From positions 1 through 51,488 of the forward strand of contig JANYDE010000092.1 in assembly GCA_025359915.1 (NCBI GenBank): a stretch of DNA of 51,488 bases. The letters are read 5' to 3'. The notes beneath the pieces were generated by a model. That model saw nothing but the letters and a program-made list of their open reading frames with translations. It did no database searches and was not told the origin of the DNA. The stretch comes from Chamaesiphon sp. 336R_metabinner_41 (GTDB taxonomy: Bacteria; Cyanobacteriota; Cyanobacteriia; Cyanobacteriales; Chamaesiphonaceae). Made by a program: the position numbers and the translations under genes. Shown one piece after another: positions 1-51,488 of this stretch. Numbering within the stretch: position 1 is the first letter of the stretch; the number at the start of each line of letters is the position of its first letter.

Positions 1-79
1 GCACTTCTTCCCACAGCGCAACTATCAGAGCATCTTTTGCTTCTGCGTCTAGTTGTTTGATGTCGGGCAGTTCTTTCAT
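1..79 (-). CDS. IS66-type transposase, N-terminal fragment (runs off the window)
   Basis: A reading frame starts at the ATG at 79 and is open to the window edge, giving 26 codons that begin MKELPDIKQLDAEAKDAL and continue into ALWEEV. This resembles the extreme N-terminus of cyanobacterial IS66-family transposases, which open with a short Leu- and Asp-rich segment ahead of a coiled coil. The rest, including the DDE domain, lies outside the window, so intactness cannot be judged. The IS66 assignment rests only on recalled similarity of a short stretch. Confidence 0.5.
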   Translation of the reverse strand, partial: MKELPDIKQLDAEAKDALIVALWEEV

Positions 80-242
80 AAGCTCACTCTATCGTTTTTT
101 CCGGTTTTGTCAACCTCCCCCTAGTTGAGCAATTACCTTTATTTTAAGGTTTAAGTTGCAATCAATTAAAGGTAATAAAATAGACATCGAGCGTAGAGAA
201 ATACGCTAATAGATTCATTAACTTAAAGTATACGGCATTAAA

Positions 243-755
243 ATGGCAATTACATTTGATTTAAGTTTTAAGTACGACATTAAATACAAGCCGAGTGATA
301 CATTATATTTCGGAATTAACTTACTTCTAGGGCATCGAGAATTTCCACTTAGAAATATCGGAAATGGTACTGGTACGGCTAGTGGTGATTTCTCGCCCCT
401 GTCATCACGCACATTTAATTTCACAAACGTTACTTCTCAATCAGCCAGTTTCAATGACAGAAATATTATTGATTTTGATGGAATAAATGATGTCGTATTA
501 GAAACATTATTTAGTGATAATAATCCAAGTAAGTCATCTTTTAAAGTTGGTAGTGTTTCCTTGAGACAAATAGTTGAATTTAAATCGACAGGCTCTTTAA
601 ATGACTTTTTCAATACGCAATTCACTGAAATTTCTGAGATTAAATTAAATATACAATTTGATAGTAGTCTAACCGTCAAGTTAGTGGGAAGCAGTAAAAC
701 ATTAAAATTAGGAAAGCAATACGGAGAGATTTTACCTTTGCAGTGGGAAAGTTGA
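243..755 (+). CDS. Hypothetical protein, 170 aa, beta-rich
   Basis: I do not recognise this protein. It has no signal peptide, no membrane segment and no cysteines or catalytic motif that I can see. Alternating hydrophobic and polar stretches, with many Ser, Thr, Asn and Phe, suggest an all-beta fold. The start at ATG 243 is the first in frame; the upstream sequence is very AT-rich with no clear ribosome binding site. Bases 132-176 hold an inverted repeat (ATTACCTTTA / TAAAGGTAAT) that could be an element end or an operator. The gene is visibly more AT-rich than the neighbours from 1400 onward. Together with the adjacent IS66 fragment this suggests an acquired accessory gene. It is probably co-transcribed with the next gene 36 bp downstream. 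Confidence 0.6.
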   Translation: MAITFDLSFKYDIKYKPSDTLYFGINLLLGHREFPLRNIGNGTGTASGDFSPLSSRTFNFTNVTSQSASFNDRNIIDFDGINDVVLETLFSDNNPSKSSFKVGSVSLRQIVEFKSTGSLNDFFNTQFTEISEIKLNIQFDSSLTVKLVGSSKTLKLGKQYGEILPLQWES

Positions 756-791
756 GCGTAATTTTTCTTTCAAATTAAGTAGAGAATTTCA

Positions 792-1235
792 ATGAAATTG
801 AGTAATCCACCTAAGCTAGTTATAAGTGAGGGGAGAATGCCTGGAGCTTCTAGTAGCGATCAACGACGCGCTGTATACTTTGAGGTCAAGTATGAATATG
901 AATCTTCACTCTCAGAAGCAAATTTTCTAGAGGAAAATGATTTGATAATTTTAGAAAAAGTGACAATAATGGGATTTGATCCTTCAAATCCAGGCAATGA
1001 TATTGATTTAAAATTTAGCATTAGACCTGAATTTGTCCCTTTACCTTTAGATCAGGCTAATGCAGATTATCTGAGAAATAATGCATTTAAAGTGTCTCGT
1101 GTTAGAAAACCATATGCCGAAAAAAATGAGATTTTAGCTTCATTGAATGTCAATGGATTGATGCTTGATAGTGTGAAAGCTACTGTCCAGCTTTTTTATA
1201 CTCATATCGGAAGCAGCGATCCTGTAAAAGTCTAG
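792..1235 (+). CDS. Hypothetical protein, 147 aa, partner of the preceding gene
   Basis: Unrecognised soluble protein, rich in acidic residues, Leu and Val, without signal peptide or membrane segment. It starts at ATG 792, preceded by a weak purine-rich stretch (GTAGAGAA), and ends at TAG 1235. It lies 36 bp after the previous gene in the same direction and shares its AT-rich composition, so the two are likely a small operon. Nothing in the sequence indicates a catalytic function; a structural or binding role is possible. The 164 bp between this gene and the ATPase at 1400 hold no gene that I can support. Confidence 0.6.
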   Translation: MKLSNPPKLVISEGRMPGASSSDQRRAVYFEVKYEYESSLSEANFLEENDLIILEKVTIMGFDPSNPGNDIDLKFSIRPEFVPLPLDQANADYLRNNAFKVSRVRKPYAEKNEILASLNVNGLMLDSVKATVQLFYTHIGSSDPVKV

Positions 1236-1399
1236 TATCATTTCTCCGATGAGAAGCGTAACTTCTAGAGAGCAGCTATGTATTACAGCTCCGACAGGTT
1301 AATATTACGAATAGGAACTCAAATCGGATTGCCATAGTTGAAAAGAGTAGATTAGGCTGTTAGGATACAGCAACAGCAAACAGAGAAAAATCTGCCTTC

Positions 1400-2455
1400 A
1401 TGCAATCTGCGCCTAGCCTGACACCTTCCCAACTCGCCCCCTTTCTCCTCAACGTCGCTACCGTCCTGCCAGTCTTTATTTGGGGGCCACCTGGCATCGG
1501 TAAATCTGCCCTCGTCAAGAACTTTGCTGAATCCGTGGGCTTGCCCTGTGTCTCGCTCCTCGGCTCCCAATTAGCCCCTGAAGATATCATTGGCGTACCC
1601 CAAATTGTCGATGGTAAATCGCGATTTTGTCCACCGACGATGATCGCCCAAGATCGTCCTTACTGCCTATTTTTAGACGAACTTAATGCTTGTTCCCAAG
1701 AAGTTCAAAAAGCCTTTTACTCATTGATTCTCGATCGAAGAATTGGGGAATACAACTTACCACTAGGAACGATCGTGATTGGGGCGGGAAATCGTACTGA
1801 AGATGCCGCAATTACTCGACCACTTTCTTCTGCGCTAATTAATCGCCTGCTGCATGTTCAACTCCGTGCATCCGCCAAAGACTGGCTGAATTGGGCTGGG
1901 AGTGCTGATATTAATGAATTAGTTCTCTCCTATATTAGCAATCGTTCCGACCATCTGTGGTCGAAACCACCCAAGCACGAAGAACCCTTTTCTACACCGC
2001 GTTCCTGGGAAATGCTGTCTCGCGCCCTCACTTCCTACGGCGACTCAGCTACCCTTGATGATATTAAAAATTTAGCATCTGGATTACTGACTCCATCCCA
2101 CGCCCAACAATTTGTCGCTTTTGTCAAAATCCGCGAACGCGCCCACGATCTATCGGCAATCTTGAAAGGTACTGCAAGTTGGCCAGAAAAACCGGAAGAG
2201 CGGGATATACTCTACTTCATGACTCAACAATTACGCGATCGATTGATCAAAGAATTACCCGATGATGAGTCTAAAGTCCGCCGCGAAACCCGTGAATTAG
2301 CCAATCGCTGCAAAGAGCTGATTGTTTCCCTTGCGCGAATCTCCACCGAACTAGCGCAGTTAGTCGTTACCGAAACCGAGAGTGGCGCAACCTTACCAGC
2401 TTGGTACACGATCGAACTCGCCCGCGCCTTACCCCGATTAGCAATGAAAAAATAG
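1400..2455 (+). CDS. MoxR-type AAA+ ATPase, 351 aa
   Basis: A P-loop ATPase of the MoxR/RavA class. The Walker A motif GPPGIGKS lies at about residues 29-36 and the Walker B motif LFLDELNA at about 90-97. An NRTEDAA sensor-1-like stretch and a predicted arginine-containing SALINRLLH segment follow. MoxR ATPases act as chaperones or insertases for a VWA-domain partner. Here that partner is encoded 4 bp downstream, so the two are almost certainly translated from one message and work together. The C-terminal 120 residues are helical and charged, replacing the lid and partner-binding region. Length is normal for the family. The substrate is unknown; in other bacteria such pairs activate metal centres or membrane complexes. 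Confidence 0.9.
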   Translation: MQSAPSLTPSQLAPFLLNVATVLPVFIWGPPGIGKSALVKNFAESVGLPCVSLLGSQLAPEDIIGVPQIVDGKSRFCPPTMIAQDRPYCLFLDELNACSQEVQKAFYSLILDRRIGEYNLPLGTIVIGAGNRTEDAAITRPLSSALINRLLHVQLRASAKDWLNWAGSADINELVLSYISNRSDHLWSKPPKHEEPFSTPRSWEMLSRALTSYGDSATLDDIKNLASGLLTPSHAQQFVAFVKIRERAHDLSAILKGTASWPEKPEERDILYFMTQQLRDRLIKELPDDESKVRRETRELANRCKELIVSLARISTELAQLVVTETESGATLPAWYTIELARALPRLAMKK

Positions 2456-2459
2456 CAGT

Positions 2460-4298
2460 ATGAGCGTCAAACGCATCCCGCCCAAAGACAACCTCGCGGC
2501 GATCCAAGCTGGTAGGAGTATGCTACACCTACACCCAATTTTCTCCTTTATCGATTCCTTTGCCAATATTGACTATCCCGAAAACTTTCCTAAAGATGGT
2601 TTCGTCAGAATTACCGTCAGAAATCGTCATGACAAAACTCCCAGCATCATCATCGAGCTAAATCCTTGGCAAAAAGCTAGTGCTGGCGAATGGGCATACG
2701 CGATCGCTCAATGTCACTTGCACATCGTTCTCAACCATATCGATCCTGTCAGAAGTGATGAACCGTGGCGGTTTGCCTGTGAATTGATTGCTGTCGATTG
2801 GCTCAATCAAATGACGATCGGACAATGTATTTATCCCGTATCATCACCACTCCCCGCCCAAAATCCAGCAGATATCGCCGATTTACTCGCTGATAATATG
2901 GTGAGGGCGAGGCTCGATCGAGGCTATCCTAGTAGTGCTGGTCGCGATCAACCTACTTGGATCGTCCATCCAGAGGTGAAACCCTTCACCGCCGCCATTC
3001 GCCAACGCCATACCGATGCTTTTGCGAATGGTATTCGCAACGCGGTGATCGAAGCTGTTGAAAAAGCTGGCAATAAATCCCGCAACAAGGAGGGCAAAGC
3101 CGATTCAATGGCTGAAACTGCCCGTCGGTGGTTTGTCGCGAACTATCCCTTGCTGGCATCCTTAGCCGCTGCATTTGAGATCGTCGAAGATGCCGAATTG
3201 TGCCAACGGTTAGATATTTCCCTCGCCGCTGTTAATACCGAAATCCAGCGGATCTATATCAATCCCAAATTTCCGTGGACTGACAACCAACTCAAGTTTG
3301 TGATGGCGCACGAGTTATTGCATGTTGGTTTGCGCCATGAAGCGCGGATGCAAGGACGCGATCCGTTTTTGTGGAATATTGCCTGTGATTATGTAATCAA
3401 TGCGTGGCTGGTAGAAATGGGCATTGGTACCATCCCCATTCAGTCCTTGATGCTGGATTTGACACTAGGATTCGAGCATGAATCCGCAGAGGCTTTGTAC
3501 GATCGAATTGTCAAAGATCTCCGCCTGATGCGCCGTCTCCAAAAAGAACGCACCCTACGCGGATTGGGGAAAAGCGATATGCTCGGCGAAAAGTCACCTT
3601 CTTGGTGGACGGGGGTAGGTTGCGATCTGGATACATTCTATCGCCGCGCCCTTTCCGAAGGGCTGGAGCTACACCTTGCCCAAGTCCAGCGCGGTTTTCT
3701 ACCAGGCGATCTAGTCGAAGAAATCAAATCAATTTTACAGCCACCAATTCCCTGGGATGTCAAACTTGGTCAGTGGCTAGATAATTACTTCCCCCCAATT
3801 GCCGCAAAACGTAGTTTCGCTCGCGCTAGCCGCCGTCAATCGTCCACTCCCGATATTCCTCGCGCTGTCTATATCAAACCACCAGAACTAATTGCTGCAC
3901 GGACTTTTGGTGTCGTTCTCGATACCTCTGGCTCGATGGACAAAAACACTCTAGCTAGAAGCTTGGGGGCAATTGCGAGTTATGCTCTCAGCCGTGAAGT
4001 ACCCCAGGTGCGAGTAATTCAGTGTGATGCTGGTATTCATGATATGGGCTACATCGAACCAGAAAGTTTACTAGAAACAGTAGAAGTAAAAGGTCGAGGC
4101 GGGACGATTTTACAGCCTGCGATCGATCGATTAGAATCAGCCGCTAATTTCCCTAAAGATGCCCCAATTTTAATCATCACTGACGGGCAATGCGACTATT
4201 TATCCTGCCGCCGCGCTCATGCTTTCTTGCTCCCTGAAGGCGGTCGATTGCCCTTTGATACACGCTCTCCGATCTTTCATTTCGATCGATCGGCTTGA
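2460..4298 (+). CDS. DUF2201-type metallopeptidase/VWA-like protein, 612 aa
   Basis: The protein joins a zincin-like domain to a von Willebrand A-like domain. The motif HELLHVGLRH at residues 284-293 supplies the HExxH and a third His. The C-terminal VWA-like part carries a MIDAS-like DTSGS at 488-492, a Thr in GGT at about 549 and Asp575 in ITDG. Members of this family accompany MoxR ATPases, as here (4-bp gap). A second region at residues 67-121 has the same layout (Asn-Pro, then AQCHLHIVLNH, a shared hydrophobic pattern and a closing MTIG) but with Gln84-Cys85 in place of His-Glu. It looks like a degenerate tandem copy of the peptidase domain. Peptidase activity is inferred, not shown. No signal peptide, so probably cytoplasmic. 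Confidence 0.88.
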   Translation: MSVKRIPPKDNLAAIQAGRSMLHLHPIFSFIDSFANIDYPENFPKDGFVRITVRNRHDKTPSIIIELNPWQKASAGEWAYAIAQCHLHIVLNHIDPVRSDEPWRFACELIAVDWLNQMTIGQCIYPVSSPLPAQNPADIADLLADNMVRARLDRGYPSSAGRDQPTWIVHPEVKPFTAAIRQRHTDAFANGIRNAVIEAVEKAGNKSRNKEGKADSMAETARRWFVANYPLLASLAAAFEIVEDAELCQRLDISLAAVNTEIQRIYINPKFPWTDNQLKFVMAHELLHVGLRHEARMQGRDPFLWNIACDYVINAWLVEMGIGTIPIQSLMLDLTLGFEHESAEALYDRIVKDLRLMRRLQKERTLRGLGKSDMLGEKSPSWWTGVGCDLDTFYRRALSEGLELHLAQVQRGFLPGDLVEEIKSILQPPIPWDVKLGQWLDNYFPPIAAKRSFARASRRQSSTPDIPRAVYIKPPELIAARTFGVVLDTSGSMDKNTLARSLGAIASYALSREVPQVRVIQCDAGIHDMGYIEPESLLETVEVKGRGGTILQPAIDRLESAANFPKDAPILIITDGQCDYLSCRRAHAFLLPEGGRLPFDTRSPIFHFDRSA

Positions 4299-4304
4299 TT
4301 AAAT

Positions 4305-4318
4305 AATAAGTAATAAGT
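4305..4318. repeat. Heptamer tandem repeat AATAAGT x2
   Basis: Two perfect copies of AATAAGT begin 6 bp after the stop codon of the VWA gene. This is the reverse complement of the TTATTAC heptamer found at 5131-5158 and is the same word as the one at 47041-47054. Confidence 0.55.
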
Positions 4319-4356
4319 TCTTTGTCGCAACAGATATTCACACCTCTGTATCAAAA

Positions 4357-5016
4357 TTAATCTGCCGTGCAATTTCCATCGATTAGAAATGCGATCTCTT
4401 GTTGCATATTGAGCCGAGCGATCGAGTCCAGCTCATTGAAAAACGTATCTGTATAATAAAGTCGATCGCGTTGTAAAAAGCTCTCGAGCACTTTGATCCG
4501 TCCAACTTGATAGGCTGCATCTGATACCCAGCTATATTCACGGCGGATCGATCGATAGTAAGTTTGATATTGGTCTGGATCTGCTCCTAGAATTGCCAGA
4601 TCTGCATCTAAAAAAACACATAGATCGAAATCATCAGGATCGATTTGATGTCCCTGTGTCGCTAGAATTAGCTGCTGTACGCGATCGACTAATTCGATCG
4701 ATTGACTCATATCGGTTAGTACCTGCGCTGCAAACTTAGCACTTTGAATTTCATTGTCTGAAGCTTGAGGCTCGTAGACAAAATCGTGAAACCAGACAGC
4801 GAATAATACAGCAGTGGGATTTTGGAGTCGATCGCAAAAGCCTTCCACAATATTTAGTACATGGTGGATATGATTTAGGTTGTGGTAGTGGCGACTGGGT
4901 TCGGTATATGCCGTAATTATTAGCTGCCAGATTTGATCGATCTCCTGTTGTTTGAAGATCGATCGATCTGTCCAGCATTTTTGCCACTGTCGATTTAATT
5001 CTTGCAGATTGGACAT
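4357..5016 (-). CDS. HD-domain metal-dependent phosphohydrolase, 219 aa
   Basis: Predicted HD-superfamily hydrolase. With the start at ATG 5016, His43, His45, His49 and His51 lie in a YHNLNHIHH cluster, and the HD pair is His77-Asp78 in AVWFHDFVY. A downstream FLDADLAILG segment supplies another conserved Asp. This arrangement is typical of a small stand-alone group annotated as predicted metal-dependent HD phosphohydrolases; the substrate is not known. An in-frame ATG 36 bp further upstream would add 12 residues encoded by repeat-like sequence (gcgcggtaacacaccctacg), so I prefer the inner start. It converges with the VWA gene and lies downstream of era on the same strand, separated by a hairpin and a heptamer array. 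Confidence 0.85.
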   Translation of the reverse strand: MSNLQELNRQWQKCWTDRSIFKQQEIDQIWQLIITAYTEPSRHYHNLNHIHHVLNIVEGFCDRLQNPTAVLFAVWFHDFVYEPQASDNEIQSAKFAAQVLTDMSQSIELVDRVQQLILATQGHQIDPDDFDLCVFLDADLAILGADPDQYQTYYRSIRREYSWVSDAAYQVGRIKVLESFLQRDRLYYTDTFFNELDSIARLNMQQEIAFLIDGNCTAD

Positions 5017-5089
5017 GTGCTCGCTGGTACGCTCGCGCTGGCGCGGTAACACACCCTACGTTGACTAGAGCAAGTACATTAAGTAAATA

Positions 5090-5126
5090 GTTTTTGGAAC
5101 GGGGTTTGAATCCCTGTCTCAAAAAC
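5090..5126. terminator. Hairpin between era and the HD gene, candidate terminator
   Basis: GTTTTTG at 5090-5096 pairs with CAAAAAC at 5120-5126, enclosing a second GGGG/CCCT stem. It follows the era stop codon on the minus strand. There is no long U tract, so termination is an inference. Confidence 0.4.
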
Positions 5127-5130
5127 GAAC

Positions 5131-5158
5131 TTATTACTTATTACTTATTACTTATTAC
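5131..5158. repeat. Heptamer tandem repeat TTATTAC x4
   Basis: Four perfect head-to-tail copies of TTATTAC, followed by a degenerate fifth copy that runs into the era stop codon at 5163-5165. It resembles the short tandemly repeated repetitive (STRR) heptamers of cyanobacteria. Confidence 0.8.
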
Positions 5159-5162
5159 TTAA

Positions 5163-6194
5163 TTACTCCACCCGATAGCCGAGTTCTGCTAATCGCAAAC
5201 CGGATTGTCGCCATTTGGGTTGAACTTTAACAAATAATTCCAGATAAACTTTACCCGCAATTAGTTTTTGCATCTGCTCTCTGGCATTGCTGCCGATTTG
5301 TTTGAGCATTTGTCCGCCTTTCCCAATTAGGATGCCTTTTTGGGAATCACGTTCGATGTAGATGGTGGCTAATACACGAGTAATTTTCGCATCTTCTTGG
5401 ACTCGATCGATTGTTACAGCCACTGAGTGCGGTAATTCTTCACGAGTGAGATGGATGATTTGTTCGCGAATTAATTCACCCATAATAAATCTTTCCGGCT
5501 GGTCGGTGACTAGCTCTGGGGGATAATAATAAGGGCCGAGTTCTAGTTTGTCAGTCAGGCTAGTTTGGAGTTCGGGGAAACCTGCTTCTGTCACTGCTGA
5601 GAAATTAATTACTTCCCAACCGCGCTCTGCTGCCAGTTCTTGGTAACTGAGATCGATCGCGTTTAGATGGGATTGACGTAGATCTGTCCGCGCATCAATT
5701 TTATTGATACCCAAGATAATTGGCGTTTTGACATTGAGCAGTAGCTCGGCGATAAACCTGTCGCCACCGCCAGCGATTTCCATCCCATCGACTACGAATA
5801 GCACTACGTCTACCGCGCCGATCGCACTTTGAGCATTTTTAACCAAGACTTCGCCCAATTTGTGATGGGGTTTGTGAATACCTGGGGTGTCCACGAAGAT
5901 CATTTGCGCCGCATCGGTGGTGAGGATGCCCTGTAAACGGTTGCGAGTCGTTTGAGGTACGGGAGAGACAATTGCGATTTTTTGACCGATTAATTGGTTC
6001 ATCAGGGTCGATTTACCCACATTCGGTCGTCCGATAATGCCGACAAATCCCGATCGAAATCCCTCTGGTGCAGCCGGAATCAATCCTCGCCCTAAATCCA
6101 GTGCTGAATCGGTAGTAAGATCTTTTTGAGCAGATAGGTAGGCTTCAACTACAGAGTTATCCTTTGGTGTTACTGGCTCGGATCGATCGGTCAT
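5163..6194 (-). CDS. era: GTPase Era, 343 aa
   Basis: Era binds the 3-prime end of 16S rRNA and helps 30S subunit maturation. The G1 motif GRPNVGKS, a switch I region with PQTTRN, G3 DTPG and G4 NKID are all present, followed by a C-terminal KH RNA-binding domain with the GKGGQMLKQIG signature and the ending VQPKWRQSGLRLAELGY. Length is about 40 residues above the usual 300. The excess is an N-terminal extension (roughly residues 1-47) with no recognisable motif. The extension is in frame from ATG 6194 and no better internal ATG precedes the G domain. The phosphatase-like gene lies 30 bp upstream on the same strand, so both may be co-transcribed. Confidence 0.97.
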   Translation of the reverse strand: MTDRSEPVTPKDNSVVEAYLSAQKDLTTDSALDLGRGLIPAAPEGFRSGFVGIIGRPNVGKSTLMNQLIGQKIAIVSPVPQTTRNRLQGILTTDAAQMIFVDTPGIHKPHHKLGEVLVKNAQSAIGAVDVVLFVVDGMEIAGGGDRFIAELLLNVKTPIILGINKIDARTDLRQSHLNAIDLSYQELAAERGWEVINFSAVTEAGFPELQTSLTDKLELGPYYYPPELVTDQPERFIMGELIREQIIHLTREELPHSVAVTIDRVQEDAKITRVLATIYIERDSQKGILIGKGGQMLKQIGSNAREQMQKLIAGKVYLELFVKVQPKWRQSGLRLAELGYRVE

Positions 6195-6224
6195 TAGGTT
6201 CTCGGTGAGGATTCTCTTTCGATC

Positions 6225-6689
6225 TTACCGCAGTCCTTGGGAATACTCGAAGCCGATGCGATCGAGGAAGTCTTGCCAAACTCGATTTGGTGTCCAAATT
6301 TTGGCGAGATCTTGACGAGCCATTGACTCAGATACCCCCCGCTGAATCCGGTAGAGATAGATAAATGCGGAGACTCGTTTATTTGCCACACAATGAATAA
6401 ATATTTTTTGTTCCAGACGTGTATCTAATACATTCACAAATAGCTGAAAATCTGCCAAGGTTGGTGCATCCCACTCAACTGGAATCTGAATATACTCTAA
6501 CTCCAAATCATTGGCTATTTTGGCTTCGTCTGCTATGGCATTGGCAGAATCTTTTAGTGCTAAATTAATCACAACTTGATATCCAGCTACAGCAATAGTC
6601 GGATATTGCTCGATCGTTGGCTGTCCAGCGGTAGCAATTCGATCTGACAACCACAGGAAATTACTGATATCATCGATTCGATCGATCAT
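6225..6689 (-). CDS. Protein-tyrosine-phosphatase-like protein (DUF442-type), 154 aa
   Basis: A small dual-specificity-phosphatase-like protein. The signature is FIHCVANKRVSAF, where Cys and Arg are separated by four residues. This spacing matches the DUF442 / beta-lactamase-hydrolase-like group rather than the classical CX5R. A conserved AGQP motif stands near the N-terminus after LWLSDRIAT. The substrate is unknown. I chose ATG 6689 because AGAGG at 6699-6703 lies 9 nt upstream; the alternative ATG at 6698 directly abuts that sequence and would add three residues. It is followed by era on the same strand. Confidence 0.8.
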   Translation of the reverse strand: MIDRIDDISNFLWLSDRIATAGQPTIEQYPTIAVAGYQVVINLALKDSANAIADEAKIANDLELEYIQIPVEWDAPTLADFQLFVNVLDTRLEQKIFIHCVANKRVSAFIYLYRIQRGVSESMARQDLAKIWTPNRVWQDFLDRIGFEYSQGLR

Positions 6690-6796
6690 CAAACTCATCC
6701 TCTTAAGTCCTCAGAATATCTACCAATCAATTGGGAATTGCACTGCGATTTGGGTAACATAGAAATGAGGAAATTACTCGCGTCTAGATCAATTAT

Positions 6797-7642
6797 ATGC
6801 GAAGCGACACAAACACGACTGCGGAAATTTTTGAGGGGAGAGATCCTGCTAGCCTAGAACAACAGCTTACCAAATTTGCTCGATCGACCCAATCTGGAGT
6901 CTGGAATCATTTAGACAAGCAGCAAATTATTAAGGATATTCGCGACAGGCTCCATAACCCTTACCAGATTCAACAGGGAGAGCAGCCTTTTTGTGGCCCT
7001 GCTGCGGTAGTATTTGAACTAATTCGCAAGCAACCTAGCCGTTATATCGATATTTGCCAGAGTCTTTATGAGCATGGTAGTTTTCAGGGACATACCAAAA
7101 AATTTGTCGCGGCGGGTAGATTGTGTCGCGGCTACGGCAATCTGAGAATGGCACAAGCTGATTGGATGATCCTGGCTACCCTCCGCGACTGCGCAAATAA
7201 GATCGTCCCCGTTCATCCCAAAGCACCGAAACTAATTCGTGAACTTGGCGGCATCACCAAACCCTGGGAGATTAGTGGCTGGGTGCGCGAACTCTTGGGC
7301 TATCCCCAAATAAAATCCCATCCCACTCCGATATCTGGTGAATTTCGCGCTCTTCAGGAGGCAAATAATACGATCGAATCTGGTGGCGTAGCATTCGGAC
7401 TGATCAATTCGCAAGGTTTACTCGGTAATAATTCCTTTCTGGCTAGCCGTTTTCATCGGATTTACCCCAATCATTGGGTGACGATTTTGGGCAACATCTC
7501 AATTGAGCCACCGACTAAAATCACTAAAAATAATCACAGTCGAGTCGAATTTGATATCTACTCGTGGGGTCGAAAAATCCATGTTAGTACCGATACCGCC
7601 ACAATTAAGGATTTTTTCTGGGGAGTAACAGTCGGTAATTGA
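6797..7642 (+). CDS. Cysteine-hydrolase-like protein of unknown function, 281 aa
   Basis: I do not recognise the family with certainty. QPFCGPAA places Cys66 at the start of a helix preceded by Gln63, and PNHWVTILG places His226 on a later strand. A hydrophobic-Asp-hydrophobic stretch (FDIYSWG, Asp253) follows. This Gln/Cys...His...Asp order is that of papain-fold peptidases and amidases, including C39-like proteins. There is no signal peptide or transmembrane segment, and the first 60 residues are polar and helical. It is divergently arranged to the phosphatase gene with a 107-bp gap and followed by 245 bp of AT-rich sequence without a gene. Peptidase, amidase and acyltransferase activities are all possible. 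Confidence 0.6.
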   Translation: MRSDTNTTAEIFEGRDPASLEQQLTKFARSTQSGVWNHLDKQQIIKDIRDRLHNPYQIQQGEQPFCGPAAVVFELIRKQPSRYIDICQSLYEHGSFQGHTKKFVAAGRLCRGYGNLRMAQADWMILATLRDCANKIVPVHPKAPKLIRELGGITKPWEISGWVRELLGYPQIKSHPTPISGEFRALQEANNTIESGGVAFGLINSQGLLGNNSFLASRFHRIYPNHWVTILGNISIEPPTKITKNNHSRVEFDIYSWGRKIHVSTDTATIKDFFWGVTVGN

Positions 7643-7887
7643 CAATTCCCTCGCCGATAAGCAATATATTTGCTATCTACTTAGCACAATCTGGCCGTCT
7701 GAATTATCTTAATTGTCGAAAAATTAACCTAATAATCTATAGACTTAAGATTAGGCAATTAAATTGATCGTTCTTGGAATCTTGCTTCCGTATATGCAAA
7801 ATATAGATGGCTAGATAGAAAAGATTAGTTTACTACTTTCTCCATATTAATGATAAGTATTATCAACACTAGCATCTACCAGAATAC

Positions 7888-9108
7888 ATGCCGATTTCTC
7901 AAACGACAGATCTCCTAACTACAAATTCTCCACACAACTTCCAACCTCAACAGCTAAATCGAATGCAAGTTCTTCACATTATTACGGATTTTGACGACGG
8001 TGGTGCTCAAGCTGTTTTATACAGATTCATCACTGGCGATCCTAAAAATATCCATCAAGTGATATCACTCGTAAGTGTTGGTTCTTATGGCAATTGTCTA
8101 TCTAAATTAGGTATACGGGTGCAAGCACTCAATATGCCAAATGGAAAGCTCACGCTAGATGGTATCAGGAATCTCCATCGAATGATTCGGGAGATCGATC
8201 CAGATGTAATTCAGACCTGGATGTATCATAGCGATTTAATCGGCAGTATCATCGCCAGACTTGCGGGCAAGAAAATTGTCGTCTGGGGAATTCATAACAC
8301 AAATCTCGATCCAGAGACAACCCCATTCAGTACCCGATTAGTTGTGCGTGCTTGTGCGATGTTGTCAGGCAATATTCCCCAAAAAATTATCAGTTGTTCT
8401 GAAGAGGGAATCCGAGTTCATGCAGCACTTGGTTATCAACCTGCAAAAATGGTGACCATACCCAATGGATATGACATCACCGAATTTTCGCCCAATCCAG
8501 CTAGCCGAAGTGAACTCCGCAGTCAATGGCACATCGCTGATGAGTCTACTTTATTTGGGATGGCTGCTCGCTGGGATCCCCAGAAAGATCATGCTAATCT
8601 GATTGCTGCGTTGGCGCATCTCAAGAATCGATCTACTTTACCTTGGCACTGTGTCTTGATGGGTTCGGATGTAGATGATAATAATCAAACCCTTGTGGGA
8701 CTGCTAGAGCAACATGGAGTCAGAGATCGGGTGAGTCTACTCGGAATTCGGAATGATATCCCGGCGGTGATGAATGCCTTGGATTTACACATTCTATCTA
8801 GTTCTTACGGTGAAGCATTTCCGAACGTTGTTTCGGAAGCAATGGCTTGCGGAACACCCTGCGTTGTTACATCCGTGGGTGATGCCGCTCTCATCGTCGG
8901 TGATACTGGCTGGGTGGTTCCAGCTCGCGATGCCTCACAGTTAGCCACAGCAATGCTGGAGGCTGTAAAGGAGAAGTCAGATCCCAATGCCTGGAAGGCT
9001 CGGCAAGCAATTTGTCGGGAGCGAATTCAATCCAATTTTAATCTAGAAATTATGGTGGACAAATATAACGCTGTCTGGAATGATGCGATTTTGGCTGGAA
9101 GTAAATAG
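7888..9108 (+). CDS. Glycosyltransferase family 4, 406 aa
   Basis: A GT-B fold, retaining GT4-type enzyme, presumably adding a sugar to a lipid-linked oligosaccharide at the cytoplasmic membrane. The N-terminal domain opens with MQVLHIITDFDDGGAQAV, the acceptor-side glycine loop. The C-terminal domain has AARWDPQKDH and the EX7E donor-site motif in GEAFPNVVSEAMACGTP. The ATG at 7888 adds 25 residues before Met26 (ATG 7963), where the homologous core begins; neither has a clear ribosome binding site. It is the first plus-strand gene of the polysaccharide locus, with a 123-bp gap before the acetyltransferase gene. Confidence 0.92.
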   Translation: MPISQTTDLLTTNSPHNFQPQQLNRMQVLHIITDFDDGGAQAVLYRFITGDPKNIHQVISLVSVGSYGNCLSKLGIRVQALNMPNGKLTLDGIRNLHRMIREIDPDVIQTWMYHSDLIGSIIARLAGKKIVVWGIHNTNLDPETTPFSTRLVVRACAMLSGNIPQKIISCSEEGIRVHAALGYQPAKMVTIPNGYDITEFSPNPASRSELRSQWHIADESTLFGMAARWDPQKDHANLIAALAHLKNRSTLPWHCVLMGSDVDDNNQTLVGLLEQHGVRDRVSLLGIRNDIPAVMNALDLHILSSSYGEAFPNVVSEAMACGTPCVVTSVGDAALIVGDTGWVVPARDASQLATAMLEAVKEKSDPNAWKARQAICRERIQSNFNLEIMVDKYNAVWNDAILAGSK

Positions 9109-9231
9109 CACCTCCACTTTTGGGATTAATAGAAGTACCATCTCGACTCACTAGGAATCTAAACTTAACTAGATTTTTAGTGAGGATAGGTAGGTGGGCT
9201 AAATTAGCTTTTAATTGGGAGATTCGATCGA

Positions 9232-9897
9232 ATGAGCGTATTATTAAACGATCTAATGAGGACTTATGAACTAATCGAAGGCGGCAGATTAAAGAAGATC
9301 CTAGTTTGCGTATTTGCACCTGGAGTTCAAGCGGTGGTGGTATTTAGGTTTGGGCATTGGGTGTATTTACAGCCCAAATTCGTGAAAATACTTTTGCAAC
9401 CAATTTATATGGTGCTGAATGGATTAATCCAAGTTTTGTGGGGGATCGAAATTCAACAGTCCGCACAGATCGGATCTGGACTGTATATTGGTCACTTTGG
9501 CGGGATTACGATTTCAGGGGAAGCAATTATTGGTAAGCTGGCTAATATTTCCCAAAATGTGACTATCGGTGTTTCCGGTCAAGGTGAAAAAAGAGGAGTA
9601 CCGATCATTGGTGATAATATTTATATTGCTCCAGGCGCGAGATTATTTGGGAAAATCTCGATCGGCAATAATGTTAAAATTGGTGCTAATGCCGTAATCC
9701 ATAAGGATATCCCAGACGATGTACTGGCAGTAGCATATCCTGGATTTAAAATTATTTCAGGTAGAAACGAGCGAGATTTAGATAGTACTAAAGTTGAATC
9801 ATCGGTGGTGTTAGATGATGCCTTACTTAAGTCTTCACTACAAGATGAGCAGCAAACTCCTCGATCGATTGATGAGAAGCTTGAAATCATTAAGTGA
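9232..9897 (+). CDS. Serine-O-acetyltransferase-like hexapeptide-repeat protein, 221 aa
   Basis: A left-handed beta-helix acyltransferase. Residues of about 80-165 hold isoleucine-led hexapeptide turns (AQIGSG, GEAIIG, ISIGNN, VKIGAN), with GHFGGITISG as the His-containing catalytic loop typical of CysE-like enzymes. A hydrophobic segment (about residues 25-70) precedes it. This layout is seen in polysaccharide-locus acetyltransferases annotated as serine acetyltransferases, so O- or N-acetylation of a sugar is more likely than cysteine synthesis. A polar, acidic tail of about 40 residues follows the helix. The last 8 bp overlap the convergent glycosyltransferase gene. Confidence 0.85.
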   Translation: MSVLLNDLMRTYELIEGGRLKKILVCVFAPGVQAVVVFRFGHWVYLQPKFVKILLQPIYMVLNGLIQVLWGIEIQQSAQIGSGLYIGHFGGITISGEAIIGKLANISQNVTIGVSGQGEKRGVPIIGDNIYIAPGARLFGKISIGNNVKIGANAVIHKDIPDDVLAVAYPGFKIISGRNERDLDSTKVESSVVLDDALLKSSLQDEQQTPRSIDEKLEIIK

Positions 9898-10984
9898 GGA
9901 GATCTAGATAGGCAGTAACTGCACGATCTGTCGAAAAATACATCCCTCGATTGATCGATGCTGTTTGATCGATCGGACTATCCAAGATTTTGATCATCGC
10001 ATCTGCCAAGGCTGGGGCATTCTCGATCGGGACCAGCATACCATATTTGCCACCAGCCAAGATTTCTTGCGGGCCAGAAGGACAATCAGTCGCCACCACG
10101 GAGCAACCACAAGCCATTGCTTCGATCAGCACAGTCGGCAATCCTTCCCAGCGGGATGACAGGACAAACGCGCTGGAATTGTACATATAAGCATAGGGAT
10201 TTGACACGAATCCTGGCAAGGAAACATCTGCCCCGATGCCCAGTTTTTCAATTTCTGCTTCTAACTCGCCCCGCATGTCCCCTTCTCCCAAAATCATTAG
10301 GCGAGCATTTTTTTGCTTTCTGAGGATGCCAAAAGCTTGAATCAGATTCAGGAAATCTTTCTGCGGGGTAAATCGTCCGACTGCCAAAAATACGGGCGGA
10401 TTTCCAGCCTCAAACCACGGGTGTTCCACAGGTATTTTCGCCTTAGCAATCAGATCTGGATCGATCACTGGATTGTAGACTGTTTTGACCGTTCCAGGCT
10501 TAAAACCCAATTCAGTATCCAGATCCTCAGAGACACCTTGAGAGACACCTACAATCGTATTTGCACGGGGATACAGCCACTTCATCATCGGTGGTAACAA
10601 TTGACTGCGGCGTAACTCGGATTTTGCCGCAGACAACGTATCGTGTTCTACCACCACTAACTTAGTTTTACTCCGCGCCAATTCCTTCGCCAGGATTGCC
10701 GCAATATTGGTGTGATTCATGTGCGAAAGCAGTCCGACAGGTTTTGTCTCCTTCAGATACTTTGCCAAGGCTGGAATCGCCTTGGTGACTCTACCTGTGC
10801 CCAAATCAATCAACCGAACTCCCTGCGGTACTTGGTCTAAATAAGGCCCCTCTGCATCAGCCAGCACAAAATCCAATAGCACATCTCGTTCTAACATCCC
10901 TTTGAGCAAATTTAGGGCGACTCGTTCAGCACCACCACCAGCCAATGTTGGCAAAAAGAAAGCAATTCGGCGTTCTTCGGACAT
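9890..10984 (-). CDS. Glycosyltransferase family 4, 364 aa
   Basis: A GT4-type enzyme opening with FFLPTLAGGGAERVALNLL. The C-terminal donor-binding half has VGRFTPQKDF and the EX7E motif EGLPTVLIEAMACG. The gene follows the next upstream glycosyltransferase by 4 bp. The sequence AAGGAGAAATAAGAAGATG places a strong ribosome binding site across the stop codon of that gene, so the two are translationally linked. The acceptor and donor are unknown. The N-terminal glycine loop and donor motif resemble those of the upstream neighbour, suggesting a gene duplication. Confidence 0.93.
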   Translation of the reverse strand: MSEERRIAFFLPTLAGGGAERVALNLLKGMLERDVLLDFVLADAEGPYLDQVPQGVRLIDLGTGRVTKAIPALAKYLKETKPVGLLSHMNHTNIAAILAKELARSKTKLVVVEHDTLSAAKSELRRSQLLPPMMKWLYPRANTIVGVSQGVSEDLDTELGFKPGTVKTVYNPVIDPDLIAKAKIPVEHPWFEAGNPPVFLAVGRFTPQKDFLNLIQAFGILRKQKNARLMILGEGDMRGELEAEIEKLGIGADVSLPGFVSNPYAYMYNSSAFVLSSRWEGLPTVLIEAMACGCSVVATDCPSGPQEILAGGKYGMLVPIENAPALADAMIKILDSPIDQTASINRGMYFSTDRAVTAYLDLLT

Positions 10985-10988
10985 CTTC

Positions 10989-12095
10989 TTATTTCTCCTT
11001 AATTACTTGCTTAACTAACTCTTCCCACATTCCCATCACTCGCGCCAAACTAAACCGTTCGGCTAATTCTGGTGCGGCGGCGGCGATAGCTTGCCGCTGC
11101 GAGGGATCGGACATCAGCCGCTCCATTCCTGCTGCCAATCCTGAGACATCTTCAGTCGGCACCAATACCCCATCTACCCCCTCGCGAATAATCTCCCGTG
11201 GGCCATTCGGACAATCTGTCGAAATCACCGCTAGTCCGCACACCATCGCTTCACAGAGTGCGTTGGGAAAACCCTCAAAGCGGGAAGACATCACGAAGAT
11301 ATCGGCTTGTTTGAGCAATTCATGGGGATTTTTGACTCTACCAGGGAGATGAACGCGATCTGTTAATCCTAATTCCTGGCGTAATGATTCTAATTGAGGG
11401 CGCAATTCGCCTTCCCCTAAAATTGTTAACATCCACTCAGGATAACGATCTTTGAGTTTGGCAAAGGCTTGGAGCAGTAAATCGAAACCTTTTTGGGGTA
11501 CGAGCCGACCGACGGCAATTAGAGATCGATCGCCTGGTAAACTAGGAGCAGATTCGCTGATTTCCATCGGCGGTAATATCACCGGATTCGGCATTACGAA
11601 AATTCGATCTTGCAATTTGGCCGCGAAATAATGCCCTGCACGCTCGGTTTGGACGACAATTCGATCGGCAAATGGATAAGTCCATTGACGCAGAATTTCC
11701 CACATTTTACCAGGGGAAAGCATTGCTGGGTCGTTGCGTTCTGATACTAAAATTGGGATATTTAAGCCACGAGTTGCCAAGATTGCAATGACATTTGTTC
11801 GTTCCATGAAGCTAATTACAGCATCAGGTTTACTCTTGATAATTGCTGTTCGCAGTCCTTGGGTGCTAGTAAAATTATTCCAGATGCCCGTGAGTGGGTT
11901 GGTAGAAGTTGCGGCAATAGCTAGCGGAAGATGATGGATTCGATCGTCAAGATCGTAGAATGGTACTTCACGACCATCATCAAAAGTCAGTAAAGTAATA
12001 TCCCAACCCTTTTCTGCCCAATAATTTGCCATTCTAGACATCACCCGCTCGGCACCTCCAGAACTCAGTGAATGAATAATTAATGTAAGATGCAT
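10989..12095 (-). CDS. Glycosyltransferase family 4, 368 aa
   Basis: A GT4-type enzyme with IIHSLSSGGAERVMSRMA at the N-terminus, VGRLVPQKGF in the C-terminal domain and the EX7E motif EGFPNALCEAMVCG. It is closely related in layout to the gene immediately downstream (4-bp gap) and is probably in one transcript with it. Upstream, about 100 bp with a heptamer repeat and a small hairpin separate it from the flippase gene. Role: transfer of one sugar in exopolysaccharide repeat-unit assembly, on the cytoplasmic face of the membrane. Confidence 0.93.
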   Translation of the reverse strand: MHLTLIIHSLSSGGAERVMSRMANYWAEKGWDITLLTFDDGREVPFYDLDDRIHHLPLAIAATSTNPLTGIWNNFTSTQGLRTAIIKSKPDAVISFMERTNVIAILATRGLNIPILVSERNDPAMLSPGKMWEILRQWTYPFADRIVVQTERAGHYFAAKLQDRIFVMPNPVILPPMEISESAPSLPGDRSLIAVGRLVPQKGFDLLLQAFAKLKDRYPEWMLTILGEGELRPQLESLRQELGLTDRVHLPGRVKNPHELLKQADIFVMSSRFEGFPNALCEAMVCGLAVISTDCPNGPREIIREGVDGVLVPTEDVSGLAAGMERLMSDPSQRQAIAAAAPELAERFSLARVMGMWEELVKQVIKEK

Positions 12096-12104
12096 AGTTT
12101 AATT

Positions 12105-12155
12105 GATAATTGATAATTTTAGTCCACCATTCGTATAGGGCTGGCAGTGCCCAGC
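12105..12155. repeat. Heptamer GATAATT x2 followed by a GGGCTGG...CCAGC hairpin
   Basis: Two copies of GATAATT (12105-12118), the reverse complement of the AATTATC heptamer at 17040 and 35286. They are followed by GCTGG (12140-12144) pairing with CCAGC (12151-12155). The sequence after the hairpin, CTAGATTTAATGCATAA, resembles that after the hairpin at 47058-47088, so this is a composite repeat. Confidence 0.5.
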
Positions 12156-12195
12156 TAGATTTAATGCATAATCTTGCCTACTTGTCAAGTACTCA

Positions 12196-14166
12196 CTAGA
12201 TCTTGTATTTACCTTTGCCGCTTTTAATTTTGGCTTGTTGTTCTGGTGTTAAAATTTCATTCAACTCTTGTTTTTTGGCATCCCGAATGGCTTTCAGCTC
12301 TGCTTTTTGACTAGGTGTTAAATTCAATTGTTTCCAGCCTCGATCGACTGCCTTATTGCGATTTTGCATGGCGATAGTTTTCCGTTGCTGCTCCTTCGTT
12401 AGGACTGTATCTATTTGCTGACGATCTGCAATTAACAATTGCTTAATTTTTTTCTTTTGCTCCGAGCTAAAATTCATCTCTTTCATCATTCCATGACTAA
12501 ATCCTCTCAAAAATAGCATCGATATCCCTTTATCTAATCCACTCATTCCTTCGAGTTTAAATATTTGGGCTGAAGTCAAAATTAATTTTAATTGTTGGAT
12601 ATTTGCTTGCCGAATCGCTCTGAGTTCATTTTTTTGATCTGCACTTAAATTGACACCATCAATCCCTTGCGGAACCGCTGTACGTTGCAGTTGCATCTGT
12701 TTGAATGCTTGATGCTGTTCTGGTGTGAGAATTGTATTGATTTCTTCAAATTTAGATCCCTGTAGTTGGTCGATTTGTTCTTTTTGCTCACCAGTTAGCC
12801 CGAGTTCATCTACAGCTCGGAGATTTCGGACTAAGAAAAATGTTAAAAATACAAATGAAAATATATACACGCAGCTAGTTGACAAGGCAATCCCGACAAC
12901 TCCAAACCATTGCATGAATAAATAGTTCAGGCTAATGTTTACAATTAGATTGCCTGCCGAACCCCACATCATGATTTGGTTATTGCGCATCGCCGAATTT
13001 AAGCGTACCGCGAGCATACTGGCAATATAGAATGGAATTTGCAATGCAAAACAAGATTGAATTTGAGCGACTAACGTAGTATTTTCGGCTGTAAATGAGC
13101 CTCGTTCAAATAAAATCCGCACTATCAGTTCAGACAGCAAAATGATCAGCCCAGTTAAGGGAATAGTCGCGGCAAAGATCAATCCCAGATAGTGCCTAAG
13201 TGAACGCCGAATACTCTTCCAATCATCCAGCGCGACCATTTTTGAAAAGTAGGGAATCACCGCCGTACTTAATGCTGTGGTGGCAATGGTAATCGGTAAC
13301 GCGATGATTCTATTCCCATAAGCTAAAGCGGCAACACTACCCGACGGCAACATTGCCGCCATTGACTGATCTACCAAACCACTACTACACATCAAAAATG
13401 CACCTGCAATCATTGGCGCGTATTGACCTGCAACTTCTCTTAAATTAGCGTCGAATCCATACCATTTTGGGACTAGAGACATCCCTTGTCGCCGCAGCGC
13501 ACCACCAACAACGATCATTTCGAGTAGTTGACCGATAATCATGCCTACCGCTAGGTTAAAGACTCCCCAGCCATCATTCACCAGCAACAAGATCATAGTT
13601 GCCGCCGAAGTTAGCATCGGTGCTAGAGCAACCAAGGCAAATCGCTCTCCCGCATTCAAAACTGCACCCCAAACGGTATTAATACCCGTGAGCAGAATCA
13701 TCGGTGAGACTAGCCACAAGAGGCGATAAGTCAGTTCCAATTTTTCTGGTGCAAATCCACTCGTAAGTGCTGGTAAATAGAGTGGTGCTGTCACTAGAAT
13801 GAAGAATGTGGTGATCAGCAGTAGTCCAATACTCCAAACAGTAGCACCAGCAAACAGTTGTTGCGCATTTTTTCGCCCTTCTTGTTCTCGTACTCTGATA
13901 AAAGTTGGAATCAGGGCGGAATTAAAAGAGCCAGCAATCATGGCAATCAGAACGGAGGGAATTGTGAGAGCAATCAGAAAGGCATCTAGTTCATCTGCTG
14001 TTCCAAACTTCCAAGCAACTACTAGCTCTTTGACAACCGCCAGCACTTTGACAAATAATGTTCCTGCCGCTACAACAATCGCGGCACTAAAAATCTTACT
14101 ATTAACCGAACCCGTAGAAATCGATTGCCAGCGGTTAGTGATTTGTTTCCAGCGACTAGTCTTCAT
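12196..14166 (-). CDS. MurJ/MviN-type flippase fused to a C-terminal LTxxQ-repeat tail, 656 aa
   Basis: Residues 1-450 are a MATE/MOP-superfamily flippase: KVLAVVKELVVAWKFG near the N-terminus, many hydrophobic helices, and GSFTAENT before the last helices. In this locus it more likely flips a lipid-linked polysaccharide unit than lipid II, though MurJ activity is possible. Residues 457-643 form a soluble tail with four units. Each has an LTxxQ-like pair: LTGEQ 457/LTPEQ 480, LSADQ 507/LTSAQ 530, FSSEQ 566/LTKEQ 589, LTPSQ 616/LTPEQ 639. The two motifs are exactly 23 residues apart every time. LTxxQ pairs mark Spy/CpxP periplasmic chaperones. Positive charges after the last helix (VRNLR) suggest the tail may be cytoplasmic instead. 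The frame is continuous, so this is a real fusion. The neighbouring paralogue lacks the tail. Confidence 0.93.
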   Translation of the reverse strand: MKTSRWKQITNRWQSISTGSVNSKIFSAAIVVAAGTLFVKVLAVVKELVVAWKFGTADELDAFLIALTIPSVLIAMIAGSFNSALIPTFIRVREQEGRKNAQQLFAGATVWSIGLLLITTFFILVTAPLYLPALTSGFAPEKLELTYRLLWLVSPMILLTGINTVWGAVLNAGERFALVALAPMLTSAATMILLLVNDGWGVFNLAVGMIIGQLLEMIVVGGALRRQGMSLVPKWYGFDANLREVAGQYAPMIAGAFLMCSSGLVDQSMAAMLPSGSVAALAYGNRIIALPITIATTALSTAVIPYFSKMVALDDWKSIRRSLRHYLGLIFAATIPLTGLIILLSELIVRILFERGSFTAENTTLVAQIQSCFALQIPFYIASMLAVRLNSAMRNNQIMMWGSAGNLIVNISLNYLFMQWFGVVGIALSTSCVYIFSFVFLTFFLVRNLRAVDELGLTGEQKEQIDQLQGSKFEEINTILTPEQHQAFKQMQLQRTAVPQGIDGVNLSADQKNELRAIRQANIQQLKLILTSAQIFKLEGMSGLDKGISMLFLRGFSHGMMKEMNFSSEQKKKIKQLLIADRQQIDTVLTKEQQRKTIAMQNRNKAVDRGWKQLNLTPSQKAELKAIRDAKKQELNEILTPEQQAKIKSGKGKYKI

Positions 14167-14332
14167 CTATCTACTAAATTAATCCAGAGTATCGGGATAT
14201 TATTATATTACCCATTACAGTTAATTTCGACCAAATTCAACAGAGAACAAGGATTGAAAACCCCTACCTTTTTGGTCGATTATTGTTAGCATATGGTTTA
14301 GCCCCATCTTAATAGCCTAACTATTAATTAAT

Positions 14333-15751
14333 TCAAAGTAGCTCTCCACTATCTGATTTCGGAGTTGTCTTCTTTATACTCAGACCCAGATCGTCTACTT
14401 TTTTGAGATTTCGGAGTAAGAAAAATGATAGAAATAGAAATGAGAACATATACACGCAACTAGTTGACAAGGCAATCCCAGCCACTCCGAACCAAGACAT
14501 AAACAAGTAGTTCAACCCGATATTGACAATCAGATTACCTGCCGAACCCCACATCATAACTTTATTATTTTGCATCGCCGAATTGAGGCGGACTGCTAAA
14601 ACACTGGCAATATAAAAAGGAATCTGCAACGCAAAACAAGCTTGAATCAGAGCCACTGTCTGAGTATTTTCGGCGGTAAATGAACCTCGTTGTAGGAGCA
14701 TCCGTACAATCTGTTCGGAAAATAAAATTATCACTCCGGCTAGAGGGATTGTGACAGCAAAAATCAATCCCATATAGTAATTAAGCGACCGCCGAATCCC
14801 TTTCCAATCGTCAAGCGCGACCATTTGGGAAAAGTAGGGAATAACTGCCGTACTCAAGGCTGTTGTGGCAATGGTAATCGGTAATGAAATGACTCTCTCG
14901 CCATAGCCTAAAGCTGAAATACTACCAGATGGTAACATAGCAGCCATCGATCGATCTACCAAACCACTACTACACATTAAAAATGCACCAGCAATCATTG
15001 GGGCGTACTGACCTGCTACCTGTTTTAAGTTATCATCAAATCCATGCCATTTAGGTATTAATGAAATTCCTTGCTTTTGGAGCGTTTTACCGACAATAAT
15101 CATCTCCAATAATTGTCCGACTACCATTCCAATCGATAAATTAAAGACTCCCCAATCTTTCATTACCAACAATAAGATCATGGTGACAGCAGGAGTTAAA
15201 ACTGGTGCCAAAGCCACTAAAGCAAATCGCTCTCCAGCATTCAAAATAGCACCCCAAACTGTGTTAATCCCTGTGAGTAAAATCATGGGTGAAATCACCC
15301 ACAATAGTCGATCTGTCAGGGCTACTTTTTCGGCAGAGAATCCACCAGTAATTAATGGCAAATAAAGCGGTGCTGCCAATAGCAGGAAAAATGTTGTAGT
15401 TAACAGCAATCCGACGCTCCAAATTGTGGCACCAGAAAATAGTTGTTGAGCGGCACGTTTGCCTTCTTGCTCTCGGACTTTAATGTAAGTTGGAATCAGA
15501 GCTGCATTAAAAGAGTCAGCGACGATATTGATGATCACTGACGGAATGATTAAGGCAATTAGGAATGCATCTAATTCATCCGCCGTTCCAAATTGGGCGG
15601 CAACTACGAGTTCTTTGACGACAGCAATTACTTTTACAAATGCTGTCCCCCCTGCAACAATCATCGCTGCACTAAAAATTTTTCGATTAATCGAACCAGT
15701 CGTTACTGATTCCCAGAGTTTCGCAATTTTTTGCCAGCGATTTGTCTTCAT
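14333..15751 (-). CDS. MurJ/MviN-type flippase, 472 aa
   Basis: A close paralogue of the gene just downstream, colinear over about 450 residues: KVIAVVKELVVAAQFG, GERFALVALAPVLTP, MCSSGLVDRSMAAMLPSGS and GSFTAENTQ. It has many hydrophobic helices and ends 20 residues after the last one with a short polar tail (LGLSIKK...), exactly where the paralogue enters its LTxxQ tail. Both genes are on the minus strand with a 166-bp gap. Possible roles are lipid II flipping, with the genome's other copy elsewhere, or Wzx-like export of polysaccharide units. The pair probably arose by tandem duplication. Confidence 0.92.
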   Translation of the reverse strand: MKTNRWQKIAKLWESVTTGSINRKIFSAAMIVAGGTAFVKVIAVVKELVVAAQFGTADELDAFLIALIIPSVIINIVADSFNAALIPTYIKVREQEGKRAAQQLFSGATIWSVGLLLTTTFFLLLAAPLYLPLITGGFSAEKVALTDRLLWVISPMILLTGINTVWGAILNAGERFALVALAPVLTPAVTMILLLVMKDWGVFNLSIGMVVGQLLEMIIVGKTLQKQGISLIPKWHGFDDNLKQVAGQYAPMIAGAFLMCSSGLVDRSMAAMLPSGSISALGYGERVISLPITIATTALSTAVIPYFSQMVALDDWKGIRRSLNYYMGLIFAVTIPLAGVIILFSEQIVRMLLQRGSFTAENTQTVALIQACFALQIPFYIASVLAVRLNSAMQNNKVMMWGSAGNLIVNIGLNYLFMSWFGVAGIALSTSCVYMFSFLFLSFFLLRNLKKVDDLGLSIKKTTPKSDSGELL

Positions 15752-15850
15752 TGTCTATATCCGATCTTTGTTGATCGTCACGATTGAGTTATACTAGTTG
15801 GTGTCGATCTGGATTGATAAAATTTTCAATAAACAACTACTGAGATCGAT

Positions 15851-16858
15851 TTAAACTTGATAGTAATCACGATACCATTCAACAAATCGTTGGACACCTA
15901 CTTCGATCGAGGTATCGGGTTTGAATCCAACATCTCTGGTCAGATCTGACACGTCAGCATAAGTAATTGGTACGTCCCCAGGCTGAATTGGCAAGATGTT
16001 TTTGGTGGCTTCAATTCCCAAACTTTTCTCTAATACTTCGATAAAGTACATTAGTTCGATCGGTTGATTATTGCCAATGTTATAAATTCGGTAGGGAGCT
16101 TTGCTAGTAGCGGGATCTGGAGCAGTACCTACCCAATCAGGATTTGGTTCAGGAATCTTGTGCATGACCTTAATTACGCCTTCGACAATATCATCAACAT
16201 AGGTAAAATCTCGTTGCATTTTGCCATAATTAAAGACATCGATCGGTTTGCCTGCTAAGATTGCTTTCGTAAAGAGCATCGGAGCCATATCTGGACGACC
16301 CCAAGGGCCATAAACTGTAAAGAATCTCAATCCAGTGGTGGGAATCCGATAGAGATGGCTATAGCTATGCGCCAATAATTCATTAGCTTTTTTAGTAGCT
16401 GCATACAGGCTAATGGGATGATCGACATTATCATGAACTGAAAAGGGGATTTTGGTGTTCGCGCCATACACGGAGCTGGAGGAAGCATACACTAGGTGTT
16501 TGATTCGATAATGGCGACAGCCTTCTAAAATATTGCCAAAGCCAGTAACATTGCTATCGAGATAAGCACGGGGATTTTGGAGTGAGTAACGCACGCCAGC
16601 TTGCGCACCTAAGTTAATTACGCTCTCAAATTCATACCGCTCGAATAATTGTTCGATCTTTTCTCGATCTGCCAGATCGATTTTATGAAAGGTAAAATCG
16701 TCTTTGTCTGTTAGTTGGGCGAGTCGATCTTCTTTGAGGCTGACATCATAATAGTCATTGAGACTATCAATCCCAATTACTTGATGTCCTTCGCTTAATA
16801 AGCGTTGAGCTAAATGAAACCCAATAAATCCCGCTGCACCAGTTACTAAAATTTGCAT
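15851..16858 (-). CDS. NAD-dependent UDP-glucuronate-4-epimerase-like enzyme, 335 aa
   Basis: An extended short-chain dehydrogenase. The Rossmann motif [11 protein letters not shown] is at residues 7-17, followed by [17 protein letters not shown], which is characteristic of the UDP-glucuronate 4-epimerase (CapI/GAE) group. The catalytic Ser is in YASSSSVYG and the YxxxK pair in [11 protein letters not shown]. The usual [15 protein letters not shown] active-site loop is intact. The product would be UDP-galacturonate, a precursor for the surface polysaccharide assembled by the neighbouring genes. Length is normal. It starts at ATG 16858 with an AT-rich 200-bp leader upstream. Confidence 0.93.
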
Positions 16859-16999
16859 GTTGATTATTATTGTTTTTAAACCGCAGAGGACGCAGAAATA
16901 AGATTAAAGAGAAAATACTAATTTATAGTCTTAGCATGTTAACAATTTACGAGAATTTAAGTGATACTATTGTCTATACTTAGTCACTATTCACTAGCT

Positions 17000-17067
17000 G
17001 GTGGGCAATGCCCACCCTACGTCTAACAATCCAATTAATAATTATCAATTATCAATTATCAATTATC
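17000..17067. repeat. GGTGGGCA hairpin plus AATTATC x4 heptamer array
   Basis: GGTGGGCA (17000-17007) and TGCCCACC (17009-17016) form a near-perfect palindrome, followed by CTACG. Four perfect copies of AATTATC occupy 17040-17067. The asnB stop codon (17059-17061, minus strand) lies inside the array, so the repeat encodes the last residues of that protein. The same heptamer occurs at 12105 and 35286. Confidence 0.7.
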
Positions 17068-19038
17068 AACTAAACTTTCCAACCAAGCTTGAAACATCAA
17101 AATATTCCACAGTGAATAACACCTGTCGAATTCTCCCGATAGGTGTTCTGTCCATAGTTGACGAACGGCTTGGACATTAAAAAAGCCTTCGCGTTGGAGT
17201 CGCTGCTCGTCGAGGAGTGCTTCCGCCCAATCTCGCAGTTCATTACGTAACCATAAATCGATCGGTACTCCAAAACCCATTTTAGGTCGATCGATTAACG
17301 TTTGGGGCACATACTGGTATAAGACTTGACGGAGTAGCCACTTACCTTTCCCGTCACGCACTTTCATCGACATGGGCAATTTCCAGGCAAATTCGACGAC
17401 TCGGCGATCGAGAAATGGTACCCTTGATTCTAGGCTGACACCCATTGCCGCTCGATCGACTTTCGCTAAAACATCATCAGGTAGGTACGTCATCGAATCG
17501 ACGTACATCATTTGGCTGGTGAAGTCTAGCTGCTGGAGCCAAGCGGGAGGATGAGTGAGAATGTTGTCTGGTTCGGTACTATTGAGGACGATTTGCTCGA
17601 CATCTTTGGTCAGCGACATCATTTGAGCATACAAATCTAATGGCCGTTTACTGCCGAGAAAATTGGCTAATAAATGCAGTCTAAAACCTTGTTGAGGCTG
17701 CTGTAAGCGGGGGACAACTTTGCCAATTTGACCGATAATCGAGTCCCATCGATCGGGTGAAACTGACAGTAGTAATTTAGCATAGACTTGCCGCATTCCT
17801 GACGGAATCCAGCCAATTTTCTCCCAAATCTTCTGTCCGGTAAAATAGCGACTATAGCCACAGAATAATTCATCGCCAGCATCCCCAGACAGACTGACAG
17901 TGACGTGTTCGCGGGTTAATTTCGACAATAAATAGGTCGGAATCTGCGATGCATCGGCGAAGGGTTCATCGTACAAAGTCGGGAGTTGGGGAATTACATC
18001 GATCGCGTCTTTGGGCGTGATATATAATTCAGTATGCTCAGTGCCTAAATGCTCCGCCACAGCTTTGGCATATTCCGCCTCATTATATTTAGTTTCGGTA
18101 AAGCCGATCGAGAAAGTTTTAATCGGGCGACTGGACTGAGTTTGCATCAGCGCGACAACAGTAGAAGAATCAATCCCTCCTGATAAAAATGCCCCCAGTG
18201 GCACATCCGCCACCATTTGCTCGTTAATTGTCTCGCGCAATAATTTGTCCAAATAGGCAATTCCTTCAACATCGCTACCCTGAAAGGGATCGCGCATCCC
18301 TTCTTCCACCACAGCTTGAAGATCCCAATAAGCGACAGGTTTCGCTTTCTGTGGTCGATTGCTGTCGCAGACGGCAAGCCGTTCGACTGGTACACTAATG
18401 ATCGTCCCTTGTGGTAACTTCTCAATCCCCACATAAATCGAATGAGGCGCGGGAATATAGCCATTTCGGACAAATAGAGCCAAAGCATTGCGATCTATCT
18501 CTCCGCGCCATTGTGGGTGCGCTACCAGAGCTTTTAGTTCCGACCCAAATAGCAACGTATCGCCAACCCAACCATAGTAGAGTGGTTTTTCACCCAATCT
18601 GTCGCGACACAGATGTAAAACTTGCTCCTGAATATCCCACAGCGCGAACGCAAACATCCCAATAAATCTGCCGACGGCGGCTGTCAGACCCCACTCAGAG
18701 ATCGCCGCCAACATTACTTCCGTATCGGAATGACCGTTAAACTGATGTCCGAGGAGACTTAATTCCGATCGTAACACGCCGAAGTTATAGATTTCGCCAT
18801 TAAACACCATTGCATATCGACCCTGTTGGGACAGCATCGGCTGCGCGCCACCAGGAGATAAATCGAGGATTGCCAAGCGGCGATGCCCCAAGGCGATACC
18901 AGCAGCAGGATCGATCCAAATGCCACTACTATCCGGCCCTCGTAATACTAAGGCATCTGTCATGGCGGTGACAATGCCATGACTCTGCTCCTGACTAATT
19001 TGAGAACCACGATGCCAATAACCAGCGATGCCGCACAT
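17059..19038 (-). CDS. asnB: Asparagine synthetase (glutamine-hydrolysing), AsnB type, 659 aa
   Basis: Class II glutamine amidotransferase. Cleaving the initiator Met exposes the nucleophilic Cys2 (MCGIAGYWHRG), which fixes the start at ATG 19038. A TTG two codons upstream would destroy this. The N-terminal glutaminase has RGPDSSG, GHRRLAI and FNGEIYN; the C-terminal synthetase has the PP-loop FLSGGIDSS and ESRVPFLD. Its position in an exopolysaccharide locus suggests it may amidate a uronic acid, such as the galacturonate made by the neighbouring epimerase, rather than make free asparagine. That role is inferred; the sequence alone fits asparagine synthesis. The C-terminal codons and stop lie in a heptamer repeat. 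Confidence 0.93.
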   Translation of the reverse strand: MCGIAGYWHRGSQISQEQSHGIVTAMTDALVLRGPDSSGIWIDPAAGIALGHRRLAILDLSPGGAQPMLSQQGRYAMVFNGEIYNFGVLRSELSLLGHQFNGHSDTEVMLAAISEWGLTAAVGRFIGMFAFALWDIQEQVLHLCRDRLGEKPLYYGWVGDTLLFGSELKALVAHPQWRGEIDRNALALFVRNGYIPAPHSIYVGIEKLPQGTIISVPVERLAVCDSNRPQKAKPVAYWDLQAVVEEGMRDPFQGSDVEGIAYLDKLLRETINEQMVADVPLGAFLSGGIDSSTVVALMQTQSSRPIKTFSIGFTETKYNEAEYAKAVAEHLGTEHTELYITPKDAIDVIPQLPTLYDEPFADASQIPTYLLSKLTREHVTVSLSGDAGDELFCGYSRYFTGQKIWEKIGWIPSGMRQVYAKLLLSVSPDRWDSIIGQIGKVVPRLQQPQQGFRLHLLANFLGSKRPLDLYAQMMSLTKDVEQIVLNSTEPDNILTHPPAWLQQLDFTSQMMYVDSMTYLPDDVLAKVDRAAMGVSLESRVPFLDRRVVEFAWKLPMSMKVRDGKGKWLLRQVLYQYVPQTLIDRPKMGFGVPIDLWLRNELRDWAEALLDEQRLQREGFFNVQAVRQLWTEHLSGEFDRCYSLWNILMFQAWLESLVDN

Positions 19039-19076
19039 AAGCAATTAAAGAGAAAGGTAGATGTTTTTGGGAGTGT

Positions 19077-19100
19077 GGGGGACTGGGGGACTGGGGAACT
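19077..19100. repeat. Octamer tandem repeat GGGGGACT x2-3
   Basis: GGGGGACT, GGGGGACT and GGGGAACT stand head to tail in the gap between asnB and the polymerase gene. A C-rich stretch (ccctttcccccttatt) follows. No gene is present here. Confidence 0.5.
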
Positions 19101-19136
19101 AGGAGATACATTTACCCTTTTCCCTTTCCCCCTTAT

Positions 19137-20549
19137 TTACTCGTTCGGAGGTAGCAACGGACGATTGTTGCGAGGAGGGAGATTTCGTCGAGTACGTCTT
19201 GGTGGTAAAGTCGATTCACTAGGCGGTAATAGCCGCTGCTCTGGCGTTGTGCCAATCGCTCGAATGTTCCGCGCTGGTGGTAAAATCATTCGTCCATTGG
19301 TGGGTGCTTGTGCCATGCGGAAATTATCAGCCGAGTATTTGAGGTACCATTTTTCACTAGTATTCATCGCGGCTAATAAGGCAAACATCGAGAGAATGTA
19401 CCTCTCCTCCAAAACGTTGTGGCTAAAGATGCCCCACAAAGTCATAAAAACAGCGAAACACACAATCTGGACAGTAGGTTGACCTTTATTTCGCCAGACG
19501 ACGGCTAAGATTGCTCCAGGCAAAAACAGAATACCAATGATCCCATGATCTGCCATGTAGAACAGATACATGTTGTGGGTGGATACGTCAGAAACAGTCC
19601 ACTTATAAGTTGATGCCAATCCATTACCCCAATAGGGGTGATTGCTAAACAGGATAAAAGCATAGCCGACTACCGCTTTTCGCTCCTTGGCAGAATCATC
19701 CTCCAGGGAAGGATTTTGAAACTGTTCTAGTCGATCTAAAACGTCCCAACTGGCTCCATCAGATCCGCCAAAATAATCGGCAATTAGCTTGATGGGATTG
19801 ATTAATGCTAATGCTATAACTAAGACAAATACCGATGCAACTACTGTCCGTCTTCTTTCGGAGAGTACTTTGGCAATCGTCAAAAATAATGTACAGAGCA
19901 GCCAGCCTAAGATCGAACCTCGCGAAAATGTCGCACCGACACCCGCAAGGACAAAGAACATGTAGAACCAGCGGAACTCTTTCTTGATTACATCAATGGT
20001 AAATATTAATCCCAAGATCAATGCGCAACCTGCTTTGTTGGGATTGATATAAAATCCGGCGGGACGACCAGTATTTAGCTCGCTAAAGAATTTAGGAACG
20101 GCCAGTTCGTAGAAGTCCGTAGCCACTGACATTACAACTACGACGATGATGGCATATTTAATATGTTTTAAGTTTTTTTGCTCGTACAGAATGTACATCA
20201 AGCAAATGAACATAATCGAGGTAATTCTGAGCTTGAATTCCTTCATTGCGGCTTCATCACCATTGATTGTTGCTAATGAAAGCATCGATATCAATGCGTA
20301 GAAAAGCATCCACAGTACTAGTGGCTTGGGGATGGTCTTAATTTTTGGGAAAAATGGGATAGCTAAGAAAACAAAAGCCCAAATCCATATGAGTGGAAGT
20401 ACCGGAAGAATACCTGCTGTAAACAGGTAGTCAGGAAGATCTGAGAAAAACAAAAATGTTGCAACTATCGATAAAATATATTGATATCGATCGAGAAAAT
20501 CTTGCAGCTTGTTTCTTTGAGGTTTGAGTTGAAATAGGGTGAGTGACAT
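19137..20549 (-). CDS. O-antigen ligase/polymerase (Wzy-like) family membrane protein, 470 aa
   Basis: An inner-membrane protein with about ten hydrophobic helices. A large loop (about residues 255-325) follows the helix LINPIKLIADYFGG and contains RLEQFQNPSLEDD, the Arg/Glu-rich region typical of the Wzy_C (O-antigen ligase) domain; SNHPYWGNGLAST and DVSTHNMYLFYMADHG follow. The role would be polymerising polysaccharide units or ligating them to a carrier in the periplasm. The last about 60 residues are not membrane-like. They are Pro/Arg-rich with five LPP tripeptides (ILPPARN, RLLPPSE, TLPPRR, NLPPRN, LLPPNE). That tail is unusual for the family and may be a low-complexity linker or binding segment. 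Which of polymerase or ligase is correct cannot be decided. Confidence 0.88.
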   Translation of the reverse strand: MSLTLFQLKPQRNKLQDFLDRYQYILSIVATFLFFSDLPDYLFTAGILPVLPLIWIWAFVFLAIPFFPKIKTIPKPLVLWMLFYALISMLSLATINGDEAAMKEFKLRITSIMFICLMYILYEQKNLKHIKYAIIVVVVMSVATDFYELAVPKFFSELNTGRPAGFYINPNKAGCALILGLIFTIDVIKKEFRWFYMFFVLAGVGATFSRGSILGWLLCTLFLTIAKVLSERRRTVVASVFVLVIALALINPIKLIADYFGGSDGASWDVLDRLEQFQNPSLEDDSAKERKAVVGYAFILFSNHPYWGNGLASTYKWTVSDVSTHNMYLFYMADHGIIGILFLPGAILAVVWRNKGQPTVQIVCFAVFMTLWGIFSHNVLEERYILSMFALLAAMNTSEKWYLKYSADNFRMAQAPTNGRMILPPARNIRAIGTTPEQRLLPPSESTLPPRRTRRNLPPRNNRPLLPPNE

Positions 20550-20954
20550 ATTGATTGTTTGCGAAAGCTATAAGTTCAAATATCTTGAATTTATATTGAA
20601 ATAGTTGTCGATCTTTTTTAAGTATCCCTTCGATCGCATATTTTCAAAAAGAAGCTGTACCTGCTTTTGACCATTAGTATTTTTTCCATAAGAGAAGATT
20701 TAATTTTATGCTTTAATTTTATTGAAATTTAGATATTATACCGCCGACCTATTCTAGCCAATTTAATGGCAGCAAGGCATCCGCTAAATGATGCAACATC
20801 AATATTTAAGGTTATTTTAAATACTTCCGAGACTGCTTGTAAGTTAGAAATAGACGGAAATAGTAGCACGGAGTGAATCAAGGCATGATTTCAGCAGCAC
20901 AGCAACTTACATCAATAGAGTACCCAATTGGCAACTAAAAAATGATACTCGCGC
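20550..20954. other. 405-bp intergenic region upstream of the polymerase gene
   Basis: No gene is supported here. The region is AT-rich, with a promoter-like TATAAT on the minus strand (given separately). The only start-stop pair worth noting is a 17-codon plus-strand frame at 20885 that lacks any recognisable product. Confidence 0.4.
20735..20761 (-). promoter_or_regulatory. Putative sigma70-type promoter of the polymerase gene
   Basis: On the minus strand TATAAT occupies 20740-20735. TTGGCT lies at 20761-20756 with a short 15-nt spacer; the alternative AATTGG gives 17. The leader to the ATG at 20549 would be about 180 nt. The -10 is perfect but the -35 is weak. Confidence 0.35.
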
Positions 20955-21785
20955 TCAAACTGAAGGTCGAAATAGGTGATGATGTTGAGGATGATATAGC
21001 TGCGAACGATAAGACATTGGCACATCTCGTTTCTGGCTATGGATTTGAGCTAATGCTGGACTGATGATATACATTGTCGTTCGGATGAGACTTTCTCTTG
21101 CTGTCACCACTGACATCTCCGTGAGGGGTACTACCCAGATTTGCTCATCTTCCCAGCCAACCCGGAAACAAATAGCTACTAGCGTCTCTGGGGGGTAATG
21201 CTGAAGTAATTTCGCTTGAGCTATTGCCACATGACGAGCTGCTAAATAAAGACATAAACTCGATTGATGTGCTGCTAAACTAGCTAGGTCTTCAGCAGTA
21301 GGCACAGCAGAAGCTCTACCTGTCGGACGAGTCAGGATAATCGTCTGCACAAGTTCAGGAACGGTAAGTTCGACTTGGAGCTTGGCTGCTGCTGCTTGGA
21401 AAGCACTAATTCCTGGTACTAATTCGACGGCAATATTTGCAGATTTTAGAGCCTGGATTTGCTCGGTAATGGCACTATAGAGTGTCAAATCTCCTGAATG
21501 CAATCGAGCAATAGTTAGACCTGCTTGTACTCGATCGACGATCGTTGCTACAATTTGTTCGAGTGTTTGGTGACTGGTTTTGACAATCTCTGCATCTGGG
21601 CGAGTATGCTGTAAGATCCGATCGGGAATAAGTGAATCAGCATACAAAATCACCTCAGCAGTGGCAATGATTCTTTGTCCTTTGACAGTTAATAAATCGG
21701 GATCTCCAGGTCCAACCCCGATTATGTATACTTGGGGAATCGATTGATGTGATTTTAGTAATTTAATATTATTATTTTCATCCAT
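20955..21785 (-). CDS. cobM: Precorrin-4 C11-methyltransferase, CobM, 276 aa
   Basis: A SAM-dependent methyltransferase of cobalamin corrin-ring synthesis. The family signature VYIIGVGPGDPDLLTVKG is at the N-terminus. HSGDLTLYSAI, VELVPGISAFQAAAA, and TRPTGRASAVPTAEDLASLA (typical of CobM/CbiF) follow, with IRTTMYIISPAL near the end. Length is about 20 above the usual 255, at the C-terminus. It begins at ATG 21785. It stands between exopolysaccharide genes with no other cobalamin gene in the window, so its placement looks incidental. Confidence 0.92.
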   Translation of the reverse strand: MDENNNIKLLKSHQSIPQVYIIGVGPGDPDLLTVKGQRIIATAEVILYADSLIPDRILQHTRPDAEIVKTSHQTLEQIVATIVDRVQAGLTIARLHSGDLTLYSAITEQIQALKSANIAVELVPGISAFQAAAAKLQVELTVPELVQTIILTRPTGRASAVPTAEDLASLAAHQSSLCLYLAARHVAIAQAKLLQHYPPETLVAICFRVGWEDEQIWVVPLTEMSVVTARESLIRTTMYIISPALAQIHSQKRDVPMSYRSQLYHPQHHHLFRPSV

Positions 21786-21851
21786 CTGCCTATTCTAGTC
21801 TCCTGAGATATTTACCGGACTATTGATCGCATTCTAATCAACAGTAGCTAA

Positions 21852-22979
21852 CTAATTGTAGATAAATTGCTCGATGTTTTCTCTGAGTCTTAAGCCTGTT
21901 TTTTTCCAGGTATACGTATTCCACAAAAATTGATGTCCATAGGATCCGAAATCCTTACATTTTTCGGGAGACTCAATTAAAGCGAGCAATTTTTCGGCTA
22001 ATTGTTGTGGATTATCTGGTTCGACAATATATCCATTTTTACCACCAATCACAAACTCCGGTATTGCCCCGATATTAGTGGCGACAATTGGTAATTTGTG
22101 TGCCATTGCTTCAAGGAAGACAATACCAAAAGGTTCTAATCTAGTCGGAAGACAAAATACAGAAGCTTTCTTAAAATATTCAGATACCTCTACTAATGGA
22201 ACTTTGCCAACAACATTACAGTTGGGAATATCTAATACAGGTGTACAACCCAAAATATCTAGACTTGCATTGGGGAGTCTTTCTAAGACTATTTTAAAGG
22301 CTTCGGCGAGAACTGGACCACCCTTTCTTTCCCAATCAATGCCTACAAATAATATATTCATATTAGCATATCGGAGATCGTCAAATACCTCATCCTCAGC
22401 TACAGAAACGTTTGCACCACCATTCACGCAAAGAACTTTACCCGAGTCGCAAGCATAATCGTTAATGATGGAGTTGGCGATATTGGTGCTCATCGTGAAA
22501 TTCATTGTTGCATTATGATAAATATCTTTTTCACATTCCAGCCATAAGTCGGAAGGTAAGTTGGATTTATTAAATCCAGGATATCTGAGATTTGCCCGTG
22601 CGGTATGATCGGTATAGAGAAAATGAGGTATCCCCTCAATACTCGCATCGAAAAAAGATTGGGTTTGAAATGTAAATAAGTAATCTCGATCTACTAATCT
22701 CTTGGCGAGAGATTGTTTGATGCGATCAAAGAAATAATTTGTAAATGCTTGCTTCCCAATCATCGTCTCCTTGTGATAGAGGATTTCTGTTCCATATTCT
22801 CTAAAAGAATTGAATATGGTCATTAAATCTTCATCATCAACTAATTCTGAGAAAATATCGACTACTTCTATTTCAAAATCTTGAAATTCTTCTGTCAAAA
22901 TCCCCAACATCATTGCATTGATGTGTGAAAAATTTCCATTTTTGATGAATGCTACCTTTCTCTTGTTATTTATCATCAT
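21852..22979 (-). CDS. Glycosyltransferase family 4, 375 aa
   Basis: A GT4-type enzyme, more divergent than the three others in the window. The N-terminal half is unusual, with long acidic stretches (VVDIFSELVDDEDL) and no typical GGAE loop. The C-terminal half is standard: FVGIDWERKGGP, and the EX7E motif in RLEPFGIVFLEAMAHK. Its sequence fits groups that transfer sugars to lipids or polysaccharides; the substrate is unknown. The gene begins at ATG 22979 (a second ATG follows directly), 164 bp from sbcC, and is likely the first of the polysaccharide genes on this strand. Confidence 0.9.
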   Translation of the reverse strand: MMINNKRKVAFIKNGNFSHINAMMLGILTEEFQDFEIEVVDIFSELVDDEDLMTIFNSFREYGTEILYHKETMIGKQAFTNYFFDRIKQSLAKRLVDRDYLFTFQTQSFFDASIEGIPHFLYTDHTARANLRYPGFNKSNLPSDLWLECEKDIYHNATMNFTMSTNIANSIINDYACDSGKVLCVNGGANVSVAEDEVFDDLRYANMNILFVGIDWERKGGPVLAEAFKIVLERLPNASLDILGCTPVLDIPNCNVVGKVPLVEVSEYFKKASVFCLPTRLEPFGIVFLEAMAHKLPIVATNIGAIPEFVIGGKNGYIVEPDNPQQLAEKLLALIESPEKCKDFGSYGHQFLWNTYTWKKTGLRLRENIEQFIYN

Positions 22980-23143
22980 TGGATAGTACTATTTAATCGT
23001 TGCTGGAGCCTCTCCTCAGGAGAATCGTATATTAGCTTACCCAAATCGTCGATTAAAACTATCAGTAGTTTTGGAGATGGGATCGAAAAGTGTGGTCTTG
23101 GGATTTCCATGCGATAGCAACTTTTCAAGACAGTTTGGCTAAA

Positions 23144-26100
23144 TTAACTAATGACCTGAATCTGCGAACCTTTAGTTGTTTTATGTACTTCGATTCTAGT
23201 TTGAAAAGCTTCTCGAAACTGAGGCATATGTGTAACAGCGAGAATGCAAGCAAAGTCGGCAGAAATGGCATTAATTGCGGCAATTAGTCGATCGCATCCT
23301 TCGCGATCTTGGGTGCCAAATCCTTCATCAACAATTAGCATCTGTAAGGGGGTACCAGCGCGTTGTGAGAGCAGTTTGGCGAGGGCGAGGCGGATGGAGA
23401 AGTTAATCCGAAAAGCTTCGCCGCCAGAGTATGTTTCGTAAGATCTGGTACCATTTGCATCGCCAATGAGGATATCTAATGTATCGATGAACTTAGCATT
23501 TTTGATATTTGCTTTTTTGACGCGGCTGGCTTTGGTGGCTTTTTGGGTAATAAATTGAACGTGAAATTGATTGTTGCTGAGTTTGGAGAGGATTTGATTA
23601 CTTTCGGCTTCGAGCTGGGGTAAGATATTTTCAATCACTAGGGCTTGAATCCCATTTTTACCAAAGGCTTTACCGAGTTCGTCGTAGATTTTTTGCTGTT
23701 GTTTATAGGTGTTTAGTTGCTGTTCTTGCGATCGCAGTTGTGTCTGGATTTGATTGAGTTGGGTCAGTTGTTGTGATAGACTACCTAGGACAGAGAGATT
23801 GGTATCTAACTGTTGACGACGCTCGGCTAGTTGTTGTTCGATCGATCCAATTGCATCATCATTATCAGGAATTTTTTCAAACTCGATCCTAATTCGATCG
23901 ATCTCCAGTTTAGCTTGTCCGCGATCGATTAAGTTCTGTCGATCATTATTTTCTAATATTTCGATCCGTTCTAGTAGTTGTGGCTGGGTTTGTTTTGCTT
24001 GTTGGACTTCCTGGTATTGGAGCTGAATCGACTGAGATTGACGGAGATTAGTAGATACGAGATCGTGTGCGGATCGATCGTATCCTAGTTCTTTGATTTG
24101 TCGCTCTATTTCTATTATTTCTATTCTTAACTCGGAATCATTCTGAAGTCGATCAATCTGCTGTTGCGTTGTAGTTATTTTTAGTTCTAACTGACTTTTT
24201 TGTCCAATTAATTGTTTCTGTTTACGTTCGGCATCCTTAATTCGTTCTTGTTTAATTTCTGCCCATCGCAACTTATCGACATCACCTCGCGCTAGAGCAT
24301 GATTCTGTTCGCTATATTGAATGGTTGCTAATTTAGCTTCCAATTCTATTAATTGAGACTGCAACTCACTGGCATAACTCTTCGACTCGATCGCTAATTC
24401 AATCGTATCTTTTTCAATCCCAATTTCTTGGAGACTAATCTGGAGTTCTGAGATCGAATCTAATTGAGCTTGCAACTTACCCCTTTGTTCTAGTAAGCTC
24501 TCATATCCCGTGACTTCAGCTCCTAACTGTTCGTATTCAGCCAGCAGAACTTTACGTTCTTGACTATAACGAGAATGTTCCTCTTGAGTGGCTGAAATTT
24601 GTTGCTCGATATTCTCTCGTTCGCTTTTAGCATTAGTTAAAATCTGTTGCCAATGAGCCTCATCTAAATCCGAATCACACAATGGACAACTAGCCCCAGG
24701 AATTTCTAATAGCTCCAACTTTCGATCCAGTTCGATTAATTGTCGCTGATAATTATGGGTGTCTGCTTCCAACCGACTGAGATTATCTTTTTTACCTAAT
24801 CCTTTTTCTTTGACTCTACCTTGATAAACCTTTTTATGGTCTAACTCGATAATTTTAGCATCTAATAATTTAAGTCGATCGACTAATGTTGGATATTCAG
24901 CAGCTTTAAGATTAACCTGCTGCTCTCGCAAGATTAGCTCATTTAGTTTAGCCTGAATTTTTGCCGTCTCTTGATCGATCTTTCCCCCTAACAAAACTCG
25001 ATCCTGCTGGAGTGGTAATACCTCTAGTTGCAACCGATCTAATTCCGTCAATCGCTGACGACACAATTGCAATTCGGCGACACCTTTACTGACATCACCA
25101 ACAGTAGCCAGCACCTCGATTAATTCCTGCTCTTGCTGAATCGTCAACGCTAATTCAGCCTGACTTTTACCTAGTGTCAATTTCAAATCCTGAGTTTCTC
25201 GATCCAATTGCTGCTGTAACTTTTGCTGCTTAATCTGAGCTAATCTGTCGGCATCAAACTTACGATCTAAAACCTCTAATTGCTGCTGTAAATCGAGATA
25301 AGCTTGATATGCCGTCGAAATCTCATCCGCCCGATTTAATAAACCATCTAGCCGATTTTTATCCGTCGTAATTACCTGAAGATCTGCTTGGATTTGGATC
25401 GCGGCTTGGACTAATTCTCGATCGCGTTTTTGCTCCCAATTTAACTGCTGTTGCCACGTCTCCCGCTGCCTAACAACAACCTTTAAACCTTCTAACTCCT
25501 TCTCTTCAAGAGTCTGAATCAGTTGCAACCCGTCGATCTCAATCTTCACCTCATCTCGCTGCTGAGTAATTCCCTCCAGCTCCGCCAACTGTAGCAGATC
25601 TCCCGCCAAACTATCCGTCAAAACCTCAGCCTGAAGCTTATATTGCTTCGCGGTATCCTTCGCTCGATCGGCCAACTGCTCATATCGATCGAGCTTCAAT
25701 AAATCTGCTAAAATCTGTTTACGATCCGCTGGCTTTTTGAGCATAAACTCATCAGCCCTTCCCTGACGTAAATAAGCCGAATTAATAAAAGTATCGTAAT
25801 CAATTTTCAGATACTCATCAATCAGCGATTGAGTCGCCCGAATCCCCCTTTGAGTAATCGTGCGAAATCCCTCCCCACCCGTCTGAATCTGAAACTCCAA
25901 ACCCCCACTTCCATCCCGCTGACGACTGCGAATAATCCGATAAATCGCCCCATGTATCTTGAAGGTGAAATCCACCCGCACATCCATCGCCCCAGTACTA
26001 ATCGCATCATCCTCACTAACTGCTCGGCATTGCCCCCAAATCGCCCAGGTAATCCCCTCCAACAGCGATGACTTCCCAGCACCATTAGCACCGCAAATAC

Positions 26101-26182
26101 AAGCCGTGTGCAGCCCAGAGAAGTCCAAACTAGCCTCTGTATAACTAAGAAAATTCTTAAGCGATAGATGGATAGGAATCAT
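23144..26182 (-). CDS. sbcC: Exonuclease SbcC/Rad50-like ATPase, 1012 aa
   Basis: The ATPase subunit of the SbcCD (Mre11-Rad50-like) nuclease complex that cleaves DNA hairpins and blocked ends. Walker A GANGAGKS is at residues 31-38. A Q-loop/AYLRQGRADEF segment follows. Long heptad-rich coiled coils flank the zinc hook CPLC (in GASCPLCDSDLDEAHW). The C-terminal lobe has the ABC signature YSGGEAFRINF, Walker B LIVDEGFGTQDREG and a D-loop. Length is normal. No sbcD (Mre11) partner is in the window, so that gene must lie elsewhere. It is divergent to dacB with a short intergenic gap. Confidence 0.95.
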   Translation of the reverse strand: MIPIHLSLKNFLSYTEASLDFSGLHTACICGANGAGKSSLLEGITWAIWGQCRAVSEDDAISTGAMDVRVDFTFKIHGAIYRIIRSRQRDGSGGLEFQIQTGGEGFRTITQRGIRATQSLIDEYLKIDYDTFINSAYLRQGRADEFMLKKPADRKQILADLLKLDRYEQLADRAKDTAKQYKLQAEVLTDSLAGDLLQLAELEGITQQRDEVKIEIDGLQLIQTLEEKELEGLKVVVRQRETWQQQLNWEQKRDRELVQAAIQIQADLQVITTDKNRLDGLLNRADEISTAYQAYLDLQQQLEVLDRKFDADRLAQIKQQKLQQQLDRETQDLKLTLGKSQAELALTIQQEQELIEVLATVGDVSKGVAELQLCRQRLTELDRLQLEVLPLQQDRVLLGGKIDQETAKIQAKLNELILREQQVNLKAAEYPTLVDRLKLLDAKIIELDHKKVYQGRVKEKGLGKKDNLSRLEADTHNYQRQLIELDRKLELLEIPGASCPLCDSDLDEAHWQQILTNAKSERENIEQQISATQEEHSRYSQERKVLLAEYEQLGAEVTGYESLLEQRGKLQAQLDSISELQISLQEIGIEKDTIELAIESKSYASELQSQLIELEAKLATIQYSEQNHALARGDVDKLRWAEIKQERIKDAERKQKQLIGQKSQLELKITTTQQQIDRLQNDSELRIEIIEIERQIKELGYDRSAHDLVSTNLRQSQSIQLQYQEVQQAKQTQPQLLERIEILENNDRQNLIDRGQAKLEIDRIRIEFEKIPDNDDAIGSIEQQLAERRQQLDTNLSVLGSLSQQLTQLNQIQTQLRSQEQQLNTYKQQQKIYDELGKAFGKNGIQALVIENILPQLEAESNQILSKLSNNQFHVQFITQKATKASRVKKANIKNAKFIDTLDILIGDANGTRSYETYSGGEAFRINFSIRLALAKLLSQRAGTPLQMLIVDEGFGTQDREGCDRLIAAINAISADFACILAVTHMPQFREAFQTRIEVHKTTKGSQIQVIS

Positions 26183-26326
26183 ATTCTATATCGAAGAGTT
26201 TGGGGCTATTAGGCTATTTGTCTCCATCTTATTCTAAAACATCTGTACTGATTTAACCTGCGACTACAGAAAAAGTTAAACCACCATGTAGACTGAGAAG
26301 TGAAAAATTGGGTAACAGTCTACAGT

Positions 26327-27859
26327 ATGCAGCAGATAGTTCAAAAGCAACAGCCGATTGCGACAACGTTTGGATGGTTATTTCTACAACTACTAACAAC
26401 GATTCCAGCTCAGGCACAGCCAGCACAATTCACCGCACCACCGCCACCCCCACCACCATTACCAGCCGTCTGTGCGAATCAGCTCCCAACTGCAATTAAT
26501 AGTATTATCGATCGACCCGAATTGCGTCGCTATCGCTGGGGCATCGTCATTAAAGAATTAAATGGAACAAATCCGATCTATAATCATGATGGCGATCGAT
26601 TATTCATTCCCGCTTCTAACGTCAAATTAATTACTACCGCCGTCGCTCTGCGCCAACTAGGTGCAACAACTAGATTACGCACATCAGTCTACAAACTCCC
26701 ATCTACAGGCAATAGCTCGAATCTATTAGTCGTCGGTAGAGGCGATCCTAGTTTGACAATAACAGGATTGCAATCGATCGCGCAACAACTCAAACAGCGC
26801 GGCGAAAGACAAATCGGGCAAATTAGTTTCGACGATAGTTATTTTCGTGGTGAGCAGATTAACGGCGATTGGGAATGGGGCGATTTATCCACCGATTACG
26901 CGCCAGCGATTAATAGTTTGATGCTCAATCAAAACTCTAATCCGCTCATCGTCAGTCAACAGCAAATCGGGATGCCTCTTCAATATGCATGGAAAAATTC
27001 CAGTTTAAATAATTGGCAAGTAGATAATCAAAGTTTGACGGTACCAGCTAATCAAAATAGTAACATAAATGCGTTCAGCTCTGCTGTACCGAAGGTAATC
27101 GCCAGTTTTGGGAAGCCGACAGTAAAATTAACAGGTAAACTAGCTTTCAATACCAATCCAACCCAAATAGATTTACCAGTACTAAATCCTGTCGAATCAT
27201 TTATCACTGGATTTCGACAGAGTTTAACTAAGTCTGAAATCACTATTGGCACTACCAGGATAGTCACCGGACAGAATACGATTAGCTTACCAGAAATTGC
27301 CGCGATCGATTCACCGCCAATAGCTGAATTAATTAACGAAACCAATCAAAAGAGTAATAACGTCTACGCCGAAGTACTGCTAAGATCGATCGGACATACT
27401 CATCCCGAACATGCTACTAGTAATGAAGATACTAGTAATCTAGGTATCGCCTTAGTCAAACAACGTCTCACTGAAATGGGAGTAGATCCCCAATCATATC
27501 GAATTAGTGATGGATCTGGTTTATCTCGACATAATTTAGTCGCACCGATTTCTTTTGTTCAACTATTGTCAGCAATGGAAAGAACACCAACCGGACAAAT
27601 TTATCGTGATTCTCTCCCCCTATCGGGAGTGAGTGGTAGTCTAAGAAATCGAATGAAAGGAACTTTAGCACAAGGAATAGTTCGGGCAAAAACTGGAAGC
27701 ATGAGCGGTGTTGTCAGCTTGTCGGGTTATATTAATCCACCCGAATATTCACCATTAGTATTTAGTATCATTTTGAATCAACACGATCGATCTACATCAC
27801 AGATGGTTAAGATAGTTGATGAAATTATGGTGCTGTTAGCAAGAGTAAAAAAATGCTAA
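26327..27859 (+). CDS. dacB: D-alanyl-D-alanine carboxypeptidase/PBP4 (DacB type), 510 aa
   Basis: A class C low-mass penicillin-binding protein trimming or cross-linking peptidoglycan in the periplasm. An N-terminal signal peptide is visible (hydrophobic TTFGWLFLQLLTTIPAQA, cleavage after AQA). The catalytic tetrad is PASNVK (Ser-x-x-Lys), the second motif DGSGLSRHN and the third KTG in RAKTGSMSGV. A proline run (TAPPPPPPPLP) links the signal peptide to the enzyme. The ATG at 26327 was preferred; a GTG at 26300 would add nine residues ahead of the signal peptide. The gene has no clear operon partner. Confidence 0.93.
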   Translation: MQQIVQKQQPIATTFGWLFLQLLTTIPAQAQPAQFTAPPPPPPPLPAVCANQLPTAINSIIDRPELRRYRWGIVIKELNGTNPIYNHDGDRLFIPASNVKLITTAVALRQLGATTRLRTSVYKLPSTGNSSNLLVVGRGDPSLTITGLQSIAQQLKQRGERQIGQISFDDSYFRGEQINGDWEWGDLSTDYAPAINSLMLNQNSNPLIVSQQQIGMPLQYAWKNSSLNNWQVDNQSLTVPANQNSNINAFSSAVPKVIASFGKPTVKLTGKLAFNTNPTQIDLPVLNPVESFITGFRQSLTKSEITIGTTRIVTGQNTISLPEIAAIDSPPIAELINETNQKSNNVYAEVLLRSIGHTHPEHATSNEDTSNLGIALVKQRLTEMGVDPQSYRISDGSGLSRHNLVAPISFVQLLSAMERTPTGQIYRDSLPLSGVSGSLRNRMKGTLAQGIVRAKTGSMSGVVSLSGYINPPEYSPLVFSIILNQHDRSTSQMVKIVDEIMVLLARVKKC

Positions 27860-27867
27860 TTCGATTG

Positions 27868-27996
27868 CCGCACGATTGAAATCTTCGCTCGTATTGCGAA
27901 GTCCGCCTTCTCTACGAGACACTACGCGAACGCGGACTGAGATTTCTTATTCGGCAAAGGCTTTACTTTGCATTATGAGCGGTATTTTCAACCGCT
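27868..27996. repeat. Two-hairpin repeat, copy A
   Basis: Begins CCGCACGATTGAAATC and ends GCGGTATTTTCAACCGCT. It resembles copies B-D but is longer because the first inner hairpin carries an insertion (tctctacgagacactacgcgaac). The outer ends can pair. Confidence 0.7.
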
Positions 27997-28036
27997 AACA
28001 AATCTATTGCTATGTCGAGCGATATCAACACAAAAT

Positions 28037-28077
28037 AATGACCAGAGATCGATCGAAATGACGGATCGCTGGTCATT
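28037..28077. terminator. Hairpin downstream of hspA, likely terminator
   Basis: AATGACCAG (28037-28045) pairs with CTGGTCATT (28069-28077). It lies 10 bp beyond the hspA stop codon on the minus strand. Confidence 0.5.
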
Positions 28078-28086
28078 AACTAGATA

Positions 28087-28530
28087 TTAGCCAACATTTA
28101 CTTTAACAATTTTGTTTTTCTCCTCCTCTGCTTTAGGCAAAACTAGCTTGAGAATACCGTCTTTATAGTCTGCCTGAACATTGGTATTTTGAATCCGTAC
28201 AGGTAGCGGAATTACCCGCTGAAAACGACCATAGCGGAATTCGCTGCGAGTCATCCCTTTATCTTCCGTTACCGTTTCTTCTTTGCGCTCACCACTAACA
28301 GAAACCGTATCAGCAGTTACTTGAATATCAATATCTTCGGCACTCATGCCTGGTGCTTCCAGACTCAAATAAATTGCTTCAGGTGTTTCCTGTAATTCAG
28401 CAGCCGGAACAAAGGATTGAAGAGAATTTTTACCTTCACCATTAGTTGTATTGAGCGTATCAAACAAACGGTTCATACTCCGTTGTAAGTAATCAGTCTC
28501 TTCAAATGGTTGCCAACGAATCAGAGCCAT
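28087..28530 (-). CDS. hspA: Small heat-shock protein Hsp20/alpha-crystallin, 147 aa
   Basis: An ATP-independent holdase. The alpha-crystallin domain runs from VPAAELQETPEAIYLSLEAPG to GILKLVLPKAEEEK; the conserved beta-strands are SVSGERKEE, RFQRVIPLPV and YKDGILKLVLP. The protein starts MALIRWQPFEETD, typical of cyanobacterial HspA/Hsp17. The start is fixed by AAAAGG centred 8 nt upstream of the ATG at 28530; an upstream GTG frame would extend it by only three residues and lacks a binding site. The same AAAAGG is paired into a weak hairpin in the leader, so translation is probably temperature-controlled (see 28539). A hairpin terminator follows. Confidence 0.95.
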   Translation of the reverse strand: MALIRWQPFEETDYLQRSMNRLFDTLNTTNGEGKNSLQSFVPAAELQETPEAIYLSLEAPGMSAEDIDIQVTADTVSVSGERKEETVTEDKGMTRSEFRYGRFQRVIPLPVRIQNTNVQADYKDGILKLVLPKAEEEKNKIVKVNVG

Positions 28531-28538
28531 AACAATCA

Positions 28539-28554
28539 CCTTTTATATAAAAAA
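28539..28554 (-). promoter_or_regulatory. Putative FourU-like RNA thermometer on the hspA leader
   Basis: On the minus strand UUUUUU (28554-28549) can pair with AAAAGG (28544-28539) around a 4-nt AUAU loop, giving four A-U and two G-U pairs. AAAAGG is the ribosome binding site. This weak helix would melt on heating. Thermometers of this kind are known for cyanobacterial hsp17/hspA leaders. Confidence 0.55.
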
Positions 28555-28691
28555 ACTACTCATCGCTTAACGACTTGCTTTTAATTTAGCGCGACTCTTT
28601 GGCGGTCGTAGTTCGGTTCTCTGGAATTATCAAAGTGGTTTTTACCGAACAATGATCGAAAGTAGTAGTAGCTTCATAGTTCGATCGAGTT

Positions 28692-28799
28692 CCGCACGAT
28701 TAAAATCGTCGCTCATGTTGCGAAGTCCGCCTTCGCGGACTGAGATTTCTTAACCCGCGAAGGCGGGTTTTGCACCATGAGCGGCGATCTCAACCGCTG
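28692..28799. repeat. Two-hairpin repeat, copy B
   Basis: Outer arms AAATCGTCGCTCATG and CATGAGCGGCGATCT pair and enclose two hairpins: GTCCGCCTTCGCGGAC and AACCCGCGAAGGCGGGTT. It ends 81 bp before the transposase start. Confidence 0.8.
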
Positions 28800-28879
28800 A
28801 CTTATCTAGCACGATCGATCTCCCACTCAATTTGGGCATATTAAGATTGTCAATTTTAGAGCGATTCGCGCTCGTCAAA

Positions 28880-29287
28880 ATGCCCTCAAATTTTACCCGC
28901 ATCTATATTCACCATATCTGGTCAACTTGGGATAGACAACCGATGTTAATTCCAGAAGTTCGAGATGGGGCGTACAAGGTAATTCGAGAAGAATGTAAAT
29001 CTTTGAACTGCGAAATAATTAGAATTGGTGGGATTAGCGACCACGTTCATTTGCTGGCAACTTTGAATCCAACTATTTCACTTGCGGATTTTGTCAAGCA
29101 GGTGAAGGGGAGTTCTTCACATTTTATCAACCATGAGATTCGACCAGATTTCTTGTTCAAATGGCAGGGGAGTTATGGTGCTTTGACGGTGAGTAAGAGT
29201 GGGGTGGATGATTTGTGTGAATATATCGATCGGCAGGAGGAACATCATCGGCGGAAGTCTTTGATTCCTGATTGGGAGCCGATTTAG
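28880..29287 (+). CDS. tnpA: IS200/IS605-type Y1 transposase TnpA, 135 aa
   Basis: A single-strand-specific HUH transposase. The HUH motif is His-Val-His in GISDHVHLLATL, and the nucleophilic Tyr is in CEYIDRQEEHHRR. It starts MPSNFTRIYIHHIWSTWDRQ, typical of the IS200 group (about 130-150 aa). The ATG at 28880 is preferred to a TTG at 28832, which would add 16 unrelated residues. The frame is intact and both motifs are present, so the enzyme may be active. There is no TnpB partner. It lies between two copies of a two-hairpin repeat. Confidence 0.9.
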   Translation: MPSNFTRIYIHHIWSTWDRQPMLIPEVRDGAYKVIREECKSLNCEIIRIGGISDHVHLLATLNPTISLADFVKQVKGSSSHFINHEIRPDFLFKWQGSYGALTVSKSGVDDLCEYIDRQEEHHRRKSLIPDWEPI

Positions 29288-29303
29288 ATCGCACTATCGA
29301 ATA

Positions 29304-29411
29304 CCGCACGATTGAAATCGTCGCTGGTGTTGCGAAGTCCGCCTGCGCGGACTGGGATTTCTTAATCTGTGTAGGCGGGTTTTACATCATGAGCGGCGGT
29401 TTTAACCGCTG
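29304..29411. repeat. Two-hairpin repeat, copy C
   Basis: Starts 17 bp after the transposase stop codon. The first hairpin GTCCGCCTGCGCGGAC is intact; the second is degraded (aatctgtgtaggcgggttt). The outer arms pair less well than in copy B. Confidence 0.75.
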
Positions 29412-29443
29412 ACGAATCTGGTTTAAGTAAAATTAAATATCAT

Positions 29444-29695
29444 GACAACGATGAAGATGAATATGTGAGCAGGCGAGCATTACTCGCTCTTGGGAGAATG
29501 AAATCACCACAGGCAGAAGCTTTAGCTGAGAAGTCATGGGCAACTGGCGAAGAGTACCAACGAATCGCTGCCTTGTGGGTGTTAAATGATATTTCATCCA
29601 ATAAACTACCTGAATATCTCCAAAAAGCTATAGAAGATGGTAGACACTTCGTTCTCAAAAATGCCCATCAAATCCAGGAATTGGTCGAACCATAG
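29444..29695 (+). pseudogene. HEAT-repeat protein, C-terminal remnant
   Basis: The frame reads DNDEDEYVSRRALLALGRMK and then WATGEEYQRIAALWVLNDI, two helical hairpins of a HEAT-repeat protein, and ends at TAG 29695. There is no credible start: the frame is open upstream into repeat copy C, and the first in-frame candidate is a GTG at 29465. The N-terminal part of the gene is absent on the other side of the element, so it was probably lost to the insertion or a linked deletion. Family identity is by recalled similarity only. Confidence 0.5.
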
Positions 29696-29711
29696 ATTTA
29701 TTAATCGAATA

Positions 29712-29815
29712 CGCACGATTGAAATCGTCGCTCATGCTGCAAAGTCCGCCTACGCGGACTAATATCCCTAACCCGCGAAGGCGGGTTTCGCATCACGAGC
29801 GGCGGTTTCAACCGC
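29712..29815. repeat. Two-hairpin repeat, copy D
   Basis: Both inner hairpins are intact (GTCCGCCTACGCGGAC and AACCCGCGAAGGCGGGTT). The first differs from B and C only in its loop. It lies 24 bp from the alaS stop codon. Confidence 0.75.
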
Positions 29816-29839
29816 ACGCCATCCCCGCCATACCCACCA

Positions 29840-32476
29840 TCAACCCAAACCACTCTCCAACTCCGCCTTAGCCACCCCTAAAGCCTCCTTCACCTTACTC
29901 GCATCCCGTCCCCCAGCCTGAGCCAAATTCGGTCGCCCACCGCCGCCACCGCCGCAAATCTTGGCGATATTACCGATAAACTTCCCAGCCTGTAAACCCT
30001 TCCCATTTACTCCCTTACTAAAAGCCGCCACCAAACTCACCTTATCTGATTCGGGAATTGATGCTAGCACGATCGCGCCTTCTCCAAGTTTATTTAATAA
30101 CCGTTCCGCCGCAGTTTGGAGCGCATTGGCATCGACATCACCAAGTTCGGCAATAATGATTTTAAACTCGCCAATAGTTTGGGCTTGAGTTAGTAATTGC
30201 TCGGATTTAGCGATCGCCAATTCACCTTTTACTGTCTCCAATTGCTTCTGATTAGCTTTGAGTTCGGATTGCATTGTCGAGATGCGATCGAGAATTTCTT
30301 CTGGTTTAGCTTTAAATCGATCGCTCAATTCTTTGACTACTCGATCTCGCACATTGAGATAGTCTAAAATTGCATTACCCGCCACAGCTTCAATCCGCCG
30401 CACTCCCGCAGCAACTCCCGCTTCACTGATGATTTTAAATGCCCCAATTTCGGCGGTATTATTCACATGAATACCCCCACACAATTCCATCGATACACCA
30501 GGAAAATCGATCACGCGAACTTCATCGCCGTATTTTTCACCAAACATCGCTACGGCACCTTTTGCTCTAGCTGATGCGATCGGCATCACTTCAATATCTG
30601 CCACGTGAGCTTCAGTAATCCAATTATTCACCAATTCTTCTACCTGTTGAACTTCCGCAGATGTGAGGGCGCGGGGACAGTTGAAATCGAACCGCAATCG
30701 ATCGAAGGAAACTAACGAACCTGCTTGTGAAATCTCAGGATCGACAAGTTTTTTTAATGCTGCTTGGAGGAGGTGAGTCGCGGTATGATTTGCTTGAGCG
30801 CGACGACGAGCACCTGTGTCAATTTGCGCGGTGATTGTATCGCCGACTCGTAGACTTCCACGCTCGATTGTGCCAAAGTGAACGAAGAAAGCTGATTCTT
30901 TTTTGACATCATTAATGCTGACTAATGAGTTTTCACCTGAGATGTAACCTCGATCGCCAACTTGTCCACCAGATTCGGCATAAAAGGGACTCTTATCTAA
31001 AACAATTTGGACATTCGCACCAGTATTTACTTCATCGCGAACTTCACCATCTAATAATAATGCCACTACTTGAGCGGTACTATTGAGTTGGTGATAACCG
31101 ATAAAATCAGTCGCTTTAATCGTATTCGCGAGGGTATCTAAAGAACCTTGAACCGTGAGATCGATCGATTCTACTGCACCACGCGATCGAACTTTCTGAA
31201 TCTCCATCTCGGCATTAAACCCAGTTTCATCAACAGTTAAACCCTGTTCTTCAGCGACTTCTTGGGTCAATTCCAGCGGAAAACCATGAGTATCAAATAG
31301 CGTAAACGCATCCTTACCCGAAATCTCCTTTACGCCCTGACTAAGCGCGTCCGCAATAATATTCGCCAGTAACTTCTCGCCATTCCCCAGGGTTTTGAGA
31401 AACTGAACTTCCTCCCGCAGCAGTTCCGCCTTAATCTTCTCTGCCTTCTCCCGTACATTCGGATAGGCAACTTCCGACATCGCGATCGCACTTTCGGCTA
31501 CCTTAGTCGTAAATTCAGCATCAATGCCAATCAATCGCCCATGCCGCACCACTCGCCGAATTAACCGCCGTAAAACATAACCCCGCCCAGTATTTTCAGC
31601 GCGAATTCCATCGGCAATCATGTGTACAACCGCCCGAACGTGATCGCCAATTACCTTCAACGAAGTCTTAGTTTTTTCATCACTACTAAAATAATCAATT
31701 CCCGCAATATCCGCCGCAGTTTGGACGATCGGAAAAATCAGATCCGTCTCATAATTATTCGGCACATCTTGAAGGATTTGCGCCATCCGCTCCAAACCCA
31801 TCCCCGTATCGATGTTCTTGTTCGCTAACGGCGTGAGCTTGCCATCAACATCGCGGTTGTACTGCATGAACACCAGATTATAAAACTCAATAAATCTGCT
31901 GTCATCCTCCAAATCGATATGCTCATTCCCCAATTCGGGATGGAAATCATAATAAAGCTCAGAGCATGGCCCACAAGGGCCTGTAGGCCCCGACACCCAA
32001 AAATTGTCATCAGCACCCAACCGCTTAATCCGCAGGGGATTCACGCCAATCTTGTCCCGCCAGATCGCAAAAGCCTCATCGTCATCCTCAAACACGCTGA
32101 CCACCAACCGCTCTGGTGGCAGATTGAACACTTTCGTCGATATTTCCCAACCCCATTCGATCGCTTGTTCCTTAAAATAGTCCCCAAAGCTAAAATTGCC
32201 CAACATCTCAAAAAACGTATGATGCCGCGCCGTCCGCCCCACATTCTCGATATCATTGGTACGGATACATTTCTGCGAAGTCGTCGCACGGGGAAAGTCT
32301 GGCTGACGTTGACCCAAGAAGATCGGCTTAAATGGTAACATCCCCGCGATCGTCAATAACACCGTCGGATCTTCTGGCACCAAGGAGCCACTCGGCAACG
32401 GCTGATGTCCCCGCTGGCTATAAAAATCGAGGAAGGCTTGACGTATCTCGGCACCACTGAGTTTGAGAGCAGACAT
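29840..32476 (-). CDS. alaS: Alanyl-tRNA synthetase, 878 aa
   Basis: Charges tRNA-Ala. The class II core begins with [19 protein letters not shown] and has motif 2-like [17 protein letters not shown] and motif 3 [12 protein letters not shown]. The editing domain has [11 protein letters not shown] (HxxxH zinc site) and [13 protein letters not shown]. The C-terminal DHHA1-type domain ends with the [15 protein letters not shown] glycine signature. Length is normal for the family. It begins at ATG 32476 (MSALKLSG), 114 bp from the divergent brnT. There is no visible operon partner. Confidence 0.97.
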
Positions 32477-32530
32477 AAAAATTTTAAATAGGGACGGCAG
32501 TATAGTAGCTATCCCTCTATTGTGCCATTT

Positions 32531-32560
32531 TTGGCTTCAGCAATAACAATCTGCTAAAAT
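32531..32560 (+). promoter_or_regulatory. Putative promoter of the BrnT toxin-antitoxin operon
   Basis: TTGGCT (32531-32536) and TAAAAT (32555-32560) with an 18-nt spacer, about 30 bp before the brnT ATG at 32591. Confidence 0.45.
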
Positions 32561-32590
32561 GCCAGCGTCGTCAGTCATGAAAGCTTCTGC

Positions 32591-32866
32591 ATGGAATTTG
32601 AGTGGAACCCAGATAAAGCTGCTATCAATTTGAGCAAGCATGGTATCTCTTTCCAGGAAGCCGCAACCGTATTTGATGACTCGTTATCTGCGACATTTCC
32701 CGACTCGGATCATTCTATCGGCGAAAACCGCTACGTTATAATTGGGATGTCTAGTTCGGGACGATTATTGGTTGTCTCCCATACTGACAGAGAAGATCGG
32801 ACTCGGATCATTAGTGCAAGAACAGCTACTCGCCCAGAAAAGAGGTTTTATGAAGAAGGAAGTTGA
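32591..32866 (+). CDS. brnT: BrnT-family ribonuclease toxin, 91 aa
   Basis: The toxin of a type II toxin-antitoxin pair; BrnT proteins have a RelE-like fold and cleave RNA. The start MEFEWNPDKAAINLSKHGISF is the family signature, and FDDS, VVSHTD and RIISARTAT follow, with a conserved Arg/Tyr end (RFYEEG). Length is normal. The ATG at 32591 follows a good promoter. The toxin stop codon lies 17 bp inside the next gene, so the two are co-translated. Confidence 0.9.
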   Translation: MEFEWNPDKAAINLSKHGISFQEAATVFDDSLSATFPDSDHSIGENRYVIIGMSSSGRLLVVSHTDREDRTRIISARTATRPEKRFYEEGS

Positions 32867-33089
32867 CGAATTAGAAGATGAATTACGCCCTGAATATGAT
32901 TTTGCTGCGATGCAGGGAGGTGTCAGAGGTAAATACGTTCAGCGATATCAATCTGGAACAAATTTGGTTCTTTTAGATCCCGATATTGCAAAAGCCTTTC
33001 CAACGGACGCATCTGTCAATGAAGCATTGCGATTGTTACTCCAAATTGCCGATCGACAGCAGTTAAATAGCCCAGTTGGAGCCGATTGA
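32850..33089 (+). CDS. Antitoxin of the BrnT pair, 79 aa
   Basis: A small acidic protein with RPEYDFAAMQGGVRGKYVQRY and NLVLLDPDIAKAFPTDASVNEALRLLL. This layout recurs next to cyanobacterial toxins and does not resemble classical BrnA, whose ribbon-helix-helix is different. The start at ATG 32850 is set by AGAGG 5 bp upstream; a longer frame from 32742 would lie almost wholly inside brnT. The C-terminal half (VNEALRLLLQIA) could be a DNA-binding helix. Partner role is inferred from the overlap. Confidence 0.82.
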   Translation: MKKEVDELEDELRPEYDFAAMQGGVRGKYVQRYQSGTNLVLLDPDIAKAFPTDASVNEALRLLLQIADRQQLNSPVGAD

Positions 33090-33211
33090 GAAAAACAATT
33101 TGGGCGCATCTAGCGGTTGTGAAACAATTTGCAAAATTGAAAGAAAAACATCCTGATTTTACCAATTAGCATCTGGAGTATAAGACATAAACTTAATTGG
33201 TACGATTTGTA

Positions 33212-33388
33212 ATGTCCGCAATAATAGCAGCGATTTTAGCGATACCCCTATTTTTCATGACAGGATTAGCTCCCATCTTAGGAATATTCGCAGGGATTGG
33301 AGCATTTTTGACGGCTGGATTAAGTGCAATACTTGGAATATTCGCACCGATTAGTATATTTTTTGGTGGTTTGTTGCTGAAGGGGTGA
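33212..33388 (+). CDS. Small hydrophobic protein, 58 aa
   Basis: An unrecognised protein that is almost wholly hydrophobic and glycine-rich, with two near-repeats, PILGIFAG and AILGIFAP, about 20 residues apart. It would form two membrane helices. The ATG at 33212 was preferred to a TTG at 33197. No ribosome binding site is clear. It lies 122 bp after the antitoxin gene in the same direction. A perfect hairpin starts inside the coding region and includes the stop codon. It could be a membrane peptide toxin, a small membrane-complex subunit, or a non-coding accident. Confidence 0.45.
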   Translation: MSAIIAAILAIPLFFMTGLAPILGIFAGIGAFLTAGLSAILGIFAPISIFFGGLLLKG

Positions 33389-33403
33389 CAAGCACCCCTT
33401 CAG
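33377..33403 (+). terminator. Hairpin spanning the stop codon of the small hydrophobic gene
   Basis: CTGAAGGGGTG (33377-33387) pairs perfectly with CACCCCTTCAG (33393-33403) around a 5-nt loop; the stop codon TGA is within it. A short T-rich stretch (GTATTTT) follows, so it is a plausible terminator. Confidence 0.65.
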
Positions 33404-33409
33404 GTATTT

Positions 33410-33760
33410 TACTCGATCGATTAGCAATGTCAGTTATTCGATCGAACCTTCAGCTACTTGAGATTCGATCGCGATGTGTCGTTTGGGATAATCTTTGAAT
33501 TCGATCGATCGGTTAGTTATTCGATCGAGCCTTCAGATGCTTGAGATTCGATCGCGGTGTGTAGCTTGGGATAGTATTGGGATTCGATCGATCGCTTAGT
33601 TATTCGATCGAGTCTTCAGATAATTGAGATTCGATCATGGTGTGTAGATTGGGATAGTCTTGGGATTCGATTGATCGGTTAGTTATTCGATCGAGTCTTC
33701 AGATCCTTGAGATTCGATCGTGGTGTGTAGATTGGGATAGTATTGGAATTCGATCGATCT
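33410..33760. repeat. Tandem repeat, 83-bp unit, about four copies
   Basis: The word GTTATTCGATCGA recurs at 33433, 33516, 33599 and 33682, exactly 83 bp apart. Each unit continues with a cttcag...ttgagattcgatc core and ggtgtgtag-like and gggatagt-like words, ending in aattcgatcgatc. Copies differ by a few substitutions. The unit length is not a multiple of three, so a coding role is unlikely. It fills the gap between the small hydrophobic gene and larC. Confidence 0.85.
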
Positions 33761-33809
33761 TTGATATCGATAACTGACTCAATTATTAGAATTGCAATAA
33801 TCGATCCTA

Positions 33810-35165
33810 TCATGTCGGTGTTCGATCGATTGATTTATGCCAAGCTATCAGTGCTAATTGATGGACTTCGCCCCAAGGTATTTGGTGTGCTTGTGCGAGT
33901 GTAGCACAGTCATCATATTCGGGTTGAACATTAACGATCGAATCATCATCAACTAGATTATTTCGAGCAACTTTTACACGGACTGTTCCATATTTAGTCA
34001 CGACAGATTCGATCGATCTAGGTAGGATTGATCGAATCTGTCGATCTCGACGAATGCCGATCGTGCTAGTTTCTTTGAAGATGATTTGTTCGCAGTCAAT
34101 CGATCGATCTAACGGACAAATAACTGTGAGTAATATGCCAGGTCGAGATTTTTTCATCCCAATTGGTTGGGTAAATACATCCACTGCTCCAGCCTTAAAT
34201 AGTAGATCGAAAATGTACCCGATCGCTTGCGGATTGAGATCGTCAATTTGGGTAGTCAAAACCTCGATCGTTTCCAGACAATCTGGACGCACGGGAGAAG
34301 CTACTACTGATTCAGTTTCAGCTTGAGTACCCAACCACAGGCGTAAAATATTCGGAATTGGTAACTGAATCGTACCCGCACCTAAACCAATCTGCTGAAG
34401 TTGCATCGCTGGAGGTGCGCCAAATTCAGTCGCCAAAGTCACCGCAATCGCCGCACCTGTAGGAGTGACTAATTCTCGATCGATTCCATTGCTATATACT
34501 GGCACCTGACGAGACGAGAATAATTTCAGCACCGCAGGTACAGGTACAGGTAAAATTCCATGCGCCGCCCGCACTGTACCGCCACCTGTCGGTAATGGTG
34601 AAGAGTAAATTTTAGCAATATCTAGATAATCCAACCCCAGACAAGTCCCGACAATATCGACGATCGCATCCACAGCCCCGACCTCGTGAAAATGCACCTC
34701 AGATGGGTCAATTCCGTGGACAGCACCTTCTGCGATCGCTAATTGGCGGAAAACATCCAAACTCCATTGCGTCGCCCTAGCAGGCAAATTTGCCGCATTA
34801 ATCAGCTTCTCGATTTCGGGTAGATTCCGCTGCGGTGTATCGTAATGATGATGGTGATGATGGTCGGAATCTTTGGCTACGATGCTAGCTGGTGTGGGAT
34901 GATGGTGGTGAGAATGTCCATGTTCGTGGTCATGTGAATGTTTGTGATTTGATGATTTAATCGCCGTTAAATCGACATGTACCTTAGTGGCAATTTGCCC
35001 ATTGTGATGAATCTTTTCTGCCCAGATCTGATACTCAGCAGTAATCCCCAATCGATCGAGTTGAGTGGTTAAATATTCTACAGGTACGCCAGCATCTACT
35101 AATGCCCCTAAACACATATCCCCAGCGATTCCAGTTTGGCATTCTAAATAGGCAATTTTAATCAT
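33810..35165 (-). CDS. larC: Nickel-pincer cofactor biosynthesis protein LarC, 451 aa
   Basis: LarC inserts nickel into the pincer cofactor of lactate racemase and relatives. The N-terminus MIKIAYLECQTGIAGDMCLGALVDAG is the family signature, and HFHEVGAVDAIVDIVG and GMKKSRPGILLTVICP follow. A His-rich stretch at about residues 74-107 (HKHSHDHEHGHSHHHH and a run of six His) is a metal-storage-like linker, often present in the family. No LarA, LarB or LarE is in the window, so the partner enzymes are elsewhere or the protein serves another nickel enzyme. The start is ATG 35165. Confidence 0.92.
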   Translation of the reverse strand: MIKIAYLECQTGIAGDMCLGALVDAGVPVEYLTTQLDRLGITAEYQIWAEKIHHNGQIATKVHVDLTAIKSSNHKHSHDHEHGHSHHHHPTPASIVAKDSDHHHHHHYDTPQRNLPEIEKLINAANLPARATQWSLDVFRQLAIAEGAVHGIDPSEVHFHEVGAVDAIVDIVGTCLGLDYLDIAKIYSSPLPTGGGTVRAAHGILPVPVPAVLKLFSSRQVPVYSNGIDRELVTPTGAAIAVTLATEFGAPPAMQLQQIGLGAGTIQLPIPNILRLWLGTQAETESVVASPVRPDCLETIEVLTTQIDDLNPQAIGYIFDLLFKAGAVDVFTQPIGMKKSRPGILLTVICPLDRSIDCEQIIFKETSTIGIRRDRQIRSILPRSIESVVTKYGTVRVKVARNNLVDDDSIVNVQPEYDDCATLAQAHQIPWGEVHQLALIAWHKSIDRTPT

Positions 35166-35285
35166 CTGGGAATTAGAAAGTAGGGTGATTGCTAGGCTGA
35201 AGGAGAATCTCGATTTTATTTAATCATTATTTCTTAACGATTAATTGCAATTGATGTCGATCGAATAAATCTAAGCTAATAATTT

Positions 35286-35306
35286 AATTATCAATTATTA
35301 ATTATC
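35286..35306. repeat. Heptamer AATTATC-type, three copies
   Basis: AATTATC, AATTATT and AATTATC stand in tandem 10 bp before the start of the Sua5/YciO gene. The word is the same as at 17040-17067. Confidence 0.55.
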
Positions 35307-35316
35307 AATTAATTAA

Positions 35317-35958
35317 ATGGCTACTATATACGAAGTTCATCCTCAGACACCGCAGACTAGAAAAATAGACGAGATTGTAGCAGCATTGAGAAATGGTGCG
35401 GTGATGCTATATCCCACAGATACAGTTTACGCGATCGGGTGCGATCTAAAATCAAAACAGGGAGTCGATCGAGTCCGTCAGATCAAACGGATGTCCAATG
35501 ACAAGCCGCTGACTTTTTTGTGTCAATCTTTATCTAATATATCCGAATATGCCGTCGTCTCCGATCCTGCTTATCGGTTGATGAAACACCTGATTCCGGG
35601 TACATATACATTTATCCTACCAGCCACCAAGCTCGTCCCCAAACTCGTCCAAGATCCCAAGCGCAAAACCACCGGAATTAGAGTACCCAAACACCCCCTC
35701 TGTCAAATCCTGCTGGAGAGCTTGGGAAATCCAATCATTTCCGCATCCGCACATATTCAAGATGACGATGGCTATCAGCCGACATTAGGAGTCGAAAAAG
35801 CCAGATTATTCGACCATTTAGAAAAGTTGGTAGATATTATCATCGATGACGGCTCAGAATCAGGCATGGAAGGCTCGACAATCCTCGATATGACAATTGA
35901 CCCTCCCGAAGTAATTCGGGAGGGTCTAGGCTATGCTGAAGCAGCAGCTTGGCTATAA
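35317..35958 (+). CDS. Sua5/YciO/YrdC-family L-threonylcarbamoyladenylate-synthase-like protein, 213 aa
   Basis: The family makes threonylcarbamoyl-AMP for tRNA t6A synthesis; YciO-type members may have a related role. YPTDTVYAIGCD, KRMSNDKPLTFLC (the KRxxxxKPL motif) and GSTILDM are visible, and the N-terminus lacks any extension. The length matches the single-domain form and there is no C-terminal Sua5 domain. It starts at ATG 35317, next to a heptamer array. It is divergent from larC with a 151-bp gap, which may hold both promoters. Confidence 0.9.
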   Translation: MATIYEVHPQTPQTRKIDEIVAALRNGAVMLYPTDTVYAIGCDLKSKQGVDRVRQIKRMSNDKPLTFLCQSLSNISEYAVVSDPAYRLMKHLIPGTYTFILPATKLVPKLVQDPKRKTTGIRVPKHPLCQILLESLGNPIISASAHIQDDDGYQPTLGVEKARLFDHLEKLVDIIIDDGSESGMEGSTILDMTIDPPEVIREGLGYAEAAAWL

Positions 35959-36000
35959 ATGAGACACCGATCTAAATCCCTTCTAGCAAGATCGGCGTGT

Positions 36001-36238
36001 AAATCCCCTCTTGGGAGGGGTGCCCGTAGGGCAGGGTGGGTAGATCTGCGGCACACACAAACCATCTCCCAACGATCGCACCATTCAAGGATTAGCATAG
36101 TTATCTTGCTCAGTGCCAGAAGATTTGGACTGGATAGGTAGCGAAGATTTACCCACCCCGCCTGCGGCACCCCTGTCTTGTCGTTTTCTTATTCGGGGGG
36201 AACCCCCGAATAAAAACGCCGCTCCCAAGAGGGGATTT
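36001..36238. repeat. Inverted-repeat element, 238 bp, MITE-like
   Basis: Perfect 17-bp ends AAATCCCCTCTTGGGAG (36001-36017) and CTCCCAAGAGGGGATTT (36222-36238). Inside lie a second inverted pair (GGGTGGGTA 36034 / TACCCACCC 36150) and an 11-bp perfect hairpin TTATTCGGGGG...CCCCCGAATAA (36189-36213). It fills most of the 356-bp gap before the first dynamin gene; no coding sequence is supported. Confidence 0.7.
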
Positions 36239-36314
36239 TTCGGAAAGCCAATGTTACATGTTTCAGTCTGGCGGGTACCCTAGATATACGAAAAGCCGCT
36301 GAGACAGATACATA

Positions 36315-38579
36315 ATGGTGAAAAACGCGACTGAGATATTTAGCTCGATTCGGGCAGAAGTCGAGCAGATTTCGGCTGATTGGGAAAGCTTTGCCGCGAA
36401 GGTGGGGGCGGAACTTCCCGCTAGCTACCAAGCGGAATTACAACAGCTAGCAACAGATTTGACAGATGCAAAGGATGTACTCTGTGATGAATTGGCGCAT
36501 CCGACGTTAATTTTAGCCACAACTGGCACGACTAGCAGCGGGAAGAGTACGCTGGTGAATTTGCTCTGTGGGGCAGAAATATTACCCGTCGCGGTACAAG
36601 AAATGAGTGCGGGGGTAGTGACGGTAGAATATGGCGAAACTCCCGCTCTAGCGATTCACGATACCCCTGGCGCGATGTGGAAATGTGGGAGGTGGGACAA
36701 TCTCAGCGATGGGGATATTTACGATCGACTCGATCGATTGATGAAGACTTATCTTCAAAGCAAGGAAGATGAGCAGACAGGCGTAGCTTGTCCTCAGTCT
36801 ACGATTTATTATCCCTTCCGACTGGTAAAAGAGTCAAATTTACTCGATTTACCGCCAGGTACGACGGTAAAAATCATGGATTTACCAGGGCTGGCGTATG
36901 TGGGCGATGAAGGTAACGCCGCTGTGATTAGAAATTCGCGGGATGCTTTATGTTTAGTCACATATAATAGTGCGGAAACCGATCGATATAAGGTGGCTAA
37001 ACTTTTAGATGAAGTGGTAGAGCAGGTAAAAGAATTGGGCGGTTCGCCTGCAAGAATGTTATTTGTGCTCAATCGGATTGATGTCTTTCGCACTGATAAA
37101 GATTGGCCAGAAAGTGAGGAGCGATTTGTTCAGAGAACTGAAAAGGATATTAAAGCTAAATTAGCAGATTACTTGCCAGAATATACCGATGAAATTGAAA
37201 ATGTTCAAATAGTTAAACTTAGTGCTTTACCTGCACTTCTGAGTCTAGGGATGAAAAGTGATCGATCTGCTGCTACCCGATTAGATAAGAACTTTAACTT
37301 TTTGATTCCTGAAGATATCTTAGACGATCTACCTAGAAATGTTCAAAAGTGGAGTGAATACGAGTGTGGACGTGTGGCAGATGCAGTATGGCAGACATCC
37401 TATGCCGATCGATTCCATTCTCATCTAAGAAATCATGTTCAAGTCAATTTTCCTCAATTAATTACACCACAAATTATCAGCAAATTCAAAGATGCTGCGG
37501 GTTATCGATTGACTGAGTGGGCAACTCAAACTACTCGCGCGGTTATCAACAGTTCTGAAGAAAAATACCAGCAAGAATGCAAACTAATCGAGACAACAAA
37601 AGTAGATCTTAGTAGCTTTATTAAAGCTAGAGCCACTGAGTTAAAGGAACCATTCGATCGAATTGATTCAATTTTAAATGATCGCGATAGTACTGTCAAT
37701 CCATTAGAACAAGTAGAACAGATTATCACCAAACTTAAAACTACTGAAGGTTATTATCAACCGATAGCTCGAAGTTTGAGTCCGATATATGATTGGCAGA
37801 GAACCGTAACTGAAGGTGTACAAAAAACATTAGATCCTGTATTGGATTCCTTGGAAAAGGGAAAGATTTTATTAGACAGTCATACTTTTTCTGCAACTAA
37901 GAGCATCCATGTAAAGTTACTCGAAGGACATTTGCAAGATTTAATCGAGCTTAACTATAAAAATAAAGCTGGTAAACAGGTCGAGGCACGTACCGAGCAA
38001 GAAAAAAAAGATCTTCAAAGACTCAACCGTAAGTTAAATGAGCTTGCAAATGTTCTCAAATTAATTATCGATGATGTTGTCGAACAAATTTTGAATAGAG
38101 AAATGAATCGAGTACGAGACACGCTTGAAAACCTGTTTGCTTTTCATCTAGATACGCTCAAAAATGGAACTCAAGAAATTTCAATTAATTTAGGGATTAA
38201 TTTTTCTGAATCTGAGCTGATAAAAGTAGATTTTATGGGTAAATCTAATTTCTCATTTGAAGCAGGTTTTCCAGTGACAATCGGAACTTGGGAACAGCCA
38301 AAAACAGTTAAAACTGGCACCGAACGAGTATGGTGGACTGCGTGGATTTGGAAAAGAGATGTCACCGAGATTAGAATGGAAAAGTTATCAAGTGAAAATG
38401 CCAAAATTCCATCAATTGATGAGCTGGCTAGAGGATGGAAACTTCAAAAAGATTATGGTGAAGTAGAAGTACTCAAGCAAGTTGGATCTTGGTTTCAGAA
38501 GCAACTATCTAAATTTAATCAAAGTGTAGATCGGTTTCAATCAGATATAGTCCAGATAATATTTTGGTTCAGGGCTTGA
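36315..38579 (+). CDS. Dynamin-like GTPase, 754 aa
   Basis: A large GTPase of the bacterial dynamin-like group. G1 GTTSSGKST is at residues 71-79, the G2/switch region EMSAGVVTVEY at about 96-106, G3 DLPG at 189-192 and G4 NRID at 253-256. After the G domain come about 400 residues of alpha-helical, charged sequence with coiled-coil-like heptads, forming the stalk/neck. Near the C-terminus there is a beta-rich insert with several Trp (ERVWWTAWIWKRDV). No transmembrane helix is obvious; membrane contact may be through the overlapping downstream protein. The stop codon lies inside the next gene. Nearby are two more dynamin-like genes. Cellular role unknown: membrane remodelling, cell division, or phage defence are all possible. 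Confidence 0.88.
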   Translation: MVKNATEIFSSIRAEVEQISADWESFAAKVGAELPASYQAELQQLATDLTDAKDVLCDELAHPTLILATTGTTSSGKSTLVNLLCGAEILPVAVQEMSAGVVTVEYGETPALAIHDTPGAMWKCGRWDNLSDGDIYDRLDRLMKTYLQSKEDEQTGVACPQSTIYYPFRLVKESNLLDLPPGTTVKIMDLPGLAYVGDEGNAAVIRNSRDALCLVTYNSAETDRYKVAKLLDEVVEQVKELGGSPARMLFVLNRIDVFRTDKDWPESEERFVQRTEKDIKAKLADYLPEYTDEIENVQIVKLSALPALLSLGMKSDRSAATRLDKNFNFLIPEDILDDLPRNVQKWSEYECGRVADAVWQTSYADRFHSHLRNHVQVNFPQLITPQIISKFKDAAGYRLTEWATQTTRAVINSSEEKYQQECKLIETTKVDLSSFIKARATELKEPFDRIDSILNDRDSTVNPLEQVEQIITKLKTTEGYYQPIARSLSPIYDWQRTVTEGVQKTLDPVLDSLEKGKILLDSHTFSATKSIHVKLLEGHLQDLIELNYKNKAGKQVEARTEQEKKDLQRLNRKLNELANVLKLIIDDVVEQILNREMNRVRDTLENLFAFHLDTLKNGTQEISINLGINFSESELIKVDFMGKSNFSFEAGFPVTIGTWEQPKTVKTGTERVWWTAWIWKRDVTEIRMEKLSSENAKIPSIDELARGWKLQKDYGEVEVLKQVGSWFQKQLSKFNQSVDRFQSDIVQIIFWFRA

Positions 38580-39103
38580 ATTTTTTCAGACAAAACTTTA
38601 CTAATCATTTAGAGATTGCCTCTATAATTAGTATAGCTTTAATCGCCATTGCCCTTTATACATTAAAGCAAGGCAATCGATCAAGTAAGCAAGAATTGTC
38701 AACAGCGAATACAATTGATAATTCCACAACCGATGCAGTACTTTGTTTGGCAGTTCCGATTAGTCGAATAGATACAGAATTAAAGAAAATCTTGATTTTT
38801 GAATCAAAATTAGCTGTGGATGAAATTAAATTGTTAATTGATAAATCAGTTTACTTCATCGCTTGTGATGAGTCTAAGTTAGACGACTATAATCGAAAGA
38901 CCTTGAATCTAAGCGAAGAATCTATTGATTATACCGAAGATGGTGATGTTTATATTCAACTACATATACCAAATGGTAAAGCTATCATCGATCAAGACTT
39001 AAAGAGAAGCTTATCAAGAAATCTGCCCGATTACAAGGCGACAATTAAAGATATTGCTATATTAAACGATCTCACGAATATCGATCGATTCCATCGTGCT
39101 TAA
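38564..39103 (+). CDS. Single-pass membrane protein, partner of the dynamin-like GTPase, 179 aa
   Basis: An unrecognised protein with one N-terminal membrane helix (about residues 18-37, ASIISIALIAIALYTL) followed by a positively charged stretch and a soluble C-terminal domain of about 130 residues. The start is uncertain: a TTG at 38564 overlaps the dynamin gene by 16 bp, and a second TTG at 38576 overlaps its stop codon by 3 bp. Both imply translational coupling, so the two proteins are likely made together. The soluble domain could serve as a membrane anchor or adaptor for the GTPase; this is inference from gene order. Confidence 0.65.
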   Translation: MVQGLNFFRQNFTNHLEIASIISIALIAIALYTLKQGNRSSKQELSTANTIDNSTTDAVLCLAVPISRIDTELKKILIFESKLAVDEIKLLIDKSVYFIACDESKLDDYNRKTLNLSEESIDYTEDGDVYIQLHIPNGKAIIDQDLKRSLSRNLPDYKATIKDIAILNDLTNIDRFHRA

Positions 39104-39252
39104 ACAGAGACTATCAAAGATGGTGCATTACGCTCCGCGATAACACATCCTACCTAATTTAATTCTCTGCGCTCTCTGCGCCTCTGCGGTTAAAAAAACA
39201 CATCCATAGTAAATCAAATCATTATTGAATTTCTCCCCACACATCTCAAATT

Positions 39253-41523
39253 ATGGATTGGAAAACAGCATCTGCTTATTACGAAGCGAAACTAACCGAT
39301 GTCTTGAATATTCAACGACACGCATTAGATTTAGCCAAACTACCCCAAACGGGTATCTCTCAAGATCTCAGACAAATCCTGATTGATGAAGCTATCCCCG
39401 CCAATCGTCAGTTAGAGAGACTGAAGAAACGCGAATTTCGGATTGCGGTAGTCGGGTTAGAAAAAGCTGGGAAAAGTACCTTTATTAATGCGTGGTTGGA
39501 TTGCGATTTATTACCTGCAAAAGGGAGCCGCTGTACCTTTACTACTACTCAGATATTCTCTGTCGCCCATGACTCAGAGCAACGTTTAGAAGTGGAACCC
39601 CGCACCGAAGCAGACTTTTCACGGTTACTCGCCGAATTAACTCAAGCCGCTCAGGGAAATGAGAAAGCTAAGGAAGATTTAGAAACAATTAAACGCTATC
39701 AAAGTACGCTCCAACAAGTGCAGAGTGAAGGGCGCAAAACTTTTCCATTTACCCGCTTAGAAGAGATTAAAGAACCCTTACGCAAATACGTTGCTGACGA
39801 ACAATTTGCCCATGCGGTATTTGAAGCGAGATTATATACAAGCAAATTAGCCCAAGCCGAAGGGATAGTTTTTTATGATGTACCAGGATTGGATTCGGGT
39901 TTAGCCAAACACGTTGATGAATCGCGAGAAATGCTATCCGATTGCGATGCGGTAATTGTGGTGCAAAGATTCCCCAGTATTCGGGGTGCGGAATTAGAAA
40001 TTATTAAATTTACCGAACAAGGCGATCGACATGTCACCGTTGCAGATAAACTATTTGTATTCCTGAGCAATATCGACCAAAAGGGCAGCCCAGCGGCGAT
40101 GCAAGAGCATATTCAGGAAGCAATTACTGAATGGCAAAGTCGCGCTCGTTTACCCGAACATCGGGTGGTTTCGGGTTCGGCTGGCTCGTATTTAGTATTG
40201 GAAGGAATAGCCAGCGAACAAACGATCAAGGAAGTTGGAAATGTTGATGCGGTTCGTGCTAGACTGCAATCTTTAATGGAGATTGAAGATCCAGATGCTC
40301 TCATCGATACAACGGGGATTAGAGAAATTAAGGATCGGGTCGATCGTTATATAAATACCGAACGAGTTAAGATTTTACAGAAGCGGTGTGAAGCTTCGAC
40401 TACCCAAATTATCGGTACTTCCCAAAAGATTTGCGATTTGGTGAGTAAGCGGTATTCGGATAATCCCGAAGAAGCGAAACGGAAGGAAGAAAATCAGCGG
40501 CGGATCGAGTTTTCGCTCTGGTGGAAGGAACAATGGGAGCGAATTCAAGCAGATTTAGCTGACTATTATGATGGGAATATTCGCACAAATAATCGTGAGC
40601 CTTTAGTTAATCCTACTATTCAGACAGCTTTTAAAAACCGTTATCTCGCTCATGTCGATCGATTATTCAATGATTTGCGTGCTCAAACTACTCAACGTCG
40701 AGAGCTGATTTTTAAGAAACATTCTCACCCTCAATTCGATAGTGTACCAGCTAATTATGCTTGGCGCGAGGAATTGTATGCAGATATCAGTCGGATGCTA
40801 TTGGATATAGCTAAGGAATTAGCGATCGAACTTCGCGCTCAGGCTTTAGAATTGGTAAACTATCTAACATCTGCACTCTACGATAGTGAGGAAGTCAAAA
40901 ATAGACTAATTGCGAATACTGATGAATATGTAGAAGCCCTAAATCGAAGCTTGAGCGTGCTGTTTTTGCGATTTGCCAGACCGATGGTAGAATCTCTAGT
41001 TCGCGCTCCTGTAGGTAGCGAGATGCGCCAGAATATCGTTAAAAATATCGGTGTGGATATCGATATTTTAGACAATTACTATGAGGGCGAAGAGTCGGCA
41101 TTTAGCTGTCTCAAACGCTATATTAAATACGGGCGAGATTTACTATACGATCGCACTATTAGAGAGAAAATCCTGGGTATTGCCGAACCAATTGTCGAAG
41201 CATTTATAGTAGAGCCGACTTCCGAAGCGGCGGTAATTGCTGAAGTGGAAGCAGATCTAATGGCGGTAGAAACTTACTTGCGATCGGCAATATTTGAAGC
41301 CGCCGGATTTCAGCAATATTGTCTCCAAGAATTGGATCGATTGCGAGATATATTTATCAATTCTGAAGCGGTTTGGAGTGGGGTAATTCAAAATGAATGG
41401 TTGGAAGATAACCCAAAACTTTTAGCAGCGTTACCAGCGGAATTGAGAAGCCATGAAGTCGATCTAGAAGTTAGCGATAGGTTACGACAATTATCTATTG
41501 CTTTAAAGAAAATGCCTAATTAA
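39253..41523 (+). CDS. Dynamin-family GTPase, 756 aa
   Basis: A second dynamin-like GTPase, only distantly similar to the first. G1 GLEKAGKST is at residues 68-76 and G3 DVPG at 209-212. The G4 position is SNID at 272-275, in place of the usual (N/T)KxD. A long helical region (about residues 350-740) with many charged heptads forms the stalk. No transmembrane segment is visible. Length is in the usual range for bacterial dynamin-like proteins. It is 149 bp after the small membrane-protein gene and in the same direction, so it may be on the same transcript. Confidence 0.88.
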   Translation: MDWKTASAYYEAKLTDVLNIQRHALDLAKLPQTGISQDLRQILIDEAIPANRQLERLKKREFRIAVVGLEKAGKSTFINAWLDCDLLPAKGSRCTFTTTQIFSVAHDSEQRLEVEPRTEADFSRLLAELTQAAQGNEKAKEDLETIKRYQSTLQQVQSEGRKTFPFTRLEEIKEPLRKYVADEQFAHAVFEARLYTSKLAQAEGIVFYDVPGLDSGLAKHVDESREMLSDCDAVIVVQRFPSIRGAELEIIKFTEQGDRHVTVADKLFVFLSNIDQKGSPAAMQEHIQEAITEWQSRARLPEHRVVSGSAGSYLVLEGIASEQTIKEVGNVDAVRARLQSLMEIEDPDALIDTTGIREIKDRVDRYINTERVKILQKRCEASTTQIIGTSQKICDLVSKRYSDNPEEAKRKEENQRRIEFSLWWKEQWERIQADLADYYDGNIRTNNREPLVNPTIQTAFKNRYLAHVDRLFNDLRAQTTQRRELIFKKHSHPQFDSVPANYAWREELYADISRMLLDIAKELAIELRAQALELVNYLTSALYDSEEVKNRLIANTDEYVEALNRSLSVLFLRFARPMVESLVRAPVGSEMRQNIVKNIGVDIDILDNYYEGEESAFSCLKRYIKYGRDLLYDRTIREKILGIAEPIVEAFIVEPTSEAAVIAEVEADLMAVETYLRSAIFEAAGFQQYCLQELDRLRDIFINSEAVWSGVIQNEWLEDNPKLLAALPAELRSHEVDLEVSDRLRQLSIALKKMPN

Positions 41524-41533
41524 ACGGGCTGCG

Positions 41534-41566
41534 AGATCCCCGACTTCTTAGAGAAGTCGGGGATCT
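41534..41566 (+). terminator. Perfect 15-bp hairpin, likely terminator of the dynamin-family gene
   Basis: AGATCCCCGACTTCT pairs perfectly with AGAAGTCGGGGATCT around TAG, 11 bp after the stop codon. No U tract follows. This hairpin word is a common cyanobacterial intergenic repeat. Confidence 0.6.
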
Positions 41567-41609
41567 GTCATCACGAAGGTATTTGATTATCGATCGTTGA
41601 TACTGGGGA

Positions 41610-41665
41610 GGGCGGGTTCGTTCGGTAGTTATTTTTAATGCGGAAATATTAGCATAAACCCGCCC
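41610..41665. repeat. Inverted repeat GGGCGGGTT...AACCCGCCC
   Basis: GGGCGGGTT (41610-41618) and AACCCGCCC (41657-41665) flank an AT-rich core. It lies just upstream of the truncated dynamin gene. Confidence 0.55.
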
Positions 41666-41700
41666 CTACAGATCCGTGTCTGCAAAAAAATATTGTAACT

Positions 41701-43110
41701 ATGCTGCTGAAATACATCGATCGAGAAGTCAAGAAAATTAAACGAGAATGGCAAACTCATCGACGGAAGATAGCTAAACAAATTTCGCCATCTCAACGAG
41801 CGATCTTGACAGAGTTGGACGATATATTTTTCAATGCTATCAACAAACTATTAGTAGACTTACAATCGCCAACATTAACGATCGTCACTACAGGTACAAC
41901 CAGCAGCGGCAAAAGTACGTTAGTCAATCTATTATGTGGAGCAGAAATTATCCCTGTAGCAGTGCAAGAAATGAGCGCGGGATTGGTAACGATCGAATAT
42001 AATCAAAATACTGCTATTCATATTGATCGAACCCCTGGTGCATTATGGGAGTGTGGGGACTGGTATAATATCAGCGATCGCGAAATATCCGATCGATTAA
42101 CTGGGGTAATGAATGGTTATCTCGAAGCTAAATATAATGGCTCGATCGATATTAGTTATCCCCAAATTAGGATCGAGTATCCAATTCGCTTATTATCCCC
42201 AGATAGCCGCTTGCAATTACCCGAAGGGATAAAGTTACGAATTGTTGATTTACCTGGACTATCTCACCAAGAAGATATAGAAAATTTGTCTTTATTAAAG
42301 ACTTGCAATCGAGCATTATTTTTAGTTACTTATAATAGTGCGGAAACTGATCGACAAAAGGTAAATATGCTCTTGCAGGGCGTAGTAGAGCAACTGAAGA
42401 TAATTGGTGGTTTGTCAAAGAATATGTGGTTTATATTCAATCGCATCAATGTTTTTCATAGCGATAAAGATCGGGTAGCGAGTGAAGAGAAGTTTATCGA
42501 TCAAACTAAATCGGAAATCGACAAGTTATTAACCAATCATCATTTACAGATTGAACCAAATCAAGTCGCTAAAATCTCGACAATGCCAGCTTTATTATCA
42601 TTATTAATGAGCAGTAAAGATGAGAATAAACGCACTGAAGCTGCGAGTAGATTAGATCGTAACTTTAACTTTTTGATACCTGATGATATTGCTAATAATT
42701 TACCGATAAATCTAGCTAAATGGAGTCCGGCTGAATGCGATCGAGTAGCAGCAGCAATTTGGGATGTATCATATGGGAAAGAATTCGATCGACTGCTGAT
42801 CGATAATATTCAGACTAATTTAACCGATTTAATTTTCTTGCCAATTATTCGGGACTTCGAGCAGGGACTTTGCTTAGAGATAGGCAAATGGGCGGATAAA
42901 ATAAGCAAGGAAAATATCATCGAAGCCGCAAGTATTGATTATGTGAAGACTCAGAGCGATCGATTGTTGAGTAGGATCGATCGAGCTGTTAAAATATCTA
43001 TTAAATTCAGACGTATACCCACTATCTTCAAGAGATTAGGTATTTATTGGTTGATCTGGTTTGACAACTCAACTTTGATATTTAGCCGTAGACGGAAGTT
43101 CGACAAATAA
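41701..43110 (+). CDS. Truncated dynamin-like GTPase paralogue, 469 aa
   Basis: A close paralogue of the 36315 gene over its G domain: GTTSSGKSTLVNLLCGAE, EMSAGLVTIEY, DLPGLSH, LVTYNSAETDR and SRLDRNFNFLIPDDI are shared almost word for word. The G4 motif is NRIN at residues 247-250, where the full-length gene has NRID, so the Asp that reads the guanine base is replaced by Asn. The protein stops about 285 residues short: most of the helical stalk is gone, replaced by a basic tail with one hydrophobic segment (LGIYWLIW). It may be a regulatory subunit, or a decaying duplicate. The gene has a normal ATG start and no internal stop. Confidence 0.85.
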   Translation: MLLKYIDREVKKIKREWQTHRRKIAKQISPSQRAILTELDDIFFNAINKLLVDLQSPTLTIVTTGTTSSGKSTLVNLLCGAEIIPVAVQEMSAGLVTIEYNQNTAIHIDRTPGALWECGDWYNISDREISDRLTGVMNGYLEAKYNGSIDISYPQIRIEYPIRLLSPDSRLQLPEGIKLRIVDLPGLSHQEDIENLSLLKTCNRALFLVTYNSAETDRQKVNMLLQGVVEQLKIIGGLSKNMWFIFNRINVFHSDKDRVASEEKFIDQTKSEIDKLLTNHHLQIEPNQVAKISTMPALLSLLMSSKDENKRTEAASRLDRNFNFLIPDDIANNLPINLAKWSPAECDRVAAAIWDVSYGKEFDRLLIDNIQTNLTDLIFLPIIRDFEQGLCLEIGKWADKISKENIIEAASIDYVKTQSDRLLSRIDRAVKISIKFRRIPTIFKRLGIYWLIWFDNSTLIFSRRRKFDK

Positions 43111-43246
43111 ATCTAATGCCATGCCAACTACTTGCGATTGCCCACGGTACGCTACGCAAACGATTCCTGCGTTCGGCTTTGGCAATCATATCGAGTCGCT
43201 CGACGATTTCTTTGCTGGTGTGAGCTGATCCAGTTACTCCAGACAT
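43082..43246 (-). other. Small minus-strand frame, 54 codons, possible gene remnant; rest of the 317-bp gap empty
   Basis: The frame reads MSGVTGSAHTSKEIVERLDM, then IAKAERRNR. The KEIVERLDMIAKAERRN part looks like a real helical protein start; after it the frame runs through repeat-like sequence and overlaps the end of the truncated dynamin gene on the opposite strand. It may be the broken start of a small DNA-binding or antitoxin-like gene. The remainder of the gap up to ilvD holds nothing that I can support. Confidence 0.25.
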
Positions 43247-43427
43247 AAGTTGAAAAATTTCCGATAGAGAAGGAAATTATAGCCGAAGTCAGAAATCTGG
43301 TGTTGGTATCTGCTCAGAAGTTCAAATAACCCGTAGAATAGATCGAATACAAATAGCCGATAACTCAATCGCTGCCTTTGTGAGAAAGTGAAGCGGCGGC
43401 TGTAAAAATTGAGATTTTAAAGAGATT

Positions 43428-45113
43428 ATGTCAGATAACAAACGCAGTCAAGCTATTACCCAAGGCGTACAACGCTCCCCCAATCGGGCGATGCTTAGAG
43501 CTGTTGGCTTTGGGGATAATGATTTTACTAAACCGATTATCGGATTAGCAAATGGTTATAGTACGATTACGCCCTGCAATATGGGGATTAATAAATTAGC
43601 AATTCGAGCTGAGGCTGCGCTCAGATCTGCGGGGGCGATGCCCCAGATGTTTGGTACGATTACGATCAGTGATGGGATTTCGATGGGTACAGAGGGGATG
43701 AAATATTCGCTCGTATCGCGGGAAGTGATTGCTGATTCGATCGAAACTGCTTGTACAGGGCAAAGTATGGATGCTGTCCTGGCGATCGGTGGATGTGATA
43801 AAAATATGCCAGGAGCGATGATTGCGATCGCCCGCATGAATATTCCCTCGATCTTTGTCTACGGTGGTACGATCAAGCCAGGACATCACAATGGCAAGGA
43901 TTTAACCGTTGTGAGTTCCTTTGAAGCTGTCGGACAATTTAGCGCAGGCAAAATCGACGAAACCGAATTGATGGCTGTCGAAAAAAAAGCTTGCCCTGGT
44001 GCTGGCTCCTGTGGCGGCATGTTCACCGCGAATACCATGTCTTCTGCCATTGAAGCAATGGGTTTGAGCATCCCCTACTCCTCTACTATGGCAGCCGAAG
44101 ATGAGGAAAAAGCTGTAAGTGCCGAAAAGTCTGCTTATACCCTCGTTCAAGCAGTAAAAAATCAAATATTACCCACGCAAATATTAACCCGCAAAGCCTT
44201 TGAAAATGCGATCGCGGTAATTATGGCAGTTGGTGGCTCTACCAATGCCGTCTTGCACCTGCTAGCCATCTCTCGGACGATCGGTGTGCCTTTGTCGATC
44301 GATGATTTTGAAGCCATTCGCGGCAAAGTCCCCGTCATCTGCGATCTCAAACCATCCGGTAAATACGTCGCCACCGACTTACACCAAGCTGGCGGTATTC
44401 CCCAAGTCATGAAAATATTACTAGAACAGGGATTACTCCACGGCGACGCACTCACCATCAGCGGGCAAACAGTCGCCGAAGTATTAGCAGATATCCCCAG
44501 CACCCCCCGCGCCGACCAAGATGTGATCCGCCAATGGGACAATCCCATGTATGCTCAAGGACATCTCGCCATCCTCAAAGGCAACCTCGCCACCGAAGGC
44601 GCAGTCGCCAAAATTACCGGAGTCAAAAAAGCCGTAATTACTGGTCCAGCGCGGGTATTTGAATCAGAAGAAGCCTGTCTAGATGCCATCCTCGCTGGCA
44701 AAATCCAAGCGGGAGATGTCATCGTCATCCGCTATGAAGGGCCAAAAGGCGGCCCAGGAATGCGCGAAATGCTCGCGCCTACCTCCGCCATCATCGGCGC
44801 GGGTTTAGGCGATACCGTCGGCTTAATCACCGATGGACGCTTTTCTGGCGGTACCTACGGGATGGTAGTCGGACATGTTGCCCCTGAAGCCTATGTCGGC
44901 GGCACAATTGCCCTAGTTAATGAAGGCGATAGTATCACGATCGATGCTCCCCAACGTCTATTACAGCTAAATGTTTCTGAACCAGAATTAGCAACTCGTC
45001 GCGCCAACTGGCAAGCACCAGAACCTCGCTATAAAACAGGTGTTTTGGGCAAATACGCTAAATTAGTTTCTTCTAGCAGTTTAGGTGCTGTCACCGATAT
45101 GGAGCTATTTTAG
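43428..45113 (+). CDS. ilvD: Dihydroxy-acid dehydratase, 561 aa
   Basis: A [2Fe-2S] enzyme that dehydrates dihydroxy-acids in isoleucine and valine synthesis. The conserved GGCDKNMPG and [16 protein letters not shown] cluster-binding motifs are present, along with [12 protein letters not shown] and the C-terminal [14 protein letters not shown]. Length is normal. It begins at ATG 43428 after an AT-rich leader. A strong hairpin follows the stop codon, so it is likely monocistronic. Confidence 0.97.
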
Positions 45114-45145
45114 GATCGTGGATTAAATAACTTGAAACTTTTTCC

Positions 45146-45195
45146 CAATCTCTGAGGTAGGGGCAATTCATGAATTACCCATACCTCAGAGATTG
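45146..45195. terminator. Hairpin between ilvD and the phosphatase gene
   Basis: CAATCTCTGAGGTA and TACCTCAGAGATTG form a 14-bp perfect outer stem; GGG, AATTC, GAATT and CCC extend it. It is of the common cyanobacterial GTAGGGGCAATTCATGAATT class. A TTG that could start the phosphatase lies at its right end, which supports the downstream ATG. Confidence 0.65.
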
Positions 45196-45228
45196 AGTAC
45201 TAGAACTCCCATCTCTTCCTCAGAAAAA

Positions 45229-47052
45229 ATGCTAAAACGGATTCAGCGTAAGCTTTATAGATGGTCGATACTAGGAGCAATCACTTTATTTATTGCAGTT
45301 AATATTACCCCAGTTTTATCAAGATCTGTACCCAATCAACAGCGGAATACTATTCTGATGATTGGCGATGGAATGGGTTGGGACATGACTAGAGCCGCTG
45401 CAATTCAAAGTTTAATCGATCGAGGTAAATCAGGTAAAACCCTCAAAGATTTTTATACCCAAGGGCGCGGTTGGGGTCTAAATATGCAGACGCTCAAGGG
45501 ATACGCGATCAGTACTACCTATGGCACGATAATTGCCGATAGTAAGGGCGAATATAGTGGCGATCATAGTGCCCTGGATGGCTCTAAAAAGCTGACTGGC
45601 GCAAGTCCCATTCGCTCAAACTTCAAGTTCGATCCCAAGTTTTATTCAACCCAAAATAGTCCCGATTCAACCACTCCAAAATCGGGAAATTTAGTTGGAT
45701 ACAATCGCATTAAAGGTGGTGTAAATCCGTGGACTCCAGGGATCGATCGAGAGTATATTAAAGCCAACTATCCTGACTCTGCCAATACAGCCACCACTCT
45801 CTATACTGGCGTAAAAAGCTATAATAACGCGATCGCCGTCGATATCTACGAACGTCCCCTAACTACCATCCTCAGAACCGCTGCCAGTCTGGGTAAATCC
45901 ACTGGATTGGTTACATCAGTACCGATCGATCATGCCACACCCGGAGCTGCTGCAGCAAACGTCAATCGCCGCACCAAATACGATCTCAATGCACCAGAGG
46001 CGACTCCCCTCGACAACATCCTTCAACAGGAACTCCGCATTTATCAACCCACCGTCTTACTCGGCGGCGGACATCCATTATCTAATATCAAGAAACCACT
46101 ACCTACAGGCGTAGAACCAGATCATACTTATATCAGCGAAACTACCTATCGGGAACTCACCACCCATCCCGATCATAATCTCTACAAATATACCTTCCGC
46201 GAACGTGGTGAAAATGCTGCCAAAAAATTAGCCAAAACCGCCACTCAAATCGATCCCAATCGCGGACAACGGCTACTTGGAGTCTATGGCGCGCGCGGAC
46301 AAAATGGCAACCTTCCCGTCAGCTCCGCCAACCACGACTACGGAACAACTGGTTTTGACATGTTCAAAGTCCATCTCACGAGAGGGTTACAACCAGATAC
46401 CGAACGTCCGCTCGCTCCAGGTGAAACCAACGCCAAATTTATTCAGCGGGAATGGAATGAGAATCCCACCCTGAGCGATTTGGCGACAGCAGCTTTAACC
46501 GTGCTAAATAAAGATCTCGATGGATTCTGGTTGATGATTGAAGGCGGCGATATCGATTGGGCTGCCCATGATAATAACCTCGATAATCTGATCGGTGCTA
46601 CGCTGGATTTCGATCGATCCGTCGGTACAGTCATTAAATGGATCGAAAACCACGGCGGTTGGGAACGCAATCAACTCATCGTCACCGCCGACCACGACCA
46701 TTATTTTACCCTAAACGATGATTTCCCCGATCGCTTGCGGCAACAAGGTGCCAAAGCCCTCACAGCGGCCACTAACGCGATCGATGCGGGTCACTATTGG
46801 GGTTCACAACCAGTAGTTGTCAAGGATGCCAAAGGCAAGGAATTGCCAGCAACAGGCAAATATGGCTGGGGAAAGCATACCAATCATCCCGTCCCTGTGT
46901 ATTATCAAGGCTTTGCCTCGGATGTCCTGACTAAATCGATCGGGCAAGGATTCAAACTCTACGATTATGATATCCCTGGTATCCCTGGTTTAATCGACCA
47001 AAGCCATATTTATCAAACCCAATTAGCCGCCGTCAAGGCAAGTAATAAGTAA
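45229..47052 (+). CDS. Alkaline phosphatase (PhoA type), 607 aa
   Basis: A secreted metallo-phosphatase that releases phosphate. A signal peptide is visible (KRIQRKLYRW, then a hydrophobic stretch ILGAITLFIAVNITPVLS). The core has MIGDGMGWDM (metal Asp), YPDSANTATTLYTGVKSYN with the nucleophilic Ser in DSA, MIEGGDIDWAAHDNN and VTADHDHYF. Several inserts make it longer than the E. coli enzyme. The start at ATG 45229 was chosen over a TTG at 45193, which lies in the upstream hairpin. I see no clear PHO box. The C-terminal codons and stop lie in an AGTAATA heptamer pair. Confidence 0.9.
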   Translation: MLKRIQRKLYRWSILGAITLFIAVNITPVLSRSVPNQQRNTILMIGDGMGWDMTRAAAIQSLIDRGKSGKTLKDFYTQGRGWGLNMQTLKGYAISTTYGTIIADSKGEYSGDHSALDGSKKLTGASPIRSNFKFDPKFYSTQNSPDSTTPKSGNLVGYNRIKGGVNPWTPGIDREYIKANYPDSANTATTLYTGVKSYNNAIAVDIYERPLTTILRTAASLGKSTGLVTSVPIDHATPGAAAANVNRRTKYDLNAPEATPLDNILQQELRIYQPTVLLGGGHPLSNIKKPLPTGVEPDHTYISETTYRELTTHPDHNLYKYTFRERGENAAKKLAKTATQIDPNRGQRLLGVYGARGQNGNLPVSSANHDYGTTGFDMFKVHLTRGLQPDTERPLAPGETNAKFIQREWNENPTLSDLATAALTVLNKDLDGFWLMIEGGDIDWAAHDNNLDNLIGATLDFDRSVGTVIKWIENHGGWERNQLIVTADHDHYFTLNDDFPDRLRQQGAKALTAATNAIDAGHYWGSQPVVVKDAKGKELPATGKYGWGKHTNHPVPVYYQGFASDVLTKSIGQGFKLYDYDIPGIPGLIDQSHIYQTQLAAVKASNK

Positions 47053-47088
47053 TAATATCTAGTTGGTGGGCACTGATCACCAACTAGA
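47041..47088. repeat. AGTAATA x2 heptamers plus a TCTAGTTGGTG hairpin
   Basis: AGTAATA at 47041-47047 and 47048-47054 contain the stop codon of the phosphatase. TCTAGTTGGTG (47058-47068) then pairs with CACCAACTAGA (47078-47088). The hairpin lies between convergent genes and may be a bidirectional terminator. Confidence 0.65.
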
Positions 47089-47115
47089 TTTCACGCATTA
47101 TCAATCAATTCGGAT

Positions 47116-47670
47116 CTATTTAACAAAGCCTAAATCTTTACCATTGCCAGCATGTACCAAAGCTAATTTTTCATATTTTTGAGCGTGTAAAATCAGCCCT
47201 TCCGCTTCCGCCTTTTCCACTTGTCGGAGACATTTTGCAGGTACGCCAACCATCAACGAGTAAGGTGGTACATCCTTTGTCACCACACAGCCCGCCCCAA
47301 TAATACTACCTTTACCCACCCGAACGCCATCCAACACGATCGATCCAATCCCAATCAAGCAACCTGTTTCGATATAAGCAGAATGAATGACAGCTCGATG
47401 TCCAACAGTCACATAACTCTCCAAAATAGTTGGTATCCCAGGATCGCAGTGAATAATTGCCCCGTCCTGAATATTGCTACCAGCACCAATCTCAATCCGC
47501 TCGACATCGCCTCGCACTACGGCACCATACCAGATACTTACGCCAGGATCGATCGACACATTCCCCATCAAAACTGAATTAGCAGCTACAAATGCAGCAC
47601 GAGAGACATCGACAGGTGCCCAGAACGCGGGTAACTCTTTGTTGATATCCACTAAATTGCTTGAATCCAT
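47116..47670 (-). CDS. Gamma-carbonic-anhydrase-like hexapeptide protein, 184 aa
   Basis: A left-handed beta-helix protein. Three His residues that would bind zinc are in [14 protein letters not shown] and AVIHSA, and the hexapeptide pattern runs through VSIDPG, IEIGAG, CLIGIG and SIIGAG. The C-terminal [12 protein letters not shown] and a following helix are also typical. Annotated homologues include gamma carbonic anhydrases and PaaY/YrdA proteins; it is not CcmM, which has RuBisCO-small-subunit-like repeats. Activity is not certain. It overlaps the YciI gene by 19 bp on the same strand. Confidence 0.9.
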
Positions 47671-47921
47671 TCTTTGACCTGATACTCTGTCCAGATTTTA
47701 TTCACCCAATAAGGATCGGCTTCAATCAGGTTACGAACTTGCTGTTCGTCAGTAGCTTCATAAATCCCGAAAACTTTAGTCAGATCTTGAGTTGGTCCGA
47801 TCGTTACCAATATACCATCAGCTTTTTGTTGTGCCAATCCAGCTAAATGCATTTCGCGATAGGGTGCGCGTTTAGTAACGACATCTTCACAGTAACTACC
47901 CCAGAGTAAGTATTTGGTCAT
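47652..47921 (-). CDS. YciI-like protein, 89 aa
   Basis: A small dimeric ferredoxin-like-fold protein with unknown biochemical activity. The sequence opens [18 protein letters not shown], with a REMHLAGL stretch carrying the conserved His, GPTQD, and [10 protein letters not shown], which is the Asp-Pro motif of the family. Length is normal. The last 19 bp overlap the start of the carbonic-anhydrase-like gene, so the two are co-translated. Confidence 0.9.
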
Positions 47922-48014
47922 GAATGTGTAATTTATTTATCGATCGAACATAATTAAAGCATAGACCGAATTACGATCTATGCTTTTTAAAATTAATTAG
48001 TCTTTTAGACTTTG

Positions 48015-48108
48015 GCGGAGATCTTTACCCCACCCCAGCTCTCCCCTTATAAAGGGGAGGGAGCCGGAAAGCCCCCTTTACAAGGGGTTTGGGGGTAAAT
48101 ATCTCCGC
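48015..48108. repeat. Inverted-repeat element, 94 bp
   Basis: Ends GCGGAGAT / ATCTCCGC plus TTTACCCC / GGGGTAAA; inside is CTCCCC...GGGGAG. It lies between YciI and ahcY. A half copy of the same family lies at 51311-51355. Confidence 0.6.
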
Positions 48109-48118
48109 AGCAAAAGAA

Positions 48119-49507
<1,389 letters not shown>

Positions 49508-49698
49508 CTATACAGATGCAATCGATCCTCCAGATCCTAAAATAACTAGTACGATAGGAATAACCCTGATCTCTCAAAGATTTTCCACTTGTCATGAGTC
49601 AGACTAGGGAGCTAGATCACCGTCCAACGCTATTCTTAATAGACCTCTTGCGTGAATAGGTAGAATTAGAATGAGAGTAGCGGAAAGAGGAAAGAAGC

Positions 49699-50058
49699 AT
49701 GACCTACAAACAACTAAAGGAGTTAAAACCGGAAGCATTCAAAAGAAGATGTCGATTGCAGATTGAGACATTTAATCAGATGGTTGAAATACTGAATCCA
49801 CATCTGAATCGAAAGGGGAAAAGAGGTGGGCAGTGCAAACTCAGTGTCGAAGACCAGTTACTAGTAGTACTAGAATATTGGAGAGAATATCGAACACAAT
49901 TTCATATTGGAACGAGCTGGAGTCTGAGTGAATCAGCAGGTCTAATCTACCTTGCTCATCAGACTGTTCCCAACACAAAATCTCCAATCTATCCCTTTCC
50001 CCTTTCCCCTTTCCCCTTTCCCCTTTCCCCTTTCCCCTTTCCCCTTTCCCCTCTCTAA
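49699..50058 (+). pseudogene. IS5-type transposase, N-terminal fragment
   Basis: The first about 80 residues (MTYKQLKELKPEAFKRR, then RGGQCKLSVEDQLLVVLEYW and TSWSLSES) are the helix-turn-helix domain that opens many IS5-family transposases. Then homology stops and the frame reads through unrelated sequence into a TTTCCCC array, which gives a repeating PFPLSPF tail. No DDE domain follows, so this is a broken copy. Upstream, AGACCTCTTGC at about 49640 resembles the end of a cyanobacterial IS5-type element; no matching right end is seen. Confidence 0.75.
49996..50051. repeat. Heptamer tandem repeat TTTCCCC x8
   Basis: Eight uninterrupted copies of TTTCCCC. It lies at the 3-prime end of the flavoprotein gene on the minus strand (stop at 50055) and, on the plus strand, in the tail of the broken transposase. 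Confidence 0.9.
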
Positions 50059-51281
50059 ACAAGTCCCATTGCTAATCCCGCCAGATATCCAGTTGTCCAA
50101 GCACTTTGGAAATTAAAGCCGCCTGTCACGCCATCGATATCGAGGATTTCTCCGGCAAAGTATAAGCCTGGGCAGATCTTGCTTTCCATCGTCTTGAAAT
50201 TCACCGATTTGAGATCGATACCGCCACAGGTGACGAATTCTTCCTTAAATGCGCCTTTGCCAGTAATCTGATATTCACCACGATTTAATTCTTGGATTAA
50301 TCGATCGAGTGTTTTATTTGCCAATCCCGCCCATCGATCCGTAGCTTGAATGCCAATATAGCTAGTCAAGGATTCCCACAAGCGATGGGGAATCGGCACA
50401 GGACAACTATTTTGGATAGTTTTTTGAGGTAGTTGAGATTTGACAGCTAGGATTAATTCTCGCAATTTATCGGCTCGATAATCTGGCAACCAGTCGATAG
50501 TCAATGTCGTCTTGTATCGAGATTCAGCGAGAAATCTCGCGCCCCAGGCAGACAATTTTAGCACGGCGGGGCCACTCACACCCCAATGGGTGATTAATAA
50601 TGGGCCTGTCTGAGTCAGGGCATTTTTTCCTGTAGCGGCTAATTTGACGACGGCAGCTTTGACGCTGACTCCAGCTAGACTCGCCAGACGCGGATCGGGA
50701 ATATTGAATGTAAATAAGGACGGTACGGGCGTTAAAATCGGGTGTCCTAGTTTTTGTGCCCATTTATAAGCACTAGGATTACTCCCTGTCGCTAATAGGA
50801 CTCGATCGGCTGTGAGAACTTGTCCTGATTTGAGGTTTACAGCCCATCCTGATGGCGGTTGAGGGGTAATGTCAGCGACAGCCTCTCCCGTCCAAATCTT
50901 GACCCCAGCGGACGCAGCAGCGTCCATTAAGCAGCGGACGATCGTCTCAGAATCATCAGTTGTTGGAAACATCCGTCCATCGGCTTCGGTTTTGAGCTGG
51001 ACACCTTGATCGGCATACCAATTGACGGTATCCTGTGGTTGGAACCGTGTAAATGCGCCCCGCAGAGCCTTATTGCCGCGCGGATAGTACTGAATGAGCT
51101 GAAGGGGATCGAAACAGGAGTGAGTGACGTTGCACCTACCCCCGCCGGAAATCTTGACCTTACCGAGGGGGTATTTGCCAGCTTCGAGTAGGGTGACTTG
51201 CGTCTGCGGATAAGTTTGAGCGCAGGTAATCGCCGCGAAAAATCCCGCCGCGCCACCGCCGATGACAATTATTTTGGACAC
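50055..51281 (-). CDS. HI0933-type NAD(P)/FAD-dependent oxidoreductase, 408 aa
   Basis: A flavoprotein of the YhiN/BaiN-like group. The FAD-binding motif GGGAAGFFAAITCA is at residues 8-21; KISGGGRCNVTH (family signature) follows, and the C-terminal end has FAGEILDIDGVTGGFNFQSAW. Length is normal. The reaction is unknown in most members. It begins at ATG 51281 and is followed directly by the heptamer array and the broken transposase. The 200 bp upstream hold only repeat sequences. Confidence 0.93.
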   Translation of the reverse strand: MSKIIVIGGGAAGFFAAITCAQTYPQTQVTLLEAGKYPLGKVKISGGGRCNVTHSCFDPLQLIQYYPRGNKALRGAFTRFQPQDTVNWYADQGVQLKTEADGRMFPTTDDSETIVRCLMDAAASAGVKIWTGEAVADITPQPPSGWAVNLKSGQVLTADRVLLATGSNPSAYKWAQKLGHPILTPVPSLFTFNIPDPRLASLAGVSVKAAVVKLAATGKNALTQTGPLLITHWGVSGPAVLKLSAWGARFLAESRYKTTLTIDWLPDYRADKLRELILAVKSQLPQKTIQNSCPVPIPHRLWESLTSYIGIQATDRWAGLANKTLDRLIQELNRGEYQITGKGAFKEEFVTCGGIDLKSVNFKTMESKICPGLYFAGEILDIDGVTGGFNFQSAWTTGYLAGLAMGLV

Positions 51282-51310
51282 AGTTGGGATAAGGTGTTGT
51301 GAGTTGCACA

Positions 51311-51482
51311 GATTTTACCCCACCCCAGCCCTCCCCTTTCCAAGGGGAGGCAGGGTGGTTTCATACAAGAAAAGAATAATGTCAAAACCCTAGTTCTTAG
51401 TCTTCAAACGCCCTCTGCGAAGGCAGACGCTACGCGAACAAATGAATTTGGGGCTAAGAGCGAAAGTCCACTGAAGTGGACT
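51311..51482. repeat. Repeat-rich tail of the window
   Basis: TTTTACCCCACCCCAGCC at about 51312 with CTCCCCTTTCCAAGGGGAG forms a half copy of the 48015 element. At 51465-51482 AGTCCACT and AGTGGACT pair around GA. No gene is supported from 51282 to the end. Confidence 0.45.
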
Positions 51483-51488
51483 AAGCGA

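Follow-up and report, generated by a model that had tools for sequence, protein, structure and literature searches.

The window, the whole 51,488-nucleotide stretch of Chamaesiphon DNA analysed here, holds a genuine fusion of a flippase and a Spy/CpxP-family (LTXXQ) domain in one gene. Known domains are here combined in a new way, and two genomes carry the combination. Among the matches listed in a search of open-licence PubMed Central titles and abstract openings, we found no published description of a flippase–LTXXQ fusion. The best explanation, to which we give about an even chance, is a polysaccharide flippase whose tail, relocated from a secreted family, would serve as a cytoplasmic docking or regulatory module. 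The gene is organized as follows.

12196..14166, minus strand: fusion gene, 656 aa, MurJ/Wzx-type flippase plus four LTxxQ-pair units (open reading frame; Pfam MurJ and LTXXQ matches; homologue in a second genome, G005)
12814..14166, minus strand: flippase part, residues 1–451, taken as 12 membrane helices (TIGR01695; alignment to solved MurJ chains; K/R counts)
12199..12813, minus strand: C-terminal tail, residues 452–656, four LTxxQ-pair units (PF07813; profile match to Spy 3o39; helical model)
12655..12804, minus strand: unit 1, residues 455–504, motifs at 457 and 480 (motif positions, unit comparison)
12544..12654, minus strand: unit 2, residues 505–541, motifs at 507 and 530 (motif positions, unit comparison)
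12478..12543, minus strand: insert between units 2 and 3, residues 542–563 (motif distances, conservation)
12328..12477, minus strand: unit 3, residues 564–613, motifs at 566 and 589 (motif positions, unit comparison)
12217..12327, minus strand: unit 4, residues 614–650, motifs at 616 and 639 (motif positions, conservation)

The tail contains eight LTxxQ-like motifs arranged as four pairs, with 23 residues between the motifs of every pair. Units start at residues 457, 507, 566 and 616, giving steps of 50, 59 and 50. An earlier, sequence-only reading of this DNA had reported a flippase fused to four such units with exactly these spacings, and all of them were measured as it stated. When the tail was shuffled 20,000 times, the motif count never exceeded four (mean 0.36) versus the eight observed, and 23-spaced pairs never exceeded one versus the observed four. 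Pfam MurJ (PF03023) matches residues 52–455 at 237 bits (cut-off 27.4), and TIGR01695 matches residues 26–453 at 247.1 bits (cut-off 235.55). The C-terminal LTXXQ match (PF07813, cut-off 24.3) that the earlier reading had proposed to look for scores 28.1 bits on the whole protein and 39 bits on the tail alone; the fusion of the second genome scores 36.9 and 42.5 bits. Because a six-frame PF07813 search of the window's genome returned three matches at E≤0.001 without the fusion among them, the LTXXQ signal in the whole gene is best described as modest.

A frameshift joining two genes, the objection that the sequence-only reading had raised against itself, is excluded because a second Chamaesiphon genome (G005) carries a homologous, full-length fusion at 79% identity. 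In that genome the fusion sits beside an unfused paralogue, followed by a Wzy_C gene. At the nucleotide level the two fusions share 75% identity across the flippase half and 74% across the tail, and their junction is the same. We rejected an artefact (two genes joined by frameshift, chimera or misassembly) as next to impossible, because the same junction recurs at 74–75% nucleotide identity. Synonymous sites are saturated in both halves (YN00 dS 1.10 for the flippase and 1.08 for the tail; NG86 dS 1.37 and 3.67), making these estimates and those of dN (0.13 for the flippase, 0.15–0.16 for the tail) rough. The values suggest that the flippase half and the tail half are both under purifying selection. 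Within the tail, conservation between the two fusions is highest in unit 4 (84%) and lowest in the insert at 542–563 (64%).

Our surveys covered cyanobacterial genomes, and in those sampled the fusion is lineage-restricted. It occurs in two of the nine genomes of the genus Chamaesiphon. With at most three candidates scored per genome, and misses therefore possible, an order-wide sample yielded 54 flippase rows from 52 of 388 genomes at E≤1e-60, and no row other than the two fusions was longer than 503 aa; a class-wide sample scored in the same way yielded 15 rows from 14 of 388 genomes at E≤1e-40, of which the window's row alone continues through the tail. So narrow a distribution, the retention of a tail-less paralogue alongside and the sufficiency of a single origin would suit a near-neutral appendage, captured in frame by accident, folding harmlessly and lacking a specific role. 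We consider this unlikely: dN is low across the tail despite synonymous saturation, and all eight motifs are retained in both fusion-bearing species.

The family to which the tail belongs is known for work outside the cytoplasm. Spy/CpxP-type proteins are periplasmic, which counts against a cytoplasmic tail, and to our knowledge the Spy fold is known from the periplasm only. Spy is described as a small protein of the periplasm whose dimer forms a cradle, basic and partly hydrophobic, through which clients are bound (passages of PMC8144458). A model of our tail built from six sequences is all helical (pLDDT 77). Foldseek gave no match to the model at E≤0.001. When Foldseek candidates were aligned with VIA-align, the first 14 rows were Spy, STV, CnrX and CpxP chains at Z 5.2–7.2, values common among helical proteins. 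These matches span 74–92 residues, covering about residues 56–172 of the tail model, and unrelated helical proteins appear from Z 5.2 downward, tied with the lower Spy-family rows. A profile of the tail and its free relatives matches Spy 3o39 at E=0.0005, and the single protein does so only at E=0.05. Taken together, the sequence and the modelled structure favour a Spy-like domain, chiefly through units 2 and 3 of the model, without amounting to proof. The tail resembles Spy and CpxP of Escherichia coli and CnrX of Cupriavidus in its LTxxQ motifs, its 3o39 profile match and its model alignment, and is unlike them in having four closely spaced pairs, a membrane tether and a predicted cytoplasmic location.

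Free four-unit LTxxQ proteins are widespread in this lineage. They occur in eight of the nine Chamaesiphon genomes, the one without (G001) being 82% complete, and in both searched genomes of a second, sister genus of the family; the window's genome has two, on contigs C152 and C47. Eleven such relatives are 243–314 aa long and begin with a hydrophobic stretch that, judged by eye, is signal-peptide-like. All five that were tested pass the PF07813 cut-off. Within the genus and its sister genus, free proteins match the tail most closely, at 35–44% identity over its length (38–47% in another comparison). The 23-residue spacing is present in 11 of 11, so it is not special to the fusion. We compared units among 13 proteins (11 free, two fusions), setting unit starts by hand from the alignment, and in every one of them the highest identities paired unit 1 with 3 and unit 2 with 4. 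Since free relatives and fusions share this pairing, a two-unit block was doubled before the fusion arose. The duplication suggested by the earlier reading thus held up, except as an event of the fusion itself, and both it and the spacing are older than the fusion. Doubling inside the fusion was rejected, since the pattern is shared by all 11 free relatives and since tandem genes of an uncultured cyanobacterium (L067:217-669 and 822-1274) encode two LTxxQ proteins of 150 aa with two units apiece. This tandem pair plausibly illustrates the condition that preceded the four-unit protein.

The free proteins are like the tail in their four pairs, spacing and closest units, and unlike it in their signal-peptide-like start and in having no flippase attached. 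Other measurements differ by degree. Across the insert, the motif distance is 36 in the fusion versus 22–34 in the 11 free relatives; at least six histidines lie in the matched part of 5 of 11 free relatives and two in the fusions; and net charge is +12 to +27 in the free relatives (n=11) versus +10 in the tail. A class-wide search with the tail profile, scoring at most eight candidates per genome with misses possible, found a match at E≤1e-8 in 215 of 388 genomes; among the matches listed, no row but the window's has an open frame longer than 348 aa. By spacing and unit pairing, the tail is kin to the four-unit LTxxQ proteins that the lineage itself secretes. In a tail tree the two fusion tails group together (100/100) on a long branch and join the free copy on C47 with support of 79/91 and long branches, an uncertain placement that makes C47 at most a candidate source.

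Loci of the free proteins had features of their own. A sensor-histidine-kinase-like gene adjoins the free four-unit protein at 9 of 11 loci (L034, L037-L042, L044, L045), and the one such neighbour tested gave a HisKA_3 match, an arrangement that recalls CpxP with CpxA. The window's genome also encodes a separate 170-aa LTxxQ-type protein (L056, G000:C46:20500-25500) beside sigma-factor-like and small membrane-protein genes (named by eye), resembling in layout an extracytoplasmic stress module.

We turn to the flippase and the genes that surround it, which include the following.

9890..12095, minus strand: two group-1 glycosyltransferase genes (9890–10984 and 10989–12095), downstream of the fusion (PF00534, 129.7 and 150.8 bits)
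14333..15751, minus strand: unfused paralogous flippase, 472 aa (alignment; flippase tree)
15851..16858, minus strand: NAD-dependent sugar epimerase/dehydratase (PF01370, 194.7 bits)
19137..20549, minus strand: Wzy_C-type O-antigen polymerase/ligase (PF04932, 50.3 bits)

The unfused paralogue aligns with the fusion up to residue 459 at 76% and then runs on for 13 unrelated residues; the earlier observation that it ends exactly where the tail begins is right to within a few residues, but not exactly. We built a 19-row flippase tree that included ten unfused homologues, leaving out G153 (two stops) and G273 (a 182-residue piece), and five canonical MurJ outgroup rows chosen by hand. The fusion pair and the paralogue pair are sisters (support 99/97 and 99/96) joined at 100/100, which places the duplication that gave rise to them before the split of the two host species. 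Both lie inside a cyanobacterial flippase clade whose ten unfused members are 450–494 aa long, and this clade is split 100/100 from the five canonical MurJ rows, with a branch length of 1.93 either side of the root between them.

The fusion had been called an otherwise standard MurJ before its tail. It does pass the PF03023 and TIGR01695 cut-offs, as a MurJ lipid II flippase should, and profiles place it with MurJ, not Wzx; the unfused paralogue, at 229.5 bits, is below the TIGR01695 cut-off of 235.55. Unlike MurJ, it sits in a separate clade, and the TIGR01695 match stops at profile position 434 of 506. Its alignment to solved MurJ chains reaches residue 446 (409 of 475 in MurJTa). MurJ helices 13–14 are described as additional to a 12-helix core (in passages of PMC6465408), and we saw no sign of them in the fusion, judging by the extent of the TIGR01695 match, by a hydropathy scan that places no helix in the tail and by the 450–494-aa length of the ten unfused homologues. 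Cavity arginines R18, R24 and R255 are reported to be important in MurJ (passages of PMC9973255). In the fusion these MurJTa positions are K40, K46 and R286, so that charge is kept while two of three residues are changed. The five canonical cyanobacterial rows read K, R and L/M, the third perhaps through an alignment fault. Position R24 sets the fusion apart from these rows, which keep arginine there; because the canonical rows also have K at R18 and L/M at R255, the comparison as a whole does not separate the groups cleanly. On tree and profile evidence, the fusion flippase is not a standard MurJ.

Gene context points to a role in polysaccharide export. Four group-1 glycosyltransferases lie between 7888 and 22979 in the window, further neighbours include an asparagine-synthase gene and a hexapeptide transferase, and the Wzy_C gene adjoins the flippase pair in the second genome as well. 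Because Wzy_C, glycosyltransferase and epimerase genes surround it, the flippase more likely serves exopolysaccharide export in the manner of Wzx than flips lipid II. The fusion is like WzxE in its probable 12 helices, its predicted cytoplasmic C-terminus near the lumen entrance and its Wzy-type cluster; it is unlike WzxE in being assigned to MurJ by profiles and in its 205-residue C-terminal domain.

Canonical MurJ was not found in the window's assembly, which raises the idea that the fusion took over lipid II flipping in a host that lacks the usual enzyme. A transporter-like gene that usually neighbours MurJ is missing from the assembly as well (best match 23% identity). We compared MurJ loci among relatives, with neighbour names assigned by eye. 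Contigs C34 (arranged as in G005) and C22 (as in G002, G004 and G006) run on without MurJ where relatives keep it, and contig C102 ends ~600 bases past a kinase-like gene that adjoins MurJ in G003 and G007. The absence is most likely an assembly gap at the end of C102. We rejected the fusion as a replacement for a lost MurJ, and regard a takeover of lipid II flipping as very improbable, since the gap is the simpler account and G005 keeps canonical MurJ together with the fusion. Two side observations were made in these assemblies. In another genome of the genus, MurJ-like pieces are spread over two open frames, of which one contains a stop codon (G006:C1:1776031-1776805). A ~30-base interspersed repeat occurs on many contigs of the window's assembly (G000), where 76 of the 79 matches to one query were due to it; at many sites it matches both strands, as expected of an abundant palindrome-like repeat.

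As to the side of the membrane, the tail follows the last flippase helix without a signal peptide of its own. Plain hydropathy scanning finds 10 or 11 helices only. Ahead of the tail, a full-length AlphaFold model has 11 long helices, and the final one (398–452, 55 residues) could accommodate two; the model was set aside as too poor (pLDDT 51). WzxE is described as having 12 helices with both termini cytoplasmic, and its activity as needing a cluster of C-terminal arginines that lies where the lumen opens to the cytoplasm (both in passages of PMC11706664). We counted lysines and arginines on the two sides of the fusion flippase using 12 helices set by hand from the weak model, hydropathy and alignment, and obtained 22 versus 3; the same bias appeared in 14 of 14 clade members. 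This distribution favours both termini inside. WzxE homology and charge make a cytoplasmic tail, close to where substrate enters, the likelier arrangement.

The sequence-only reading had put forward a periplasmic chaperone or sensor tethered to the flippase and listed a cytoplasmic use of the fold last; the evidence disfavours the former and leans to the side proposed in the latter. Were the tail outside the membrane, it would chaperone exported material in the way of Spy/CpxP or sense envelope stress on its account. The free relatives do look secreted, and an odd number of helices, which hydropathy alone allows, would put the tail outside. The MurJ alignment and WzxE topology indicate 12 helices, and the charge bias shared across the clade points the same way, so we hold the periplasmic placement to be quite improbable.

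A cytoplasmic tail could act through its charge. As an electrostatic funnel, it would draw in the lipid carrier's pyrophosphate at the mouth on the cytoplasmic side, extending the arginine cluster that WzxE is described as requiring at the corresponding place. The tail is indeed basic, with 34 K/R versus 24 D/E. The free relatives are more basic still, which argues that the charge was inherited rather than gained, and the kept LTxxQ motifs suggest a folded, protein-binding domain. We think a funnel of this kind unlikely.

We favour a docking or regulatory tail, and surmise the following course of events. A MurJ/Wzx (MOP) superfamily flippase, most likely with 12 helices, would move a lipid-linked exopolysaccharide repeat unit. 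In the common ancestor of the two host species, one of two tandem flippase duplicates would have gained, in frame, the mature part of the lineage's own secreted four-unit LTxxQ protein. Lacking a signal peptide and following the final helix, the LTxxQ domain would come to lie in the cytoplasm beside the substrate entrance, at the point of arrival of substrate and synthetic enzymes. There it may form a helical docking or regulatory module whose Spy-like surface binds a partner protein, with a glycosyltransferase, a regulator or the neighbouring flippase as candidates. Partner binding by the tail would couple flipping to synthesis. The polysaccharide substrate and the cytoplasmic side have fair support from homology and charge; docking or regulation by the tail we infer only, by analogy. 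A bolder version, which we put forward tentatively and think somewhat less than evenly probable, is a switch of compartment, in which a Spy/CpxP-family domain, taken from a secreted envelope-stress protein, has become a cytoplasmic client-binding cradle at the flippase mouth, gating or organizing substrate entry.

Mycobacterium tuberculosis MviN, a MurJ-family flippase with a pseudokinase domain inside the cell, provides the closest precedent. That domain is described as dispensable for peptidoglycan synthesis and as recruiting the inhibitory protein FhaA (passages of PMC12599244). On that description, MviN and the fusion are alike in joining a MurJ-family membrane protein to an added protein-binding domain, and unlike in that the MviN domain is an FhaA-recruiting pseudokinase, unrelated to LTXXQ.

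MurJ/Wzx superfamily flippases control the exit of cell-wall and slime sugars, and their regulation from inside the cell is poorly known. With the fusion, its unfused twin and free secreted relatives in one genome, Chamaesiphon offers a natural comparison for the role of the added domain and for a Spy fold in the cytoplasm. If the switch of compartment is true, the fusion would represent a cytoplasmic use of the Spy fold and a new mode of regulating a MOP flippase.
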